Source: Clostridia bacterium (GTDB lineage: Bacteria; Bacillota; Clostridia; Oscillospirales; Acutalibacteraceae). Taken from it: 64,000 nucleotides of DNA. The stretch covers positions 124,006-188,005 of the forward strand of contig JAFXGM010000013.1 of the NCBI GenBank assembly GCA_017513195.1, given 5' to 3'. Made by a program: the position numbers and the translations under genes. Under the pieces are notes generated by a model. The model was not told the origin of the DNA. It saw only the letters and a list, made by a program, of their open reading frames with translations, and made no database searches. Below, in pieces: positions 1 to 64,000 of this stretch (positions within the stretch are counted from its first letter, which is position 1; each line of letters begins with the position of its first letter).

Positions 1-1
1 A

Positions 2-835
2 CTTCACCATGAGCAAAACTATACAACTGCACGCGACACATACACACTAACCAAATTTGCTTTGCAAAACGAAACTTTTAAGGAAGTATGCGAAAGCACA
101 AGACACACCGTTAATTCCAGTGCCGGTACGCGAGTGCTTTCAACCACAAACTTTTTGCAAGACAATACCACAAATTATTATTATCAATACGCAAAAGGCG
201 TTAAAACGGGTTTTACAGATGAAGCTGGGCGTTGTCTTGTAAGCACAGCAAGCTATAATGGATATAATTATATGTGCATTGTGTTCGGTTGCCCACCAAA
301 TGCAAAAAATCATTTTACCGAAAGCAAAGAATTATACCGTTGGGCATTTAATAATTTTGAATTTAAAACGGTTGCCGACGTAACCACGCCCGTAGCTGAA
401 ATAGCCGTTGAAAAATCTTTTGACACCGATTTTGTATCACTTTACGTAGAAAAAAGCTTTACCTCAGTATTGCCAAAGGATGCCAACGATTCTACCATAA
501 GCATAGTTCCGAAACCTACGGCGGATACTGTAAGCGCACCAATAAAAAAAGGACAAGTGTTGGGAACCGCAGATATTATATATGCAGAAAAGGTAATTGG
601 CACCGTAAATCTTGTGGCGAATGAAAACATTGAGCAAAGCTTTATACTAAACACGCTTGATATTGTAGGAAATTTCCTTACCTCATCATATATGATAGTT
701 GTATATGTTTTAGTTGGCGTAATAATACTAATTTTTGTAATTGCAATTATAAAAATGAATAGCAAAAAAAGTAAAAAACGAAAAATAAAATATAAGCCGT
801 ATAACGAAAATAAGGAAAATAAAAAATCTCGCTAA
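2..835 (+). CDS. D-alanyl-D-alanine carboxypeptidase (peptidase S11), 3' part only
   Basis: The reading frame is open from the first bases of the window, so the gene begins upstream; about 277 C-terminal residues are present. The KTG motif of the penicillin-binding fold (fragment residues 68-70, context YAKGVKTGFTDEAG) is visible, while SxxK and SxN must lie upstream. After the catalytic domain comes a beta-rich domain, then one strongly hydrophobic segment and a Lys/Arg-rich tail. The protein therefore appears anchored by a true C-terminal membrane helix, with a short basic cytoplasmic end. Family role: trimming the terminal D-Ala from peptidoglycan stem peptides outside the membrane. The stop codon lies inside the terminator shared with convergent pfkA. 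Confidence 0.85.
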   Translation, partial: LHHEQNYTTARDTYTLTKFALQNETFKEVCESTRHTVNSSAGTRVLSTTNFLQDNTTNYYYQYAKGVKTGFTDEAGRCLVSTASYNGYNYMCIVFGCPPNAKNHFTESKELYRWAFNNFEFKTVADVTTPVAEIAVEKSFDTDFVSLYVEKSFTSVLPKDANDSTISIVPKPTADTVSAPIKKGQVLGTADIIYAEKVIGTVNLVANENIEQSFILNTLDIVGNFLTSSYMIVVYVLVGVIILIFVIAIIKMNSKKSKKRKIKYKPYNENKENKKSR

Positions 836-848
836 AAGCGAGATTTTT
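823..848. terminator. Bidirectional terminator between the carboxypeptidase gene and pfkA
   Basis: A 10-bp perfect stem (AAATCTCGCT / AGCGAGATTT) with a 3-nt AAA loop is flanked by A and T runs on both sides. It can end both convergent units. The left arm contains the end of the carboxypeptidase coding sequence. Confidence 0.8.
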
Positions 849-852
849 ATTT

Positions 853-1812
853 TTATATTGCTGTTTCAAGCGCAATCTTAAGCATTTGTTGATCGAGCTG
901 TTTTGTCATAACAAGCGCTTCTTCAATATCGTAACTTACAACACTGCTGCCCTGATATGCTACAACACGATTGCCCTTACCCTTGTTAAGAAGTTGAACA
1001 GCCTCATAGCCCATTTGTGTAGCGCGAAGTCTATCGCGAAGTGTTGGGTTGCCACCACGCTGAACGTGACCGAGTATTGTTGCACGAGAATCAATGTCGG
1101 TAGCAGCCATAATTTGCTTTGCAATATCCTCTACGCCGCCAACGCCTTCGGCAACTATTACGATAAAGTGCTTTTTACCGTTACGTTGCGCGGTCTTAAT
1201 CTTACGGATTATGCTATCCATACCAACAGGCACTTCAGGTATCATAATGGCTGTAGCACCAACGGCAATACCCGTTTGTACTGCAATATAGCCTGCGTGT
1301 CTACCCATAACCTCAATAACGCTGCAACGCTCGTGTGATTGAGCAGTATCACGAATTTTATCTATCATTTCAACAGCTGTATTCATAGCAGTATCAAAGC
1401 CAATGGTATATTCGGTACAACCGATATCGTTATCAATGGTGCCCGGTACACCAATACAAGGTACACCATGACGCGAAAGCTGAAGCGCACCCTTAAATGA
1501 ACCGTCACCACCGATTACCACCAGACCCTCGATTCCGTGCTTTTTGCAGTTTTCAACTGCTTCTAGCACACCCTCTTCGGTTCTGAACTTTGGACAACGT
1601 GCAGTGTAAAGCACTGTACCGCCACGATTTATAATATCGCAAACCGAGCGAGAATCCATATCAAAAATATCATCTTCAATAAGACCTGCATAACCACGTC
1701 TTATACCTTTAACTGTCATACCAAGTGATATAGCTGTACGCACTACGGCACGCACCGCAGCGTTCATACCCGGCGCATCGCCGCCACTTGTTAAAACACC
1801 TATAGTTTTCAT
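853..1812 (-). CDS. pfkA: ATP-dependent 6-phosphofructokinase
   Basis: 319 residues, the usual length for bacterial PfkA. It phosphorylates fructose-6-phosphate to fructose-1,6-bisphosphate in cytoplasmic glycolysis. Family motifs seen: N-terminal GVLTSGGDAPGMNAAVR, IGGDGS near residue 102 (ATP and Mg binding; the GGD form is typical of ATP-dependent rather than PPi-dependent enzymes), PGTIDND with the catalytic Asp near residue 127, and MGRHAGYIA near residue 170. It is the last gene of the hprK-to-dnaE run but has its own promoter just upstream of the start, so it can be expressed independently. The ribosome site GGAGATGA precedes the ATG. Confidence 0.97.
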   Translation of the reverse strand: MKTIGVLTSGGDAPGMNAAVRAVVRTAISLGMTVKGIRRGYAGLIEDDIFDMDSRSVCDIINRGGTVLYTARCPKFRTEEGVLEAVENCKKHGIEGLVVIGGDGSFKGALQLSRHGVPCIGVPGTIDNDIGCTEYTIGFDTAMNTAVEMIDKIRDTAQSHERCSVIEVMGRHAGYIAVQTGIAVGATAIMIPEVPVGMDSIIRKIKTAQRNGKKHFIVIVAEGVGGVEDIAKQIMAATDIDSRATILGHVQRGGNPTLRDRLRATQMGYEAVQLLNKGKGNRVVAYQGSSVVSYDIEEALVMTKQLDQQMLKIALETAI

Positions 1813-1843
1813 TTACTATCATCTCCAAAATAAATGCCAAATT

Positions 1844-1872
1844 ATTATACAACATAATAATAAAAAATACAA
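1844..1872 (-). promoter_or_regulatory. Sigma-A type promoter of pfkA
   Basis: On the minus strand TTGTAT is followed after 17 bp by a perfect TATAAT, about 30 bp before the pfkA start. It lies in the 68-bp gap after dnaE. Confidence 0.6.
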
Positions 1873-1880
1873 CAATTTTT

Positions 1881-4800
1881 TTATTTTGTTACAAGCTTAA
1901 CATTATTCTGTCCCAAAATTTCAGATAACGCTTTTTCAAGCTCGTTAGAGGGTTGTATTTTTAACCTATCCGGCGCCATTATTCTTTTACCTGAATCCTC
2001 ACAAACCATAATAACGTCACTGTCTCCACTATGCTTTGACAACACATTACACACTTGATTAAATTCTTTTGAATTTACGCTCGGAATTTTAAGATAAAGC
2101 GTGACAATCTGCACAGTGTTTTGTGCGCTTTCGGGTACAAGCTCTACCGATTCGCAAACTATTTCAGCATCTCGGTCCTCGCGCTCGCTGACTTTACCGT
2201 TTATAACAACTACACTGCCTTCGGTCATAATAGAGCGATACGAGGCAAGCACAGCAGAAAAAACAATAATATCAACAGTACCCGTAGTATCTTCTAAAGT
2301 AGTATATGCAATCGTATTCTTGTTTTTTAGTTGCTTAAGCTTTATGTCGCCCAAAACGCCAACTACACTAATACGTCTACCGTCTGCAATTTTTTTAGAA
2401 ACGATATCAGAGATTGGTATAAAGCGAGCATTATTTGCAAACGCACGATAGCTATTCATAGGATGACCCGATAAATACATTCCCGTTGCTGCTTTTTCCA
2501 TACTAAGCAATTCTTGGCGCGGCATTTCGTCAATATGTGTAAGCTCAAAGCTAACACTTTCACGACTATCGCCAAACAAATCCATCTGGTCTTGTGATGA
2601 AAAGCGCTGTGTTTCATCTATTACCGATAGCACTTTATCAATATTATAAAGCATTTTTCGGCGGTTATCCTCAAGAGTATCCATAGCACCGCTTTTTATA
2701 AGTCCTTCAAGCGCTCGGCGATTAAAGTTGCGATTATAATTGCGGGAACAAAAATCATACATAGAGGTATATTTTCCGTTCTCGCGCTGTGCGACTAACT
2801 GATTAATTAGATTAGAACCTAAATTGCGCACAGCCAAAAGTCCAAAACGAATATTTTTGCCGTTTGCTGTAAAATTTTCAAAGCTTTCGTTTACGTCGGG
2901 CGGCAAAATTTTAATACCAATACGCTTGCACTCGGCCGTATATTGCGCAATTTTACCAGGGCTGTCAAGCACACTTGTAAGAAGCGCAGCAAAATACTGC
3001 GTAGGATAGTGGCATTTAAGATATGCCGTACGATATGCTACAACAGCGTATGCCGCAGCATGAGATTTGTTAAAAGCGTAAGAGCTAAATGCCGAAATTT
3101 CATCAAATAACTTTTCGGCTACCGATTCGCTAACACCACGATTTACAGCACCCTCGCATATAACATTTCCGTTTTCGTCCTTTTCGCCATATATAAATGT
3201 GTTTCGCTCACGCGCCAAAACATCGTGCTTTTTCTTTGACATAGCGCGTCGCACTATATCTGCACGACCTAAAGAATATCCCGCAAGCGAACGAAATATC
3301 TGCATTACCTGCTCTTGATACACAATACATCCGTATGTCATATTAAGTATCGGTTCAAGAAGTGGTGTATCGTATTTTACGTCCTGCGGATTGTGTCTGT
3401 TATGAATATAACGCGGTATCGAATCCATAGGACCGGGGCGATAAAGCGAAATAATGGCAATCAAATCTTCAAGCGTTTCAGGCTTGAATTTTCTCATAAC
3501 GTTTTTCATACCGTCCGATTCAAACTGGAACACGCCGTCGGTAAAGCCCTCACCCATCATTTTAAACGTATCGGCATCGTCCATCGGTATTTTTTCTATG
3601 TCAAAATTGGTACTTATTTTACGTATATCATTTTGAGTATCTTCTATAACGGTCAAGTTACGAAGTCCCAAAAAGTCCATCTTTAAAAGGCCCAATTCGT
3701 CTAATGCCGTCATTGTATACTGCGTTACAACCGACTCGTCATTTGTAGCAAGTGGCACGTAATCACTAACCGGTCGGTCGGAAATTACTACACCTGCCGC
3801 GTGTGTTGAGGCGTGTCTGGGCATACCCTCTAACTTGATTGCCATATCAATCAAATCTTTTGTAAGGGTGTCGCCATCATATAAATTTTTAAGCTCTCTT
3901 GATCCTGCAAGAGCACGTTCAAGTGTCATACCGGGCGACTGTGGTATAAGCTTTGCCGTCTTATCACAAGTAGCGTACGGTATATCCATAGCGCGACCAA
4001 CGTCACGCACCGCCGCGCGCGCCGCCATAGTACCAAATGTTACTATCTGCGCTACGTGGTCTTCACCGTATTTTTCTATAACGTAATCTATAACCTTTTG
4101 ACGATTAACGTAACAAAAATCGACGTCAAAATCGGGCATAGAAACACGCTCGGGGTTTAAAAAGCGTTCAAAAAGAAGATTATATTTTATAGGGTCAACA
4201 CCCGTAATACCAATACAATATGCCGCAAGACTACCAGCACCCGAGCCTCGTCCCGGTCCTACTGGTATGTTGTGCGTCTTTGCATAGTTTATAAAATCCC
4301 AAACAATAAGATAGTAATCTACGTACCCCATTTGATTGATAACAGAAAGCTCATATTCAAGTCTGTCTATTACCTGACTGTCGGGATTATCACCATAAAT
4401 TTTATAAAGCCCGTCATAGCATTTGCGACGGAAATATTGGTAATGATCTTCACCGTTTGTATCAAAAAACGGTAATTTTATTTTACCAAACTCAAACTCT
4501 ACGTTACACCTATCGGCAATAGTTTGTGTGTTCCAAACGGCTTCGGGCGTATTCTTGAAAAGAGATAGCATTTCATCTTCGGTTTTAAGATAAAATTCTT
4601 CGGTTTGAAATTCAAGATTATTTTTGTCACCAATTTTACTACCCGTCTGCACGCATAGTAGCACCTTGTGCATAAAGCTATCGTCTTTTTCAATATAATG
4701 CACGTCATTAGTGGCAACAAGCGGTATGCCTGTCTCGCGCGAGAGCTTTTGAATATAAGAATTAACCTTTTGTTGCTCGGCTATTCCGTGGTCCTGCATT

Positions 4801-5318
4801 TCAAGAAAATAATTATTTTCTCCAAAAACGTTTTTATACCAAAGCGCAGTATCACGCGCCTTATCATAGTCGTCGTTCATAATAGCACGCGGAATCTCGC
4901 CTGCAAGACAGGCAGAAAGTGCAATAAGGCCACTGTGATACTTTTCAAGCAGCTCGCGGTCAACACGCGGTCTTGTATAAAACCCTTCTGTAAAACCGGC
5001 AGATACTAACTTAATAAGATTTTGATAGCCTTCGTTATTTTCGCACAACAATACAAGATGGCTATAATTACCGTCGGGCTGTTTTGTTTTGTCAAATCTA
5101 CTGTTAGGCGCAACATAAACCTCGCAGCCAATAATAGGTTTTATGCCCTTTTTCTTTGCCGCTTTGTAAAAATCAATAGCGCCATACATAACGCCGTGGT
5201 CGGTAATTGCAACTGCTGTTTGTCCCCTTGCGGCTACTGCGTCAATAAGCTTGTTTATACGGCAGCAGCCGTCAAGCAAACTGTATTCCGTATGTAAATG
5301 CAGATGCGTAAAGCTCAT
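1881..5318 (-). CDS. dnaE: DNA polymerase III subunit alpha (DnaE type)
   Basis: 1145 residues, full length for a DnaE1-type replicative polymerase subunit. It synthesises DNA at the replication fork. Order of domains: N-terminal PHP domain (HLHTEYSLLDG at the start), polymerase palm with the PDFDVDF acidic motif around residue 400 preceded by GPGRGSGAGS, fingers, helix-hairpin-helix region, and a C-terminal OB fold near residues 970-1050. No inserted proofreading exonuclease is seen, so it is DnaE rather than PolC. The start is fixed by AAGGAG about 10 nt upstream of ATG. It follows whiA by 14 nt and is probably cotranscribed with it. Confidence 0.97.
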   Translation of the reverse strand: MSFTHLHLHTEYSLLDGCCRINKLIDAVAARGQTAVAITDHGVMYGAIDFYKAAKKKGIKPIIGCEVYVAPNSRFDKTKQPDGNYSHLVLLCENNEGYQNLIKLVSAGFTEGFYTRPRVDRELLEKYHSGLIALSACLAGEIPRAIMNDDYDKARDTALWYKNVFGENNYFLEMQDHGIAEQQKVNSYIQKLSRETGIPLVATNDVHYIEKDDSFMHKVLLCVQTGSKIGDKNNLEFQTEEFYLKTEDEMLSLFKNTPEAVWNTQTIADRCNVEFEFGKIKLPFFDTNGEDHYQYFRRKCYDGLYKIYGDNPDSQVIDRLEYELSVINQMGYVDYYLIVWDFINYAKTHNIPVGPGRGSGAGSLAAYCIGITGVDPIKYNLLFERFLNPERVSMPDFDVDFCYVNRQKVIDYVIEKYGEDHVAQIVTFGTMAARAAVRDVGRAMDIPYATCDKTAKLIPQSPGMTLERALAGSRELKNLYDGDTLTKDLIDMAIKLEGMPRHASTHAAGVVISDRPVSDYVPLATNDESVVTQYTMTALDELGLLKMDFLGLRNLTVIEDTQNDIRKISTNFDIEKIPMDDADTFKMMGEGFTDGVFQFESDGMKNVMRKFKPETLEDLIAIISLYRPGPMDSIPRYIHNRHNPQDVKYDTPLLEPILNMTYGCIVYQEQVMQIFRSLAGYSLGRADIVRRAMSKKKHDVLARERNTFIYGEKDENGNVICEGAVNRGVSESVAEKLFDEISAFSSYAFNKSHAAAYAVVAYRTAYLKCHYPTQYFAALLTSVLDSPGKIAQYTAECKRIGIKILPPDVNESFENFTANGKNIRFGLLAVRNLGSNLINQLVAQRENGKYTSMYDFCSRNYNRNFNRRALEGLIKSGAMDTLEDNRRKMLYNIDKVLSVIDETQRFSSQDQMDLFGDSRESVSFELTHIDEMPRQELLSMEKAATGMYLSGHPMNSYRAFANNARFIPISDIVSKKIADGRRISVVGVLGDIKLKQLKNKNTIAYTTLEDTTGTVDIIVFSAVLASYRSIMTEGSVVVINGKVSEREDRDAEIVCESVELVPESAQNTVQIVTLYLKIPSVNSKEFNQVCNVLSKHSGDSDVIMVCEDSGKRIMAPDRLKIQPSNELEKALSEILGQNNVKLVTK

Positions 5319-5332
5319 GCCGTATCAACTCC

Positions 5333-6229
5333 TTATCTTGATTTTATGTCTTCGTAAATTTCTATTATTTTTTTAAGTCTATGATTAAGCCCCGAAACAG
5401 TTATTGGCTCAGGTGAGTTTTTACATAGCTCTTTAAGCGAACTTTCGGGATATTCCATACGCAAATTAGCTGCCGAAATAAGTTCTTCGGGCAAGGACGA
5501 CAGCATTTCTCTTTTGATTAAATATTCTATGGCCGTTCTTTGTTTAAATGAAGCCTCAATAGTTTTATTTATATTAGCTCCATCACAGTTAAATATTCGA
5601 TTTGTCTTGTTGTTTGCTTCTTTAATAATGGTGGTTTCTATAAGCTCAAGGCTTCTTACTGATGCACCCATAAGTGCTAGTAAATTTATTATCATCTCGC
5701 TACGCTTAATATATACAACGTATCCACTGCCGCGGGTCGAAATATTTGCCGATACCTCATGGCGCAACAAAATATCACGCAACTCGGTAGCTAACGCTTC
5801 ACTTTTTACGGGAAAATCAACCCTATAACTTTTTTCGGGGTCACTCATTTGACCACAGCTTAAAAACGCACCGCGTACAAAAGCCGCCTCACAACACGCA
5901 CGATTAAAAAATTCGTGGCTTATTTTGCCCTCTACCATACCAAAATCTACGGATGCTAATATCTTTAACCTGTCTATTTCGTCTGTGACTTCGGCGCGAT
6001 AGGTAACGTTTTTACTCTCGCCCTTATTAACTTTAACACTCACATCATAGCTTTTTTGTATCATTGTAGCATATAGCCTTATCACCGCCTCATTTTCGCT
6101 TTGCATCGAAATTTTTTGCGGTTTAAATGCTCTTCCAAACAATAACAACCCGTAAGTAAGCGCCTGCATGCAACAGCGCGATACCCTTATTGCGCTAAGC
6201 TCGGTTTTAATATCTGAACAAAAAGACAT
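5333..6229 (-). CDS. whiA: DNA-binding protein WhiA
   Basis: 298 residues. WhiA proteins combine an N-terminal degenerate LAGLIDADG homing-endonuclease fold with a C-terminal helix-turn-helix, and affect cell division, chromosome segregation and, in actinobacteria, sporulation. The N-terminus (MSFCSDIKTELS) and C-terminal helical segment (ISAANLRMEYPESSLKEL, GLNHRLKKI) match the family. It sits between rapZ (3 nt away) and dnaE. The grouping hprK-murB-rapZ-whiA is common in Clostridia, although the yvcK gene that often lies between rapZ and whiA is absent here. Confidence 0.93.
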   Translation of the reverse strand: MSFCSDIKTELSAIRVSRCCMQALTYGLLLFGRAFKPQKISMQSENEAVIRLYATMIQKSYDVSVKVNKGESKNVTYRAEVTDEIDRLKILASVDFGMVEGKISHEFFNRACCEAAFVRGAFLSCGQMSDPEKSYRVDFPVKSEALATELRDILLRHEVSANISTRGSGYVVYIKRSEMIINLLALMGASVRSLELIETTIIKEANNKTNRIFNCDGANINKTIEASFKQRTAIEYLIKREMLSSLPEELISAANLRMEYPESSLKELCKNSPEPITVSGLNHRLKKIIEIYEDIKSR

Positions 6230-6232
6230 AAT

Positions 6233-6607
6233 TCAATCCTCTATATTTATATCACGATGAAAACAACAAACATCATATCCGTTTTGCTTTAAAGCATTAC
6301 TTACCTCTATAGCAAAGGTTACCGAACGGTGATGACCACCTGTGCAGCCAAATGATATTGTCATTTTTTCGACACCGTATTTTTCCTTAATAGGTATTAT
6401 AAGCAGTAGTATATCTATAATTTTTTGTAAATACTCTTTAGCTTTTTTATCATCCAATACATAGTCTCGAACAGGCTTGTCCAAACCCGTTTTATGCTTT
6501 AAATGCTCTATGTAAAAAGGATTAGGCAGACAGCGCACATCGAAAACGAAGTCTGCATGCGCGTCTGCCCCATTTTTAAACCCAAAAGACCTACACTCTA
6601 TTTTCAT
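6233..6607 (-). CDS. rapZ: RapZ C-terminal domain protein, lacking the P-loop domain
   Basis: 124 residues that match only the C-terminal half of RapZ/YvcJ: SFGFKNGADAHADFVFDVRCLPNP at the start, GLDKPVRDYVLD in the middle, and FGCTGGHHRSV with HRDI at the end. Full-length RapZ is about 290 residues with an N-terminal Walker P-loop nucleotide-binding domain, and no such domain is seen here or in the adjacent frames. The start abuts the murB stop directly, so there is no room for a longer gene. In E. coli the C-terminal domain senses glucosamine-6-phosphate and binds RNA; whether that holds in Firmicutes is unknown. It looks like a stable single-domain form rather than a broken gene. Confidence 0.85.
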   Translation of the reverse strand: MKIECRSFGFKNGADAHADFVFDVRCLPNPFYIEHLKHKTGLDKPVRDYVLDDKKAKEYLQKIIDILLLIIPIKEKYGVEKMTISFGCTGGHHRSVTFAIEVSNALKQNGYDVCCFHRDINIED

Positions 6608-7513
6608 TTATTTTCTTCCTACAAATATAACCTCGGGCTCTAAATCTACACCGTCGGCTGATTTTACTGTATCTTTTATCTTTTCTATCAATGATAAAAC
6701 ATCGTTACAGGTAGCATTTCCCGTGTTTATAACAAAACCGGCGTGCTTTTCGCTTACCTGAGCGCCGCCTACTGAAACACCTTTAAGATTGTTTTGTTCA
6801 ACAAGCGCGCCTGCAAAATAACCTTCCGGGCGTTTAAAGGTGCTGCCGGCACTCGGATATTCAAGCGGTTGCTTATCACGCCTACGGCTAAAGAAATCAT
6901 CCATAGCGTTTTTAATTTCCGTGCAATCGCCTTTTTGAAGCTTCATATTAATGCTTGTAATTGTTAAATTTGAATTTTTAAACACACTTGTTCTATATCC
7001 AAGTTTCATATCAGATAGCTCAAGCTTTACCTCATTGCCATCAGCATCAACTGCGGTAGCAGAAGCTACTACCTGCGACATTTCGCCACCGTAAGCGCCT
7101 GCGTTCATATAAAGCGCACCACCTACGGTACCGGGTATACCATAAGCAAACTCAAGCCCTGAAAGTGATGCCTTTTGTGCCGCAATACAAACACTGCGCA
7201 AGCTAGCCCCTGCGCCACAAACTATGGTATCGCCGTTAATCTCAATTCCATCAATTCCTTGAAGGCTGATTACCGCGCCTTCAATACCACTGTCAGATAC
7301 CAAAAGATTTGAACCCTTGCCCAAAATAAAGCGAGGAACTTCCAATTCGTTAGTAATTGAAATTACCTGTTTTAGCTCTGACACCGATTTAATTTTGATA
7401 AGCACGTCGGCATTACCACCTATTTTAAAGGTAGTATGACGGCTCATTGACTCGCTCTTTGCATATTCAATTTTAAGTTCTGATAATCTGTTTGTCAGGT
7501 TATCAAGCTTCAT
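6608..7513 (-). CDS. murB: UDP-N-acetylenolpyruvoylglucosamine reductase
   Basis: 301 residues, typical of type II MurB. It reduces UDP-GlcNAc-enolpyruvate to UDP-MurNAc with NADPH and FAD, in the cytoplasm, the second committed step of peptidoglycan synthesis. The N-terminal FAD-binding PCMH fold is shown by TTFKIGGNADVLI, LGKGSNLLVSD and YGIPGTVGGALYMNAGAYGGEM. The C-terminal domain has the conserved SAGSTFKRPEGYFAGALVE with the catalytic Ser, and the final Glu region LEPEVIFVG. It lies 9 nt after glk and abuts rapZ, inside the hprK run. Confidence 0.97.
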   Translation of the reverse strand: MKLDNLTNRLSELKIEYAKSESMSRHTTFKIGGNADVLIKIKSVSELKQVISITNELEVPRFILGKGSNLLVSDSGIEGAVISLQGIDGIEINGDTIVCGAGASLRSVCIAAQKASLSGLEFAYGIPGTVGGALYMNAGAYGGEMSQVVASATAVDADGNEVKLELSDMKLGYRTSVFKNSNLTITSINMKLQKGDCTEIKNAMDDFFSRRRDKQPLEYPSAGSTFKRPEGYFAGALVEQNNLKGVSVGGAQVSEKHAGFVINTGNATCNDVLSLIEKIKDTVKSADGVDLEPEVIFVGRK

Positions 7514-7522
7514 AAAATCACC

Positions 7523-8479
7523 TTATTCGTAAAGATTGCAAAGATATGCGGCACCTATAATGCCGGCATCGTTACCAAGGTCAGCGGTTTTGATAATGGT
7601 TTTAGTTTTCATATGACGAGCATAATTTTCGCCCTCAACGTATTCGTTAATCGGGTCGGTAAGGTATTCGCCCTCTTTTGATACACCGCCGCCAATGCAT
7701 ATAACGTCAGGCTGGAAAATATCAAGCACGTTTGCAATACCAACTGCTACGTAGCGTATATATTCATCAACAACCATTGCGCCTACACGGTCGCCAAGAC
7801 GTTTAGCCTTGAAAGCAGTTCTTCCGTTAGCGTTGTTAATATCATTGTTGCATATTTCCCACATTCTGCTACTCTTATAACGCATCATAGCCTGCTTTGT
7901 TTGACGAACAAGCGCTGTAGCGGAAGCGTAGGTTTCCCAACAACCGAATCGACCACAGGTGCATGCCTGACCGCCCATTTGTATAACAGTGTGACCAAGT
8001 TCACCACCGGCGCCGTTAGAACCGGAATAAATTTTGCCATCAATTATAATACCACCGCCAACACCGGTACCAAGTGTTATTGCAATAAAGTTTTTAGTAC
8101 CCTTACCCGCACCTGCGATGTATTCGCCATAAGCTGCTGCATTGGCGTCGTTTTCTACGTAAAACTTTTTGCCTGTTTTCTCATAGAGCATCTTGCCAAG
8201 TGGTAAATCGTAAAACTCAAGATTGTTAGAGTATGGTACGTTGCCTGTTTCGTGTTCAATAGAACCGGGGCAGCCTATACCAAAGCCGTCAACTTCATCT
8301 ATTGTAATATCGGCAGCCTCAATAGCCTCGAACGCCACTGCAACGATATCATCAACTATTTCTTCTGCGGGACGTGGTAAATTTGTTTTTCTTTTTGCAG
8401 TTGCTACGATTCTGTACTTTTCGTCAACTACACCCGCAACTATATTTGTACCACCTAAATCTATACCTAATTTATACAT
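7523..8479 (-). CDS. glk: ROK-family glucokinase
   Basis: 318 residues, a standard ROK kinase. It phosphorylates glucose with ATP to glucose-6-phosphate. Seen: N-terminal phosphate-binding GIDLGGTNIVAGVVD, the catalytic segment ENDANAAAYGEY, the ROK glycine-rich segment TLGTGVGGGII, and a zinc site in HTVIQMGGQACTCGRFGCWE (one His and three Cys). The zinc signature with the GRFGC context fits glucokinases better than ROK repressors, and no helix-turn-helix is present. It sits between hprK and murB, linking sugar entry to the carbon-control kinase. Confidence 0.93.
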   Translation of the reverse strand: MYKLGIDLGGTNIVAGVVDEKYRIVATAKRKTNLPRPAEEIVDDIVAVAFEAIEAADITIDEVDGFGIGCPGSIEHETGNVPYSNNLEFYDLPLGKMLYEKTGKKFYVENDANAAAYGEYIAGAGKGTKNFIAITLGTGVGGGIIIDGKIYSGSNGAGGELGHTVIQMGGQACTCGRFGCWETYASATALVRQTKQAMMRYKSSRMWEICNNDINNANGRTAFKAKRLGDRVGAMVVDEYIRYVAVGIANVLDIFQPDVICIGGGVSKEGEYLTDPINEYVEGENYARHMKTKTIIKTADLGNDAGIIGAAYLCNLYE

Positions 8480-8498
8480 TTTTATTTCTCCTGTCTAT

Positions 8499-9458
8499 TT
8501 AAAAGGGTGTTACCTTTGTTTCTTCTCTACCTGTATCGAAGTCATCGTTCATACCAAGGCGGTTAAGCAAATCCTCTGCTGCGTTGTAGCCAAGCTTTTT
8601 CTGACGGCTGTTCATAGCAGCAACCTCTATAATTACGGCCAAATTTCTACCGGGTTTTACAGGAATTGTAAGCGAAGGAATCTGCAAGCCTAAAATTTCC
8701 GTCTTTTGTGTTTCGAGACCCATTCGGTCATAATTTTTATTGGTGTCCCACGGTTCCATATTTATAACCAAGTCAATCTTTTCGGTAAGCTTTACAGCGC
8801 CTGCACCAAAGGTACGACTTGCATTAATTATTCCTATGCCGCGAAGCTCAATAAAATGCCGAATGTTATCAGGCGCGGTACCTACAAGTGATTTGCTCGA
8901 CACACGTCGAATTTCTACCGCATCATCGGCAATAAGTCGGTGTCCACGTTTTACAAGTTCAATAGCTGTTTCACTTTTACCAACGCCACTTTCACCAAGA
9001 AGCAAAATACCCTCACCGTAAACCTCTACCAAAACACCGTGGCGGGTAATGCGGGGTGCCAAATGAAGATTTAAAAACGCAATAAGCGCCGCTTCAAAAT
9101 CGGAGGTTGCTTCATGGGTAACAAGTAGCGGTACGTCATATTTTTTTGCAGTTTCTGAATATATAATATCATCTGCAAGATTACGCGCAATTATAACGGC
9201 TGCGGGTTTTTTAGCAAAGAATTCGTCGACCATTTTTTTCTTTTTATCTTCGTCAAAGCCTCGCAAAAAGCCTATCTCGTTCATACCTAGTATTTGTATG
9301 CGTTTTGCGTCAAAATATTCGTAATAGCCGGCAAGGTGAAGTCCGGGTCGGCTTGTTTCTGTAGATGAAACAAGAACATCACCCTCAGGCATATTAAGAA
9401 CCTCTAAAGAAAATTCTTTAACTATTCGTGACAGTTCAATTTTACAATCGGTTTTCAT
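8499..9458 (-). CDS. hprK: HPr kinase/phosphorylase
   Basis: 319 residues. HprK phosphorylates Ser-46 of HPr (and reverses this), setting carbon catabolite repression through CcpA in Firmicutes. The Walker A motif GESGVGKSETAIELV is near residue 150, followed by HRLIADDAVEI. The HprK signature region RGIGIINASRTFGAGAV and the C-terminal IPVKPGRNLAVIIEVAAMN are present. It is the first gene of a run that continues through glk, murB, rapZ and whiA to dnaE. GAGGTG lies 8 nt before the ATG. The region just upstream is very AT-rich with TATAAT-like sequences, but I could not fix one promoter. Confidence 0.96.
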   Translation of the reverse strand: MKTDCKIELSRIVKEFSLEVLNMPEGDVLVSSTETSRPGLHLAGYYEYFDAKRIQILGMNEIGFLRGFDEDKKKKMVDEFFAKKPAAVIIARNLADDIIYSETAKKYDVPLLVTHEATSDFEAALIAFLNLHLAPRITRHGVLVEVYGEGILLLGESGVGKSETAIELVKRGHRLIADDAVEIRRVSSKSLVGTAPDNIRHFIELRGIGIINASRTFGAGAVKLTEKIDLVINMEPWDTNKNYDRMGLETQKTEILGLQIPSLTIPVKPGRNLAVIIEVAAMNSRQKKLGYNAAEDLLNRLGMNDDFDTGREETKVTPF

Positions 9459-9540
9459 GAGTTAAACACCTCATTTTCTTTAATCATAAATATTATATCA
9501 TATATATTATAATTTTTAAATATATTTTTTATATTTTAGC

Positions 9541-9576
9541 AAAAAAATAAAACACCAAGCAAAAACTTGGTGTTTT
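9541..9576 (-). terminator. Terminator after the YitT-family gene
   Basis: A 10-bp perfect stem (AAACACCAAG / CTTGGTGTTT) with a 6-nt loop; on the minus strand it is followed by a T-rich run. It lies 7 nt after the stop of the YitT gene and upstream of hprK. Confidence 0.8.
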
Positions 9577-9582
9577 AACGCC

Positions 9583-10452
9583 TTATTTGTCATTATTAAG
9601 TGAATACACATCGGCGACCTCGCTTATTGTTATATAAGCGTGTGGGTCTATTTTGTGTACAATATCTTTCATTCTTGCAACCTGAAATCTGTTTACTATA
9701 AAGTAAATCATAGCTTTGTCTTTGTTAGAGTAACCACCCTTTGCGTCAAGCTTTGTTATGCCACATTCAAAATGAGATGAAAGCGCGTCACAAATCTCGG
9801 TTGGATGTTCGGTAATAATGATAGCTGATTTTGCACGATCGACACCATCTACGATGAAGTCGATGGTTTTAAGCCCTGCGTAATACGTAACTATTGAATA
9901 TAGTGGTAAAATCCAGTCTTGCATAAATAGACCGCAAACAACGTAAAGCAGTACGTTATAAAGCATTACGAAGGTACCAACACTAATTCCAACTCGCTTT
10001 GCAAAAACGACCGCCATAACCTCTATACCGTCCATAGCTCCACCATAACGAATGGCAAGACCACTGCCAGTACCCGAAATGATACCACCAAACAACGCGC
10101 AAAGTAATAAATCCTTCTTGGCTATCGGAGATGCAACGCTAACGTCTATGGGCAATACGTCATTTATAAGCCACGCCGCAACGGAATAAATAATAACCGT
10201 ATATATAGCGTATGTGGTAAAGGTTGTGCCTTGTTTTTTTGTTCCGTAAATAAAAAGAGGAATGTTTAGCAAAACAAGAAATACAGACAGTGAAAGTGGT
10301 GTTAATTGTGACAAAAGTATTGACGTGCCCGATATACCACTATCGTATAAATTTACGGGTGAAATAAACATAGTTACACCAATGGCATTAATGATACCTG
10401 CTATTGTCAGCATTATAAAGTTTTTAAGTTTTAATTCTTTTAAAAAGTTCAT
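9583..10452 (-). CDS. YitT family membrane protein (DUF2179)
   Basis: 289 residues from the ATG that follows AAGGATCTTGTG; a GTG one codon earlier is less well placed. Five or so hydrophobic segments occupy the first 190 residues (for example NFIMLTIAGIINAIGVTMF and LSVFLVLLNIPLFIYG), followed by a soluble C-terminal domain of about 80 residues (SAIIITEHPTEICDALSS ... YFIVNRFQVARMKDIVHKIDP) that matches DUF2179. The family is widespread in Firmicutes and its substrate or role is not established. It is bounded by its own terminator and by the terminator of the microcompartment operon, so it looks monocistronic. Confidence 0.85.
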   Translation of the reverse strand: MNFLKELKLKNFIMLTIAGIINAIGVTMFISPVNLYDSGISGTSILLSQLTPLSLSVFLVLLNIPLFIYGTKKQGTTFTTYAIYTVIIYSVAAWLINDVLPIDVSVASPIAKKDLLLCALFGGIISGTGSGLAIRYGGAMDGIEVMAVVFAKRVGISVGTFVMLYNVLLYVVCGLFMQDWILPLYSIVTYYAGLKTIDFIVDGVDRAKSAIIITEHPTEICDALSSHFECGITKLDAKGGYSNKDKAMIYFIVNRFQVARMKDIVHKIDPHAYITISEVADVYSLNNDK

Positions 10453-10530
10453 CACAAGATCCTTATAAATTTAATTTGATAATATCTCAACATAATACTA
10501 TCTATTTCTCAAATATATACGCAAAATTTT

Positions 10531-10557
10531 AAAAAGGCGCTAAAACAGCGCCTTTTT
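10531..10557 (-). terminator. Terminator of the microcompartment operon (after pduL)
   Basis: An 11-bp perfect stem (AAAAAGGCGCT / AGCGCCTTTTT) begins 2 nt after the pduL stop. It closes the long aldolase-to-pduL unit. Confidence 0.82.
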
Positions 10558-10558
10558 C

Positions 10559-11215
10559 TTATCTTTTAATTACCTTTACCTTTGCGCCGTTACCAATTCC
10601 AGCCGCATTGGCATCATCTGTATCAATATGCATTTCAAGGCGGAAATCTTTATGCACACGTACCTGTACATCGTAAAATTTGGTGCGACGCTCGCCGTTT
10701 ACCTCTACGTCAACATACTGCCCATCGACAAGACCAAAAGCTGCGCCCTCGTCAGTGCTCATATGTATATGACGGTTAGCGATTATGCAACCCTCTTTAA
10801 GTGTTACAACACCTTTGGGTCCTATAATTGTAACGGGTGCAGAACCCGCTATATCGCCCGATTCGCGCACGGGTGGTTTTACTTTAAGCGTAAAAGAATC
10901 GGTGCGAGAAATCTCTACCTGAGAAGCCTTACGAACGGGGCCTAAAACTCGTACATTTTCAATGGGACGAAGTGATGGGCCAACTATAGTCAAGGTCTCT
11001 TTGCAAGCAAATTGACCGGGTTGAGAAAGGTCTTTTATTGGGGTAAGTTCATAACCTTTGCCGAAAAGTGTTTCAAGGTCGGCTGTAGATAAGTGAATAT
11101 GACGGTTTGATACGCCGACAGGAACTGTATCATTATTACCGCTTGTGCTTTCGGTGCCAAGGCCTGCCATTACGCGCGACACTATTTCGGCAACTATTTT
11201 ATCATCATAAGCCAT
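10559..11215 (-). CDS. pduL: Phosphate propanoyltransferase PduL
   Basis: 218 residues. PduL converts propionyl-CoA and phosphate to propionyl phosphate and recycles CoA inside microcompartments; it is unrelated to Pta. The two metal-binding motifs of the family are visible: VPVGVSNRHIHLS near residues 30-42 and IIANRHIHMS near residue 145, each supplying histidines to the Zn sites. The first 18 residues (DDKIVAEIVSRVMAGLG) form an amphipathic helix, separated from the core by a Ser/Thr/Gly-rich linker, as in encapsulation peptides. It is the last gene of the operon, directly after the aldehyde dehydrogenase whose product it uses. Confidence 0.95.
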   Translation of the reverse strand: MAYDDKIVAEIVSRVMAGLGTESTSGNNDTVPVGVSNRHIHLSTADLETLFGKGYELTPIKDLSQPGQFACKETLTIVGPSLRPIENVRVLGPVRKASQVEISRTDSFTLKVKPPVRESGDIAGSAPVTIIGPKGVVTLKEGCIIANRHIHMSTDEGAAFGLVDGQYVDVEVNGERRTKFYDVQVRVHKDFRLEMHIDTDDANAAGIGNGAKVKVIKR

Positions 11216-11235
11216 TTTACAAGCCTCTTTTCAAA

Positions 11236-12684
11236 TTAAATAATTCTAAAGCTTTCTGCCATTACACAGCGACGTTGACGTGTAAAGCTGCGAGCCGAGG
11301 TAATGCCCTCGCCTGTAGGACCTGCAATAGTAAAGGTTGCGTGGCCCTCGCCGCCAAAGCCAATGCCTGCGTAAGAAGGCGCATTTTTGACAAAGATTGT
11401 GGTTTCAACCTCACGAGCAAAGCGAGAAAGGTTGTCTACGTTTTTAGAGTGCATATGTGCAGTATGGCGGTTGCCGTGCTCTGCCTTTACAGCCAAGTCA
11501 ATAGCCTCGTCAATATCGTTTACGCGAACGATGGGAAGGATTGGCATCATAAGCTCTTCTTGCACAAATGGGTGATTAAAATCGGTTTCACAAATGATGC
11601 AACGAATATCGTCACTAACGGTAATACCAAGCTTTGAAAGAATAACCTTTGCGTCACGGCCAACGCAATCGCGATTAACTATTTTACGAACGTTGCCCTT
11701 TTTATCGGTTTTATCAACAAGAACTATGTCTGCAAGCTTAGCAGCCTGAGCTGAATCTATCATATAAGCGCCGTTTTTAAGCATAATAGAGATAAGCTCA
11801 TCAGCAATATTCCTAAAAGCAAATACCTCTTTTTCAGCAATACAAGGTAGGTTGTTGTCAAATGTGCAACCGTCAATTATATCTTTGCCTGCCTTTGCGA
11901 TGTCGGCGGTATCATCAACTATAACGGGTGGGTTACCTGCGCCCGCGCCGATTGCCTTTTTACCCGAAGAAAGCACAGCCTTTACAACACCGGGACCACC
12001 TGTGCAAACAAGAAGTCTGATAAGTGGATGTGACTGCATAATAGCGGCTGATTCAAGTGTTGGCTTTTTCATAGAGCAAACCAAAATTTCAGGGCCGCCC
12101 ATTGCTTTACTTGCGCGGTTTACAAGGTCAACTGCGTAGTTAGAGGTAGCAATAGCGTTTGGATGCGGGTTAAACACAACACCGTTACCTGCAGCTATCA
12201 TACCGATTGAATTGCAAATTACGGTTTCACTTGGATTAGTACTTGGAGTGATAGCACCAACAACACCAAACGGTGCCATTTCAACAAGTGTAAGACCGTT
12301 ATCGCCTGTTTTTGCAGCAGATACAATATCCTCAGTGCCGGGGGTTTTGTCCGCTACAAGCATATGCTTTGCAGTTTTGTGGTCCACCCTGCCCATTCCT
12401 GTCTCTTTAACGCCGATTTCTGCCATAATGTGTGCTTCAGCACGTGTAAGACGACGAATTTCAGTGATAAGCTGTTCACGTTTTTCTACCGACATCGCGC
12501 GCACTGCCTTATAGGCTACCTGTGCTGCTGCAATAGCGTCGTTCATATCGTCAAATACACCTACAAATTTTTTGCCGGCATATTGTGTGCTGTCAAAGCT
12601 TGCTGTGGGGGCTGCGGCAGATACCTGATTAAGCACCTGACTAACTACCTCACGGATTTCGGCTTCAGTAAGATTTCTTGCCAT
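11236..12684 (-). CDS. pduP: CoA-acylating propionaldehyde dehydrogenase
   Basis: 482 residues from the ATG preceded by AAGGAG with an 8-nt spacer; a GTG three codons upstream lacks a site. The enzyme oxidises propionaldehyde with NAD+ and CoA to propionyl-CoA in the microcompartment lumen. The catalytic Cys lies in DNNLPCIAEKE near residue 270, and the nucleotide-binding region includes GAITPSTNPSET and CTGGPGVVKAV. The N-terminal 18 residues (LTEAEIREVVSQVLNQVS) form an amphipathic helix followed by an Ala/Thr linker, which resembles the known PduP targeting peptide. It lies between the DeoR regulator and pduL. Confidence 0.93.
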   Translation of the reverse strand: MARNLTEAEIREVVSQVLNQVSAAAPTASFDSTQYAGKKFVGVFDDMNDAIAAAQVAYKAVRAMSVEKREQLITEIRRLTRAEAHIMAEIGVKETGMGRVDHKTAKHMLVADKTPGTEDIVSAAKTGDNGLTLVEMAPFGVVGAITPSTNPSETVICNSIGMIAAGNGVVFNPHPNAIATSNYAVDLVNRASKAMGGPEILVCSMKKPTLESAAIMQSHPLIRLLVCTGGPGVVKAVLSSGKKAIGAGAGNPPVIVDDTADIAKAGKDIIDGCTFDNNLPCIAEKEVFAFRNIADELISIMLKNGAYMIDSAQAAKLADIVLVDKTDKKGNVRKIVNRDCVGRDAKVILSKLGITVSDDIRCIICETDFNHPFVQEELMMPILPIVRVNDIDEAIDLAVKAEHGNRHTAHMHSKNVDNLSRFAREVETTIFVKNAPSYAGIGFGGEGHATFTIAGPTGEGITSARSFTRQRRCVMAESFRII

Positions 12685-12712
12685 ATATAACACTCCTTGT
12701 GATACTTTAAAA

Positions 12713-13471
12713 TCAATAAATCAGTTCAACGTTTTTTCTCTTTAAATATTCCTGCCAATTAGCACTAGGCTCAGTATCGGTGGCAATTATATCAACCTCG
12801 TTAACATTGCCAACCTTTATAAGTGAAATTTTATCAAATTTACTTGAATCTACGCACAAAATCTTAGTTTCTGCTGATTCAAAAATTGCCTGCTTCATTT
12901 CGGAATCCTTTTCGTTTGAATCGGTAATTCCGCGTGTAATATCAAGTCCTTTAGATGAACAAACCGCGTAGTCAACGTGGAAAGAACGTATTGTCTTTTC
13001 GGCCGATGGTCCAACAAGAGAAAGCGAACCTTTTTTTAGCTTACCGCCGGTCGAGAAAACGTTCCAATCGTCTTTGTCTGAAAGTTCTATAAGCGCTTCA
13101 ACCGAGTTGGTAATAAGGGTAATATTTTTTAAATTTCTTATATAATTGAGAAGCAAAAGAGCTGTTGAGCTTGCATCCAACATAATGCAGTCACCGTCTT
13201 GGAACAGTGTGCTTATCTTTTCTGCTATTTTTTGTTTTGCTTCTACGTTTGCTTTTTTTCTAACACTATGAGGTAGGTCGGTACTAAAGTTTTGAACAAG
13301 TACTGCACCGCCGTAGCTCTTTTTAACAAGACCTTCTTTGTCTAGTTTGTCAAGATCTCGACGGATTGTTTCTTCGGTTACGTCAAATTCTTGACTAAGC
13401 GCCGAAACAATAACCTTGCCGTCTAAATATAGCTTGGAAAGAATGGCATTGCGTCTTTCTATTGCAAGCAT
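12713..13471 (-). CDS. DeoR-family transcriptional regulator
   Basis: 252 residues. An N-terminal winged helix-turn-helix (residues 1-55: VIVSALSQEFDVTEETIRRDLDKL) precedes the DeoR sensor domain, which binds phosphorylated sugars in many family members (ITLITNSVEALIEL, DCIMLDASSTALLL, and a C-terminal VDSSKFDKISLIKVGNV). It is embedded inside the operon between pduT and the aldehyde dehydrogenase gene, so it is probably made along with the compartment and may control it. A fuculose- or rhamnulose-phosphate effector would fit the context but is inference. The start is preceded by AAAGGGAG. Confidence 0.9.
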   Translation of the reverse strand: MLAIERRNAILSKLYLDGKVIVSALSQEFDVTEETIRRDLDKLDKEGLVKKSYGGAVLVQNFSTDLPHSVRKKANVEAKQKIAEKISTLFQDGDCIMLDASSTALLLLNYIRNLKNITLITNSVEALIELSDKDDWNVFSTGGKLKKGSLSLVGPSAEKTIRSFHVDYAVCSSKGLDITRGITDSNEKDSEMKQAIFESAETKILCVDSSKFDKISLIKVGNVNEVDIIATDTEPSANWQEYLKRKNVELIY

Positions 13472-13515
13472 CTAAACAGTTCTCCCTTTCTATAAATTTC
13501 GAATTCTTGGTGCTG

Positions 13516-14064
13516 TTAAATAATACTGTTCCACATTTTTTCGTCCGGATGAGGAATTACAGCTGAATCAAGGAACATACCCTGTTCTCCGGCACCCTGC
13601 TTTGCGCGTTCAATCGCTGCATCCACTGCCGCAATCTCACCTGTAAGCAGTAGGTAAGATTTACCGCACATACCGCGTGAAAGGCGAAGCTCTACAAGCT
13701 CTACAAGCGATGTCTTTGCAGCTATATCAGCCGCAACAATGGCAGCCGATGACGAGAAGGTTTCAAGCACGCCCAGCGCATTAGGGCTTTCAATTTCGGT
13801 TGTACCGTAAAGCGCTGTAAAGATACTGTCATGCGGATTGCCAAGTACAAACTTGTCAATAAGCATATCCGGTATTCTGGTTGCCGTCGCATCGACAGCC
13901 GCGCGCACTGCACTGAGCTCACCAGAGATTAGCACCATATATTTACCCGGACACACTGTAGTAGCCTCTATGATTTCAACCTCGGCGGTCTTAACCATTA
14001 TATCTACTGCACGCATACCCGATGATACTGTTTTGTATTCTACCATTGCGAGTGCTTTTTTCAT
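13516..14064 (-). CDS. pduT: Tandem-domain BMC shell protein, PduT-like
   Basis: 182 residues containing two BMC domains in tandem (about 1-88 and 89-182), forming pseudohexameric trimers. The second in-frame ATG is the better start by spacing from AGGTG. Counting from it, the Cys in the VCPGKYM motif is residue 38, the position that in Salmonella PduT binds a [4Fe-4S] cluster at the trimer pore. The C-terminal VIPHPDEKMW also matches PduT. It directly follows pduS, so a route for electrons across the shell is a reasonable inference. Confidence 0.92.
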   Translation of the reverse strand: MKKALAMVEYKTVSSGMRAVDIMVKTAEVEIIEATTVCPGKYMVLISGELSAVRAAVDATATRIPDMLIDKFVLGNPHDSIFTALYGTTEIESPNALGVLETFSSSAAIVAADIAAKTSLVELVELRLSRGMCGKSYLLLTGEIAAVDAAIERAKQGAGEQGMFLDSAVIPHPDEKMWNSII

Positions 14065-14073
14065 CATTTACAC

Positions 14074-15396
14074 CTATTGTTTTTCTATTATGATGGCGGT
14101 TTTACCAACCGCGGTAACAACGCCGTTTACCGGTGAATGTAGGGCAACACTTAGTCCATCGCCGGCATTGGCTATTAATTGCTTTTCGTGTACCTGGTCA
14201 CCTTTTTTCACAATTGGAACGCTTGGGCTTCCTACGTGCTGGCTAAGAAGTACCGTTACTTTTTTAAAGTCGGGCACCGCCTCGATTATGGGGGCTGACT
14301 TATTATACTTTTTAAGACCTATACGACTTGTAAGTCTGCTCATAGGCACCTGACGAAGCGGACGGTCAGGATTTACTACAGGCTCAGGCTGTGGTTGTGG
14401 CTTAATGCCCGCCTTGCGAAGCTCGAGCTTGCACGCTGCCAGTAGCATTCGAGGGGATAGGTTTTGTACGCAAGAATATTGCTCGCAAAGTCCGCAACCC
14501 GAACAGTACATAGCGTTTATATATGGCGCCGCATCATTTGTAATGCTGTTGGATGCAACACGCATAAATTCGGACGGATTAATTGGATGACCTAATAGAT
14601 TTCGCGAGCAAAGACTTGTGCAATAACTGCACTGACAGCAAGCTGCCATAGCGCGCTTCATATCTATAAAGGTTTTAGACTGTCTTCTTCTGATAAGTGA
14701 ATGGCTGCTTGGCAGTACCAATACTGCATTTGTAGTTTTGGTAACAATGTTGGCTTTGCTTCCAAGCGAACCCATCATAGGACCGCCAATTATAAAGGCA
14801 GGGTCTTCGGTTGTGATGTTACCTGCAAGCTTTATAATCTCTCCTACCGTCACACCGATCGGCACACGCACGGTTACGGGATTTTCTACCTCGCCTGCTA
14901 TTGTTACATACTTACGTGTTACGGGACGTCCGTTCATAGCGCGGTAAAGATTATATATCGTTTCAACGTTTAGTACCATAACGCCAACCGATAGCGGTAT
15001 ATCACCGGGGGGAACAATTCTACCCGTTACCTCATAGGTAAGAATAACCTCGTCGCCTGCGGGATATACGTCGTCAAGAAGACATATTTCTATATTTTCA
15101 AAAAACTCTACAAAAGGCTTTATAGCGTTAGCCGTAGCAGTGTACGATTTTTTAAGCGCTACACATACCCTTTTAGCGTTTACTGTTTTCGAGATTATCT
15201 GGAGGGCTTCAAAAATTTCCTGAGGATGAGTTTCAAGCACCTGACGGTGCAATTTAAGAAGCGGCTCACACTCAGCGCAATTAAGAATAACAGTATCGGC
15301 TTTTTCGCTTAACTTTGCATAGGTTGGAAAACCTGCACCGCCTGCGCCGACAATTCCGTTTTCTTTAAGAATGCCCTGAAGTTCTGAAAGTTTCAT
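14074..15396 (-). CDS. pduS: PduS-like RnfC-type iron-sulfur flavoprotein
   Basis: 440 residues. The N-terminus VGAGGAGFPTYAKL is the Nuo51/RnfC FMN- and NADH-binding motif, followed by an SLBB region. Two iron-sulfur cluster motifs are seen near residues 255-310: CQCSYCTSLCSRNLLGHPINP and CSGCGLCEQYSC. A C-terminal biotinyl-lipoyl-like segment (LHSPVNGVVTAVG) closes the protein. PduS in Salmonella acts as cobalamin reductase, but this locus uses a B12-independent dehydratase, so NADH reoxidation or electron export through PduT is more likely here. That is inference from context. It lies between eutN and pduT with very short gaps. Confidence 0.92.
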   Translation of the reverse strand: MKLSELQGILKENGIVGAGGAGFPTYAKLSEKADTVILNCAECEPLLKLHRQVLETHPQEIFEALQIISKTVNAKRVCVALKKSYTATANAIKPFVEFFENIEICLLDDVYPAGDEVILTYEVTGRIVPPGDIPLSVGVMVLNVETIYNLYRAMNGRPVTRKYVTIAGEVENPVTVRVPIGVTVGEIIKLAGNITTEDPAFIIGGPMMGSLGSKANIVTKTTNAVLVLPSSHSLIRRRQSKTFIDMKRAMAACCQCSYCTSLCSRNLLGHPINPSEFMRVASNSITNDAAPYINAMYCSGCGLCEQYSCVQNLSPRMLLAACKLELRKAGIKPQPQPEPVVNPDRPLRQVPMSRLTSRIGLKKYNKSAPIIEAVPDFKKVTVLLSQHVGSPSVPIVKKGDQVHEKQLIANAGDGLSVALHSPVNGVVTAVGKTAIIIEKQ

Positions 15397-15399
15397 TTA

Positions 15400-15672
15400 T
15401 TATAACTCCGGTAAACCTATTCCGTTATCTACAATACCAACAATAGCAGCATCAACCGGGGCAGTTTCAATATTACAGCCTATTCTTGCGGCAGAACCTG
15501 TTGCTACAAGAACTATTTCGCCAATACCTGCGCCTACATTATCTATAGCTACAAATTTTTTGTTGGGATCGCCAAGCTTTTCAATTGGCTCAATAACCAT
15601 AAATTTAGAACCAACAAGTTTTTCATTTTTTCTGGTTGAAACGATGGTTCCTACTACTTTTCCAACTAACAT
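15400..15672 (-). CDS. BMC-P vertex protein (EutN/CcmL family)
   Basis: 90 residues. This family forms pentamers that cap the vertices of the polyhedral shell. The N-terminus MLVGKVVGTIVSTRKNEKLVGSKFMVIEPI and the central GAGIGEIVLVATGSAAR are diagnostic, as is the final VDAAIVGIVDN. It is the only pentamer gene in the locus, which is enough to close a shell. It is separated from the upstream BMC-H gene by a GC-rich hairpin that is not a terminator and could lower its expression relative to the hexamers. The gap to pduS is 3 nt. Confidence 0.94.
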   Translation of the reverse strand: MLVGKVVGTIVSTRKNEKLVGSKFMVIEPIEKLGDPNKKFVAIDNVGAGIGEIVLVATGSAARIGCNIETAPVDAAIVGIVDNGIGLPEL

Positions 15673-15724
15673 TAATTTTCAATCCCTTCTGATTGATTTT
15701 ATGTTTTTACTCAAAAGCGGATGC

Positions 15725-15750
15725 TCGGGGAGGAGGGGTCCCCTCCCCGA
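15725..15750 (-). other. GC-rich intercistronic hairpin between BMC-H and EutN genes
   Basis: A 9-bp perfect stem (TCGGGGAGG / CCTCCCCGA) with an 8-nt loop lies 10 nt after a BMC-H stop and about 50 nt before the EutN start. On the minus strand it is not followed by a T run, so a terminator is unlikely. A role as mRNA stabiliser or processing barrier, giving many hexamers and few pentamers, is inference. Confidence 0.6.
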
Positions 15751-15760
15751 AAGAAAAATA

Positions 15761-16039
15761 TTACTTCAATGAGGGAAGAATTTTTTCTACATCTGCGTGT
15801 GGTCTTGGGATTACGTGTGTTGCGATAACTTCGCCCAAAGAACCAGCCGATGAAGAACCTGCTTCTACAGCAGCTTTTACAGCGCCAACGTCGCCACGTA
15901 CCATAACAGATACAAGACCAGAACCTATTTTTTCTGTACCGATAAGCTCTACGTTTGCAGCTTTCACCATTGCATCAGCAGCTTCAATTGCAGCTACAAG
16001 ACCACGGGTTTCTACCATGCCTAATGCTTCAAGTGCCAT
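15761..16039 (-). CDS. BMC-H hexameric shell protein (PduA/EutM-like), copy 1
   Basis: 92 residues forming a single canonical BMC domain ([32 protein letters not shown] ... [17 protein letters not shown] ... [19 protein letters not shown]). It builds the flat hexagonal facets of the shell; the GSG pore loop region lies in KIGSGLV. It differs from the core of the next upstream gene by one residue (Ala versus Asn after PRPH), and their DNA is nearly identical, so the two are recent duplicates or kept alike by gene conversion. A strong AGGAGG ribosome site precedes the ATG. Confidence 0.96.
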
Positions 16040-16094
16040 TTTCGTTTCCTCCTGATTAAGATTTTAATTTATTAAATAAAAATTTAATACGAAA

Positions 16095-16373
16095 TTATTT
16101 AAGTGATGGAAGAATTTTCTCCACATCGTTGTGAGGTCTTGGAATTACGTGTGTTGCAATAACCTCACCTAAAGAACCGGCTGAAGAAGAACCTGCTTCT
16201 ACAGCAGCTTTTACAGCGCCTACGTCGCCACGTACCATAACAGATACAAGACCTGAGCCTATTTTTTCTGTACCGATAAGCTCTACGTTTGCAGCTTTCA
16301 CCATTGCGTCGGCAGCTTCGATTGCAGCTACAAGACCGCGGGTTTCTACCATGCCTAATGCTTCAAGTGCCAT
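16095..16373 (-). CDS. Probable internally initiated short form of the tailed BMC-H gene
   Basis: The same reading frame from Met-45 gives a 92-residue canonical BMC-H protein. The AGGAGGT at 16381-16387, 7 nt before this ATG, matches the layout of the site before copy 1, whose sequence around the start is very similar. This is a prediction from the ribosome site alone; protein evidence would be needed to confirm two products. Confidence 0.6.
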
Positions 16374-16505
16374 TTTCTTTACCTCCTTTACCATAGGTTC
16401 TATTTCCACCTTTGCTTCTACAGCCTTTTTAGGTGCAGCAGCCTTGGTAGTTGTTGTTTTTTTAGCGGCAGTCGTTTTACTGCCTGTAGTTTTAGAAGTA
16501 GCCAT
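16095..16505 (-). CDS. BMC-H shell protein with a 44-residue Lys/Thr/Ala-rich N-terminal extension
   Basis: 136 residues. Residues 1-44 form a low-complexity tail with 11 Lys and 9 Thr. Residues 45-136 are a BMC-H domain nearly identical to copy 1. The start ATG overlaps the stop of the upstream gene (TAATG), so translational coupling is likely. Near the end of the tail, the codons for Lys-Glu-Val-Lys contain AGGAGGT placed 7 nt before the Met-45 codon, which is a good internal ribosome site. The gene may therefore make both a tailed and a plain shell subunit. The tail is basic, would extend from the hexamer, and has no recognised domain; its role is unknown. Confidence 0.9.
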
Positions 16506-16804
16506 TATTTAGTTCCTTCTTTCTTTTCCATTCGTGATGCGCTAAGCTTAAGCAGTCGCTCGACCTCTGCGTGAGGGCTTGCAATCACTGCGTGAGAAAC
16601 AGGTCGCTTTATGGCATTGGCCATAGCGTTATCTACTGCGGCGGTTACTGCCGAAACCTGACCCTCTACCACAACCGTTACAAGTCGTCCACCAAGCTTG
16701 CGTTCCCAGGTTACAAACTCTACGTCTGCCGATTTGCACATTATGTCAAGACAATCAATAGCAGCCGTTACGCCCGAAACCTCTATAAGTCCGATAGACT
16801 TCAT
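16505..16804 (-). CDS. BMC-H-type shell protein, divergent
   Basis: 99 residues with one BMC domain ([30 protein letters not shown] ... [18 protein letters not shown] ... [15 protein letters not shown]) and a charged tail ([10 protein letters not shown]). It is clearly diverged from the three near-identical BMC-H proteins of this locus and has two Cys in the first helix region. The diverged pore loop (ERKLGGRLV) suggests a different pore. Its stop shares one base with the start of the tailed BMC-H gene, so the pair is probably translationally coupled. Confidence 0.92.
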
Positions 16805-16820
16805 TGCTGTTACCTCTTAA

Positions 16821-17093
16821 TTAGAATTTAGGAAGTATCTTTTCTACATCAGCATGTGGTCTTGGGATTACGTGTACTGCTACAAGCTCGCCAAGGCGTG
16901 AAGCGTTTGCTGAACCTGCTTCAACAGCAGCTTTTACAGCGCCAACATCGCCGCGTACCATTACAGATACAAGACCTGAACCGATTTTTTCGGTACCGAT
17001 GAGTGTTACTTCTGCAGCCTTAACCATTGCATCAGCAGCTTCAATTGCAGCTGTAAGGCCACGGGTTTCTACCATACCAAGTGCTTCTTTCAT
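16821..17093 (-). CDS. BMC-H hexameric shell protein (PduA/EutM-like), copy 3
   Basis: 90 residues, a canonical BMC-H protein closely related to copies 1 and 2 (shared [52 protein letters not shown]) but with more substitutions, such as TAAIEAA, EVTL and [12 protein letters not shown]. It appears to be the older paralogue. It presumably co-assembles into the shell facets. GGAGGATATATATT precedes the start. Confidence 0.95.
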
Positions 17094-17111
17094 AATATAT
17101 ATCCTCCAAAG

Positions 17112-17426
17112 TTAGTTTTTATCAAAAGCGTTAAGCTTTAGCATTGGTTCTGTGGATGCTTCTGTTCTTGTAATAATATGACTAGCAACCACGCCTGTAA
17201 CGTTTTCGGCAGCCTGTTTTGCAGCAGCCATAGCGGCTTCTACTGCATCAACCGTACCACGAAATTTTATTGCCACAATTAGAGGAACCTCTAATGCATC
17301 AGCGTTACCGGGTTTGTTTTTGTCAAAATTTTCTACAGTAACGTCTGCCGCCTTGCAACCTGCGTCGCAGGCCACGAAAGCGCTTACCAGACCAAACACC
17401 TCTAAAATACCTGTAGCATTACCCAT
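17112..17426 (-). CDS. BMC-H-type shell protein with an internal insertion
   Basis: 104 residues with a BMC domain (MGNATGILEVFGLVSAFVACDAGCKAADVTVE ... VAIKFRGTVDAVEAAMAAAKQAAENV ... SHIITRTEASTEPML). An insertion of about ten residues with Lys, Asn and Pro (NFDKNKPGNADALE) lies between the first strand-helix unit and the pore region. The domain is diverged from the PduA-like copies. It is the first shell gene of the operon, directly after the alcohol dehydrogenase gene. Its exact role in the shell is not known to me. Confidence 0.9.
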   Translation of the reverse strand: MGNATGILEVFGLVSAFVACDAGCKAADVTVENFDKNKPGNADALEVPLIVAIKFRGTVDAVEAAMAAAKQAAENVTGVVASHIITRTEASTEPMLKLNAFDKN

Positions 17427-17437
17427 AAGTGTTCTCC

Positions 17438-18634
17438 TTATTTGTTAACTACAGCGATTTTCAGACCTTCCATCTTTAGATTGGTCTTAAATGCCTCGTC
17501 AATCTGTTCGAGAGGATATTTGTGGGTGATAAGCTTTTCAATAGGAAGACCTATTCCCTTAGCACGCTTTAAGAAATCAAAGGTGGTTGCATAATCGCGG
17601 AGGGTATATACCCAAGAACCAACGGTTGTAATTTCTTTTGAGCAGATATCAAAGTGTGGGTTAATAGTAGCATCGCCACCATTAATAAAGAAGCCCAATT
17701 CGCAAAGTCCACCGCCGTTGCGTATGAACTTATAGATGTTGCTGTGTGCTACAGGTGAGCCTGTGCACTGGAATGCAAAGTCAGCAAGGTATCCGCCAAA
17801 TGCATCCTTAACACCACCGGCCAGTGCCTCAATACCACTGTGGTTTTTAAAGTTCACAGCAGCTGTAGCACCCATTTCCTTTGCAAAAGAAAGACGTTTT
17901 TCTTCGCCGTCAACAGCTACTATATTTTCAATACCCATTGTACGAAGAACTGCGATACAAATAAGACCGATAGGTCCGCAGCCCTGTACTACAACGCGGC
18001 TGTTAAATCTTAAAATACCGGTTGTTTTTGCGCGCTCTACTGCGTGAATAAGCACGGCGCAGGGTTCGATAAGAATTCTTGAATCAAGATCAAGATCACT
18101 TACATTAAATATGGTTGAGCCTCCGCGAACCAAAATGTAATCGCTAAACCAACCGTTTAGGTGAACGTCGTCATCGGGAAGAAGTCCGTAAACATCGGCT
18201 CCACCTACGTTTTGTTTGTTAAGGTCATACATTGTGATATCAGGATTATCCTTAAATATCATGCAGGTAACCACCTTGTCACCAACCTTTAATGGTTTGC
18301 CGGCCGAGTCTACCTTAACATTTTTACCCATCTTAACAATCTCGCCTGTACCCTCGTGGCCGAGTGCTACAGGAATAAGACCAAATGGGTCGCGTTTATA
18401 TTCGTGAGCATCTGTACCGCAAACGCCGCAGCCTTCAACCTTAACCAAGACGTCATCGTCACCAACTAGTGGCATCGGATATTCTTTGATTTCGATTTTT
18501 TCAAGACCTGTAAGCATTGCAACCTTTGCTGTTGCAGGAATTGCGCCGCTTGCTACAACAGCTGCAGGCTTGCCGTTCATGCTGTCAAGTACCTGACGTA
18601 CAATCTGCTCTATGTTGGAAGAATTTATATCCAT
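17438..18634 (-). CDS. Zn-dependent alcohol dehydrogenase (MDR family), microcompartment-associated
   Basis: 398 residues. The medium-chain dehydrogenase fold is shown by CGVCGTDAHEY and GHEGTGEIV (catalytic zinc region, about residues 70-105) and by the nucleotide-binding GCGPIGLICIAVLRTMG near residue 215. I do not see the usual four-Cys structural zinc lobe. The first 20 residues (SNIEQIVRQVLDSMNG) form an amphipathic helix followed by an Ala-rich linker, like an encapsulation peptide. Likely role: reduction of propionaldehyde to propanol, and perhaps of lactaldehyde to 1,2-propanediol, regenerating NAD+ inside the shell. Its start shares one base with the stop of the upstream gene (TAATG). 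Confidence 0.9.
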   Translation of the reverse strand: MDINSSNIEQIVRQVLDSMNGKPAAVVASGAIPATAKVAMLTGLEKIEIKEYPMPLVGDDDVLVKVEGCGVCGTDAHEYKRDPFGLIPVALGHEGTGEIVKMGKNVKVDSAGKPLKVGDKVVTCMIFKDNPDITMYDLNKQNVGGADVYGLLPDDDVHLNGWFSDYILVRGGSTIFNVSDLDLDSRILIEPCAVLIHAVERAKTTGILRFNSRVVVQGCGPIGLICIAVLRTMGIENIVAVDGEEKRLSFAKEMGATAAVNFKNHSGIEALAGGVKDAFGGYLADFAFQCTGSPVAHSNIYKFIRNGGGLCELGFFINGGDATINPHFDICSKEITTVGSWVYTLRDYATTFDFLKRAKGIGLPIEKLITHKYPLEQIDEAFKTNLKMEGLKIAVVNK

Positions 18635-19110
18635 TATAGATACTGTCCTTTCTCAAAAATTTCTTTTCCATAAGCGGCAAGCGCCGTGTCTTGCGCTTCC
18701 GTACCGCCGCTAACACCAATACCGCCTACTATTTGGCCTTCACGGTTTTTAAGTGGTTCACCACCGCCAAAAATCACAATTTTACCACCGTTGGTAAACT
18801 GTATTCCGTAAAGTGAGCCGCCCGGTTGGGCCAAGGGTTTTAGTGTAGCCGTCGACATTTTAAGTGATACAACCGTAAATGCCTTTTGCACCGCTATATC
18901 ATAGCTTGCAATATATGCGTCGTCCATACTCTCCACCAGAACCGGACAAGCGGCTCTGTTAGATATTGCAACGACCGCCTTAACACCCATTTTTTCAGCC
19001 TTTTCGCGCACCTTTTGTGCTACGCTTTGCGCTAAATCAAGTGTTATATCCTTGGGGCTTATTTTACTTACCACCGTCTCGACAATGGATTGTATGGCCT
19101 GTTCGTTCAT
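18634..19110 (-). CDS. GlcG/HbpS-like protein (PduO C-terminal family)
   Basis: 158 residues. The core (LDLAQSVAQKVREKAEKMGVKAVVAISNRAACPVLVESMDDAYIASYDIAVQKAFTVVSLKMST ... GGSLYGI ... GGGEPLKNREGQIVGGIGVSGGT) matches the heme-binding/GlcG family (PF03928), found fused to PduO in some propanediol loci. Here it stands alone. The N-terminal 17 residues (QAIQSIVETVVSKIS) look like an encapsulation helix, so it is probably a lumen protein. Its ligand and function are unproven; heme, flavin or a cobalamin-related role are all guesses. It is coupled to both neighbours by one-base stop/start overlaps. Confidence 0.85.
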   Translation of the reverse strand: MNEQAIQSIVETVVSKISPKDITLDLAQSVAQKVREKAEKMGVKAVVAISNRAACPVLVESMDDAYIASYDIAVQKAFTVVSLKMSTATLKPLAQPGGSLYGIQFTNGGKIVIFGGGEPLKNREGQIVGGIGVSGGTEAQDTALAAYGKEIFEKGQYL

Positions 19111-19910
19111 CAGTTTTTACCAAGCTGAGCGAGTACGCGCTTTGTAATTTCTGCTACCATATCAGACTCGCCCTTGCTACCGCATGTGCAGTTGCCGCCA
19201 CAGCCATGACAGCTAGGCTGACCAGCCTTTGCATTTGGGCAAAGGTCTGCAGGATGTTTACCCTTAAGACCAAACTGACGACGGATTTCATAAAGACGCT
19301 GTACCTGTGATTCAGAAAGCTCTTTCGCACCGCCAAGCTGCTTAGAGATATAAAGTAGTTTTGCATAGAACTCTACAGATTCCATCTTGTGATATGCAGC
19401 AAGAAGTGAATCAGAGAATGTAAGTGCACCGTGATTTTCAAGAAGCACTGCATCAAATGACTGCAAATACTTTGAAACTGCATCAGGGATTTCTTCGGTA
19501 GAAGGTGTGCCGTATTCAGCAATCGGTACACAACCGAGTGCGATAACTGCCTCAGGCATAATAGGCTGTGTTAGCGGAATGCCTGCAATAGCAAAGCCTG
19601 TTGCATACATTGGGTGAGCGTGAACTACCGAATTAACGTCAGGACGCTCTTTATACACACGCATGTGCATCTTGATTTCTGAAGATGGCTTAAAGCCCTT
19701 GTTTGCTTGGATAACTTTACCGTCGCGGTCAACCTTACAAATGAATTCAGGGGTCATAAAGCCCTTACTAACACCTGTTGGTGTGCAAAGGAATTCGTTA
19801 TCGTTAAGCTTTACTGAAATGTTACCGTCGTTTGCAGCAACCATTCCCTTGTCATAAATGCGCTTACCGATGTCGCATATTTGTTTTTTGATTTCATACT
19901 CGTTTACCAT
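19110..19910 (-). CDS. fucA: Class II aldolase, fuculose/rhamnulose-phosphate type, with Cys-rich tail
   Basis: 266 residues, longer than FucA (about 215). The aldolase core has the Zn ligands in HAHPMYATG and ENHGAL and the catalytic Glu region SSEIKMHM. It would split L-fuculose-1-phosphate (or the rhamnose equivalent) into DHAP and L-lactaldehyde. After the core there is a linker with six Cys (CPNAKAGQPSCHGCGGNCTC) and then an amphipathic helix (DMVAEITKRVLAQLGKN) like the encapsulation peptides on other cargo, here at the C-terminus. It is the first gene of the main operon, with its own promoter. The choice between fuculose and rhamnulose cannot be made from sequence by eye. Confidence 0.9.
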   Translation of the reverse strand: MVNEYEIKKQICDIGKRIYDKGMVAANDGNISVKLNDNEFLCTPTGVSKGFMTPEFICKVDRDGKVIQANKGFKPSSEIKMHMRVYKERPDVNSVVHAHPMYATGFAIAGIPLTQPIMPEAVIALGCVPIAEYGTPSTEEIPDAVSKYLQSFDAVLLENHGALTFSDSLLAAYHKMESVEFYAKLLYISKQLGGAKELSESQVQRLYEIRRQFGLKGKHPADLCPNAKAGQPSCHGCGGNCTCGSKGESDMVAEITKRVLAQLGKN

Positions 19911-19954
19911 GATTTTTTCTCCTTATTATTAAAATTTGCTTTTAAGTCATTATG

Positions 19955-19983
19955 ATAATACCACCAAATTGCGGTAAAGTCAA
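19955..19983 (-). promoter_or_regulatory. Promoter of the aldolase-to-pduL operon
   Basis: On the minus strand TTGACT and TATTAT are separated by 17 bp, about 45 bp before the aldolase start. The -35 box is identical to that of the dehydratase promoter. ACCAAA (19963-19968) and TTTGGT (20002-20007) half-sites flank the -35. Confidence 0.65.
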
Positions 19984-20015
19984 CATAAAAAAGATAATTT
20001 TTTTGGTTTTTTGTG

Positions 20016-20453
20016 TTATTTATGTGGTTTTATGTGGTTTTTAAGGTGTTCTAACACTTTGTTTATGCCCGTTCCCGTTTTAGAATCGACGTGAAACACC
20101 GTTTCGCACCCCGAAAGTCTTAACCATTCTTCCGCAGTTGTGGGGTCTGCCTTGTCGCACTTTGTTACAATACCTATAACCTCCCTGTTTACCATACAAG
20201 TAATGTTTGGCGGAAAGAGCGAGTACTGTTCGTCAGCCGCTATCAGCAGTGCTACAACGTCAGCCTCGTAAGCATATAGGCAAAGCGCTGCGCCAAGGTC
20301 GTGATTTTCGGCATATTCACCGGGGGTATCTATCAAAAAATCACCGTAATCAATATACTGTGTTTTGTGATAGTGTGTTTTTTCACCCTTGAGCGCTTGA
20401 GTAAGGGTTGTTTTACCCACCCCACTGCGCCCTATAAGAATTAGTTTTTTCAT
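20016..20453 (-). CDS. pduV: PduV/EutP-like small GTPase
   Basis: 145 residues. P-loop LIGRSGVGKTTLTQAL at the N-terminus, DTPGEY as the G3 region, and TKCDKAD as the G4 motif match the EutP/PduV family. These Ras-like proteins are associated with microcompartment positioning in the cell; EutP has also been linked to acetate kinase activity. The start shares a base with the pduU stop. It is the last gene of the dehydratase unit, and no terminator is seen before the aldolase promoter, so some readthrough is possible. Confidence 0.9.
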   Translation of the reverse strand: MKKLILIGRSGVGKTTLTQALKGEKTHYHKTQYIDYGDFLIDTPGEYAENHDLGAALCLYAYEADVVALLIAADEQYSLFPPNITCMVNREVIGIVTKCDKADPTTAEEWLRLSGCETVFHVDSKTGTGINKVLEHLKNHIKPHK

Positions 20454-20821
20454 TAGGTTTTAGTCACTTCGCAAACCGTAAAGCCAAGCTTGTTTTGAAC
20501 GTAGTCGGTTATGGCAAGCAGTGAAGCCTCAACCTCTGATACAGTGCCTGTAAGGATTACCGTGCCGCTGAATCTATCTACAAATCCAAGTGTTGCACCG
20601 GATGATTTGATTGCTATATCGCCCGCTATAATTGCCGTTTCACTGGGCGACACAGTCAAAATTCCAATTGCACCCTTATGGTCTTCGGCAGGATTGAGTC
20701 CTAATTTTTTATAAAGTATTTCATCGGGGTTAGCAATAATGTGCGCGAGTGTAATTTGTTTACCTGGGACAAGCTCTTGAATAATGCGAGCCTTGTCGCC
20801 GAAGCTGTTATCAAACTGCAT
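20453..20821 (-). CDS. pduU: Circularly permuted BMC-H shell protein, PduU/EutS-like
   Basis: 122 residues. The N-terminal RIIQELVPGKQITLAHIIANPDEILYKKLGL is the PduU/EutS signature, whose first strands form a beta-barrel plug over the hexamer pore. The permuted BMC core follows (AIGILTVSPSETAIIAGDIAIKSSGATLGFVDRFSGTVILTG). It is a minor shell component. It lies 3 nt after the activase gene and is coupled to pduV. Confidence 0.93.
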   Translation of the reverse strand: MQFDNSFGDKARIIQELVPGKQITLAHIIANPDEILYKKLGLNPAEDHKGAIGILTVSPSETAIIAGDIAIKSSGATLGFVDRFSGTVILTGTVSEVEASLLAITDYVQNKLGFTVCEVTKT

Positions 20822-20824
20822 ATT

Positions 20825-21610
20825 CTAACCTCCTATTTGTACTTTCAAACCGAACTGCTCGGCCGTTTGTTTTAAAACTTCCATAAGGTCGTTTGTCGGG
20901 GATTTTAAATCTCCCATACCGTACTCGCGACCAAGTCCCGTGTATTTGTCACGACCCATATTGTGATACGGCAGCAAATGTATTTCATCTACGTTTGGTA
21001 AATTAGAAGCAAAGGCCGCTATCTCGGCAATTTCGGCTACCGTATCATTAAAGGTCGGTATTACCGGAACTCTTATAATAAGCTTTTTTGCCTTGCTTGC
21101 TATCAGTTTTGCGTTTTCAAGAATTCTTTCGTTAGGTTGCTTTGTGAATTCCTTGTGTTTATCGCCATTTATGTGCTTAATATCCATAAGCACGGTATCT
21201 AAATATGGTAAAAATCTTTCAATTACCTCTGCGCTTGCAAATCCCGTGGTTTCGATAGCGGTATTTACGCCGTTATCTTTACACGCTTTAAGTAATGCCA
21301 CCGCAAAGTCGGGTTGAAGTAGGCTCTCGCCACCCGAAAGGGTTATTCCACCGCCCGAACGATTGTAATATGGTCGGTCTTGTAAGACCTCGCTTAAAAC
21401 CTCTTTAACCGTTACGTCGCGCCCCATAATCTTGGGCTTTCCATTTTGCAACATAGTTTCAATCTCATAAGACTGCGACTCGGGATTGCAACACCAACGA
21501 CACCGTAGCGCACACCCTTTTAGAAAAACTATTGTGCGAATACCCGGCCCGTCGTGTGTAGAGAAACGCTGTATGTCGAAGATTCTTCCCATTACAGCGA
21601 GGTTATCCAT
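20825..21610 (-). CDS. Glycyl radical enzyme activase (radical SAM)
   Basis: 261 residues. The radical SAM cluster motif C-x3-C-x2-C is seen in GCALRCRWCCNPES near residues 30-40, with the SAM-binding SGGES near residue 95. It generates the glycyl radical on the adjacent dehydratase using SAM and an electron donor. Its length and lack of further Cys-rich motifs after the first cluster indicate that it lacks the ferredoxin-like insert found in many activases of glycerol dehydratase type, and is nearer to PflA in layout. The start follows the dehydratase stop by 1 nt, with a GAGG site inside the dehydratase gene. Confidence 0.94.
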   Translation of the reverse strand: MDNLAVMGRIFDIQRFSTHDGPGIRTIVFLKGCALRCRWCCNPESQSYEIETMLQNGKPKIMGRDVTVKEVLSEVLQDRPYYNRSGGGITLSGGESLLQPDFAVALLKACKDNGVNTAIETTGFASAEVIERFLPYLDTVLMDIKHINGDKHKEFTKQPNERILENAKLIASKAKKLIIRVPVIPTFNDTVAEIAEIAAFASNLPNVDEIHLLPYHNMGRDKYTGLGREYGMGDLKSPTNDLMEVLKQTAEQFGLKVQIGG

Positions 21611-21611
21611 T

Positions 21612-24140
21612 TCAGAAACCTCCCTGCTCGGTACGAGCTATAATGTCATCTTGTAGCGAACGTGATAACGTTGTAAAGAGTGCGCTGTAACCCGCAACGC
21701 GAACCACGAGTGACTTATATTTTTCGGGGTTTTTCTGTGCATCGCGAAGCGTTTCACGGCTTACAACGTTAAACTGCATGTGCATACCCTTTTGATCAAA
21801 GAAGCCTCGTACCAAAGCCACAAAGCTTTCAAGTCCGCTTTGTCCTGCAAGTGCGCTCGGATGGAACTTCATATTAAATAGCGTTCCGTTTGACGCTATA
21901 AAGTGGTCGAGCTTTGCCACCGAGTTTGCCGACGCGGTAGGACCTTTTGTATCTCTGCCTGCTGCAGGGCCAACACCGTCAGCTATTGGTGTGAAGGCAA
22001 GTCTTCCGTCTGGGGTAGCACCCGTTTGTGCACCAAGAGGCACGTTAGCTGATACAGGATATAAGCCTGCTTGATACATACCGCCGCGTGGGTTTTTGTA
22101 TTGTTCAAGCGGTTTTGTATAGGTGTAAGCCACGTCACGTGCAAATGCATCTACATCGGTAAGGTCATTGCCGTATTTCGGTAGTTCTTGTATAGTATCA
22201 AGCAACTCGCCCCAACGAGCTTTATCGGCATCGGATGCGGGGTTTTTAGATACTGCCAAGTAAATAGATTTTATATCTTCCGCGGTAAGCGTTTTACCGT
22301 CAGCCACTAATTTTTCGGCAACCGTTTTGGTAAGCTTTTCAGCAGTTGCTGTATCCATATCCTTACCAAAGTTATTATCAAGCGCTGCTTTAAGCTCACA
22401 AAGCTTTATAAGCTTTTTATCGTATACAAGAGTTTTTACAGCCAAGAGTGCATCGGTCATATTTGCTATACCAAAGCCTTGAGGGCCGGTAAAGTTATAA
22501 ACCGCACCACCCTCTTGCAAGCTCTTGCCTCTGCCGATACAATCCTCTATCATTGAGGATTGGAAAGGAAGCGGGCAGCGACGAGCATGTGCTAAATCTA
22601 TAGCGTTATCTGCGTTTACAAGTAATTTTATAAAATAGTTCATCTGCGCTTTGTAAGCGTCATAGAACTTATCAAACGTGGTAAATTCGTGAAGCTCGCC
22701 TGTTCGCAAACCTACCTGCACGCCGCGGTCAACACCGTTTGAAAAAACAAGCTCAAGCGGGCGACACATATTAAAGAACGCTGCGTCGTGCCAACCGTCT
22801 GTTTTTGCAGGAGCCTGAGGTTCAACACAACCGATTATGTTGTAGTTACGAGCGTCCTCGAGTGTCACGCCACGGCTCATAAGTGACGGAATAATAACCT
22901 CGTCATTGTAATAAGCCGGAAGGCCTACACCCGTTCTGGTTACCTCTGCCGCGCGAAGCAAAAATTCATGCGGGCTACCGTTCCAAACACGAACCGAAAA
23001 CGAAGGCATTGGAAGCATTACGTGAAGCGTGGCGTTAATGCACATAAACGAAACATCGTTTGTAGCGTCATTGCCATATTTGTCCTGACCGCCTGCGATG
23101 AGGTTTTGGAACAAGCTATAGCCTGCAAAGCCCTCTGCCGAAGCGGCGTCGCGAACTTTGTTAAGGTCGTTAAGCTTAACCCAAATGCAATCAACAAGCT
23201 CTTGTGCAAACTCGCGTGTTATTTTGCCTGTATTTAAATCCTTTTCAAAATAAGGATTCATATATTGGTCAAATCTACCGGGAGAAATTGAATGTCCGCT
23301 TGATTCAACCTGCAAAAGCATCTGCACAAACCAGAAGGACTGGCAAGCCTCATAAAAGCTTTCGGCGCCATATCTCGGTACGCGAGTACAGTTTTCTGCG
23401 ATTTTCAAAAGCTCTTCACGGCGTTTTGTATCAAACTCGGCCGTCGCCATTTCTTTTGCAAGTGTAGCATAGCGGTCAGCATAGTTTATAACTGCTTCAC
23501 AGCTAATTATTACCGCTTGTAAAAACGTGCTGCGAGATGCGTAATCAGCATCTGCCACATCAAGAGCGTTTAAAGCATCGTTCGCTTCGGCGATAATTCC
23601 CTTGTAACCCTTTTCTAACACCTTGCCGTAATCTACTGTAAAATGACCGATGCCATTATAGAAATAGTTACCTACAGTAAATATATTGTGCTCTATAGCG
23701 CAAAGCGCTTCAGGCGACATATAAGCAGTCGCAAGTTCGCTTGTGGTCTTACCCTTCCAGTAAGGGTAAACCTCACGAAGCTTTGCTTTGGTTTCTTCCG
23801 ATATATAAAACGGGTCGGCGCTACGTGTAGCAACGGTATCAAATTCGGCCTCCAACCACTCGTAAGAATATTCAGGGAATACCTGACAACCGCGCGGAGC
23901 CTTTGAGTTGCTACCTACAATCAATTCTTCAGGACGAATTGTTATTGGCAAATTCTCAAGTATGTGCGCAAAGGCCTTTGCTCTGCGCAATACTATTGGC
24001 TGCCCCTCGGTTGATTTATAACTTTCGGTTATCAGCACTGCACGGTCAGCCTCTATCTCGGGCATCTTTGCATAAAGATGATCAATAAGGCGCCCTATAC
24101 GCGGTGATTTTTCTATATTTTTTGTGTATGTGTATGGCAT
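21612..24140 (-). CDS. B12-independent 1,2-propanediol/glycerol dehydratase (glycyl radical enzyme)
   Basis: 842 residues from ATG (MPYTYTKN), preceded by GTGAGGT at suitable spacing; a GTG five codons upstream overlaps that ribosome site. The glycyl radical motif RVAGYSALF lies near the C-terminus. The thiyl Cys is in NIIGCVEPQAPAKTDGWHDAAFF, with the Glu after it, as in diol and glycerol dehydratases. It would convert 1,2-propanediol to propionaldehyde. Choline lyase and isethionate lyase were considered, but an aldolase, PduL, PduU and PduV in the same locus support propanediol from deoxysugars. It has no obvious encapsulation helix, so how it is packaged is unclear. Confidence 0.93.
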   Translation of the reverse strand: MPYTYTKNIEKSPRIGRLIDHLYAKMPEIEADRAVLITESYKSTEGQPIVLRRAKAFAHILENLPITIRPEELIVGSNSKAPRGCQVFPEYSYEWLEAEFDTVATRSADPFYISEETKAKLREVYPYWKGKTTSELATAYMSPEALCAIEHNIFTVGNYFYNGIGHFTVDYGKVLEKGYKGIIAEANDALNALDVADADYASRSTFLQAVIISCEAVINYADRYATLAKEMATAEFDTKRREELLKIAENCTRVPRYGAESFYEACQSFWFVQMLLQVESSGHSISPGRFDQYMNPYFEKDLNTGKITREFAQELVDCIWVKLNDLNKVRDAASAEGFAGYSLFQNLIAGGQDKYGNDATNDVSFMCINATLHVMLPMPSFSVRVWNGSPHEFLLRAAEVTRTGVGLPAYYNDEVIIPSLMSRGVTLEDARNYNIIGCVEPQAPAKTDGWHDAAFFNMCRPLELVFSNGVDRGVQVGLRTGELHEFTTFDKFYDAYKAQMNYFIKLLVNADNAIDLAHARRCPLPFQSSMIEDCIGRGKSLQEGGAVYNFTGPQGFGIANMTDALLAVKTLVYDKKLIKLCELKAALDNNFGKDMDTATAEKLTKTVAEKLVADGKTLTAEDIKSIYLAVSKNPASDADKARWGELLDTIQELPKYGNDLTDVDAFARDVAYTYTKPLEQYKNPRGGMYQAGLYPVSANVPLGAQTGATPDGRLAFTPIADGVGPAAGRDTKGPTASANSVAKLDHFIASNGTLFNMKFHPSALAGQSGLESFVALVRGFFDQKGMHMQFNVVSRETLRDAQKNPEKYKSLVVRVAGYSALFTTLSRSLQDDIIARTEQGGF

Positions 24141-24171
24141 AAGACAATACCTCACTTTACTGATTGTGTTT

Positions 24172-24200
24172 ATTATAAATCAAAACCACACAAAAGTCAA
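24172..24200 (-). promoter_or_regulatory. Promoter of the dehydratase operon
   Basis: On the minus strand TTGACT and a perfect TATAAT are separated by 17 bp, giving a predicted leader of about 25 nt before the dehydratase ATG. It shares the -35 box and spacer length with the aldolase promoter. Confidence 0.72.
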
Positions 24201-24217
24201 CACCAAAACCAACAAAA

Positions 24218-24233
24218 ACCAAACAAATTTGGT
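24218..24233. promoter_or_regulatory. Candidate operator, inverted repeat ACCAAA-4-TTTGGT
   Basis: A 6-bp perfect inverted repeat with a 4-bp centre lies 17 bp upstream of the dehydratase -35 box. A third ACCAAA lies at 24202-24207. The same half-sites flank the -35 of the aldolase promoter, so a shared regulator, possibly the DeoR protein, is suggested. The motif is short and AT-rich and could be chance. Confidence 0.35.
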
Positions 24234-24302
24234 AAAAAAAAAGATTTTTACCCCGTTTTGTTGTCTTTTTAGTGAAAAAATATGTGGTTTTTATGTAAAA
24301 AC

Positions 24303-24334
24303 AAAAGTTATCAACATTTTTGTTGATAACTTTT
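24303..24334. repeat. AT-rich 13-bp inverted repeat between the dehydratase and transketolase units
   Basis: Perfect arms AAAAGTTATCAAC / GTTGATAACTTTT with a 6-nt loop. This 315-bp gap (24156-24470) otherwise holds the dehydratase promoter, the candidate operator and the transketolase terminator. The repeat lies about 100 bp upstream of the promoter and downstream of the terminator; whether it is a second terminator or a protein site is unclear. Confidence 0.5.
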
Positions 24335-24414
24335 TAAGACAATATTATTGTTTTTTGATTCCAATACTTGATGTATTGTTATAAATATATATAAATAAAT
24401 CTTTTCATAAATAA

Positions 24415-24442
24415 AAAGAACCTCCCGATAGAGAGGTTCTTT
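24415..24442 (-). terminator. Terminator after the transketolase genes
   Basis: A 10-bp perfect stem (AAAGAACCTC / GAGGTTCTTT) with an 8-nt loop; on the minus strand it is followed by TTTTATTTAT. It ends the long minus-strand run that begins at miaB. Confidence 0.8.
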
Positions 24443-24470
24443 ATTTCAACTGTGCATTATGAATTGTTAA

Positions 24471-25421
24471 TTATGCATTTTTAAGTGCAATGGCTGCCTT
24501 TGCCTTTTCTACTATATTTACAGCGCGAAGGCCAAATTCATCAAGCAATTTTACTGCAGGACCCGAGTGGCCAAATTGGTCATACACACCAAGCTTTACA
24601 ACAGGTACCGGTACTGTTTCGCAAACAACCTCGCTTACAGCAGAGCCAAGACCACCAATTACCGAATGTTCTTCTGCTGTAACGATGGCACCTGTCTCTT
24701 TTGCGGCTTTGATTATAATATCACGGTCAATAGGCTTGATTGTAGCCATATTGATAATACGAGCGTTAATACCCTCGGTTTTTAGAAGGTCGTAAGCCTC
24801 GAGTGCTTCCTTAACCATAAGACCTGTTGCGATAATGGTAACGTCATTACCCTCGCGAAGCTCAACACCCTTACCAATTTGGAAGTTGTAGTTTTCGTCA
24901 AATACAACCGGCACTGCAAGACGGCCAAATCGCATATAAACAGGACCGTCACACTCGAAAGCGGCACGAACAGCCATACGAGCCTCGGTGTCGTCGGCAG
25001 GGTTAATAATGGTCATACCCGGAATTGTACGCATAAGAGCAATATCCTCGTTACATTGGTGCGTTGCGCCGTCCTCACCAACCGAGATACCTGCGTGTGT
25101 AGCACCGATAATAACGTTAAGGTGTGGATAACCTACCGAGTTGCGAACCTGCTCAAAAGCACGGCCTGCCGCAAACATAGCAAACGAGCTTACAACTACC
25201 TTTTTACCGGTAGCTGCAATACCTGCCGCAATGCTTACCATATTTTGCTCGGCAATACCGCAGTTGTAAAAACGCTCGGGATATGCCTTTTTAAATTTAC
25301 CTGTTTGTGTAGCGGCTGCAAGGTCAGCATCCATTACAATAAAATCGTCACGCTCGGCGCCAAGCTCTACCAAAGTTTCACCAAAGCCTACACGTGTTGC
25401 AACTGTTTTAACTTCTGACAT
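24471..25421 (-). CDS. tktB: Transketolase, C-terminal subunit
   Basis: 316 residues from ATG (MSEVKT), preceded by AGGGGGT. It carries the pyrimidine-binding and C-terminal domains of transketolase (DADLAAATQTGKFKKAYPERFYNCGIAEQNMVSIAAG, then HEDGATHQCNEDIALMRTIPG-type region and FGRLAVPVV). With the preceding gene it forms a split transketolase that moves two-carbon units between pentose-phosphate sugars using thiamine diphosphate. Such split pairs are common in Clostridia. The catalytic Glu lies in the GIAEQNM motif. It is 13 nt downstream of the N-terminal subunit gene. Confidence 0.94.
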   Translation of the reverse strand: MSEVKTVATRVGFGETLVELGAERDDFIVMDADLAAATQTGKFKKAYPERFYNCGIAEQNMVSIAAGIAATGKKVVVSSFAMFAAGRAFEQVRNSVGYPHLNVIIGATHAGISVGEDGATHQCNEDIALMRTIPGMTIINPADDTEARMAVRAAFECDGPVYMRFGRLAVPVVFDENYNFQIGKGVELREGNDVTIIATGLMVKEALEAYDLLKTEGINARIINMATIKPIDRDIIIKAAKETGAIVTAEEHSVIGGLGSAVSEVVCETVPVPVVKLGVYDQFGHSGPAVKLLDEFGLRAVNIVEKAKAAIALKNA

Positions 25422-25434
25422 ATTAGCCACCCCC

Positions 25435-26271
25435 TTAATTAAATGCAGCAAGCGCTGCTGTAAGTTCTTCCATAGCTACGGCATAAAGCTCGTCATTAGG
25501 AGCAGCACCATGCCAGTTAACCGCGTTTTCCATATAAGATACGCCCTTACCCTTTATGGTATTAGCAATAATTGCTACGGGCTTATCTACGGTTTTAGCT
25601 TCTTGGAGAGCCGCTTCGATAGCGTCGTAATCGTGACCGTCAATGGTAATTACGTGCCAGCCAAATGCCTCAAACTTTTTATCTACAGGCTTTGCACTAT
25701 TTACTTCGTCAATAGTACCGTCAATCTGTAAATTGTTAAGGTCAATAAATGCGGTAAGATTTGAAAGTTTTTTATTAGCGGCAAACATTGCAGCCTCCCA
25801 AACCTGACCTTCCTCTATTTCGCCATCGCCAAGAATTGTATAAACGTTATAGTTATCACCGAAATGCTTGCTTGAAAGTGCCATACCAACTGCGGTTGAA
25901 ATGCCCTGACCGAGAGAGCCGGTTGACATATCTACACCGGGGATGTTTTTCATATCGGGATGTCCCTGCAAACGAGAACCTATTTGACGAAGTGTAATAA
26001 GCTCGTCAACCGGGAAAAATCCACGAAGTGCAAGTGTAGCGTAAAGAGCAGGCGCAGCATGCCCTTTAGAAAGAACAAATCTGTCGCGCTTCGCGTCCTT
26101 GGGATTCTCGGGGTCTATGTTCATCTCTTTAAAATAGAGATATGTAAGTATCTCTGCTATCGAGAGCGAACCGCCCGGGTGACCCGCCTTTGCCGCATGT
26201 ACACCTTCAATAATACCAATACGTACCTTGCAAGCAATTTCCTCTAACTGTTTTTTAAACGTTGCTTCCAT
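25435..26271 (-). CDS. tktA: Transketolase, N-terminal subunit
   Basis: 278 residues covering the thiamine-diphosphate-binding domain: HAAKAGHPGGSLSIAEILTYLYF at the start, SKGHAAPALYATLALRGFF, and the diphosphate/Mg motif GDGEIEEGQVWEAAMFA ending in LNNLQIDG (GDG-x-N type). It partners the next gene. Its start overlaps the end of the HAD phosphatase gene by 17 bp, so it belongs to the same transcript. Confidence 0.95.
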   Translation of the reverse strand: MEATFKKQLEEIACKVRIGIIEGVHAAKAGHPGGSLSIAEILTYLYFKEMNIDPENPKDAKRDRFVLSKGHAAPALYATLALRGFFPVDELITLRQIGSRLQGHPDMKNIPGVDMSTGSLGQGISTAVGMALSSKHFGDNYNVYTILGDGEIEEGQVWEAAMFAANKKLSNLTAFIDLNNLQIDGTIDEVNSAKPVDKKFEAFGWHVITIDGHDYDAIEAALQEAKTVDKPVAIIANTIKGKGVSYMENAVNWHGAAPNDELYAVAMEELTAALAAFN

Positions 26272-27103
26272 TGTTCAGTTTCCTTTCGGTAAGATAATCT
26301 ATAAAATCGGCAACAGCGCCGTTTTGTACATTACACACTACCGTAGTAGCCGCAGCCCGAACCTCTTTGGGTGAGTCTATAAGTGCTGCGCCTATGTCGG
26401 CAGTTTTTATCATTTCAAGATCGTTGTAATAATCGCCTATTGCATAACAACAACCATCTTTTATATTTAATTTTTCACAAAGTATCTTAAGCGTTGCCGC
26501 CTTTGAAACACCACGCGGCACGTGCTCATAATAATAACGTCTTCTGCCGTCAATCACAGCCGAAGTATCAACAAACTGCGAGTCATGCTCAAAGCGTGAT
26601 ATAATCTCCTTTGCAACTATAAGCTCGTCATCATTTGCCGAGAGATAAATTACTTTGTTCCAATTATACTGTAAAGCCTCATCGTAATTAAGTAAAACTG
26701 TATCAAGATCCTCGTAAACCGCGTGATCAATAGATTCCTGATTTTGATTTAAAACAATAACCTTTTTACCACAATGCGCCTCAATACCAATTGTTTTACA
26801 TCCGTCAATAACTGCTTTTACAATGCGTTTGTCACTATCGGGTATAAAAAGCTCATAAATCGGCTTATCGTTTTTAATGTCATATATCATACTGCCATTG
26901 GCAACAATAGACGGCGAAATACAATCTATACGCTTTGTAACCGAAGAAATAGCGCCTGCCGTTCTGCCCGTAGCCAAACAAAAGGCTCCACCCTCGCCTA
27001 CAAAATATTTGATTTTATCAATATTTACCTGTGGCATATAATCGTTAAGCAGTAATGTTCCGTCTATATCACAAGCAAGCAGGCAACCATCGAAAATTCC
27101 CAT
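26255..27103 (-). CDS. Cof-type HAD family sugar-phosphatase-like hydrolase
   Basis: 282 residues. HAD motif I is at the N-terminus (ACDIDGTLL, with nucleophile Asp and acid/base Asp), motif II in NGS near residue 70, a type IIB cap in the middle, and motif III/IV in GVSKAATLKILCEKL and YAIGDYYNDLEMI. Such enzymes remove phosphate from sugar phosphates, nucleotides or FMN; the substrate cannot be told from sequence. It lies 1 nt after the pseudouridine synthase gene and overlaps the transketolase N-subunit gene. Confidence 0.9.
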   Translation of the reverse strand: MGIFDGCLLACDIDGTLLLNDYMPQVNIDKIKYFVGEGGAFCLATGRTAGAISSVTKRIDCISPSIVANGSMIYDIKNDKPIYELFIPDSDKRIVKAVIDGCKTIGIEAHCGKKVIVLNQNQESIDHAVYEDLDTVLLNYDEALQYNWNKVIYLSANDDELIVAKEIISRFEHDSQFVDTSAVIDGRRRYYYEHVPRGVSKAATLKILCEKLNIKDGCCYAIGDYYNDLEMIKTADIGAALIDSPKEVRAAATTVVCNVQNGAVADFIDYLTERKLNNGSNV

Positions 27104-27104
27104 T

Positions 27105-28019
27105 TTACTTTGTTTTTCCTCTGCATTCGTTTAAGAATTTTGTAAAATACTGCGGCAGTTCGCTAGAAAATTCCATATACTCGTGAGTTTTTGGATGAAT
27201 AAACCCTATTTTTCTAGCGTGCAAGCACTGACCGCCAAGCTTGGTAATTACCTTACTAGGTCCATATACGTCATCGCCTGCAACCGGGTGGCCAAGCGAC
27301 GCCATATGCACCCTTATTTGATGGGTGCGGCCCGTTTCAAGACGTAATCTTACGTGTGTAAAATCTCCAAAGCGTTCCAGCACGGTATAGTGTGTTACAG
27401 CTTCTTTTCCGCCTTCAACTATCGCCATTTGCTTACGCTTTACGGGATGACGTGCTATAGGCGCATTTACTGTACCATTATCATTTTTTAGATTACCATA
27501 TACAACCGCTTCGTATTCACGAGTAAGCGAATGCTCTTTTATTTGTTCCGCTAAATACAAATGCGCATTATCATTTTTTGCAACCAGCAGCAGTCCACTT
27601 GTATTTTTGTCAATTCGGTGCAATATGCCCGGTCGCATAACGCCATTTATTCCCGAAAGGCTGTCACCGCAGTGATAAAGTATAGCGTTAACCAGCGTTC
27701 CGCTATAATTACCTGCAGCGGGATGCACCACCATATCCTTCGGCTTGTTAACCACCAAAAGATGCTCGTCCTCATAAACTATATCAATCGGTATGTTTTC
27801 CGGCTCTGCCGTATATTCTTGTGGGTTGGGAATGGTTACTTGTACCGCATCGCCCATCTTAAGCTTTGTGTTTTTGGCGGCTTTTTTACCGTTTACCAAG
27901 ACGTTTCCTTCCCCAATAAGTGTAGCGGCATAGGAACGAGTTATGTCAACTTTTTCCGCTAAAAACACATCAAGACGGCGGCCACAGCCGTCGTCAATAA
28001 TGTAGTTATATATCTCCAT
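27105..28019 (-). CDS. rluD: RluD/RluA-family 23S rRNA pseudouridine synthase
   Basis: 304 residues. An N-terminal S4 RNA-binding domain (RRLDVFLAEKVDITRSYAATLIGEGNVLVNGKKAAKNT) precedes the synthase domain with the catalytic motif HRIDKNTSGLLLVAKND near residue 135 and the conserved RLETGRTHQIRVHMASLGHPVAGD. It isomerises specific uridines in 23S rRNA. Its start overlaps the end of lspA by 14 bp, a widely conserved pairing in Firmicutes. Confidence 0.95.
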   Translation of the reverse strand: MEIYNYIIDDGCGRRLDVFLAEKVDITRSYAATLIGEGNVLVNGKKAAKNTKLKMGDAVQVTIPNPQEYTAEPENIPIDIVYEDEHLLVVNKPKDMVVHPAAGNYSGTLVNAILYHCGDSLSGINGVMRPGILHRIDKNTSGLLLVAKNDNAHLYLAEQIKEHSLTREYEAVVYGNLKNDNGTVNAPIARHPVKRKQMAIVEGGKEAVTHYTVLERFGDFTHVRLRLETGRTHQIRVHMASLGHPVAGDDVYGPSKVITKLGGQCLHARKIGFIHPKTHEYMEFSSELPQYFTKFLNECRGKTK

Positions 28020-28530
28020 TGTTATCTTCTTGTGGTTCTACCACGACATTAGCACGTGATTTTTTTCTTTGCTCGTCTATTATACTTTTCACCAAAGAAA
28101 GCATAATAAGACCTGCACCAATTACTATTGCACAGTCGGCAATATTAAATACAGGGAAATCGATAAATGCAAACTCTAAAAAGTCCACAACAAAACCGCT
28201 ATTAAACACACGGTCAATCATATTGCCGATACCACCTGCTAATATAAATGCCGCTGCCCAAAACATAACCTTATCTTTTAGGCCCCATTTAAGCAGTAAC
28301 GCAATTCCGGCGAGCATAACAACAATGGTAATTGAAAGTAACAACCACGTATGACCGCCAAGCATACCCCATGCGGCACCGTCATTATGAATGTACGTTA
28401 TGTTTATTAGTCCTGGTAAAAAGTCATAAGACTGGCCCTCTATTAAATTTTTTGAAACAAAATATTTTGAAAATTGATCTGCTGCTAGAAAAAATATAGC
28501 TGTAATCGATGCCAAAATATACGATAACAA
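28006..28530 (-). CDS. lspA: Lipoprotein signal peptidase (signal peptidase II)
   Basis: 174 residues with four hydrophobic segments. It cleaves the signal peptides of prolipoproteins in the membrane. Conserved family motifs: DQFSKYFV near residue 20, IHNDGAAWGML near residue 55, and the catalytic Asp pair in GGIGNMIDRVFNSGFVVDF and FNIADCAIVIG. The charged C-terminal tail of about 25 residues is longer than in E. coli. At least one lipoprotein substrate, the polysaccharide deacetylase, is encoded in this window. Confidence 0.95.
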   Translation of the reverse strand: MLSYILASITAIFFLAADQFSKYFVSKNLIEGQSYDFLPGLINITYIHNDGAAWGMLGGHTWLLLSITIVVMLAGIALLLKWGLKDKVMFWAAAFILAGGIGNMIDRVFNSGFVVDFLEFAFIDFPVFNIADCAIVIGAGLIMLSLVKSIIDEQRKKSRANVVVEPQEDNNGDI

Positions 28531-28547
28531 AAAATGTCACTCCCAAA

Positions 28548-29369
28548 TTAAATATCTTCTTCCGTATCAGATGGTTCATCATCAAGATCAAACTCATCCG
28601 CATTTATAACAAAACCTGTGCCAGCAGTGTACGCTTCAACCAACTTTTCAGCAGGCTCTTCGGTTTCTTGTTCTGTTTGTGGTTCTTCAACCATTTCTTC
28701 TGTCTCTTCAATAGCCACAGGATTTTCAACATATTCTTTGACAGTAGGAATATTATCAAATGAACTTGCTACAACTGCGGCAATTTCCTCCGGATCATTG
28801 GGAACAGTATCAGGAAGAGATGCCAAAAGTTCAAGATGCTCTTTATATTTTGCGGTTACCTCAGCCTTAAACGCCGCAATTTCAACCTTCATCTTGTTAA
28901 AGAGTAGCTGCTGACGCTCTACGCAATCTTGAGTAGCGGTTTCGACTGCTGCCTGTTTTTTCTCGGCATTTTCAATGATTTTTTCAATATCGCTTTGAAG
29001 TGCATCCTTACGCTCACCAGCTTTTTTATCAAATGCATCGGTAAGTTCTTTTTCTTGCTCGGTAATTTTTTCGATACTTGCTTGAGCATTGGAAATAATT
29101 TCTGCGCTCTTAGTTTTTGCCTCTTCAACAATTTGGTCGGCAAATTTTTGTGCACTTATAAGTACGTTTTGTATATTACCCTGAGCATTTTTAGCGTCTT
29201 CAAGCTCGACTTTAAGCTCACTGATTTTGTTGTTCATCTCGTGAAGAGTACGTTCAAACTGTTCATAATCGGCTTCAACTTTATCAAGAAGGACATCTAC
29301 CTCCTCCTTTTTGTAGCCACCCATTGCGGTTGAAAAACGCACGTTTCTTATTTCGTTTGCACTTAACAT
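28548..29369 (-). CDS. divIVA: DivIVA-family protein
   Basis: 273 residues. The N-terminal MLSANEIRNVRFSTAMGGYKKEEVDVLLDKVEADYE is the DivIVA membrane-curvature-binding module, followed by long coiled-coil stretches rich in Glu, Lys and Ala (about residues 35-180) and an acidic C-terminal tail (EETEEMVEEPQTEQETEEPAE). DivIVA marks poles and septa and recruits division or wall-growth proteins. It lies in a sepF-ylmH-divIVA group typical of Gram-positive division clusters. Confidence 0.93.
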   Translation of the reverse strand: MLSANEIRNVRFSTAMGGYKKEEVDVLLDKVEADYEQFERTLHEMNNKISELKVELEDAKNAQGNIQNVLISAQKFADQIVEEAKTKSAEIISNAQASIEKITEQEKELTDAFDKKAGERKDALQSDIEKIIENAEKKQAAVETATQDCVERQQLLFNKMKVEIAAFKAEVTAKYKEHLELLASLPDTVPNDPEEIAAVVASSFDNIPTVKEYVENPVAIEETEEMVEEPQTEQETEEPAEKLVEAYTAGTGFVINADEFDLDDEPSDTEEDI

Positions 29370-29381
29370 AGTATATTCTCC

Positions 29382-30113
29382 CTATATGTATTTATTATAC
29401 TTTAAAATAATTCTACCCTTTTTAGACATTTCGTTACAAGATAAAATCTCAAACTTTCCCTTTTGCCTGATTGTGATTTTATCATATGCTCTAACACTTA
29501 ATGTAGGTTTGGTAATACAAACCGAATTAACCATAACAAGACCGTCGGTAATCTTTTCGCTTGCCTGCGTTCTTGACATATTACAAATAGCCGCTACAAC
29601 ACAGTCTAGTCGAACCGATGCCACGGTTTCACTACATTCTAGTTTTTTACCCATTTGTGGTAATGGAGTATCGTAACCTTCACTAAGTGTAACACCAACG
29701 TTACCAACCTTTTCAATTTGAGTTAAAACAAATTTAGAAATATCAGAAGTTACAAAAACTACCGCTCTGCCGTCTTCAATAAGTATATCCCCAACCGTCT
29801 CTCGCGTGATGCCAAGTGCCATTAGGGCACCCAAAAAATCTCGATGCGAAAGCTTATCGCAAGTGCGGTATGTAAACGTTATAGCAGTTATTGGAAAAAT
29901 AGGATCGTCACACCAATCAGGCAGCACACCAAGCATTACTCGCTCGGCGCCTTCGTAACCGCCAAAAACGGTATGTTTTTCGTTTATACTAAATCGCTTT
30001 ACAGCTATCGCTGTTTCCTCCGCAGTTAAAAAACCAATAAACTTTGGCGAGTTTGACTTTTCACTGATTTGTTTTAAATCATCAATTCTTGCTGGCAAAA
30101 GTTTAATATCCAT
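29382..30113 (-). CDS. ylmH: YlmH family S4-domain RNA-binding protein
   Basis: 243 residues. The C-terminal S4 domain (ASVRLDCVVAAICNMSRTQASEKITDGLVMVNSVCITKP) follows an YlmH-specific N-terminal region (FIGFLTAEETAIAV, VFGGYEGAERVMLGVLPDW). YlmH in Bacillus has been linked to ribosome-associated quality control and to the division gene cluster. The start overlaps the sepF stop by one base, so the two are probably coupled. Confidence 0.92.
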   Translation of the reverse strand: MDIKLLPARIDDLKQISEKSNSPKFIGFLTAEETAIAVKRFSINEKHTVFGGYEGAERVMLGVLPDWCDDPIFPITAITFTYRTCDKLSHRDFLGALMALGITRETVGDILIEDGRAVVFVTSDISKFVLTQIEKVGNVGVTLSEGYDTPLPQMGKKLECSETVASVRLDCVVAAICNMSRTQASEKITDGLVMVNSVCITKPTLSVRAYDKITIRQKGKFEILSCNEMSKKGRIILKYNKYI

Positions 30114-30580
30114 TAAAAGTAAATTTTGCCGTCCTCAAATTCCTCTGGCAAAAGCTCACCCATAACGTCAACACCGCGTGCTACGATGATAAAGGTGTTT
30201 TTTGCAACCTTTCTCATATTACCGCCGTTAGCGTAAGCCACACCGCTTAAAAAGTCTACTATTCTGCGACTGGTTTCACGCTGACTTTCTTCAAGATTTA
30301 GTACTACTGTTTTACCTTCGTTAAGATGATCTGCAATAGTTGTTACCTCATCAAAACGGTCAGGCTTTACAAGAACTACCTGTAGGCTACCGTTGTTTTG
30401 TGAATAGTTTATTGATTTTGATTTTATAAGCTTTGCCGGTGCTTCCTTTTTAACACTATAAGCAGGTTCTTCTGATACCTTCTCACGTACCGGACGCTCG
30501 TTCTCCTCTGCTAATTCATCCTCGTAATCATCTTCATCAGAGATTACCATAATGTTTTTGATTCTGTCCCAAAGACTCAT
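30113..30580 (-). CDS. sepF: Cell division protein SepF
   Basis: 155 residues. An N-terminal amphipathic membrane-binding helix (MSLWDRIKNIMVI) is followed by an acidic linker and the SepF core (QVVLVKPDRFDEVTTIADHLNEGKTVVLNLEESQRETSRRIVDFLSGVAYANGGNMRKVAKNTFIIVARGVDV). SepF forms rings that anchor FtsZ to the membrane at the septum. Confidence 0.95.
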   Translation of the reverse strand: MSLWDRIKNIMVISDEDDYEDELAEENERPVREKVSEEPAYSVKKEAPAKLIKSKSINYSQNNGSLQVVLVKPDRFDEVTTIADHLNEGKTVVLNLEESQRETSRRIVDFLSGVAYANGGNMRKVAKNTFIIVARGVDVMGELLPEEFEDGKIYF

Positions 30581-30603
30581 AAATACACTTCCCTCTCATT
30601 AAT

Positions 30604-31317
30604 TTATATATTATAATTTCGTCTACCAAAAAGTGCCGTTCCAAGACGTACCATAGTGGCACCTTCTTCGATTGCAACCTGATAATCATCAGACATACCC
30701 ATAGACAAAATATCCATACTACTATTATCTATTTTTTTACTGCCAATGTCAATAAACAGTTTCTTCATTTTTGCAAAATAAGGTCGATTTTCGTCGGAAG
30801 TTGCGCATATTGGCGGTATCGCCATTAGTCCCTTGATTTTTATACCGCCCAGTTTTGCTATTTTTTCGACAGCCGCAACGGCTTCATCATATTCGAATCC
30901 CGATTTACTTTGCTCATCACCGATATTTATTTCCAGCAAAATATTAACTATAATATTGCGTTTTACCGCTTGGCGCGATATTTCCTCTGCCAAACGATAA
31001 GAATCAACCGAATGTATAAGCGATACCTTATCAATTATATCTTTTACCTTATTGGTTTGCAAATGTCCAATAAAATGCATATTTACAGGATTATATTGCT
31101 CGTACTTTGACAAAAACTCTTGAACACGATTTTCACCAATAAAACTAACACCTGCTTCTATTGCATGGTTAATAACCTCAACATCCACCGTTTTAGTTGC
31201 GGCAAGTAGCGTTATATCCTCATATTTTCTGCCGGACTTTTCTGCGGCACGCGCAATGTTTTGAGTTATTTCTTTATAATTATCATTAAATATATCAATC
31301 GACAATTTTTCCATCAT
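30604..31317 (-). CDS. yggS: YggS family PLP homeostasis protein
   Basis: 237 residues from the ATG that follows AAAGGAAAGAATCTCT; a second ATG immediately follows it. In-frame codons further upstream would lie deep inside the preceding gene. The PLP-binding Lys is in LLAATKTVDVE near residue 35, and FIGHLQTNKVK and the C-terminal SMGMSDDYQVAIEEGATMVRLGTALFG are family hallmarks. It is a single-domain PLP carrier that keeps vitamin B6 pools in balance. It overlaps the end of the HlyD-like gene and precedes sepF, as in many Firmicutes. Confidence 0.93.
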   Translation of the reverse strand: MMEKLSIDIFNDNYKEITQNIARAAEKSGRKYEDITLLAATKTVDVEVINHAIEAGVSFIGENRVQEFLSKYEQYNPVNMHFIGHLQTNKVKDIIDKVSLIHSVDSYRLAEEISRQAVKRNIIVNILLEINIGDEQSKSGFEYDEAVAAVEKIAKLGGIKIKGLMAIPPICATSDENRPYFAKMKKLFIDIGSKKIDNSSMDILSMGMSDDYQVAIEEGATMVRLGTALFGRRNYNI

Positions 31318-32500
31318 AGAGATTCTTTCCTTTAACCACAACGTCGTCATATAAACGCAACACCGACTCATTGCTTACCTGCTGTTCGCATATTATATAT
31401 TCGTCGGTACGATAAATAACGTTTACCGTAACAAATTTGACTGTCATACCCGAACGAACAAACACGCCTGCCTTGCCATTTTGGAAACGCAAAGCCTTTG
31501 CAGGAAGCTTTAGCCCTGAATGAGTGCTGTTTACAATGGTCATGCTACCGTGTCTAATAGAAGCAAGCTCGCTGTTCATTTGCTCGCAAGAGAAAACAAT
31601 AACTGCGGCATTCTTTTCTTTGGACGTGTTTATCTTTTCAACCTTAACTTCGATTTGGGGTGTGGTTTTAAGAGTAGTTTCAAGCGTAAGCTTATCACCC
31701 GCTTTGTATTTAAGTGAATCACTTATATCAACCTTTGCCGCAATATACCACGTATAACCTGAAACTATTTTTCCAATAGCGTTTTTGGGGGTATTTTCTG
31801 CTTTTAGCGAATCAATAAATTCGGGTGTAAGAGAGTCGATATTTTCGCAAGAAAGCACCTTCTCATATCCATCAACGGTTGATACAAAATAGCCGGACTC
31901 ATCGGTTCTAACGCTTCCAATAGGTTGTGGCAAAGAAGCATTAAGCGAATCAAGCTCGTTCTTAAGTTCATTTATTCGTGCAGAAAAATCGGTTTGCTCG
32001 CCCGTTATCATTTGTCTACGACTAATGTTTGTTAGCAGTTCAGCCGAGTCAGCGTCTACCGATGAATAATCGCCTGATGCTATTGTGCGAAGCAGTACGT
32101 TAAGCGAATTATTGACCTTGTTGTTAATAAGCTTAATGTCAGCCGCTTCAACATCATTGTAGCTTTGTATTTCTTCTATATCGCTGATTCGTTCTTCAAG
32201 CTGTTCGATGCGATTGACCGTAACCGAGGCATTAGCATCAGAATATATGTTTGCAATAATTCCATTTTTTGCAGCTCGCTCACCATCAGTAACCGTGAAA
32301 TGTAATACACCGCTTGTATCGGCAGTGATAACACTTTCCTCGCGAATTATGGTGGCATTTATTGGGAAACCCTCAACAGCTGTATAAAACTCTGCGCTAA
32401 CCGTAGTAATCGGTTTATAGGTAGAAGAATATATTTGATGTATGATAAAAACTAACGCTATAATACAAAGTATTGTTTTTAGCACTTTATTATCACGCAT
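31295..32500 (-). CDS. HlyD-like membrane-anchored adaptor protein
   Basis: 401 residues. One N-terminal membrane segment (TILCIIALVFIIHQIYSS) is followed by a short barrel-sandwich strand pattern (INATIIREESVITADTSGVLHFTV), a helical hairpin region (about residues 90-190), and a beta-rich C-terminal part (SGYTWYIAAKVD, GDKLTLETTL, LPAKALRFQNGKAGVFVRSG). This layout resembles HlyD/membrane-fusion adaptors, but no transporter gene is adjacent. It lies between miaA and yggS-sepF, so a link with the cell envelope or division is possible but not shown. Confidence 0.75.
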   Translation of the reverse strand: MRDNKVLKTILCIIALVFIIHQIYSSTYKPITTVSAEFYTAVEGFPINATIIREESVITADTSGVLHFTVTDGERAAKNGIIANIYSDANASVTVNRIEQLEERISDIEEIQSYNDVEAADIKLINNKVNNSLNVLLRTIASGDYSSVDADSAELLTNISRRQMITGEQTDFSARINELKNELDSLNASLPQPIGSVRTDESGYFVSTVDGYEKVLSCENIDSLTPEFIDSLKAENTPKNAIGKIVSGYTWYIAAKVDISDSLKYKAGDKLTLETTLKTTPQIEVKVEKINTSKEKNAAVIVFSCEQMNSELASIRHGSMTIVNSTHSGLKLPAKALRFQNGKAGVFVRSGMTVKFVTVNVIYRTDEYIICEQQVSNESVLRLYDDVVVKGKNLYDGKIVD

Positions 32501-32502
32501 AA

Positions 32503-33429
32503 TTATCCTTCTTTCCTTATAAATTTAATTGCTGTATCCACAGCGCTTTCGGTTTCATCTCTATATATCCAGTTTATACGCTCATCCTTGTTAAACCAAG
32601 TAAGCTGTCGCTTAGCATAACGGCGTGTCGAGCGTTTTAAATTTTCTATTGCTTCCTCTAATGAAATTTGTTCTTTAAAGTAATCAAAAAACTCCTTGTG
32701 ACCTATCGCTTGAACGGCACCACCACCAAGGTTTTTATCATAAGCGGATTTAGCCTCTTTTAGCAAACCATTTTGCAGCATTAAATCAACACGCAAATTT
32801 ATTCGCTCATATAACTTTTCTCGGTCACGATATGTGATACCAATCATACAAGCGTCATATGGCGATTCATTTTTTATAGATTGCTCATCATTAAACGATT
32901 TTGTATTTCCCGTGCTTTCATAAATTTCAAAAGCACGAATAATTCGCTTTTTATCATTTTCGTGTAGCTTTGCCGCAGCATCAGGATCAATTTCACAAAG
33001 TCTGCTTAGCATCTCGGCACCACCGACAAGATCATATTCTTTGGTTATACGCTCACGTAGTTCATAGTCGGTCTCACTTTCAATAAACTCTACGTTGTTG
33101 ACAAGCGAATTTATATAAAGTCCTGTGCCGCCAACAATTATTGGCGTTTTACCACGAGAAGCAATTTCGCCTATCTTTTGGCGTGCCGCTTTTACGTAAT
33201 CGGCAACAGTATAGCTGCTACCATAGGGCAAAAACTCTACAAGGTGATGAGGGATACCCTCGGTTTCACTATCGTCAGGTGCAGCTGAGGCAATATGCAT
33301 ATCGCAGTAAATCTGCATAGAGTCTGCCGATATTACCTCGCCGTCAAAATATTTGGCAAGCTCTATTCCAAGTCCTGTCTTACCCGAAGCGGTAGGACCC
33401 ACCACACAAATTATTTTTTGTTTTTTCAT
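32503..33429 (-). CDS. miaA: tRNA dimethylallyltransferase
   Basis: 308 residues. The P-loop VVGPTASGKTGLGIELAKYFDGEVISADSMQIY at the N-terminus is diagnostic, with GGTGLYINSL near residue 100 and the tRNA-binding region GAVQAIGHKEF and RSTRRYAKRQLTWF. It adds a dimethylallyl group to A37 of tRNAs reading UNN codons; miaB in the same run then methylthiolates it. Its start overlaps the mutL stop (ATGA). Confidence 0.96.
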   Translation of the reverse strand: MKKQKIICVVGPTASGKTGLGIELAKYFDGEVISADSMQIYCDMHIASAAPDDSETEGIPHHLVEFLPYGSSYTVADYVKAARQKIGEIASRGKTPIIVGGTGLYINSLVNNVEFIESETDYELRERITKEYDLVGGAEMLSRLCEIDPDAAAKLHENDKKRIIRAFEIYESTGNTKSFNDEQSIKNESPYDACMIGITYRDREKLYERINLRVDLMLQNGLLKEAKSAYDKNLGGGAVQAIGHKEFFDYFKEQISLEEAIENLKRSTRRYAKRQLTWFNKDERINWIYRDETESAVDTAIKFIRKEG

Positions 33430-35315
33430 TGTATTCTTCCAAAATATTTTTCAAGGTTATACTTTTTAATCTCAAACGCAACAGGTCTGCCGTGTGGACA
33501 GTACATAATATCATTGTCGCCAAGCACCTTTATAGCAAGATTTAATCTTTCTATATCAGAGGTTATATAACCTGCCTTTATTGCCGCTTTGCAAGCGACG
33601 GTATGGAGTATATCGTCTATACGCTCAAGGTCAACGTTACCTTTTTGCGAAAGGCTATGTGCCGCTTCGACAATAGTTCCTTCAGCATCTTCTTTAGAAA
33701 GCATAGAAGGTATTGCACGCACCAAAACTGATTCGTTGCCGAAGTCCTCTACCTCAAAACCATATTCAGAGAGAAGTGATACGTTGTTTATCATAGCGGT
33801 ATATTCATCACCAATAAGCTTCACAGTTACGGGAACAAGTAACGACTGACTTTCTATTACGTGATTTTCTTTAAGTTTATTAAATAAAATTCTTTCATGG
33901 GCGGCGTGCTTGTCTATCATAAATACGCTGTCACCTTTTTGTGCTACAATGTATGTGTTAAAGGCTTCGCCTATAAGTTTAATTTCCTCTTTTGGAGAAT
34001 ACTCTTTTTCTTCCACCTTAACATCATGGATTATCGGCTCTGATTTAAAAATTTCTTTAACAGGTTCTTCTTTTACTATATCAACAACCGTTTTCTTTTG
34101 GGGTACGTTGGGTTTAAACTCATCACGTAAGAAAAACGGAGTATTATCAGCCTTTAGTCGAACAGGCTCGGCCTTTGGTTCTATTGGTTCAGGATTTACC
34201 TCAACCTTAGGTTGTGGCTTTGCTTCCTGAACGGGCAAATTAACCGCTGTTTGACGATACTGCTCGGCAGTCATATGTAAAAATGTATTATTTTTGGGTG
34301 GTGTTACGGCAATTTCGGGGCGGGTGTCGCCCGAAAGAATAGCATTTTTTACAGCGTTATAAACTGCAGTAAATACACGCTTTTCATCACTAAATCGCAC
34401 CTGCGTTTTTGCCGGATGCACATTAACGTCAACCGTTTCAAAAGGTATTTCTACACCAAGCACAAATACAGGAAACTTGCCCACCATTGCACTGTTTTTA
34501 TAGGCTTGCTCGGTAGCGGCAGTAATAGTACCCGATTGCACATATCGACCATTTAAAAAGGTGAACTGATACGCACGTGACGCACGACAGGAAACCGGCT
34601 TGCAAACAAGACCTGTAACCTTTACGCCGTCAAGTGTTAAATTAACCGGAATGAGTGTACTTGAAATTTCACGACCCAAAACACTATAAACCGCCGATGA
34701 TAGCTTTCCGTCACCCGAGGTTGCAAGTGTTTGCTTGCCGTCACGTATTAGCTTAAAAGCAATTTCAGGGTGTGAAAGTGCCTGACGCTCTATAATAGCC
34801 GATACGGTAGTTCCCTCTGAAACGTCTTTTTTAAGAAACTTCATACGAGCAGGGGTGTTGTAAAAAAGGTCACGTACTATAAGAGTGGTGCCATCGGGGC
34901 AACCAACCTCTTCGTATAAAACCTCTTCTCCACCTTCTATTTTGTAGTGGGTACCAAAGTCCTCGTCGGTAGTTTTGGTAAACATTTCTACACGGGACAC
35001 AGCACTTGTGGCCGCCAAGGCTTCTCCGCGGAAGCCGAGTGTTGAAATACTGTCAAGGTCTACCGCTTTTTCGATTTTACTTGTAGCGTGACGCAAAAAT
35101 GCCTTTGGCACATCGTCATTCGCTATACCGCAACCGTTATCGGTAATACGAATATAGGTAATACCACCGTGCTGAATTTCAACCGTTATATGTGTAGCAC
35201 CTGCGTCTATTGAGTTTTCTACCGCTTCCTTTACTATTGAAGCAGGACGCTCTACAACCTCACCTGCCGCTATAAGCTCGGCAATGGATTTTGGCAGTAC
35301 GTTAATTTTAGGCAT
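33426..35315 (-). CDS. mutL: DNA mismatch repair protein MutL
   Basis: 629 residues. The N-terminal GHKL ATPase has ENSIDAGAT, DNGCGI and RHATSKI-DLDSISTLGFRGEALA; a Pro/Lys/Glu-rich linker spans about residues 330-440; the C-terminal domain holds the endonuclease region. Its metal motif reads DKHAAHERILFN, so Gln is replaced by Lys and the last Glu by Asn compared with the usual DQHA-x2-E-x4-E, while the core Asp, His and first Glu remain. CKAAIKAG and CPHGRPV are also kept, so nicking activity is probable. It lies 19 nt after mutS. Confidence 0.96.
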   Translation of the reverse strand: MPKINVLPKSIAELIAAGEVVERPASIVKEAVENSIDAGATHITVEIQHGGITYIRITDNGCGIANDDVPKAFLRHATSKIEKAVDLDSISTLGFRGEALAATSAVSRVEMFTKTTDEDFGTHYKIEGGEEVLYEEVGCPDGTTLIVRDLFYNTPARMKFLKKDVSEGTTVSAIIERQALSHPEIAFKLIRDGKQTLATSGDGKLSSAVYSVLGREISSTLIPVNLTLDGVKVTGLVCKPVSCRASRAYQFTFLNGRYVQSGTITAATEQAYKNSAMVGKFPVFVLGVEIPFETVDVNVHPAKTQVRFSDEKRVFTAVYNAVKNAILSGDTRPEIAVTPPKNNTFLHMTAEQYRQTAVNLPVQEAKPQPKVEVNPEPIEPKAEPVRLKADNTPFFLRDEFKPNVPQKKTVVDIVKEEPVKEIFKSEPIIHDVKVEEKEYSPKEEIKLIGEAFNTYIVAQKGDSVFMIDKHAAHERILFNKLKENHVIESQSLLVPVTVKLIGDEYTAMINNVSLLSEYGFEVEDFGNESVLVRAIPSMLSKEDAEGTIVEAAHSLSQKGNVDLERIDDILHTVACKAAIKAGYITSDIERLNLAIKVLGDNDIMYCPHGRPVAFEIKKYNLEKYFGRIQ

Positions 35316-35334
35316 TTTTGTTCACCTCTTTTAA

Positions 35335-37926
35335 TTAAATAGATTTTGCTTTATTAGCTAAATCAAATAATATTCCCATCGACTCTATTGGGGTAAGTGT
35401 ATTTACGTCAATTGCCTGCAACTCGCGCAAAATATCGGTAGCGCCCTGCATTTCAAGTGACATTTGGTCGGTATTTGATTCTACCGTTTTATAAGTAACA
35501 ATTCCGCTTTCGAGAGTTTGTTTTAGTATTTGTTTAGCGCGGCGAATTACCGAGTCGGGTATGCCGCCTAACTTTGCAACCTCTATACCGTAGCTGTCAT
35601 CGGCGCCACCCGGTACTATACGGCGCAGGAAGATTATATCATCGCCGCGTTTTTTAACCGCGATATTATAGTTCTTGATTCCGTCAAGCTCGTTTTCCAT
35701 TTCGGTAAGCTCGTGATAATGCGTTGCAAAGAGTGATTTTGCGCCAAGTTTTTTCTTGTCGGCAACAAATTCCAGCACCGCACGTGCTATTGACATACCG
35801 TCAAATGTAGAGGTGCCTCGACCAATCTCGTCAATTATAAGCAGACTGTTTTTTGTTGCGTTTTTAAGTATGTGAGCCATTTCGCTCATCTCTACCATAA
35901 AGGTTGATTGACCACTTGCAAGGTCGTCCGACGCACCAACACGGGTAAATATAGCGTCTACCACGCCAATTTCAGCCATTTGTGCCGGTACAAAGGAACC
36001 CATTTGCGCCATAAGTGTAATGATTGCTACCTGACGCATATAGGTAGATTTACCAGCCATATTAGGTCCTGTAATAATGGCACAACGGTCGGTCGAATTA
36101 TCAAGATAAGTATCGTTAGAAACAAACGGTGTTTTAAGCAGTTTTTCAACAACGGGGTGTCTGCCACCTTTTATGCTTATTACGCCGTCATTATTTACAA
36201 GCGGTCTGCAATAGTTGTTTTCTATCGCCACCTGCGCCATAGAACACATTGTGTCAAGGCGGGCAATTGCCGCCGCGGTAGTGCGCACACGATTAGCCGC
36301 AGCAGCTACTGTCTCACGGATAGAGTTAAATATTTCATATTCAAGCTGGAAAACTCGGTCCTTTGCGGTAAGCAAACGATTTTCGAGTTGTTTTAATTCA
36401 TCGGTTATAAAACGCTCGGCGTTGGTAAGTGTTTGTTTGCGAATGTAGTCGGCAGGCACTTTATCAAGAAAAGAGTTTGTAACCTCAATATAGTAACCAA
36501 ACACCTTGTTATAACGCACACGCAAGTTTTTAATGCCTGTGCGTTCACGTTCGCGAGCCTCTATATCAGCAAGACGTGAGGTGCCGCCATCCATATCATC
36601 ACGCAGCATATCAACCTGCTCGTTATAGCCTTTTTTGATTATCTTACCCTCACGAACGGTAGCAGGTGCATCCTCGCTGATGGCCGCATCAATAAGCGCT
36701 ACAATTTCGTCAAGTGTATCAATATCGTTGTAAATTGACTTTAGCATTTTACAATTTGCCGATGCCAACAACTGCTTTATGTAAGGAAAACGATGTGCCG
36801 TAGCGGCAAGACCTAAAAGCTCTTTGGCAGTTGCGGTGCCGTAAACTATTTTGGTCATCATACGCTCAATATCGCGTATGCCGCTCATATACTCCTGTGC
36901 TTCACAGCGCATTACCGTATCGTTGCTTAGTTCTTCTACCGCATTTTGACGCAGTGTTATTTCGGGTATGCTAAGCAGTGGCTGTAAGACATAAGAACGC
37001 ATAAGGCGTTTACCCATAGCAGTTTTTGTTTTGTCAAGCACGCCGAGCAGCGAACCGCGCTTTGACTTGGTACGCATTGTCTCACAAAGTTCAAGATTGC
37101 GAACGGCTGTAACATCAAGCCCCATAAACTGTGCCGAGGTATAAACGTTTACGTTTTTAATGGCAATGGTACCCGTTTTGCCGTTTTCTTGCAGGTAATC
37201 TATTACCGCACCCAAAACACTTTGTGAAACACTGCCTACTTCAATTCCTACATTTTCGGGGCTTATAACACCAAAGTTTTGACAAAGAAGCGCATCGGTA
37301 GCTGTTGTATCAAAATGAATATCATCGCGAATAGATATTGCCGCAGTGATTTTTTCTTCTAAAAATGCAGAAATCTTATCTTTAAGCTTTGTATCAATCA
37401 AAATCTCACTGGGAGCAAAACGCATAATCTCGTTTTGAAGTTCTGTATACATATCCTCGCCCGAAAGCTCGGTTACGTGAGCTTCGCCCGTTGATGCATC
37501 TGCAAAGCAAACACCTATTTTGCCCGACTTTTCATAGACTGACGCAAGATAGTTATTGCGACCCTCGTCAAGCATTTCTCCCTCGATAACTGTACCCGGG
37601 GTGACAATGCGAACAATATCACGCTTTACTATTCCCTTGGCAGTTGCAGGGTCCTCAACCTGCTCGCAAATAGCAACCTTGTATCCTTTTTCAACCAAAC
37701 GGGCAATATAACCTTCAGCACTGTGAAAGGGCACTCCGCACATTGGGGCGCGCTCATCTAGACCGCAGTCTCTACCTGTAAGAGTGAGTTCAAGTTCTTC
37801 CGAGCCTTTTATAGCATCGTCAAAGAACATCTCATAGAAGTCGCCCAATCGGTAAAAGATAATGCAGTCTTGGTTTGCCTCTTTTATCTCCATATACTGT
37901 CGCATCATTGGTGACAGTTCAGCCAT
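35335..37926 (-). CDS. mutS: DNA mismatch repair protein MutS
   Basis: 863 residues, full-length MutS. The N-terminal mismatch-recognition motif is in IIFYRLGDFYEMFFDDA (Phe-x-Glu). The C-terminal ABC ATPase has the Walker A GPNMAGKSTYMRQ near residue 620, followed by STFMVEMSE and IIDEIGRGTSTFDG (Walker B) and THYHELTE. It recognises mispairs and loops and recruits MutL. It is part of the miaB-ylbF-mutS-mutL-miaA run. Confidence 0.97.
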   Translation of the reverse strand: MAELSPMMRQYMEIKEANQDCIIFYRLGDFYEMFFDDAIKGSEELELTLTGRDCGLDERAPMCGVPFHSAEGYIARLVEKGYKVAICEQVEDPATAKGIVKRDIVRIVTPGTVIEGEMLDEGRNNYLASVYEKSGKIGVCFADASTGEAHVTELSGEDMYTELQNEIMRFAPSEILIDTKLKDKISAFLEEKITAAISIRDDIHFDTTATDALLCQNFGVISPENVGIEVGSVSQSVLGAVIDYLQENGKTGTIAIKNVNVYTSAQFMGLDVTAVRNLELCETMRTKSKRGSLLGVLDKTKTAMGKRLMRSYVLQPLLSIPEITLRQNAVEELSNDTVMRCEAQEYMSGIRDIERMMTKIVYGTATAKELLGLAATAHRFPYIKQLLASANCKMLKSIYNDIDTLDEIVALIDAAISEDAPATVREGKIIKKGYNEQVDMLRDDMDGGTSRLADIEARERERTGIKNLRVRYNKVFGYYIEVTNSFLDKVPADYIRKQTLTNAERFITDELKQLENRLLTAKDRVFQLEYEIFNSIRETVAAAANRVRTTAAAIARLDTMCSMAQVAIENNYCRPLVNNDGVISIKGGRHPVVEKLLKTPFVSNDTYLDNSTDRCAIITGPNMAGKSTYMRQVAIITLMAQMGSFVPAQMAEIGVVDAIFTRVGASDDLASGQSTFMVEMSEMAHILKNATKNSLLIIDEIGRGTSTFDGMSIARAVLEFVADKKKLGAKSLFATHYHELTEMENELDGIKNYNIAVKKRGDDIIFLRRIVPGGADDSYGIEVAKLGGIPDSVIRRAKQILKQTLESGIVTYKTVESNTDQMSLEMQGATDILRELQAIDVNTLTPIESMGILFDLANKAKSI

Positions 37927-37990
37927 AGTTTTATCCCCTTTGGTTAAAAATTAAATGATTTTTGCGAGCTGTTGTCCCTTGAATAATATT

Positions 37991-38395
37991 TTAGTGACAA
38001 CCACCACAGGTTGAGCAAGAGCCTGTACAAGCGGTGTGAGGTTCTGCTGTCATTGGGTCCTCACCCTCAACGCACTGCATAATAATGCTGTTAATGTCAT
38101 TAAGCATTGCATCAACTTCGGCCTTTGCTGTGTTGTATTCAAGCATAGTTTTGCTTGACATAACTGCGGTATAAATTTCACGAAGTTTTTCATTCAATTC
38201 TTTGATTTTGTTTTCGTCTTGTGTTTCGGCGTTCATTTCGCGGTCTAAATTCATTCTAATTGTATTAAATTCGCCGATCCCGCTTTGCAAGGTTTCATCA
38301 TTGTCGTTTGCAAGTTTAGCTTTTATAAAGCGAATAAAACGCTCGTCCTTTTGAATTTCTACTCCTAAATTTCTTGTTGCTTCAATAATTCCCAT
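37991..38395 (-). CDS. ylbF: YlbF/YmcA family protein with C-terminal Cys motif
   Basis: 134 residues, mostly alpha-helical, matching the YlbF/YmcA (DUF964) family. In Bacillus, YlbF, YmcA and YaaT form a complex that carries iron-sulfur clusters and affects RNA processing and development. The C-terminus here ends in a Cys-rich stretch (ACTGSCSTCGGCH) with four Cys, which could bind such a cluster or zinc. It lies between miaB and mutS, a common placement in Clostridia. Confidence 0.85.
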   Translation of the reverse strand: MGIIEATRNLGVEIQKDERFIRFIKAKLANDNDETLQSGIGEFNTIRMNLDREMNAETQDENKIKELNEKLREIYTAVMSSKTMLEYNTAKAEVDAMLNDINSIIMQCVEGEDPMTAEPHTACTGSCSTCGGCH

Positions 38396-38422
38396 AATTA
38401 AAATCCTTTCAAAATTTATGTT

Positions 38423-39826
38423 TTAATTTATAACAGTTCCGTAAAGCGTGTTGTTTTCATACTCGTCAACACACACGGTAACAAAATTACCTAACATATC
38501 GGGTGTACCGCTAAAGGTAACACTCGAATAGTATTCACTTTTTCCCGAATATAATCCGTCGCCTAAATCTTCTTCGCATAAAATTCTCATCTTTTTGCCT
38601 ACAAGCGAATTATTAAGCTGCTCAGATATTTCGTCTTGTGCTATCAGCAGTTCGTTAAACCATCTACCCTTTTCTTCACGAGTTATGGGGTCGGGCATTA
38701 TAGCTGCAGGTGTACCCTCACGTGGAGAATAAATAAAGGTGAAAAGCGACGTAAACTTAACCTCTTTTACAAGTGAAATCGTTTCGCAAAAATCCTCATA
38801 GGTTTCACCGGGAAAGCCTACTATAATATCACTTGTAAACTCTACGTCGGGCATACGAGAGCGTGCCGCTTTTATAAGTCGCAAATAGCCCTCTCGGTCA
38901 TAGCGACGATTCATTTGTTTTAGTATTTTACTGCTACCGCTTTGAAACGGCAGATGAATATGTCGCTCTACCTTTTCGCAATCGCGAATAGTATCTAAAA
39001 GTTCCTCGGTACAATCCTTTGGATGCGAGGTCATAAAGCGTATTCTAAAGTCGCCGGGTATATCATTTATCATACTAAGCAGCTTTGCAAAATTAATGCC
39101 GTGACTTTCGCCCGACCCATAAGAATTTACGTTTTGGCCAAGAAGCATAATCTCTTTAAAACCGCTTTGTACCATCTCGGTTGCTTCTTTTATGATTTCC
39201 TCCGGCGCGCGTGAACGCTCACGACCGCGAACGTAGGGCACTATGCAGTAAGTACAAAAGTTGTTACAACCATACATTATAGGCAGCCAACCTTTAAGTG
39301 TTCCGTCACGACAAACAGGTATATTCTCTACAATTTCTTTATTGTCAAGACCTAATTCGTACACACGCTTAGCTGTCATTCTGCGATAGATAAATTCGGG
39401 CAATCGGTGATATTGCTGTGTTCCGAAAACTATATCCACATACGGATAACTTTTATAAAACTTATCAGCAACCGACTGCTGCTGTGCCATGCAGCCACAA
39501 ACAGCCACTATCAAATTTTTGTTTTGTTGCTTTATTTTTTTTGTTGCGCCCACGTTGCCGTAAACACGGTCCTCAGCATGTCCGCGAACGGCGCAGGTAT
39601 TAAAAAGTATAAAATCAGCTTCTTCAATATTTTCGGTAAGACTGTAGCCGCAAAGACAAAGCATACCCTTAATTCTTTCGGAATCGCTCACGTTTTGCTG
39701 ACAACCAAAGGTTACAATATGCGCCTTTGGATTTACTACCTCACGCTCTGTAAGTAGCGCTTTCACACGAGCGGCGTAACCACATTGCTCGGGCAGATAA
39801 GAATTTGTTTTTATATCAAAATTCAC
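38423..39826 (-). CDS. miaB: tRNA-2-methylthio-N6-dimethylallyladenosine synthase
   Basis: 467 residues starting at GTG, preceded by AGAGG. MiaB methylthiolates i6A37 in tRNA using two [4Fe-4S] clusters. N-terminal UPF0004 domain Cys residues appear in TFGCQQNVSDSE, FNTCAVRGHAEDRV and VCGCMAQQ; the radical SAM motif is MYGCNNFCTYCIVPYVRG near residue 190; a TRAM domain forms the C-terminus. It begins the long minus-strand run and has a promoter in the 162-bp gap shared with the divergent DUF1846 gene. Confidence 0.96.
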   Translation of the reverse strand: MNFDIKTNSYLPEQCGYAARVKALLTEREVVNPKAHIVTFGCQQNVSDSERIKGMLCLCGYSLTENIEEADFILFNTCAVRGHAEDRVYGNVGATKKIKQQNKNLIVAVCGCMAQQQSVADKFYKSYPYVDIVFGTQQYHRLPEFIYRRMTAKRVYELGLDNKEIVENIPVCRDGTLKGWLPIMYGCNNFCTYCIVPYVRGRERSRAPEEIIKEATEMVQSGFKEIMLLGQNVNSYGSGESHGINFAKLLSMINDIPGDFRIRFMTSHPKDCTEELLDTIRDCEKVERHIHLPFQSGSSKILKQMNRRYDREGYLRLIKAARSRMPDVEFTSDIIVGFPGETYEDFCETISLVKEVKFTSLFTFIYSPREGTPAAIMPDPITREEKGRWFNELLIAQDEISEQLNNSLVGKKMRILCEEDLGDGLYSGKSEYYSSVTFSGTPDMLGNFVTVCVDEYENNTLYGTVIN

Positions 39827-39859
39827 CTGAAAAAACCTCTATATTAGATAATCTATAAT

Positions 39860-39888
39860 ATTATACTATAAAAAGATATTTAAAGCAA
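39860..39888 (-). promoter_or_regulatory. Promoter of miaB and downstream run
   Basis: On the minus strand TTGCTT and a perfect TATAAT are separated by 17 bp, 34 bp before the miaB GTG. It is back to back with the promoter of the divergent gene. Confidence 0.6.
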
Positions 39889-39921
39889 GAAATATATTAT
39901 TAATAAACACAAAAAATTCAC

Positions 39922-39950
39922 TTGCAAGAAACAATATATTTTGATATACT
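39922..39950 (+). promoter_or_regulatory. Promoter of the DUF1846 gene
   Basis: TTGCAA and TATACT are separated by 17 bp, 38 bp before the GTG start. Confidence 0.6.
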
Positions 39951-39988
39951 ATTTGTGTATTTTATTTTTCCTTTGAGGAGGTTTTGTT

Positions 39989-41473
39989 GTGGCAAAAATC
40001 GGCTTTGATAATGACAGATATATAGCACTTCAGTCGCAGAATATACGCGATAGAATCGATATGTTCGGCGGTAAGCTTTATATGGAGTTTGGCGGCAAGC
40101 TTTTTGACGATTATCACGCTTCGCGCGTACTACCCGGTTTTCGCCCCGACTCAAAGGTTAAAATGCTTTTAGAGCTTAAGGACGAAGCCGAAATTGTTAT
40201 TGTTATTAATGCCGACGCCATTGAAAAAAACAAGCGTCGCGGCGACTTGGGTATTACCTATGACCTCGACACACTACGTCTTATTGACGCATTCCGCGAT
40301 ATCGGTCTTTTTGTGGGCAGTGTAGTAATTACCTGCTTTACGGGTCAGCCGCTTGCAATAGCGTTTGAAAACCGCCTTAAAGCCTTGGGTATAAAAACCT
40401 ACCGTCACTACCCTATAAAAGACTATCCGTCAGATATTCCGCTAATTGTTAGTGACGACGGTTTTGGTAGAAACGATTATATCGAAACCGAAAGGCATCT
40501 CGTTGTGGTGACCGCCCCCGGTCCCGGAAGTGGCAAAATGGCAACCTGCCTTTCACAGCTTTATCAAGATCACAAGCGCGGAATCAAGGCGGGTTACGCA
40601 AAGTTTGAAACCTTCCCTATTTGGAACATTCCGCTAAAGCACCCCGTAAACGTGGCTTATGAGGCGGCAACCGCCGACCTTAGCGACGTTAATATGATAG
40701 ATCCGTTCCATCTTGAAGCCTACGGTCAGACCACAGTTAACTACAACCGTGATGTTGAAATCTTCCCCGTGCTTAATGCTATAATGGAGCGCATTTTGGG
40801 CGAGTCGCCTTATAAGAGTCCTACCGATATGGGTGTTAATATGGCGGGTTGCGCCATTAGTAACGATAATATTGTAGGTGACGCCGCTAAACAAGAAATT
40901 ATACGCCGCTATTACTCGGCCGCTTGTAACGTAAGACAAGGTCTTGGTGAAAAGAGCGAAGTCACAAAAATTGAGCTTCTTATGAATCAATTAGGCATCT
41001 CAACAAAAGACCGACCGGTAGTTAAAGCGGCACTGGACAAAGCAGAGCTTACTAGTAGTCCTGCCGCTGCAATACAGTTAGAAGACGGCAAAATCATCAC
41101 GGGCAAAACCTCGTCCCTTTTGGGCGCAAGCTCGGCAATGCTGCTAAACGTACTCAAAGAGCTTGGCGGCATATCAGATGATGTGTTACTGCTTTCACCC
41201 ACCGTTATTGAGCCTATTCAAGATATGAAAACCAACGTGCTTGGTAACCATAACCCACGAATGCACATTGACGAAATTTTAATAGCGCTCTCCATTTGCG
41301 CCGCTACCGACGAAAAGGCAAAAATAGCGCTCCAGCAGGTAGATAAGCTTAAAGGTCTTGAGGTTCATTCAAGCGTAATTCTTTCTCGCATTGACGAACA
41401 AACCTTTAAAAAGCTTGGTGTTAATCTTACCTGCGAACCAAAGTATCAAACCAAAAAATTATATCATGCATAA
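39989..41473 (+). CDS. UPF0371 / DUF1846 domain-containing protein
   Basis: 494 residues, the usual length of the family. The start is GTG (then AKIGFDNDRY), chosen because GAGGAGG lies 7 nt upstream. The family is common in Firmicutes and has an unestablished biochemical role; conserved segments include RVLPGFRPDSKVKML, TAPGPGSGKMATCLSQLYQDH (a P-loop-like stretch near residue 180) and HPVNVAYEAATADL. It is transcribed alone, against the general direction, with its own promoter and terminator. Confidence 0.9.
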   Translation: MAKIGFDNDRYIALQSQNIRDRIDMFGGKLYMEFGGKLFDDYHASRVLPGFRPDSKVKMLLELKDEAEIVIVINADAIEKNKRRGDLGITYDLDTLRLIDAFRDIGLFVGSVVITCFTGQPLAIAFENRLKALGIKTYRHYPIKDYPSDIPLIVSDDGFGRNDYIETERHLVVVTAPGPGSGKMATCLSQLYQDHKRGIKAGYAKFETFPIWNIPLKHPVNVAYEAATADLSDVNMIDPFHLEAYGQTTVNYNRDVEIFPVLNAIMERILGESPYKSPTDMGVNMAGCAISNDNIVGDAAKQEIIRRYYSAACNVRQGLGEKSEVTKIELLMNQLGISTKDRPVVKAALDKAELTSSPAAAIQLEDGKIITGKTSSLLGASSAMLLNVLKELGGISDDVLLLSPTVIEPIQDMKTNVLGNHNPRMHIDEILIALSICAATDEKAKIALQQVDKLKGLEVHSSVILSRIDEQTFKKLGVNLTCEPKYQTKKLYHA

Positions 41474-41477
41474 ATTT

Positions 41478-41505
41478 AACGAGGCACTATAAAGTGCCTC
41501 GTTTT
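41478..41505 (+). terminator. Terminator after the DUF1846 gene
   Basis: An 11-bp perfect stem (AACGAGGCACT / AGTGCCTCGTT) with a 4-nt loop, running into a short T run, starts 4 nt after the stop codon. Confidence 0.85.
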
Positions 41506-41697
41506 ATCTTTTGGGATATTCTAAATCTAAAATGTAATCAGCGTAAACTTTATAAAACAAAGTTTTTTAAGAGCCGTTAGCGGCAATTGTCGTTTCTCAC
41601 TTTCATACTGTTGATATGTGTTTTGTTTACAATTAAGTATTTCCGCTATTTGTTGTTGAGTTAAATCCCTATCTTCTCTTAATTCGCGAAGTTTATA
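41504..41697 (-). pseudogene. Decayed XRE/HTH_3 family regulator
   Basis: On the minus strand one frame reads KLRELREDRDLTQQQIAEIL, then NCKQNTYQQYES and EKRQLPLTALKKLC, a clear Cro/CI-type helix-turn-helix. It has no start codon: a TGA precedes the frame, although a good GGTGG ribosome site is in place. After LKKLC the frame is lost and hits a stop. A shift of one frame restores YKVYADYILDLEYPKR and a stop, the expected end of such a protein. Two separate lesions suggest a true pseudogene rather than a single sequencing error. It follows the Ogt-type gene and its end touches the DUF1846 terminator. Confidence 0.75.
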
Positions 41698-41714
41698 TCA
41701 ACACCACCTTTGAT

Positions 41715-42026
41715 TTATTTCCATCCGTACTTGTTTAAATCAATATGCCCGTCGGATTCAAAAACTATGCCTTCCGCTTCAAGCATTTGGCGTTGTATAT
41801 CGCCGCCACCAAAAACAAAGCTGTCTGCCACCTTGCCTTCGCGGTTTACAACGCGGTGGCAGGGTATTACACCGGGTGCGGGGTTGTTGTGTAGCGCATA
41901 CCCCACCACGCGTGCCCAACGCGGATTGCCTGCTAGCAGCGCCACTGTGCCGTAGGTAGCAACCTTGCCTTTAGGTATCTGACAAACCACATCGTATATC
42001 CTTTTAAAGACGCTCAAATCATACAC
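41715..42026 (-). CDS. MGMT/Ogt catalytic-domain protein (6-O-alkylguanine-DNA transferase type)
   Basis: 103 residues, only the DNA-binding/catalytic domain; full Ogt is about 160-180. The active-site motif IPCHRVV with the acceptor Cys is present near residue 55, so it is not an alkyltransferase-like (PWHR) protein. The helix-turn-helix region GKVATYGTVALLAGNPRWARVVGYAL and FGGGDIQRQMLEAEG fit the family. It would remove alkyl groups from O6 of guanine by a suicide reaction. It directly abuts the citrate synthase gene. Confidence 0.88.
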   Translation of the reverse strand: MYDLSVFKRIYDVVCQIPKGKVATYGTVALLAGNPRWARVVGYALHNNPAPGVIPCHRVVNREGKVADSFVFGGGDIQRQMLEAEGIVFESDGHIDLNKYGWK

Positions 42027-43382
42027 CTATCTTTCATTAATCGGTATATATTTTACCTCGTCTTTAACGTTTATATACGCAGGGCGGATGATTTTGCCCG
42101 CATTTTGTATCTCTTCTATACGGTGAGCCGACCAACCTGCAATACGAGCCACAGCAAATAGCGGTGTATAAAGCTCGTTTGGCAAACCCAACATTCTATA
42201 TACCATACCCGAATAAAAGTCAACGTTTGCGCTAACGCCCTTATATATCTTGCGCTTTTCGGCAATAATTTCGGGCGCCATTTTCTCTACCGTGCGGTAA
42301 AGACGGTATTCGTCCATCATGTCCTTTTCTTCAGATAGCTTTTTAGCATATTCGCGCAAGATTTCAGCTCTTGGGTCAGAAAGCGAATAAACTGCGTGCC
42401 CCATACCATAAATAAGACCTGCATTGTCAAAGGCCTTTTTGTCGAGTAAATTCTCAAGATAACCTCTTATTTGTATTTCGTTGGTAATGTCTATGTTTGC
42501 CTTCATATCGTCAAACATCTGCACAACCTTAATATTTGCGCCGCCGTGACGAGGCCCTTTAAGCGAACCAAGCGCTGCCGAAACTGCGGCATAGGTATCG
42601 GTGCCCGAAGATGTTACAACGTGGGTTGTAAAGGTGGAATTATTACCGCCTCCGTGTTCGGCATGAAGCACGAGCGCCAAGTCGAGCAGTTTTGCCTCGG
42701 TTTCGGTAAAGCAACCATCCTCACGCAAAATGTAGAGCAAATTTTCTGCCGTATTATATTCTTTTTTAGGGTAATGTATAAACAAGCTTTCGCCCTTGTG
42801 ATAATGCTGATAAGAATGATAGGCATAAACCGCCACCAGCGGAAACTGGGCTATAAGCTGTAAGCACTGACGCATTACATTTGGCACAGAAATATCATCG
42901 GGGTTTTCGTCATAACTGTAAAGCGCCAACACACAGCGTGAAAGTATATTCATCATATCCTTACTTGGTGCTTTAAGTATCATATCACGCACAAATGATG
43001 GAGGTAGTGAACGATAATTTGAAAGCTGCTCACAAAATTCTAAAAGCTCACTTTTGGTAGGCAAATTACCAGACAGCAACAAATACACCGCCTCTTCAAA
43101 ACCGGGCTGTCCGCCCTCTGAAAAGCCTTTTACCAAATCAAAAATATTTATACCGCGATAGTAAAGCTCGCCTCGGCATAAAACCTCGTTACCGTTTTCG
43201 TCAATTTTACGTGAGTTTATGCAAGAAACCTCGGTAAGACCCGACACTACGCCCTTACCATCAAGGTCGCGCAGTCCGCGTTTTACGTTGTGTTTCATAT
43301 ACATATCATACTGAATATTGTTATTGCTGCATGATTTTTCTGCCAAATTTTTTATGTAGGGGGTAATTTCTGAATAGTTCAT
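42027..43382 (-). CDS. gltA: Citrate synthase
   Basis: 451 residues from ATG (MNYSEI), preceded by AAAGGAATAAAA; a TTG five codons upstream overlaps that site. The catalytic residues of the family are seen: His in HAEHGGGNNSTF, His in GMGHAVYSLSDPRA, and Asp in NVDFYSGMVYRMLG; GPRHGGAN lies between. It condenses acetyl-CoA with oxaloacetate, feeding 2-oxoglutarate and glutamate synthesis in an anaerobe. The long N-terminal part (about 85 residues before the core) is typical of the Clostridia form. A methylcitrate synthase role cannot be excluded. Confidence 0.93.
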   Translation of the reverse strand: MNYSEITPYIKNLAEKSCSNNNIQYDMYMKHNVKRGLRDLDGKGVVSGLTEVSCINSRKIDENGNEVLCRGELYYRGINIFDLVKGFSEGGQPGFEEAVYLLLSGNLPTKSELLEFCEQLSNYRSLPPSFVRDMILKAPSKDMMNILSRCVLALYSYDENPDDISVPNVMRQCLQLIAQFPLVAVYAYHSYQHYHKGESLFIHYPKKEYNTAENLLYILREDGCFTETEAKLLDLALVLHAEHGGGNNSTFTTHVVTSSGTDTYAAVSAALGSLKGPRHGGANIKVVQMFDDMKANIDITNEIQIRGYLENLLDKKAFDNAGLIYGMGHAVYSLSDPRAEILREYAKKLSEEKDMMDEYRLYRTVEKMAPEIIAEKRKIYKGVSANVDFYSGMVYRMLGLPNELYTPLFAVARIAGWSAHRIEEIQNAGKIIRPAYINVKDEVKYIPINER

Positions 43383-43429
43383 TTTTATTCCTTTCAAATA
43401 GCTTTTAAGTATTTTACCATAAATTCAAA

Positions 43430-43466
43430 AAACTGTCAAATTCGTAGCTACAAATTTAACAGTTTC
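43430..43466 (-). terminator. Terminator overlapping the end of the permease gene
   Basis: An imperfect stem (AAACTGT.AAATT / AATTT.ACAGTTT) overlaps the stop codon of the SLC13-type gene and is followed on the minus strand by a T run. Confidence 0.65.
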
Positions 43467-44619
43467 TTAAAATAAATATAAAAGCGATTAAAATGAAAAG
43501 TATGCCAAAATTAAATGCGGTAAATTTCTTTATATAACTAAACGTACCGTCGGGGTTGTGCTTGGTATATTCGCGAAAAGTAATTAGACTTGCAAGCGAC
43601 GCAATAAGCGTACCTGCACCGCCAATGTTTACGCCAACAAGCAAATCGGCATAGTTGCCCGTAAACTGTGAAAGCAGTATTGCCGAAGGCACATTGCTGA
43701 TAACCTGACAAGACGCTACGCTAAAAAGCATTGTATCTTTTTCCAAAAAGTGCGAAAATACATTTTGTACGGTATTAATCCGAGCCATATTGCCTGCAAA
43801 TATAAAGAAAAACACAAAGGTGAGCAGCAGTGGATAGTCCACCTTTTTAAGAGCCGCTTTATCTGCAAACAACAAAACCGCAGTTATTACAACAACGCCG
43901 ATATAATATGGTATTGTTCTAAATACTATCGCAATACTGAGCACAAAAAGCGCAAGATAAAGCACGGTTTTACCTATCGGCAATTTAACCGTTTCGCCCT
44001 TTACTTCAAGCGGTTCGGGTTTTACAAACACAATACAACAAAAGGTAATAAGCAATATAGACACAATAAACGGCGGTGCCATAATTGACATAAATTCACC
44101 ATTTGGAATATTGAATTTAGTGTATAGATAAAGGTTTTGCGGGTTGCCAAAGGGCGTTAACATTCCACCTAAATTTGCCGCTATATTTTGCATAATAAAG
44201 GTAAACGCCATATATTTTTGCTTGCCCGTACTGCTTAAAACAAAGTAACCTAGCGGCAAAAACGTTAATAGTGCCATATCGTTAGCAATAAGCATAGAAC
44301 CTATAAAAGTAATATACACAAGTGCAAGCACACAAAATCGTATGTTTTTAAAAAGCTCTACTATTTTTTGCGCCAGCGTATAGAAAAACCTAATGTTTTT
44401 AAGCGCGCAAACCACCGCCAAAACGCTGTAAAGGCAAGAAATTGTTTTAAAGTCAATATAGCCTAAATATTTACGGTCAACAGGAACTATTATGCTTGTA
44501 ATAGCAGCCGCCATAAACGCGATACACATAACTGCGTTGCCCTTTAGAAACTGCATAATCTTATGCAAAAGACTACTATGTGGTAAATGCAATTTTCGTG
44601 GTATTACTCTTGTGCTCAA
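43456..44619 (-). CDS. SLC13/ArsB-NhaD superfamily permease
   Basis: 387 residues with about ten to eleven hydrophobic segments. Family features include the re-entrant-loop motifs NDMALLTFLPLGYF, AANLGGMLTPFGNPQNLYLY near residue 150, and VISNVPSAILLSQF near residue 305. The start is TTG, chosen for AAAGGGG 9 nt upstream; an internal ATG about 21 codons on is the alternative. Substrate is probably a carboxylate such as citrate, which the adjacent citrate synthase gene would fit, but this is inference. Confidence 0.85.
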   Translation of the reverse strand: MSTRVIPRKLHLPHSSLLHKIMQFLKGNAVMCIAFMAAAITSIIVPVDRKYLGYIDFKTISCLYSVLAVVCALKNIRFFYTLAQKIVELFKNIRFCVLALVYITFIGSMLIANDMALLTFLPLGYFVLSSTGKQKYMAFTFIMQNIAANLGGMLTPFGNPQNLYLYTKFNIPNGEFMSIMAPPFIVSILLITFCCIVFVKPEPLEVKGETVKLPIGKTVLYLALFVLSIAIVFRTIPYYIGVVVITAVLLFADKAALKKVDYPLLLTFVFFFIFAGNMARINTVQNVFSHFLEKDTMLFSVASCQVISNVPSAILLSQFTGNYADLLVGVNIGGAGTLIASLASLITFREYTKHNPDGTFSYIKKFTAFNFGILFILIAFIFILRNC

Positions 44620-44710
44620 TTCCTGTCACCCCTTTAAATTTTTATTTTGGCACAAAGCCTTGACAATTTTACTGTAAAGCATACAAAAAGTCAATTATTT
44701 TATTGCACAA

Positions 44711-44748
44711 AAAAGCACTGTATATCACACAAGATATACAGTGCTTTT
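44711..44748 (-). terminator. Terminator after the GtrA-family gene
   Basis: A 16-bp perfect stem (AAAAGCACTGTATATC / GATATACAGTGCTTTT) with a 6-nt loop lies 14 nt after the stop codon and continues into T residues on the minus strand. Confidence 0.85.
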
Positions 44749-44761
44749 ATACATAATGTTT

Positions 44762-45184
44762 TTATTCTTTTTTTGCGGTATCAATAGTCTTACCAAAAAC
44801 GAAAAATCGCTGATACAAATATTCGCTTACAAAATTAATAAGCATTGTAGCTATTTCAACTATATATGCATTTACAAGCAAATCCTCGGTAAACACCTTG
44901 GTCCACCAAGTAGAAAGCGGTGTAAATACCACGTAGAACAATACAGTCTTTAACATTGCAACAGGTATATTACCTGCCGATTGGAATGTAAACTTGCGAT
45001 TTAATGTAAAGTTCCAAAGAACCGACAATACAAGCGAAATAAGATATGAAATCCAATATTTTAATTCCAACAATTCGTTAAGAAGTGCAAAGCTACCCAT
45101 TTGAATAACAGCAGCACTCACCGAACACAAAGTAAATTTTATAGTACGAAAAATCTCTTTTTTATTATCAGCCATATTTTTCAT
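44762..45184 (-). CDS. GtrA family membrane protein
   Basis: 140 residues with four hydrophobic segments (FTLCSVSAAVIQMGSFALL, YWISYLISLVLSVLWNFTLNRKFTF, AMLKTVLFYVVFTPLSTWW, AYIVEIATMLINFVSEYLYQRFFVF). GtrA-like proteins help move lipid-linked sugars or modify teichoic and O-antigen glycans. The NFTLNRKFTF motif and the closing YQRFFVF are typical. It is transcribed alone between terminators. Confidence 0.9.
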   Translation of the reverse strand: MKNMADNKKEIFRTIKFTLCSVSAAVIQMGSFALLNELLELKYWISYLISLVLSVLWNFTLNRKFTFQSAGNIPVAMLKTVLFYVVFTPLSTWWTKVFTEDLLVNAYIVEIATMLINFVSEYLYQRFFVFGKTIDTAKKE

Positions 45185-45245
45185 CCCCTTTAGGTGAGAT
45201 TATATCATAAATTTTTAAAAAATTCAATCTTGTATGATAAAGCAA

Positions 45246-45265
45246 GAGCCGAGAAAACTCGGCTC
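45246..45265 (-). terminator. Hairpin terminator after the zinc-finger-repeat gene
   Basis: An 8-bp perfect stem (GAGCCGAG / CTCGGCTC) with an AAAA loop lies 11 nt beyond the stop codon. The T run is short on the minus strand and better on the plus strand. Confidence 0.6.
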
Positions 45266-45276
45266 ATTTTTATGTA

Positions 45277-46440
45277 TTAATAATCGTGCTCGTCGCAATA
45301 AAGTCCATTTTCATTTCGTCCGTTATTGCATCCGTAATTCCAACATTTGTGTGAATAGCAATAATCAGAATTATCTTCTTTTTCTGACGTGCAACCACTT
45401 TCTATACAGGTGTGTTCATGACAATAGTAACCATTTCCATCTCTAGAATTATTGCAGCCCGAATGGTTGCAGGCGTGGTCATAGCAATAATCCGAATCGT
45501 ATTTCTTTCCTTCGGTACAGCCGCTTACATCACACTTGTGTTCGTAACAATAATTACCGTATTCGTCTACACCATTATAGCAACCGCTTTCATAACAGGT
45601 ATGGTCATGACAATAATTCGAGCCCGTTGTTTTTTGGCTTGTACAACCATCTGTAGCACACTTGTGAGTACTACAATAATCACTATTACCCGTTGCCGCA
45701 CTGGCACAGCCGTAATAATCGCACTTATGCTCCCAACAATATGACGAAGAGTAATCTTTTTCGTTATTACATCCGCTCTTTGAGCATTTGTGTTCGGTGC
45801 AATAATCACTGCTACCCGTTGCGGCATTAGCGCAGTCATAATTGTCGCACTTGTGTTCCCAACAGTATAACGAAGAATTCTCTTTTCCGTTATTGCAACC
45901 GCCTTTTGCACACTGGTGTTCACTACAATACATTCCATATTCGGACACTTTATTGTTACAGCCAATATTATTACACTGATATTTTGAAGTGCCGGACGTT
46001 GGATTTGAAACGTCAGGAATAACTATTGAGACGCTACCGCCTATATCGTCGTAATCAATAAGACCGTCTTCTATATCGTCATAATAATCAGATAAACCGT
46101 CTTCTAACTCTTCATAGATTGAAAGGTTGTCCTTCAATTCTTCGCTAGGACCTTTGCGTCCAAGATTGGTTAAAAGCACTATCAGTCCTATAATTAGCGC
46201 CAATCCTAACACACTGATAACAACAATTAAAATTATCATATTGGTGCTAAGCGGTTTTTTAGGTGGTTTTGGTTGAGCGGGCGGAACCGTTCCCGGAGCA
46301 TTTGTGGTTGTGTTTACACTAGTAGCGGAATCCGAAATCTTTGCGCCACAATTTGTACAAAAAGTACTGTCTGGTGGAAGTTTATTGCCACACTTGGTAC
46401 AAAAAGCTGGTTTGCCCATATTTGTTTGATTATTATCCAT
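45277..46440 (-). CDS. Membrane protein with N-terminal zinc ribbon and 11 outward C-x4-C-x10-C-x2-H repeats
   Basis: 387 residues. An N-terminal zinc ribbon (FCTKCGNKLPPDSTFCTNCG) and a Pro-rich linker lead to one membrane helix (MIILIVVISVLGLALIIGLIVLL, about residues 69-91). An acidic spacer (EELEDGLSDYYDDIEDGLIDYDD) follows. From about residue 155 to the end there are 11 tandem units of 21 residues with the exact spacing C-x4-C-x10-C-x2-H, for example CAKGGCNNGKENSSLYCWEH. The pattern resembles the small zinc fingers known from plant WRKY19-type proteins. Topology rules put the array outside the cell. Function is unknown: metal binding or a rigid surface stalk are options. Confidence 0.9.
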   Translation of the reverse strand: MDNNQTNMGKPAFCTKCGNKLPPDSTFCTNCGAKISDSATSVNTTTNAPGTVPPAQPKPPKKPLSTNMIILIVVISVLGLALIIGLIVLLTNLGRKGPSEELKDNLSIYEELEDGLSDYYDDIEDGLIDYDDIGGSVSIVIPDVSNPTSGTSKYQCNNIGCNNKVSEYGMYCSEHQCAKGGCNNGKENSSLYCWEHKCDNYDCANAATGSSDYCTEHKCSKSGCNNEKDYSSSYCWEHKCDYYGCASAATGNSDYCSTHKCATDGCTSQKTTGSNYCHDHTCYESGCYNGVDEYGNYCYEHKCDVSGCTEGKKYDSDYCYDHACNHSGCNNSRDGNGYYCHEHTCIESGCTSEKEDNSDYCYSHKCWNYGCNNGRNENGLYCDEHDY

Positions 46441-46493
46441 TATTTATCACTACCCCTTATAATTATAAATAATCGAAAATTGTCACTATTTGT

Positions 46494-46521
46494 ATTATAA
46501 CACAACAAATAATAAAATCAA
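46494..46521 (-). promoter_or_regulatory. Promoter of the zinc-finger-repeat gene
   Basis: On the minus strand TTGATT and a perfect TATAAT are separated by 16 bp, about 54 bp upstream of the ATG. Confidence 0.55.
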
Positions 46522-46534
46522 ATAGTATTTTATA

Positions 46535-47362
46535 TTACACAAATCTTTGCGCATATCCGCACCTTTTACACAGGTTTTCGTGCGCTATACCACACTTAAA
46601 ACCTTTCACAATATCTGTGGCTTTTTTAGAATTTAAGATATCGTTAACGTCATCACAAAATATATTGCCAAGATTTACGGTACCTTCGCTATCAAGGCAG
46701 CACGGCACCACCGTACCGTCGACAAGAATGCCAAACTGGTCTTTAAGCGCATAGCAAGAAAATTTTTCTCCCTTAATTTCGGCGTTCATATCGGGCCACT
46801 CAAAGCGCTCGCCCCATTCGATATGTATTTTATCACGTATTCTTATTCCTCGGGTGTTATTTGCCCACTCGCCTGATATATTTTCTTTTAACAGCTTAAA
46901 GGCTTTTTCGTTTTTGCCGTCATCAAAGCCCCGATTCCACAAACGAAAAACCACTATAACACCCTTTTCTGCCGCCTTTTTTGCAAAGTTTGCAAGTTCT
47001 GACACATACTTTTCATAATCCTCGGCATTACCGTTTTCAAAACTATGCAGAGAAATATTTATTTTATGCGCTCCCGAATTCAAAAGGCTGTCACCACACT
47101 TGTTTAAAAGTGTACCGTTGGTGGTAACGATTGATTTGTAACCGTACTTACCCGCTAATTTTATAAACTCGGGAAGACGCGGGTGTGTTGTCGGCTCACC
47201 CATAAGATGATAATATATATATTTTGTCTGCTCTTTTAACTTTTCAAGAATAAGTGAAAACTCATCTATACTCATCTGTCTGGGTTCACGAGAATGACCG
47301 TGGCAAAAAGAACAGTTCATATTACATATATTTGTAATTTCCACATAGACCTTATTATACAT
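46535..47362 (-). CDS. Radical SAM/SPASM-domain protein
   Basis: 275 residues. The radical SAM cluster motif is ICNMNCSFCHG near the N-terminus, followed by YYHLMGEPTTHP (SAM-binding GE motif). The C-terminal half has a SPASM-like Cys set (FSCYALKDQFGILVDGTVVPCCLDSEG ... GNIF ... CGIAHENLCKRCGYAQRF), suggesting a second iron-sulfur cluster. Such proteins modify peptides or enzymes, but no precursor peptide or maturase partner is visible next to it. The substrate is unknown. Confidence 0.88.
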   Translation of the reverse strand: MYNKVYVEITNICNMNCSFCHGHSREPRQMSIDEFSLILEKLKEQTKYIYYHLMGEPTTHPRLPEFIKLAGKYGYKSIVTTNGTLLNKCGDSLLNSGAHKINISLHSFENGNAEDYEKYVSELANFAKKAAEKGVIVVFRLWNRGFDDGKNEKAFKLLKENISGEWANNTRGIRIRDKIHIEWGERFEWPDMNAEIKGEKFSCYALKDQFGILVDGTVVPCCLDSEGTVNLGNIFCDDVNDILNSKKATDIVKGFKCGIAHENLCKRCGYAQRFV

Positions 47363-47381
47363 ATACTTCTCACTTTTAAAA

Positions 47382-47410
47382 AGCAGCTTAAAAACCTATT
47401 TTAAGCTGCT
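47382..47410 (-). terminator. Terminator after murF
   Basis: A 12-bp perfect stem (AGCAGCTTAAAA / TTTTAAGCTGCT) with a 5-nt loop lies 6 nt after the murF stop and precedes the radical SAM gene. Confidence 0.78.
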
Positions 47411-47416
47411 AAAAAA

Positions 47417-48787
47417 TTATAATTTTAGTTGTTTTAAATTTTCAACAATTTCCGAAAAAGCCATTCCGTTAGATGCCTTTACAAGAACGGCATCACCTTT
47501 TTGCAAAATAGTTTTGGCTTCTAGCAAAAAGTCAGCCTTTGTTTTGAAATGCAACGAATTTGCACCATTGCTTTCGGCTCCGCGTGCGGTATTTAAAGAC
47601 AGTGCGCCAATACAAATGATAAAGTCTATGCTCTTTTGTGCCGCATACTCGCCCACACCAAAATGAAGCTCTTTTTCATTTTCACCAAGCTCAAACATAT
47701 CGCCCAAAATTGCAACCTTGCGGCTATCTGCCAAGGCCAAAACGTCAAGCGACGCTTTGGTAGAAACGGGGTTTGCGTTATAGCAGTCATCAATAATCAT
47801 AAGAGAATCGGTTTCAATTAAATTGTTGCGTCCCGATACTGGCACTAACGCCTCTATGCCCGCCTTAATCTCGTCGGGGGTAAGCCCTAATTCTTGTCCT
47901 ACAAGTGCACCGGCTAAAGCGTTGTAAACCATATGATGACCGGGAATTTTAATTGTAGCACCAAACGATTTATCACCCAGACTAATCTCACACGAGGTAC
48001 CTTTAAGTGATAAGCTTTGAATATTGTCGGCATTTGCGTCACACTTTGTTGACAAGCCAAAATATTTTGGTGTAATACCCTTTACCTCTTTTACGGTGAT
48101 TAGTTTGTCATCGTCACCGTTTAGTATTATTTTAGCATCAGGCTGCATATAGTCAAACATTTCGGTTTTTGCCTTTAAAATGCCGTCACGGTCGCCAAGG
48201 TTTTCAAGATGACAAAGACCTATATTTGTAATAACGCAAACGTCGGGCCTTGCCATTTTTGTAAGGCGGTGCATTTCGCCAAAATTGCTGATTCCCATTT
48301 CAAGCACTGCAACCTCGTGGCAATCGCGAATGTTAAATATGGTTAGCGGTAGCCCAATTTCGTTATTGAAATTGCCTGCCGTTTTAAGCACGTTATACTT
48401 TTGTGATAGAACCGATGCAATCATTTCTTTGGTGCTGGTTTTGCCAACACTGCCTGTAATGCCTACAACCTTAATATCTAATGCCTTGCGGTAATGCTCG
48501 GCAAGATCTTTTAGTGCCTGTTTACAAGACTTAACCAAAATATATGGGCAGTCGGTATTTCCTAAGGATTGCTCGCTCAAAGCACAAAGCGCACCCTTTT
48601 CCATAACGGCAGGAATAAAGGTGTGTCCGTCAACCCGTTCACCTTTAATTGCAACAAAAAGACAGCCCACTTCAACCTTTCTGCTATCTATGGTAACGCC
48701 TGTAACGCATTGTGCAAGGCTTGCATCATCACCAAAATATTGTCCGTCAACCGCAAGCGCGATTTCCTTTAAAGACATATTTTTCAT
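47417..48787 (-). CDS. murF: UDP-MurNAc-tripeptide D-alanyl-D-alanine ligase
   Basis: 456 residues. MurF attaches D-Ala-D-Ala to the UDP-MurNAc-tripeptide, the last cytoplasmic step before membrane transfer. The P-loop ITGSVGKTSTKEMIASVL is near residue 108, followed by NFNNEIGLPLTIF and LEMGISNFGEMHRL; DDCYNANPVSTKASLDVL marks the C-terminal domain. The start overlaps the ddl stop by 4 bp (or begins at a Met three codons later). Directly following ddl, it uses that enzyme's product. Confidence 0.96.
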   Translation of the reverse strand: MKNMSLKEIALAVDGQYFGDDASLAQCVTGVTIDSRKVEVGCLFVAIKGERVDGHTFIPAVMEKGALCALSEQSLGNTDCPYILVKSCKQALKDLAEHYRKALDIKVVGITGSVGKTSTKEMIASVLSQKYNVLKTAGNFNNEIGLPLTIFNIRDCHEVAVLEMGISNFGEMHRLTKMARPDVCVITNIGLCHLENLGDRDGILKAKTEMFDYMQPDAKIILNGDDDKLITVKEVKGITPKYFGLSTKCDANADNIQSLSLKGTSCEISLGDKSFGATIKIPGHHMVYNALAGALVGQELGLTPDEIKAGIEALVPVSGRNNLIETDSLMIIDDCYNANPVSTKASLDVLALADSRKVAILGDMFELGENEKELHFGVGEYAAQKSIDFIICIGALSLNTARGAESNGANSLHFKTKADFLLEAKTILQKGDAVLVKASNGMAFSEIVENLKQLKL

Positions 48788-49839
48788 ATACTGTAACGCT
48801 CCAATGATTTTTGAATAATCAGTTCACAAAGCTCGCCGTATTCAATACCTGCGGCTTTTGCCTCCTGCGGCAAAAGACTGGTAGCCGTCATACCGGGGAG
48901 TGTGTTTACTTCAAGGCAAAAAATGTCGCCGTTTTCATCAAGCAAGAAATCTGCACGAGAATAAACGTCTAATTTGAGCGCCTTGAACGCAAGCTCTGTA
49001 GCGTGCTGCATTTTCTTGGCAATCTCGTCGTCAATTTGGGCGGGACAAATCTCTTGCGTAGCGCCGCTTTGATACTTATTAGCGTAATCGAAAAAGCCTG
49101 TTTTTGGAATAATTTCTATAACAGGAAGCGCCTTGCCGTCAATAATGCCGACCGCAAATTCACGTCCCTTTATGTAGGGCTCTATAACAATTTCGTCTTC
49201 GTAGCAGAATGATTTTTGAATTGCCTCGTCATATTCTTCCTGCGTATGTGCTATAAACACGCCAATACTTGAGCCACCGGCACAAGGCTTTAATACAACA
49301 GGAAGTGAAAGACCAAGCTGTGACAATGGTGTGTCTTTTGCGCTCTTTTTAAGCGTTGTACCCATAGGCGTTGGAACACCCGACATTTTAAATATCTTTT
49401 TAGCAATTCCTTTATCCATAGCAAGAGCGCTGCCAAGATAGTTTGGCCCCGTGTAACGAATACCCAAAATATCGAAGGTTGCCTGTAATTTTCCGTTTTC
49501 GCCCACGTCGCCGTGAAGTCCCATAAATACAATATCGGCAAGACGGCATATCTCTATAACGTTAGGTCCTAAAAAGCAATCTGATTTATCCTCGCGTGAT
49601 GCTTTTATAGCCGCAAGGTCGGGCTCGGTGGTCTTTATTCCCTCTGCAATCTCAAGTCCGGCCCCCGGGAGTGTAAAAACATCCTCTAATTTATCACTGT
49701 CATAAGGAAAGCCAAGATATACATCAAGCAAAAACGCATCGTGGCCACGCTCTCTTAAGGTTTTGCATATTCCGGCACCAGAACACAAGGATACGTCACG
49801 TTCTGTGCTAAGTCCGCCTGCCAATACTACAATTTTCAT
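48784..49839 (-). CDS. ddl: D-alanine-D-alanine ligase
   Basis: 351 residues of the ATP-grasp fold. It joins two D-Ala for peptidoglycan. Seen: GLSTERDVSLCSG, GLHGDVGENGKLQATFDILGIRYTGPNYLGSALAMDKGIAKKIF, the ATP-binding LKPCAGGSSIGVFIA, and the catalytic/Mg region SRADFLLDENGDIFCLEVNTLPGMT. The extended N-terminal region resembles the VanA/Ddl group; specificity for D-Ala versus D-Lac or D-Ser cannot be settled by eye. It is the first gene of a ddl-murF unit. Confidence 0.95.
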   Translation of the reverse strand: MKIVVLAGGLSTERDVSLCSGAGICKTLRERGHDAFLLDVYLGFPYDSDKLEDVFTLPGAGLEIAEGIKTTEPDLAAIKASREDKSDCFLGPNVIEICRLADIVFMGLHGDVGENGKLQATFDILGIRYTGPNYLGSALAMDKGIAKKIFKMSGVPTPMGTTLKKSAKDTPLSQLGLSLPVVLKPCAGGSSIGVFIAHTQEEYDEAIQKSFCYEDEIVIEPYIKGREFAVGIIDGKALPVIEIIPKTGFFDYANKYQSGATQEICPAQIDDEIAKKMQHATELAFKALKLDVYSRADFLLDENGDIFCLEVNTLPGMTATSLLPQEAKAAGIEYGELCELIIQKSLERYSI

Positions 49840-49930
49840 AGTTTACACACCTTTTGCTACATTTATGTGATAATAATTATATGTCATTTAAATTATATAA
49901 TATCATAAAAAGAATCAAATATCAATAACA

Positions 49931-49962
49931 AAAGCCTTTTGCAAATAAACGCAAAAGGCTTT
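49931..49962 (-). terminator. Terminator after guaA
   Basis: A 12-bp perfect stem (AAAGCCTTTTGC / GCAAAAGGCTTT) with an 8-nt loop lies 17 nt after the guaA stop. Confidence 0.75.
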
Positions 49963-49979
49963 AAATATTTTGATAAATA

Positions 49980-50981
49980 TTATTCCCACTCGATTGTGCC
50001 GATTGGCTTTGGTGTAAGGTCGAGGAGAACTCGGTTTATGCCCTCTACCTCATGGGTAATGCGGTAGGTAATCTTATGAAGGATTTCGTAAGGAACTTCT
50101 TCAATAGTTGCGGTCATAGCGTCTTTTGTGTTTACTGCGCGGATTATTGCCGGCCAGCCTTCATAACGACTTTCGTCTTTAACACCAACGCTCTTTATAT
50201 CGGGCACTGCAATAAAATACTGCCATACCTTTTCGGCAAGACCACAGTTGTCAAACTCTTCACGCAAAATTGCGTCAGCTTCGCGCAAAGCGTGTAATCT
50301 ATCACGTGTGATAGCGCCAAGGCAACGAACACCAAGACCTGGGCCTGGGAAGGGTTGACGGTAAACCATTGCGTGTGGTAAGCCTAATGCCTCACCTACA
50401 ACACGAACCTCGTCTTTAAAGAGAAGTTTAATTGGCTCTACAAGTTCAAACTGTAAATCTTCAGGCAGACCACCAACATTGTGGTGTGATTTTACTGCCT
50501 TTTTACCTTCGGCCGCTTTAATGCTTTCGAGTATGTCGGGGTAAATTGTACCCTGCGCCAAATATGAAACGCCCTCAAGCTTACGTGCCTCGTCGGCAAA
50601 AACGTTTATAAACTCGGCGCCGATAATCTTTCTTTTGCGTTCGGGCTCGCTAACACCTGCAAGCAAATCGAGGAAACGGTCGGTAGCGTCAACGTAAATA
50701 AGATTTGCATCAAGCTCTTTACCAAACATATCTATAACGGCTTCGCTTTCGCCCTTGCGCATAAGGCCGTGATTTACGTGCACGCAAACAAGCTGTTTGC
50801 CAATAGCCTTTATAAGCAGTGCCGCTACAACCGAGCTGTCTACACCGCCCGAAAGGGCTAGCAGTACCTTTTTGTCACCAACTTGTGCTCTTACCTCGGC
50901 AATTTGTTCTTCTATAAATGCGTTAGCAAGCTCTATTGTGGTAATTCTTTGCATAGATTCCGGTCTAAAATTTGAACTCAT
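49980..50981 (-). CDS. guaA: GMP synthase ATP-pyrophosphatase subunit (no glutaminase domain)
   Basis: 333 residues from ATG (MSSNFRPES), preceded by AAAGGAAG. Full-length bacterial GuaA is about 510 residues, with an N-terminal class I glutamine amidotransferase domain; that domain is absent and no separate one lies nearby. The rest is complete: PP-loop LLALSGGVDSSVVAALL near residue 40, HVNHGLMRKGE, YLAQGTIYPDI, SHHNVGGLP, and the dimerisation tail ending in LTPKPIGTIEWE. It would adenylate XMP and aminate it to GMP with ammonia from free NH3 or a separate subunit, as in archaea. Confidence 0.92.
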   Translation of the reverse strand: MSSNFRPESMQRITTIELANAFIEEQIAEVRAQVGDKKVLLALSGGVDSSVVAALLIKAIGKQLVCVHVNHGLMRKGESEAVIDMFGKELDANLIYVDATDRFLDLLAGVSEPERKRKIIGAEFINVFADEARKLEGVSYLAQGTIYPDILESIKAAEGKKAVKSHHNVGGLPEDLQFELVEPIKLLFKDEVRVVGEALGLPHAMVYRQPFPGPGLGVRCLGAITRDRLHALREADAILREEFDNCGLAEKVWQYFIAVPDIKSVGVKDESRYEGWPAIIRAVNTKDAMTATIEEVPYEILHKITYRITHEVEGINRVLLDLTPKPIGTIEWE

Positions 50982-51023
50982 ATATTCTTCTTCCTTTCTT
51001 TTTATAAAAGCCAATTAAATGCC

Positions 51024-51055
51024 GCCCACAGCACCTAAAAATAGATGCTGTGGGC
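51024..51055. other. Hairpin between the CofE-family gene and guaA
   Basis: A 10-bp perfect stem (GCCCACAGCA / TGCTGTGGGC) with a 12-nt loop lies 14 nt after the CofE-family stop. A T run follows it only on the plus strand, where no gene needs it. On the minus strand it may slow or process readthrough into guaA, or be a leaky terminator. Confidence 0.55.
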
Positions 51056-51069
51056 TTTCTTATATAGTC

Positions 51070-52269
51070 TTAATTTGTATAGTTGTCGAAATAACCTTGC
51101 ACCAAAACAACAGGTGTACCCTTGTCACCTGAGCCGCTTGTTAAATCGCATAATGAGCCTATAAGGTCGGTAAGCTGACGAGGGGTAGTACCCTGTGCTG
51201 CCATATTACCTACAAGGCTGCTTCCGTCTTTTGCCTTAATGCTGGCAGAAATAGCCGCTTTAAGCTCTTCACCGCTTAAATCTTTAAAGTCGTTATCTGC
51301 CAAGTATTTTAGTTTTAATTCGTTAGGTGTGCCGATAAGACCATCGGTAAACGCAGGAGATACAACCGGGTCGGCAAGCTCCCAAATTTTGCCCTGTGGG
51401 TCTTTAAAAGCGCCGTCACCGTAAACCATAACCTCAACGTGCTTGCCGGTAGCGGAAAGAACGCGAGATTGCACATCAAGAACTAAATCCTTACACTCTT
51501 TTGGGAACAATTTAATTGTTTCTTCGGTAGACTTGTTAGAGCCCAAAAGACCGTACTTTTCATTGTAGCCACTGCCGTCAACAGATGCGTTTAAAATATC
51601 ATCAAGACCGCAAACTATCTTAGCGCCTGCCGCTTTAAGAAGGCGCTTGGTTCGAGCGCGGGTGTGAATGTCGCAAGTGAGTACACAATCGGTGTAATCG
51701 AGTATTGCCTTTGGCTGATTAGCAAATATAATTTCTACCTCGGCACCCATTTCTTTGATAAGGTCGCTGTAATACTGAACATAGTCAACGCCTGTGAATT
51801 CAAGCTTTTGAACGCCAAATACTTCACGATAACGCTCAAGTGTTAAAACGTCACTATATGGGTTAATGCCTGCGGCGTCAATTAAATCATAGGTTGCAAG
51901 TGAGTTACCAACCTCATCTGAGGGATAACTTAGCATAAGAACTATTTTTTTAGCGCCCTTTGCAATACCCTTAAGGCAGATTGCAAAACGGTTTCTTGAC
52001 AAAATCGGGAAAATAACACCGATTGTTTCACCGCCAAGCTTTGCCTTTACATCGGCCGCGATATTGTCTACAGTTGCATAATTACCCTGCGAACGAGCAA
52101 CAATTGACTCGGTCATAGCAATAACGTCACGGTCACGAAGCTCAAAGCCTTCGATTTCAGCCGCTTCTATAACGCTGTCTGCTACGATTTGGGCAAGGTT
52201 ATCGCCCTCACGAATAATGGGGCAACGAATACCTCTTGATACAGTTCCTACTCTGCGTTCTTTTTTCAT
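51070..52269 (-). CDS. cofE: CofE/FbiB-family protein (coenzyme F420:L-glutamate ligase-like)
   Basis: 399 residues from ATG (MKKERRVG), with AAAGGA 10 nt upstream; earlier in-frame codons overlap that site. The N-terminal half (VSRGIRCPIIREGDNLAQIVADSVIEAAE, LRDRDVIAMTESIVARSQGNY, GVIFPILSRNRFAICLKGIAKGAKKIVLML) matches the F420-0:gamma-glutamyl ligase family, and the second half (MVYGDGAFKDPQGKIWELADPVVSPAFTDGL) is also of that family in Firmicutes. Most Clostridia do not make F420, so another gamma-glutamyl or amide ligation, perhaps of a folate-like or wall precursor, is possible. No other F420 gene is in the window. Confidence 0.8.
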   Translation of the reverse strand: MKKERRVGTVSRGIRCPIIREGDNLAQIVADSVIEAAEIEGFELRDRDVIAMTESIVARSQGNYATVDNIAADVKAKLGGETIGVIFPILSRNRFAICLKGIAKGAKKIVLMLSYPSDEVGNSLATYDLIDAAGINPYSDVLTLERYREVFGVQKLEFTGVDYVQYYSDLIKEMGAEVEIIFANQPKAILDYTDCVLTCDIHTRARTKRLLKAAGAKIVCGLDDILNASVDGSGYNEKYGLLGSNKSTEETIKLFPKECKDLVLDVQSRVLSATGKHVEVMVYGDGAFKDPQGKIWELADPVVSPAFTDGLIGTPNELKLKYLADNDFKDLSGEELKAAISASIKAKDGSSLVGNMAAQGTTPRQLTDLIGSLCDLTSGSGDKGTPVVLVQGYFDNYTN

Positions 52270-52375
52270 TTTCAACATATCCTTTCTTTTTGGACGTGGG
52301 GGCTGAATCACGCAAAAAACAGCCCTTTTTTATACATTACCAAACAAAGCAACGTATAATATCCTTAACAGAGTA

Positions 52376-52404
52376 ATTATACTCTACCGTATGGCTATTT
52401 TCAA
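52376..52404 (-). promoter_or_regulatory. Promoter of the CofE-family gene and guaA
   Basis: On the minus strand TTGAAA and a perfect TATAAT are separated by 17 bp. The predicted leader is about 100 nt and contains a short GGGCTG / CAGCCC hairpin before the ribosome site. Confidence 0.65.
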
Positions 52405-52488
52405 GATTTTTTTATATGTTATAATATAAAAAATTTTAACGCTTAACATTTAAGTTTTTATTGAAATAGCAATAATATGGTGGTAAGA

Positions 52489-53391
52489 TTACATTATAGC
52501 CGTAATGGTCAGCATTTCACGCAGTTTTGCATATATTTCATGGGCATCTTCTATTGGTAGCGGATTTGCGCCACGCCCCACCTCGACGGTAAAACCCGGG
52601 CGCATAAATTCTTTTATAAACCAGTCCTTAAATCCACCGCCAAAGGCAAGCCCCATTGGCACGTCAAGCGCATATCCGCTTGTTGCCGCCATAATTTCGG
52701 CCATTTGTTTTGCACGCTTGTCTTGGAGTCCGTTATAGCTCCAATAAATGACCTCACCCTGCGAGTGAAGTGCTACAGCGTGATGAATATTGTTTTCTTT
52801 GCATAGATTTACGAGTGACATAGTTTCGGGCTCGCTATGAGGTCTTTCACCGCCGTAGCGCGTGGGCGCAGGACCTAATATTCCGTTTTTTCGCTCAAGC
52901 TGATGCAGCTCTTTCCACCCTGCATCAAAATTGTGATTTATATCGACACCTCGCAAATTGGCGTTATAATGGGTAAAATCACCGCCGCACATTTTATAAA
53001 TTTTTTCGGCATTTCCACCACAACCAAGTGCACCGCGTATTGATATTTCGCAACCGTCAGGATTAACACGAGGCACAAATATAGCGCCCCTGTTACCAAG
53101 TGCTTTTTTTATGTTTATACCGCAAAGCGAACCGCTTTTTTCATAAGCTGTACAAAAATCCTCTATAAACATAAGTAAAATATTGCTGGTTATATGCTCG
53201 CTTCCGTGAAATGCGGCAGTAAATAAAACGTATTCTTTTTCCGACTCTATTTTTAACGCGGTTATATCTCGCCCCATACAGCTTTTGCCTATAGAAAACG
53301 GCTGTAAAATTGAGTTTCTACAGCAAAGCGCATCAATAATTTTTTTCATTTTAAGATAATCGTAATCTATTGATTTTATAATTCTATTCAA
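52489..53391 (-). CDS. M14-family zinc carboxypeptidase
   Basis: 300 residues. The zinc ligands are seen in TAAFHGSEHITSNILL (His-x2-Glu) and ALHSQGEVIYWSYNG (third His). The substrate Arg/Asn region is NPDGCEISIRGALGCGGNAE and ANLRGVDINHNFDAGW, and the catalytic Glu is in GFTVEVGRG. It has no signal peptide or LysM domain, so it may act inside the cell on peptidoglycan fragments, like MpaA, or on other gamma-glutamyl-diamino acid peptides. It is divergent from the NUDIX gene. Confidence 0.88.
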   Translation of the reverse strand: MNRIIKSIDYDYLKMKKIIDALCCRNSILQPFSIGKSCMGRDITALKIESEKEYVLFTAAFHGSEHITSNILLMFIEDFCTAYEKSGSLCGINIKKALGNRGAIFVPRVNPDGCEISIRGALGCGGNAEKIYKMCGGDFTHYNANLRGVDINHNFDAGWKELHQLERKNGILGPAPTRYGGERPHSEPETMSLVNLCKENNIHHAVALHSQGEVIYWSYNGLQDKRAKQMAEIMAATSGYALDVPMGLAFGGGFKDWFIKEFMRPGFTVEVGRGANPLPIEDAHEIYAKLREMLTITAIM

Positions 53392-53445
53392 AATAACACC
53401 CTCTAAAACATTCTATTTTAAATATATTAAAGGCGGTAAAAAATA

Positions 53446-53994
53446 ATGAATTTAAAGGAAAAACAATTAACCTCAAACTATCTTTTTAAAGGCAGAATTA
53501 TCAATTTGCGTCAAGATACTGCGCTACTGCCAAACGGCAATACCGCTACACGTGAGGTCATAGAGCACCCGGGCGGCGTGTGTGTGGCAGCGCTTACCGA
53601 TAATGACGAGCTGCTATTCGTGCGTCAGTGGCGCTATCCGTATATGGAGGAAACACTTGAAATACCGGCGGGCAAACGTGATAGACTTGACGAAGACCCT
53701 CTAGAATGCGGCAAACGCGAACTGCGAGAAGAAACAGGTGCAACGGCTGAAAGCTACATTGATTTGCAGCCTATGTACCCCACACCGGGTTATATAAACG
53801 AGGTTATTTATTGTTATCTTGCAACGGGTCTTACCTTTGGCGAGCAAGACACCGATGAGGACGAATTTTTGGACGTGTTTCGTATTCCACTTGAAAAAGC
53901 TGTAGAAATGGTGCTTTCGGGTGAAATTAAGGACGCAAAAACACAGATTGCCGTGCTTAAAGTAAAAGTTTTGCGCGATGCAGGCAAGATTTAG
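53446..53994 (+). CDS. NUDIX hydrolase, ADP-ribose pyrophosphatase type
   Basis: 182 residues. The Nudix box G-x5-E-x7-REL-x-EE-x-G is visible around residues 75-100 (ends in GKRELREETGATA). The flanking IEHPGGVCVAALTDNDELLFVRQWRYPYMEETLEIPAG and YPTPGYINEVIYCYLATGL match ADP-ribose pyrophosphatases (NudF type). It hydrolyses ADP-ribose to AMP and ribose-5-phosphate. The stop codon directly abuts the -35 box of the folT riboswitch promoter. AGGCGG precedes the ATG. Confidence 0.93.
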   Translation: MNLKEKQLTSNYLFKGRIINLRQDTALLPNGNTATREVIEHPGGVCVAALTDNDELLFVRQWRYPYMEETLEIPAGKRDRLDEDPLECGKRELREETGATAESYIDLQPMYPTPGYINEVIYCYLATGLTFGEQDTDEDEFLDVFRIPLEKAVEMVLSGEIKDAKTQIAVLKVKVLRDAGKI

Positions 53995-54022
53995 TTGACA
54001 ATTACACAAAAAGTTATATAAT
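53995..54022 (+). promoter_or_regulatory. Promoter of the THF-riboswitch/folT transcript
   Basis: A perfect TTGACA and a perfect TATAAT are separated by 16 bp; transcription should begin about 8 bp before the aptamer. The -35 starts at the base after the NUDIX stop codon. Confidence 0.75.
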
Positions 54023-54036
54023 ATAATCAAAATATT

Positions 54037-54135
54037 CAGAGTAGACGGCATAGCGTTAAGTGTTGCGTGAACGGGGAGTTGTCACGCAAACGAAGAATTT
54101 ATAAAAATTCGCGGTTTTGCTGTCGCATCCCGCTG
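54037..54135 (+). ncRNA. Tetrahydrofolate (THF) riboswitch aptamer
   Basis: The sequence follows the THF riboswitch pattern: P1 CAG / CTG, conserved GAGTAGAC, P2 GACGGCA / TGCTGTC, the conserved GCGTTAAGTG, P3 TTGCGTGA / TCACGCAA, the ACGAAG core, P4 GAATTT / AAATTC, and the final CATCCCGCTG. It binds reduced folates and sits 74 nt upstream of a folT-type transporter gene, the classic target. Confidence 0.93.
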
Positions 54136-54163
54136 ACAAATAATAGCCGTATTATATAAAAAT

Positions 54164-54204
54164 ACCTCCTATTATCAGCCAGTTCGGATGATAGGAGGTT
54201 TTTA
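54164..54204 (+). terminator. Riboswitch expression platform: terminator that also hides the folT ribosome site
   Basis: A 13-bp stem (ACCTCCTATTATC / GATGATAGGAGGT, one G-U) is followed by TTTTTATTTT. Its right arm contains the AGGAGG of folT. An alternative pairing of CTGA and ATAATAG (54133-54146) with CTATTATCAG (54169-54178) would break it and uses the 3' side of aptamer stem P1, so ligand binding should favour the OFF hairpin. Confidence 0.75.
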
Positions 54205-54208
54205 TTTT

Positions 54209-54757
54209 ATGAAAAAAAATTATGTGAAAAAAGTATGCATTTGCGCCGTTTTAGCAGCACTATTTGTCGCTTTAGAAATGCTTTCATCCACTTTAGGAAA
54301 GATTGCTTTTTTAGACAACTATCAGATTCCAATCAGTTGTTTTCCTTTAGTTCTTGCGTCGGTTATGTTTGGTTTTGGTTGGGGCACATTGACCGCTGTA
54401 GTAGGCTCGTTTATATCTCAGCTTGGTTTCGGGCTTGGCTGGGGTACACTTATTTGGATGACGCCTACCATACTTTACACGATGTCGGTAGCATTATTGT
54501 ATAAAGCTTTTCGAAAAAGCGACAAAACGTATATTTTATCAATACAGTTTTTTATAAGCTCTATTCTCTTGTCAATTCTTAACACCGTAGCAATGTATTT
54601 TAACAATTATATATACGGCATTCCTTACGATCTACTAAATAAAATTTTTGCTGTAGTCGTATCATTAAAACTAATCGGTGCGATTATTTTTGCTGTGATA
54701 TTTGCATTTATAATTCCACCTATAGTAAAAAAACTTAAAAAACTCATTAAATATTAA
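54209..54757 (+). CDS. folT: ECF transporter S component, folate-type (FolT)
   Basis: 182 residues from the ATG placed after AGGAGG; the ATG seven codons upstream lies inside the ribosome site. Six hydrophobic segments are seen, with the S-component features ICAVLAALFVALEMLSS, FPLVLASVMFGFGWGTLTAVVGSFISQLGFGLGWGTLIWM. It would bind folate outside the membrane and work with the shared energising EcfAA'T module, which is not in the window. The THF riboswitch supports folate as substrate. Confidence 0.9.
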   Translation: MKKNYVKKVCICAVLAALFVALEMLSSTLGKIAFLDNYQIPISCFPLVLASVMFGFGWGTLTAVVGSFISQLGFGLGWGTLIWMTPTILYTMSVALLYKAFRKSDKTYILSIQFFISSILLSILNTVAMYFNNYIYGIPYDLLNKIFAVVVSLKLIGAIIFAVIFAFIIPPIVKKLKKLIKY

Positions 54758-54762
54758 AAGAA

Positions 54763-54787
54763 AACCCACGAGCATAACTCGTGGGTT
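54763..54787. terminator. Bidirectional terminator between folT and the serine hydrolase gene
   Basis: A 10-bp perfect stem (AACCCACGAG / CTCGTGGGTT) with a 5-nt loop lies between the two convergent stop codons, with A-rich sequence on the left that gives a T run on the minus strand. Confidence 0.78.
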
Positions 54788-54793
54788 CATTAT

Positions 54794-55972
54794 TTATAGT
54801 CCTAAGTCTTTATAAAGCGCGTTCCTTATTGCGCACTGGTCGGGCTCATAGCCCAAAACGTTTTGGAAATATGTAAGAGATACATTATTAACAGGATCTA
54901 CCATAGAGAATGCGCCTGCCGCACCATCCCAGCCAAATTCACCCACGGGGCTTAATGTGCCACTGCGAGTGGGGTCTATATGAACACGCACACCAAGACC
55001 ATATCCATAACCGCGGCGCATCTTGTCAAAGTCTTCAGCCGCAGCACCGCTTACGTGGTTAGTGCCCCACAGCTTTACGGTTTCTTGCTTTAATATGCGA
55101 GCACCTGTTTTGCCCACACCGCCACAGGCAACCATATCAAGAAACAATGCGTAATCCTCGGTAGTAGAGGTAAGACCTGCGCCACCGCTTTCATATTCGT
55201 CAGAAATGTTATATACACATCTTAAATTTTCTTTTTTAAATACCGGTGGATTGCCATAGTTACTGTAAAGCGACGGCATTTTAGAAATATCTTCAGGCAA
55301 ACCAAAGAAGGTGTTTTTCATACCAAGAGGTTCAAATACGTTTTTGCGCATATAATTGCCCAATGTTTCGCCCGACCATATTTCAATTAGCGCACCCAAA
55401 ACGTCGTGACAAAGGCTATACCTAAAGCGAGTACCCGGTTCAAAACCAAGTGTTTTATTTGCCATAGCACGCACTAATTCTTGCGTGGTTTTTTTACCCT
55501 CGGCAGCGGCATTTCTCATCGCGTCGTCATAAAGGCTGTAATCAAGTCCTGCTGTCATTGTAAAAAGGTGCTTTACGGTAATTGGTGTTTTAGCATATCC
55601 GTCATCGGTTACTTCAATGCTTTCACCCACGCTTTGTCCGCTTGCTATTTTTTTAGCGTTTTCGGTATTAAGCGCAGTAGCAGTTATCTTCATTTTGCCA
55701 AATTCGGGCAACCATTTTGAAATAGGGTCGTCAAGATCATATTTGCCCTGCTCGAGCAACTGTAGTGCACAACAGCAGGTAATCATCTTTGTCATTGAGT
55801 AAATAAAATACTGCTCGTCGCCCGTAACATCGCCGCCGTTTTCAATGTCTTTTACGCCTGTAAAGTAGCGATATAACAACTCGTGATTGCGGTAAACCGC
55901 TACGTCAACACTAGGTCTTAGTTCATGAGATACATGCTCATCCATACATTTTTTAAGATTGCTAAAATTCAT
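54794..55972 (-). CDS. Serine hydrolase, beta-lactamase class C/esterase family
   Basis: 392 residues. The active-site SxxK is in FIYSMTKMITCCCALQ near residue 56, the Tyr-x-Asn appears in PSLYSNYG, and a late HxG-like region (GEFGWDGAAGAFSMVDP) fits the family. No signal peptide is seen, so it is probably intracellular. Members act as esterases, peptidases or transglycosylases rather than true antibiotic lactamases. It follows a GH29 gene by 13 nt, so deacylation of a glycan or related substrate is a possibility. Confidence 0.85.
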   Translation of the reverse strand: MNFSNLKKCMDEHVSHELRPSVDVAVYRNHELLYRYFTGVKDIENGGDVTGDEQYFIYSMTKMITCCCALQLLEQGKYDLDDPISKWLPEFGKMKITATALNTENAKKIASGQSVGESIEVTDDGYAKTPITVKHLFTMTAGLDYSLYDDAMRNAAAEGKKTTQELVRAMANKTLGFEPGTRFRYSLCHDVLGALIEIWSGETLGNYMRKNVFEPLGMKNTFFGLPEDISKMPSLYSNYGNPPVFKKENLRCVYNISDEYESGGAGLTSTTEDYALFLDMVACGGVGKTGARILKQETVKLWGTNHVSGAAAEDFDKMRRGYGYGLGVRVHIDPTRSGTLSPVGEFGWDGAAGAFSMVDPVNNVSLTYFQNVLGYEPDQCAIRNALYKDLGL

Positions 55973-55985
55973 AATTTATCCTTCT

Positions 55986-57188
55986 TTACCACTCAATTTC
56001 TATTACAATTGGCTCATCTGCATATTTATCGGCATCAATGCCGTATATATGAAGCAACTCATCTTGTGTAGTCTTTGACATATCCATAAATTCCGGCAAC
56101 GGAATTATGTTGTAGTGAAGCGATTCGCCCGAATTCATAAATCTAACACTTTTAGGAACTTTCGTATAATTTTTAATTGCCACCGAATTTGACATAATTC
56201 CTTCATAAAAATGGAGATACGTTTTCCCGTTTTTTATATTTGCTATATATTTATTGTTTTTTATACCATAATCGGTATCGTCAGCTTCGTGACATTCCAG
56301 ACATTCATCCATACGGTTGTACCAATCGGCAACCTTTAAAAGATTTTGACAGTAATCATCGGTTATAACGCCTTTTTTATCGGGACCTACATTAAGTAGA
56401 TAACTAGCACCTGCGGACATATATCGATCAATTGCACAGCACAAATGCCTCTTGGTGTAAAAATCCTCGCCCACACGATAACCCCAAGAGTGTGCGCCGA
56501 CAGAGTTACAGGCTTCGGTCATACGGGTAAAGCGGCCATTGTTTGCCGCTTCGTATTCGCGCTCAGGAGTAGAAAAATCACCTTCACTCCAACCTCGGTC
56601 GTTTATGTAAATATCGGGTTGCAGTTTTCTTGCAAGTTCATTTAAAGACGGATCATAAATACACGGTGGTATGTCCCAAAACAGAGTATAAATTTTTCCG
56701 TAATTGGTAAGCAATTCGGTAATTTGCGCCTTTATAAATTCTCGTAACTTCACTGTGTTTACCTGATTTTTATATTTTGCGCCCCACTGATGCGATTTTG
56801 ACTCTGGATTGTAACCATATTCATAATGCCAGTCAGGATTGCTGTAATAAAGCGATAATAAAATACCATGTTTTTTGCACGCATCAGCTAACATTTTGAG
56901 CACATCCTTACCATAAGGAGTGTTCATTATATTATAATCTGTGGCCTTTGTGTCCCACATACAAAATCCATCATGGTGCTTGGCAGTAAAACAGATGTAT
57001 TTCATACCGCACTTTTTTGCAAGCAACACCCATTCTTCAGGGTTATATTCAGTAGGATTAAACTGCATAGCCATTGCTTCATATTCAGTATATGGAATAT
57101 TATAACGTGCTAATGCCTGCTCATGAAGACCAAGAGCGGCATATGGCCCCCAATGAATAAACATACCGAATTTATTATCAAAATTCAT
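55986..57188 (-). CDS. GH29 alpha-L-fucosidase, copy A
   Basis: 400 residues. The GH29 N-terminal region has FGMFIHWGPYAALGLHEQ, CFTAKHHDGFCMWDTKATDYN (two His of the active site) and LSLYYSNPDWHYEYGY. The probable nucleophile Asp is in YGKIYTLFWDIPP, a less common context than FD in copy B. SYLLNVGPDKKGVI is typical of the family. No signal peptide is seen, so it would act inside the cell on imported fucosyl-oligosaccharides. It has its own promoter and is cotranscribed with the serine hydrolase. Confidence 0.9.
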   Translation of the reverse strand: MNFDNKFGMFIHWGPYAALGLHEQALARYNIPYTEYEAMAMQFNPTEYNPEEWVLLAKKCGMKYICFTAKHHDGFCMWDTKATDYNIMNTPYGKDVLKMLADACKKHGILLSLYYSNPDWHYEYGYNPESKSHQWGAKYKNQVNTVKLREFIKAQITELLTNYGKIYTLFWDIPPCIYDPSLNELARKLQPDIYINDRGWSEGDFSTPEREYEAANNGRFTRMTEACNSVGAHSWGYRVGEDFYTKRHLCCAIDRYMSAGASYLLNVGPDKKGVITDDYCQNLLKVADWYNRMDECLECHEADDTDYGIKNNKYIANIKNGKTYLHFYEGIMSNSVAIKNYTKVPKSVRFMNSGESLHYNIIPLPEFMDMSKTTQDELLHIYGIDADKYADEPIVIEIEW

Positions 57189-57222
57189 TCAGCTTGGCCA
57201 CCTTTATCTATAACTTGTTTTA

Positions 57223-57251
57223 TTTATAACACATTTTTATGCTAAACGCAA
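57223..57251 (-). promoter_or_regulatory. Promoter of the GH29 copy A gene
   Basis: On the minus strand TTGCGT and TATAAA are separated by 17 bp, about 35 bp before the ATG and directly after the copy B terminator. Confidence 0.5.
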
Positions 57252-57253
57252 CA

Positions 57254-57280
57254 AAAACCCCTTGATTTTCAAGGGGTTTT
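57254..57280 (-). terminator. Terminator after the GH29 copy B gene
   Basis: An 11-bp perfect stem (AAAACCCCTTG / CAAGGGGTTTT) with a 5-nt loop lies 4 nt beyond the stop codon. Confidence 0.8.
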
Positions 57281-57284
57281 GCTA

Positions 57285-58559
57285 TTATTTAGCATAATAT
57301 GCTTTTATATCTTTAATAACGTAATCGCCGTCAGCGCTATTGATTACAACCTCATACTTTGATGCGCGCAATGGGCTAAATTTGCAAATAACCTTGTGGC
57401 CGATGGTCTTACCTTCAAAAAGCAATATCTTTTTATCACGGTATACAGGCAAATAACCATACACACTAAACGACTCAACCTTTTGTCCGTTTGAAAGGTC
57501 CTCTTTAATAACAACACAGTTGGTAAGTTTTCTCTCGTGTGGCATTTTCCACTCGTCTGTGGGAGCTGCCTCTTTATGTGTGATTGTATATACGTCACCC
57601 TGCTTTTCCATTTCGGTAAAATTAGCAGGGGTACCGTAGCCCGCCCTAATGCGTGCGCCAAGCTCTAAAATACGCTTTACGTCAGCCTCGGGCAAAAGTC
57701 CGCGGTTATCGGGACCAATGTTTATAAGGAAGTTAGACCCGTGACCTACCGACATTTCATACATACCAAAAAGTTCGTCAACGCTCTTTATTGTATCTTC
57801 GTTATGATCATAAAACCAAGTGGCACGCAGTTTACAGTCACATTCTGACGGCAAAAATACCGCCTCAGATAGTTTTTGCTCCTCGGTAGCAAGTTCAGAA
57901 AAATCGGTTGAAGATACAACAAGCGGATTATTAAGCGAAGCGTAACCGTCCTCATTACCCACCCAACGAATACCGGGTGTCCACTCAGGGTCGCAGAAGG
58001 TAAGCAAATCGGGTTGCATTTCATTCATCGCCTTAACAATACGCGCTTTATCATATTCGTGACCCTCGCTACCACAACCGTCAAACCATAAATAGTCAAT
58101 TTTTCCGTAGTTTGTAAGAAGCTCGGTAATTTGATTTACAAAATAATCATCATATTCCTTTGCATTTTCAAACGGAATTGAATATTTGCCCCATTGTGCA
58201 GGCGAATAATATAAGCCTACCTTTAAATCATACTTGCGGCAAGCATCAACAAACTCGCGCACAACGTCACCTTTACCGTCTTTCCACGGCGTTTGAGCTA
58301 CGCTGTAGTTTGAATATTTACTGGGCCACAAAGCAAAGCCGTCGTGATGCTTGGTTGTAAGTATTGCGTATGTAGCACCGGCCTCTTTCGCGGTTTTAAT
58401 CCACTGCTCGCAATCAAGCTCGATTGGATTAAATTTTTCGGGTGGCATGTCTTTGTTATCCCAGTCGACGTGACCTGGGTAAAAGGAACGAATACCAAAG
58501 TGGAAAAACATTCCATATTCCCAAGATAAAAACTCCACCTGCTTTTTAAATCCGTTCAT
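57285..58559 (-). CDS. GH29 alpha-L-fucosidase, copy B
   Basis: 424 residues. GH29 features: EYGMFFHFGIRSFYPGHVDW, YAILTTKHHDGFALWPSKYSNYS, GLYYSPAQWGKY, and the probable nucleophile Asp in IDYLWFDGCG near residue 175. SVGHGSNFLINIGPDNRGLL and a C-terminal beta domain complete it. No signal peptide is seen. It is 13 nt after the deacetylase gene. It is diverged from copy A, so different linkages are likely. Release of L-fucose would feed the microcompartment pathway encoded earlier in the window. Confidence 0.93.
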   Translation of the reverse strand: MNGFKKQVEFLSWEYGMFFHFGIRSFYPGHVDWDNKDMPPEKFNPIELDCEQWIKTAKEAGATYAILTTKHHDGFALWPSKYSNYSVAQTPWKDGKGDVVREFVDACRKYDLKVGLYYSPAQWGKYSIPFENAKEYDDYFVNQITELLTNYGKIDYLWFDGCGSEGHEYDKARIVKAMNEMQPDLLTFCDPEWTPGIRWVGNEDGYASLNNPLVVSSTDFSELATEEQKLSEAVFLPSECDCKLRATWFYDHNEDTIKSVDELFGMYEMSVGHGSNFLINIGPDNRGLLPEADVKRILELGARIRAGYGTPANFTEMEKQGDVYTITHKEAAPTDEWKMPHERKLTNCVVIKEDLSNGQKVESFSVYGYLPVYRDKKILLFEGKTIGHKVICKFSPLRASKYEVVINSADGDYVIKDIKAYYAK

Positions 58560-58572
58560 AAAAATTACTCCT

Positions 58573-59646
58573 TTATTTTTTGCCTTGTTGAGCCGCCTTT
58601 ACAATGTTTCTAACCATGCCTCGATTGCCGTCAACGTTATTAAGCTCACCGCAAATTTGCTCGCGAGTGATACCGCGAAGTTCCATAAGCTCACTTACAG
58701 AGCAAAAACGATAACCCTTGCGGAAAAATTCAGGCAAGTACCTTTCTATGTATTCATAGGTTTGATCTGCATATTGCTGAACCTCGTGACAAAGTATAAC
58801 ATCGCCGTCTTCCCACTTGCCGACACCATATTTAAAAACGTCTTCGCGGTTTTTATCGGTTTTGGTTGTATCCCAATCGAGTGCGTCATATTCAAGCCAA
58901 ATAACAGGGTATTTTAACTCGTCACAAAGTTTAAATGTGTTTGCAGTGGGCTTAATATTTGGCGCTCTGTAACTGGTTACTTCATAAGGTGTACCATCGC
59001 GATTTTTAAGGTTTGAATGGAGTTTATTTGTTAGATCCATAATATCTTTTTTCAACTCTTCATAGGTAGCCTCTTTACCACCTTCACCACCAATAGTAGC
59101 AACAAGATGATTTTCACCATGGTTGCCTATGTCCCATCCATAATCAATAGCATTTTGTGCCAATCCATACTCATAACTGCTTTTAAAATTACGTCCGTTT
59201 ACAAAAAACGTACCTGCGCCTTCAAATGCTGCAAAAAGATTTACGTAATCCTGCATTCTGCTGCTTGGACCATCGTCAAAAGTAAACGCAATTAGCTTAT
59301 AATCTTCGGGGTGAGATTTCCATTCGTAATTTATATCTATTGTATCATCCTCTACCTGTGACGGTGTTGAAACTGCCGAGCTTACCTCGGAAGATGAGCT
59401 TGATGGGTTAGAGCTGGGTTGCTCTTCGCTTGAAACAGTCACATCAACACTTGGTGTGCTTGTTGTATCGTTTGTGCTTTGATTATCACTTGAAGTCATA
59501 CTGCTTTCCCCACCTTGTATTATGCTTTCTTGCTTTATTATTACTTCGGTATCAGTAGATGATTGCTGTGATTCGGCGCTACTGCAACCAGCAAAGGATA
59601 GCACGAGCGCAAGCGTCATCAATAAAACCAAAATTCGTTTTGCCAT
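58573..59646 (-). CDS. Polysaccharide deacetylase (NodB domain) lipoprotein
   Basis: 357 residues. A lipoprotein signal peptide with lipobox (LVLSFAGCSS) is at residues 5-22, followed by a Ser/Thr/Gln-rich linker to about residue 105. The NodB domain (CE4) has IAFTFDDGPSSRMQD (catalytic and metal Asp), DIGNHGENH (metal His), TSYRAPNIKPT and VILCHEVQQYADQT. It would sit on the outer membrane face and remove acetyl groups from peptidoglycan or another N-acetylated glycan. Its promoter overlaps the end of the GH36 gene. Confidence 0.92.
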   Translation of the reverse strand: MAKRILVLLMTLALVLSFAGCSSAESQQSSTDTEVIIKQESIIQGGESSMTSSDNQSTNDTTSTPSVDVTVSSEEQPSSNPSSSSSEVSSAVSTPSQVEDDTIDINYEWKSHPEDYKLIAFTFDDGPSSRMQDYVNLFAAFEGAGTFFVNGRNFKSSYEYGLAQNAIDYGWDIGNHGENHLVATIGGEGGKEATYEELKKDIMDLTNKLHSNLKNRDGTPYEVTSYRAPNIKPTANTFKLCDELKYPVIWLEYDALDWDTTKTDKNREDVFKYGVGKWEDGDVILCHEVQQYADQTYEYIERYLPEFFRKGYRFCSVSELMELRGITREQICGELNNVDGNRGMVRNIVKAAQQGKK

Positions 59647-59679
59647 TTATATCACCTTAATAAATATTAATTTAGTTGA

Positions 59680-59708
59680 ATTTTAACATTTAATTATAGC
59701 TAAGTCAA
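59680..59708 (-). promoter_or_regulatory. Promoter of the polysaccharide deacetylase gene
   Basis: On the minus strand TTGACT and TAAAAT are separated by 17 bp. The -35 box overlaps the stop codon of the GH36 gene, about 35 bp before the ATG. Confidence 0.55.
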
Positions 59709-61723
59709 GAAAATCTAAGCCATATAAACGATCTTTGTTCACCGAATTTAACCGTTATACTATCGCCATTTATTTCATATTCAATATCAGAGTTTTGATA
59801 GATTTTTTCTGCATTAAGTTTAGATATATCTTTAGTTAATTTAAATGTATATGTATCCTCATTAGTAGCTTCGCGGAACAAAATAATATTATAGACTTTT
59901 GCGTCCTTATTTTCACAAGCATATCCCGAAAAAGCCATACCGTTTGGGCATTCACCAACAGGAATTACACGTGAAGCAAATATCTCTTGTTTATAATTTT
60001 TATAAACGGTCGAGATTTTAGCAAGTGTTTCGGCATAGTCGTCGTCAAGATTGCTCATTTCCATCCAAAACAGTGGATTTGCTACCATTACGCTTGCAAA
60101 AAGATAGTCAGGACTATATGTATTTGGCGCAAATAATACCCCATCGTAATTTTGAGTATTACGACGTGTGTTAAGCAGTTCCATCTGTAAACGACGGGTT
60201 GGTATAACGTGAGCTAAATTCCATAAATTTTTAAACGTATTGTGTGGGAAGTAGTTTGGAAAATCGGTATATCGGTTTTCTACAAAAAGTGTGCCAAACT
60301 GCGGCATATACATATAACCAAAACGGTCCTCTGCAGTAACGTCAAGATTAAAACGCATATCTCCTTTAGTGCGATTTACAAGTTCTTGCATAAACTCTAT
60401 AAATCGCATTTCGCACAACTTGCTACGAATTTTAACACCGTCAAGCTTAAAGTAGCGAATACCGTATGTATCATAAAAGTGCATAAGTGTCTCAATATCT
60501 TTTTGGTAATTTTCAAAATCGTTTGACGAGTCAGGACCAAACCAAAGTCCCATTTCTAAACCAAATTTTTTTGCCTTTTCTACAACAGGTTCAAGTCCGT
60601 TTGGAAATCTTTCGGCATTAACCTTCCAAAAGTCGCTATTGTCGGCATAAAAGCCTTCCCAAACGCCACCTTTCTTGCGGCGTGAATTTGCGGTAATGCC
60701 TGTAAGCCAACCATCGTCGATTTGAACAATATCAACACCCATTTCTTTTGCGCGGTCAATTTCTTTTAGCATAAAGCTTTCGCAAACTGCCATATCTTGG
60801 CTGCGGTCACCCCAGGTATTAGACATACAAAACAAAGTGCCGCGTGGATCGTCGGTACAAAAAGCAGTGTTGTAATGCCAATATTCATCATATATTTCGT
60901 CGGTTTTACCCACACCTATAGCCGATGCATAATATGGTACCTTGCCCTCAGGCAAATCGTTAAAATCAATACCCGTACCGTAAAGTGTTGCATACACGTT
61001 ACCCTGCATATAAAAATCTTTGTTTTTGCGATTAAGTGCCGAACTTTCGGTTGGCGAATGTTTAATCATCATAATTGAGTTATCGCTTGTATAATCGTTT
61101 ATACAAAAAACGTTACCTTCGCGATAAAGTTCACCATTTCTAAAAGAATAAACACTGGCGTTTTGCTTTTCTACAAGCATATCGTTATAGTCGGTTTTGT
61201 CATAAAGTTTGTAAGACTCAACGCTTAAATGACGGCAAGACATTGGAATACTGTCAAGAATATCAAAATCTACCTTATCATTTACAGCCGTCTTATTTTG
61301 CTCTTCCTCAACACCGGTAGGTCCTGCTTTTGTTGTTGTTTCTTCCGCAATAACAACATTGCCTAATTTAGAAACAAAATTTTGATTATATATAAAACTG
61401 ATTTCGGGGAATATTAAATACTCGTACCAAGCGGAGCCCTCTTTACCTTTTAAGCAAAGTGATGCCTTAAGGTGCGGCTTCATAATGTAAGGATTTTCTA
61501 ATATCTTGGTTTCAAAGATTATTTCGGGAATTTCATCCGCATTAAGCACAGGACTGCGTTGCCACAATGAAGTACCCGACCATTCAAAACCGTTTACAAC
61601 GTCACGCACGTTTTCGGTACGAACAGAACTACCGTCTATTTTTATAATCTTTTCTACCTTACTGTTACCAAGTCGAACAGTAGCGGTGTTTTCATCATAA
61701 TAAGCAAAACAATCCTTTAACAT
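59705..61723 (-). CDS. GH36-type alpha-galactosidase (melibiase family)
   Basis: 672 residues, a little short for GH36. An N-terminal beta domain (about 1-280) leads to a TIM barrel with VDIVQIDDGWLTGI, GLEMGLWFGPDSSNDFENY, and the nucleophile Asp in RYFKLDGVKIRSKL near residue 440; FNLDVTAEDRFGYMY may supply the acid/base Asp. No signal peptide is seen. It would hydrolyse alpha-galactosides, or alpha-GalNAc glycosides, from host mucin or plant glycans. AAGGAG precedes the ATG. It is upstream of the deacetylase and fucosidase genes. Confidence 0.85.
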   Translation of the reverse strand: MLKDCFAYYDENTATVRLGNSKVEKIIKIDGSSVRTENVRDVVNGFEWSGTSLWQRSPVLNADEIPEIIFETKILENPYIMKPHLKASLCLKGKEGSAWYEYLIFPEISFIYNQNFVSKLGNVVIAEETTTKAGPTGVEEEQNKTAVNDKVDFDILDSIPMSCRHLSVESYKLYDKTDYNDMLVEKQNASVYSFRNGELYREGNVFCINDYTSDNSIMMIKHSPTESSALNRKNKDFYMQGNVYATLYGTGIDFNDLPEGKVPYYASAIGVGKTDEIYDEYWHYNTAFCTDDPRGTLFCMSNTWGDRSQDMAVCESFMLKEIDRAKEMGVDIVQIDDGWLTGITANSRRKKGGVWEGFYADNSDFWKVNAERFPNGLEPVVEKAKKFGLEMGLWFGPDSSNDFENYQKDIETLMHFYDTYGIRYFKLDGVKIRSKLCEMRFIEFMQELVNRTKGDMRFNLDVTAEDRFGYMYMPQFGTLFVENRYTDFPNYFPHNTFKNLWNLAHVIPTRRLQMELLNTRRNTQNYDGVLFAPNTYSPDYLFASVMVANPLFWMEMSNLDDDYAETLAKISTVYKNYKQEIFASRVIPVGECPNGMAFSGYACENKDAKVYNIILFREATNEDTYTFKLTKDISKLNAEKIYQNSDIEYEINGDSITVKFGEQRSFIWLRFS

Positions 61724-61766
61724 AAATATTCTCCTTATAAATCACTTTTGCAATTATTTATCTAAT

Positions 61767-61795
61767 AGTATATTGATGATAGAAAATAAAATCAA
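61767..61795 (-). promoter_or_regulatory. Promoter of the GH36 gene
   Basis: On the minus strand TTGATT and TATACT are separated by 17 bp, about 45 bp before the ATG. Confidence 0.55.
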
Positions 61796-61810
61796 GTTAT
61801 TATCTATCAT
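61776..61810. promoter_or_regulatory. Candidate operator ATGATAG-21-CTATCAT over the GH36 promoter
   Basis: Two perfect 7-bp inverted arms bracket the -35 box of the GH36 promoter. The 9-mer TGATAGATA in the distal arm recurs in the GH130 upstream region (63162-63170), so a shared regulator is possible. The motif is AT-rich and could be chance. The rest of the 307-bp gap (61724-62030) holds the GH130 terminator and untranslated sequence with no further gene that I can see. Confidence 0.35.
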
Positions 61811-61880
61811 ACATTTTGCCGAATCAATCAAATATTTCTCCTTAATAAAATTTTATCATAAATATAATAAATAGCAAGAA

Positions 61881-61916
61881 AAAAGAACGGAAAATATAAG
61901 TATTTTCCGTTCTTTT
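61881..61916 (-). terminator. Terminator after the GH130 gene
   Basis: A 16-bp perfect stem (AAAAGAACGGAAAATA / TATTTTCCGTTCTTTT) with a 4-nt loop, followed on the minus strand by T residues. It lies 115 nt beyond the GH130 stop, leaving an unusually long 3' untranslated stretch. Confidence 0.8.
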
Positions 61917-62030
61917 CTATTCTTATAAATTTAAAAGTTTGATGTCAAATATGCCGTTTTGTTTGAAATATCCCAAATTGAATATTTCTACACTATGCTT
62001 TTTATTCCAATTATATGCGACTGTTTTAAA

Positions 62031-63074
62031 TTATTTATTCATATTCTTATAGCACTCAATGTCGGATAGCGGGTGCTTTTTAAGTTCATCAAGAAGCTCG
62101 GAAAGCTTGCCCGTTGCAAGGGCAATTCTTTCATCGGCGGCACCGTAGTAGATTCTAATCTCATCCTTTTCCTCATCGGCAAGGGCACCGCAGGCAAAGC
62201 AGGTGTTGCCGCTACTGCCGTAAAGCTCGTAGTCGGTGCTGGGGGCGAGTATAGGACGATCAAGCACATAGAGAATCTTTGAAGGGTCGTTAAGATCCAT
62301 CAACATTGCGCTGAGGGAGTATACGTACTCGCCATTTTCGCAGTAAACAGCATGGTAGATTTCTAACCAACCGTCCTTGGTCTTGATTGGTGGAGTGGGG
62401 CCAATCTTATAGTTAGCAAAGTCCTGACAAGGATTAAAGAAAGGACGGTGACGACCCCAATAGATCATATCGGGAGAGTAGGAAATCCACATACCATAGG
62501 TAAGAGCATCGTACATAAATGCCTCGGGCATATTGGTAAGGCGAGGAATAGCATATGGTCTGTCAAGACGGACGTACTCGCCGTTTATCTTCTCGGGGAA
62601 TAAACAAGGAACGCGGTTGATGGGAAGACCGATACATTCAACAAACTCTACAGTTTTAAAATCCTTGGTTTTCTCAAGAATTGCGGCAGGTCCGATGTCG
62701 CGACCAAGGGGGTATCTAACCTGTGCGGGGCGTACTATATAATATTCGTCTCCAATCTGAGTAACACGTGGGTCGATAACCCAACAGTCGTAATCTCCGG
62801 GAACATCAGGAGCCCAGTTGGTATCTTTACATAAGGGTTCTTTATCAATGTCAAAATGAATTCCGTCTTCACTGAATGCGGCGTGAATTTCGGTTTTAAT
62901 TTGACCCTCTTCCTCAAAGATACAAGAAATAAGGAGGACATATTTACCCTGATACATTGCCTGCCCACAGTTGAAAACAGACTTTACCTTTTTAGGAAAC
63001 ATTTCCTTAGTAATTAATGGGTTATTTTCGTATCGATGCATTATGTATTCGTCTTTAATAAACTTTTCAATCAT
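62031..63074 (-). CDS. GH130 family glycosidase (mannoside phosphorylase type)
   Basis: 347 residues of a five-bladed beta-propeller. GH130 features: HRYENNPLITKEMFP at the start, WVIDPRVTQIGDEYYIV (probable catalytic Asp), NRVPCLFPEKINGEYVRLDRP, YHAVYC and the closing IYYGAADERIALATGKL. GH130 enzymes cleave beta-mannosides by phosphorolysis, releasing mannose-1-phosphate, or by hydrolysis; I cannot separate the two by eye. The start follows AGGAGG at 8 nt. Its base composition looks more GC-rich than its neighbours, which may mark recent acquisition. Confidence 0.92.
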   Translation of the reverse strand: MIEKFIKDEYIMHRYENNPLITKEMFPKKVKSVFNCGQAMYQGKYVLLISCIFEEEGQIKTEIHAAFSEDGIHFDIDKEPLCKDTNWAPDVPGDYDCWVIDPRVTQIGDEYYIVRPAQVRYPLGRDIGPAAILEKTKDFKTVEFVECIGLPINRVPCLFPEKINGEYVRLDRPYAIPRLTNMPEAFMYDALTYGMWISYSPDMIYWGRHRPFFNPCQDFANYKIGPTPPIKTKDGWLEIYHAVYCENGEYVYSLSAMLMDLNDPSKILYVLDRPILAPSTDYELYGSSGNTCFACGALADEEKDEIRIYYGAADERIALATGKLSELLDELKKHPLSDIECYKNMNK

Positions 63075-63110
63075 AATAACAGCCTCCTAAGAGCATATAT
63101 AGTATGGTTA

Positions 63111-63139
63111 ATTTTACAAAAATAATTACGGATTGTCAA
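63111..63139 (-). promoter_or_regulatory. Promoter of the GH130 gene
   Basis: On the minus strand a perfect TTGACA and TAAAAT are separated by 17 bp, about 37 bp before the ATG. Confidence 0.6.
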
Positions 63140-63215
63140 GAATAAAGTGATACGGTGCAATTGATAGATAACAAATAAAAATAGAAAAACAAATCATATT
63201 TAAACAGCAAAAAGA

Positions 63216-63240
63216 AAAACCATCCGAAATGGATGGTTTT
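63216..63240 (-). terminator. Terminator after the small membrane protein gene
   Basis: A 10-bp perfect stem (AAAACCATCC / GGATGGTTTT) with a 5-nt loop, with A/T runs on both sides. Confidence 0.75.
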
Positions 63241-63296
63241 CTTTTTGTCATTCGTGTCCGAAAAAGAAACGGTTAAAAACCGAGGATTTTCTTTGA

Positions 63297-63602
63297 TTAG
63301 CCAAGAAAACTAACAATTATAATTACAACAATATAACAAAATAAAGCTATAGAAACAAAGTTTAACACTTTATAAATATTCTGCCAAATTCCTGATTTGC
63401 TTTTTAAATGCTGTGCTAAAAAGAAAATACTAATAATAAGCGGCAAAAACATTACCGAAGATAAAATTCCTTGAATTGAAGAACTAAACTCAACATTTGG
63501 AATAACACCATTTTGAATCATAGCACTTACTATAAAAAAGCATACTAAAAACAGCGCAAAAACACTTAAGAATATTATAAAAAGTAATTTGCATTTTTTC
63601 AT
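63297..63602 (-). CDS. Small four-helix or three-helix membrane protein, unknown
   Basis: About 101 residues from ATG (MKKCKLLFII); a longer reading from 17 codons upstream lacks a clear ribosome site. Three hydrophobic segments are seen (LLFIIFLSVFALFLVCFFIVSAMI, GILSSVMFLPLIISIFFLA, VLNFVSIALFCYIVVIIIVSFL) and little soluble sequence. I do not recognise the family. It is bounded by a terminator and by the hairpin array that borders the 5S gene. Confidence 0.6.
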   Translation of the reverse strand: MKKCKLLFIIFLSVFALFLVCFFIVSAMIQNGVIPNVEFSSSIQGILSSVMFLPLIISIFFLAQHLKSKSGIWQNIYKVLNFVSIALFCYIVVIIIVSFLG

Positions 63603-63659
63603 AACATCACCGACCTTTAAGTGTATTATAGCATAAAAGCGGTGTATGCGCAAGTTGTT

Positions 63660-63834
63660 AGTGATATTCTGCGCTACACACAGAGTGATATTATGCCTTA
63701 CGGCATAGTGATATTTTTGCCTTTTGCAAAAGTGATATTATATTCGCCTCATAACTGCCCGTAGGGCAATATCACTCGGCATTAGCCGAATATCACTGCG
63801 CAGCAATATAACTCGCCGCAAGGCGAATATAACT
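63660..63834. repeat. Array of short hairpins bordered by AGTGATATT and its inverse
   Basis: Four direct AGTGATATT copies (starting at 63660, 63684, 63707, 63731) are followed by four inverted copies, AATATCACT or AATATAACT (63768, 63789, 63805, 63826). Most spacers are themselves small palindromes: ATGCC-TTAC-GGCAT, TTTGC-CTTTT-GCAAA, TGCCC-GTA-GGGCA, CGGC-ATTA-GCCG, CGCC-GCAA-GGCG. The whole forms a large inverted repeat built from mini-hairpins. It fills the gap between the small membrane protein gene and the 5S terminator. No coding frame fits it. Confidence 0.8.
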
Positions 63835-63840
63835 AAAAAA

Positions 63841-63864
63841 GACTTGATGAAAATTCATCAAGTC
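63841..63864 (-). terminator. Terminator of the rRNA unit after 5S
   Basis: An 11-bp perfect stem (GACTTGATGAA / TTCATCAAGTC) with a 2-nt centre, followed on the minus strand by TTTTTT. It lies 7 nt after the 5S 3' end. Confidence 0.85.
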
Positions 63865-63871
63865 TTTTTGT

Positions 63872-63987
63872 GTTGGCATCTACTTATTTTCCCAGGCAGC
63901 TGCCCGCCAAGTATCTTCAGCGCAAGTGAGCTTAACTTCTGTGTTCGGTATGGGAACAGGTGGACCCTCACCGCAATCAACACCAAC
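63872..63987 (-). rRNA. rrf: 5S ribosomal RNA
   Basis: The minus strand reads GTTGGTG at the 5' end and TGCCAAC at the 3' end, which pair as helix I. Between them are the conserved 5S segments CCACCTGTTCCCATACCGAAC and ACAGAAGTTAAGCTC and the loop E/helix IV region. The length of about 116 nt is typical. The rest of the rRNA operon is expected just beyond the window edge. Confidence 0.93.
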
Positions 63988-64000
63988 TATGGCGCCTCAA

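Follow-up and report, generated by a model that had tools for sequence, protein, structure and literature searches.

In β-carboxysomes, CcmM is produced in a long and a short form from one gene through internal initiation; it organises cargo and is not a shell tile. Among shell proteins, the trimeric BMC-T protein PduB offers a parallel: one gene gives two products, PduB and PduB', that differ by an N-terminal extension of 37 residues (PMC9132943). PduB' is made from an alternative translation start (PMC5109269), and copy numbers per shell of 671 and 834 are given for the pair (PMC7181861).

Extensions of BMC-H proteins can be as long as 200 residues and are mostly C-terminal, according to a survey of the family (PMC8217296). 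Deletion of PduK, a minor BMC-H protein with a C-terminal extension, confines Pdu organelles to the cell poles; the authors suggested that its extension, outward on the concave side, contacts other parts of the cell (PMC9132943). Another minor BMC-H, EutK, has a positively charged C-terminal tail, possibly nucleotide-binding, and affects the distribution of BMCs (PMC12487888). The termini of PduA lie on the concave face, which points outward in recombinant shells, the native orientation being disputed (PMC6109187). Finally, Cphy_1182 of Clostridium phytofermentans matches PduA over residues 73-161 only, with about 72 extra residues at the N-terminus; the match is given in a table note of PMC3557285, whose passages on this protein describe neither the tail nor an internal start.

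The window, by which we mean the whole 64,000-nucleotide stretch of DNA analysed, comes from a gut bacterium of the Clostridia. On its minus strand, at 16095..16505, it carries a gene for a 136-residue BMC-H protein. Residues 45-136 form a canonical BMC domain: PF00936 matches at residues 49-124 (E 1.3e-29, 102.4 bits against a curated cut-off of 24.5), and solved PduA chains match residues 45-134. This single PF00936 stretch places the protein in BMC-H, and no PduB-type tandem of BMC domains was found in it. Codons 1-44 (16374..16505) encode a tail rich in Lys, Thr and Ala, with a composition like that of its relatives, a weakly protein-like codon-position pattern and a net charge of +7; Pfam detects no folded domain in it. 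The preliminary description had reported 11 Lys and 9 Thr in a 44-residue tail fused to a canonical BMC-H, and both the recount and the domain match agree.

Two candidate translation starts can be recognised in this frame. The start codon of the tail (16505-16503) overlaps the stop codon of the preceding BMC-H gene (TAATG) and is preceded at 8 nt by an SD-like AAGGA (16514..16518). The second start lies at the junction of tail and core: a Shine-Dalgarno (SD) sequence, AGGAGGT, at 16381..16387, reading AAAGGAGGT, stands 7 nt ahead of the ATG of Met-45 (16371..16373), exactly as the preliminary description had it. Initiation at this codon would translate the core frame (16095..16373) into a plain BMC-H of 92 residues. 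The layout was also said to repeat that of a near-identical neighbour gene, and it does: the internal site is AAAGGAGGTAAAGAAA-ATG, the neighbour starts with CAGGAGGAAACGAAA-ATG, and the two cores share 99% protein identity.

We read this arrangement primarily as dual initiation, one gene giving both a tailed and a plain BMC-H, and consider this likely. Translation of the tailed form would begin at the first ATG, through coupling to the upstream gene's stop codon, and that of the plain form at the internal AGGAGG-ATG. Since both forms share one presumably hexamer-forming core, mixed hexamers are probable, and the two start rates would limit how many tails a shell carries.

The neighbour in question, a plain BMC-H copy with its own SD (AGGAGG, 16053-16048), lies at 15761..16039 on the same strand. 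It is not a fresh duplicate, because behind the 99% protein identity only 254 of 279 nucleotides agree with the tailed core. Three more BMC-H genes lie at higher coordinates, again on the minus strand: a PduK-like one at 16505..16804, so named from its gene position and from the Cphy_1181 entry in PMC3557285; a plain paralog (PF00936) 82% identical to the tailed core at 16821..17093; and a further PF00936 protein of 104 residues at 17112..17426. Concerted evolution of the tailed core and the plain copy is partial at best, as only 8 of 19 downstream copies are nearest to the tailed core of their own locus.

By its gene content, the surrounding operon is a microcompartment locus of the GRM5 type, that is, a glycyl-radical locus for fucose and rhamnose; the content agrees with published GRM5 gene lists (PMC4207490, PMC6325248). 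We found a glycyl radical enzyme with PFL-like and Gly_radical domain matches (21612..24155, minus strand), a class II aldolase (19110..19910, minus strand; PF00596 above cut-off, substrate not settled by NCBIfam), a DeoR regulator (PF00455/PF08220), a protein with RnfC-type domains in the position of PduS, and a PduT-like protein. Zinc alcohol and aldehyde dehydrogenases, the phosphate propanoyltransferase PduL and a BMC-P accompany them, along with six further PF00936 genes. One of these six is the PduT-like gene, a two-domain BMC-T (13516..14067, minus strand) whose best NCBIfam match, eut_PduT, falls under its cut-off. It is the sole two-domain PF00936 protein detected in the genome, whose eight PF00936 domains all belong to this locus; the PduB model TIGR04501 has no match in the genome at E 0.001. 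Next to a PduU/EutS-like BMC-H, the window also encodes a GTPase-like protein of the PduV/EutP family (20016-20453; PF10662 and TIGR02528 above cut-off). A role in coupling BMCs to filament-associated movement has been suggested for PduV (PMC9132943).

Matches to the tailed gene occur in 14 of 60 genomes searched (its own included) and in 105 of 391 genomes of the class at E 1e-30; loci from named records were the best 80 of 442 related ones, retrieved with a query that included the tail. The BMC-H genes extracted for their similarity to the query amount to 273 distinct ones, which a fixed rule sorted into 77 tailed, 188 short and 8 odd; two of the odd genes (L164 and L165) were moved by hand to the tailed class. 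The resulting 79 distinct tailed genes span at least 13 families, counted among the numbered genomes. They are not independent, 71 of them having distinct 21-nt junctions. Owing to a truncated core match, L017 stays outside the set, as do L020 and its copies, L033 and L091. The tails measure 24-114 residues (median 42) and, leaving aside the last six residues, contain 19% Lys, 18% Ala, 13.5% Thr and 11% Glu; 8 of the 79 are not net positive.

In 78 of the 79 tailed genes, a Met marks the tail/core junction or lies no more than three codons away. All 78 have an SD score of at least 5 before this Met, and 61 the full AAGGAGG. Where GGAGG is present, its distance to the ATG is 8 nt in all but two of 73 genes (71), the exceptions being L049 (5 nt) and L146 (11 nt); in L043, L054, L070, L083 and L093 the match is shorter (AGGAG or AAGGAG only). 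The preliminary description had suggested searching BMC-H families for Lys/Thr/Ala-rich N-terminal tails with an internal AGGAGG ahead of the core Met; it had named relatives devoid of the internal ribosome site as the observation that would count against it, and every tailed gene with a junction Met retains the SD.

The SD and the Met also move together. In L065 and L092 the Met sits -3 or +6 nt from its usual place, the SD has shifted with it and the 8-nt spacing is kept; in L070, likewise with a displaced Met, AAGGAG lies 9 nt ahead of it. Both elements are present in L020 and both are absent from the truncated L017. L073, alone within the set in lacking the junction Met, also lacks the SD and is followed by two plain copies; this locus resembles a split of a dual-product gene into separate genes. 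Locus L088 (L. phytofermentans) encodes a 163-residue protein with a 71-residue tail and AAGGAGGAAAAAATT-ATG at the junction, which by organism name and size we infer to be the ortholog of Cphy_1182.

Three rival explanations concern the internal site itself. The junctions mostly encode KEEKK, KEVKK or KEEKR, and a peptide KE[EV][KR][KR]M might be conserved for protein reasons, with the SD as a by-product. However, all 65 of the 65 Lys-Glu pairs next to the Met are written AAG-GAG; at other places in these genes 1 of 52 is (Fisher 1e-32, a value that relatedness inflates), and AAA-GAA dominates there (35/52). Moreover, the residue preceding GGAGG, which is Lys in 61 of 73 genes, is replaced in the other 12 by Arg (3), Thr (3), Glu (3), Met, Pro or Gln (1 each), and GGAGG stays unchanged. 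We therefore reject conservation of a protein motif alone as extremely improbable. Alternatively, the tail may have been fused in front of a plain gene, whose old SD persists by inertia. The SD-ATG layout is shared with the plain neighbour, so the internal site probably did originate by such a fusion. Its persistence as a mere relic is nonetheless very unlikely and does not survive the codon tests: the site is found in 78 of 78 genes despite tails of divergent length and sequence, while synonymous sites in the conserved core are mixed (AAG for 175 of 380 Lys, GAG for 162 of 468 Glu). Across 11 genomes of the window genus, the SD-relevant codons are AAG in 11/11 and GAG in 11/11, whereas the next codon varies, and none of the 78 genes keeps the Met but has lost the SD. 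Finally, SD-like stretches within genes have been proposed to slow ribosomes, and here one could make ribosomes pause for co-translational assembly instead of initiating. We hold this highly improbable, given an in-frame ATG at 8 nt and an SD that shifts and vanishes jointly with it.

The AAG-GAG bias, the free variation of the tail around it and the joint loss of Met and SD indicate that selection acts on the ribosome site, and that it does so at the level of the nucleotides. Within-gene shuffling of synonymous codons gives an SD score of at least 5 in 39% of cases on average, compared with the 78 of 78 observed. The same test on the window gene alone is not significant (p 0.093), hence the case for dual initiation rests on conservation. 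The proposal that one mRNA could yield tailed and plain subunits is thus supported, by the conserved SD and Met and by the codon constraint.

Both starts look usable from their sequences. The median anti-SD energy is -12.0 for internal sites, -10.7 for tail starts and -10.3 for untailed genes (n=186), and the internal site is the stronger of the two in 53 of 78 genes. The tail start has the weaker SD (a simple motif score is 0 in 23 of 78 genes), so the tailed form may be the minor one, or even rare. A search for mRNA structure masking the internal SD returned nothing unusual (z 0.55).

How much a cell would depend on the internal start for its plain subunit differs between loci. A plain copy of at least 70% identity follows within 1.5 kb downstream in 17 of 79 cases; none is seen in the other 62, many of the loci being short, and there the internal start may be the sole source of the matching plain subunit. 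Upstream, a plain paralog of at least 70% accompanies 76 of the 79, with the same reservation about short loci. In the window genus, the separate plain copy offers another source of the plain form beside the internal start, and the dual-start arrangement is partly redundant.

Lys-rich tails also occur on the other side of the gene boundary. In loci that lack the N-terminal tail, orthologs of the PduK-like BMC-H often carry a Lys-rich tail at their C-terminus, defined here as at least 20 residues with at least 6 Lys/Arg and 60% K/R/A/T/P/E/S/Q, net positive charge not being required. A first set of loci had such a C-tail in 12 of 31 cases without N-tail and in 2 of 44 with one. A new set, in which 21 of 40 fetched loci were classifiable, gave 0 with both tails, 7 with N only, 11 with C only and 3 with neither (p 0.001), although two of these loci, L188 and L209, come from genomes that had been counted before, and a single family, f35, accounts for 10 of the 11 loci with C only. 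Over all classified loci of at least 4.5 kb (n=98), 2 have both, 49 N only, 21 C only and 26 neither (p 1.7e-6), that is, C-tails in 21 of 47 loci without N-tail against 2 of 51 with it; a further 39 loci of this size have no recognisable PduK-like sister gene.

These p values ignore phylogeny and 11 of the 21 C-tailed loci fall in family f35, so the mutual exclusion is largely a contrast of lineages and best read as a between-lineage difference. Nineteen of the 21 C-tails are net positive; the charge is 0 in L161 and -1 in L085. The extension of the PduK-like protein is longer in loci without N-tail (median 23 against 8.5 residues, p 7e-6) and does not differ in net charge (2 against 3 with N-tail, p 0.80), L020 being counted as untailed in both comparisons. 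In the 13 C-tailed loci examined, the gene set is largely shared and the gene order similar without being identical. Their division by presence or absence of the aldolase is unreliable, as the 55% threshold missed divergent aldolases.

Some of the C-tails contain a motif like that of AT-hooks. RGRP occurs in 5 of 23 (0.02 expected), and so does the longer [KR]RGRP[KR], the AT-hook core (0.001 expected by shuffling); both motifs were chosen after they had been seen. The five hook-bearing tails (L176, L177, L180, L182 and L183, of the RRGRPKK/KRGRPRK type) all come from f35, and three of them match the Pfam AT_hook model (PF02178) below its cut-off (13.9-14.9 bits against 17.4). The related N-tails of L164 and L165 carry an AT-hook-like motif as well. 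The window tail has neither the motif nor a PF02178 match. Enrichment of S/TPKK in the tails is not significant; PKK is enriched in C-tails (8 of 23, 2.2 expected) and N-tails (17 of 77, 8.2 expected), which says little. Among the matches listed from the open-licence literature, titles and abstract openings describe neither an internal start in a BMC-H gene nor an AT-hook on a shell protein.

What the tail does is a separate question from how it is made. In our best reading, a PduB/PduB'-style internal start, transferred by analogy to a hexamer protein, limits the dose of a basic handle. The tail would be a handle, mostly Lys-basic and probably disordered, that projects from the concave face, the cytosolic one in recombinant shells. 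Most likely it would act outward in the manner of PduK or EutK, binding a cellular polyanion and spreading the organelles in the cell, with nucleoid DNA as the best candidate. Like both of these, the window protein is a BMC-H with an extension; unlike them, it has the tail at the N-terminus, contains a probable internal start and keeps the 'basal' motifs KAAN and PRPH (motifs as given in PMC8217296). Lys-rich tails on adjacent hexamer genes, at the N-terminus of one or the C-terminus of the other, are consistent with an outward handle. Of the partners that the preliminary description had named for the tail (nucleic acid, acidic cargo or other shells), the N/C-tail pattern and the AT-hooks of some relatives lean towards nucleic acid, or else towards a role in positioning. 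Taken alone, this outward-handle role has in our estimate a little less than an even chance.

Even if dual initiation is real, the tail could serve instead as a tether that binds the enzyme core to the shell from the inside, in place of the absent PduB, whose 37-residue extension, missing from PduB', does so (PMC9132943). The genome of the window would suit this proposal, as its only two-domain PF00936 protein is PduT-like. PduB also scores above cut-off in 0 of 48 genomes with N-tails against 17 of 48 others (two more just below), the genomes of L164 and L165 being in neither group. That contrast is confounded with locus type, and the 48 comparison genomes were hand-picked and their N-tails checked in part; it does not discriminate between handle and tether, and absence of PduB was rejected as proof of replacement. 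Other observations argue against the tether: similar Lys-rich tails sit on the C-terminus of the PduK-like protein, itself linked to positioning, the AT-hooks of some relatives are unsuited to enzyme binding, and the N-terminus of BMC-H belongs to the concave face, which recombinant shells turn outward (PMC6109187). PduB differs from our protein, furthermore, in being a trimeric BMC-T; the window gene encodes a BMC-H of one domain that bears a Lys-rich tail, and it belongs to a GRM5-type operon in a genome without PduB. We regard the inward tether as rather unlikely.

The outward handle can be carried one step further, tentatively. GRM5 organelles might be spread by a DNA tether of their own making: a tail, basic or with an AT-hook, would grip the nucleoid from the outer shell face. 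In evolution this tail would have moved between two places, the C-terminus of the PduK-like protein and the N-terminus of the basal BMC-H, and in the latter the internal ribosome site would hold down its dose. We consider this extended version possible but doubtful. If true, it would amount to an organelle-partition system with dose control by a ribosome site inside a coding region.

PduB, a BMC-T, is already known to have an alternative start; a conserved counterpart in a basal BMC-H, present in many families, suggests that shells which mix tiles with and without tails recur as a design. It would also offer a one-gene route to setting the density of tags on engineered shells. Lys-rich tails on either of two neighbouring shell genes, some of them with AT-hooks, make the positioning of metabolosomes directly testable in culturable clostridia.

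A simple shift of stop and start codons, moving the tail from one gene to the other, was considered for the relation between C- and N-tails and rejected: frames are mixed across all loci, although one locus, L040, fits. There (L040:58-770), a PduK-like BMC-H with a 45-residue basic C-tail ends in a stop codon, after which a plain BMC-H starts in the same frame; the locus is possibly an intermediate between the two arrangements.
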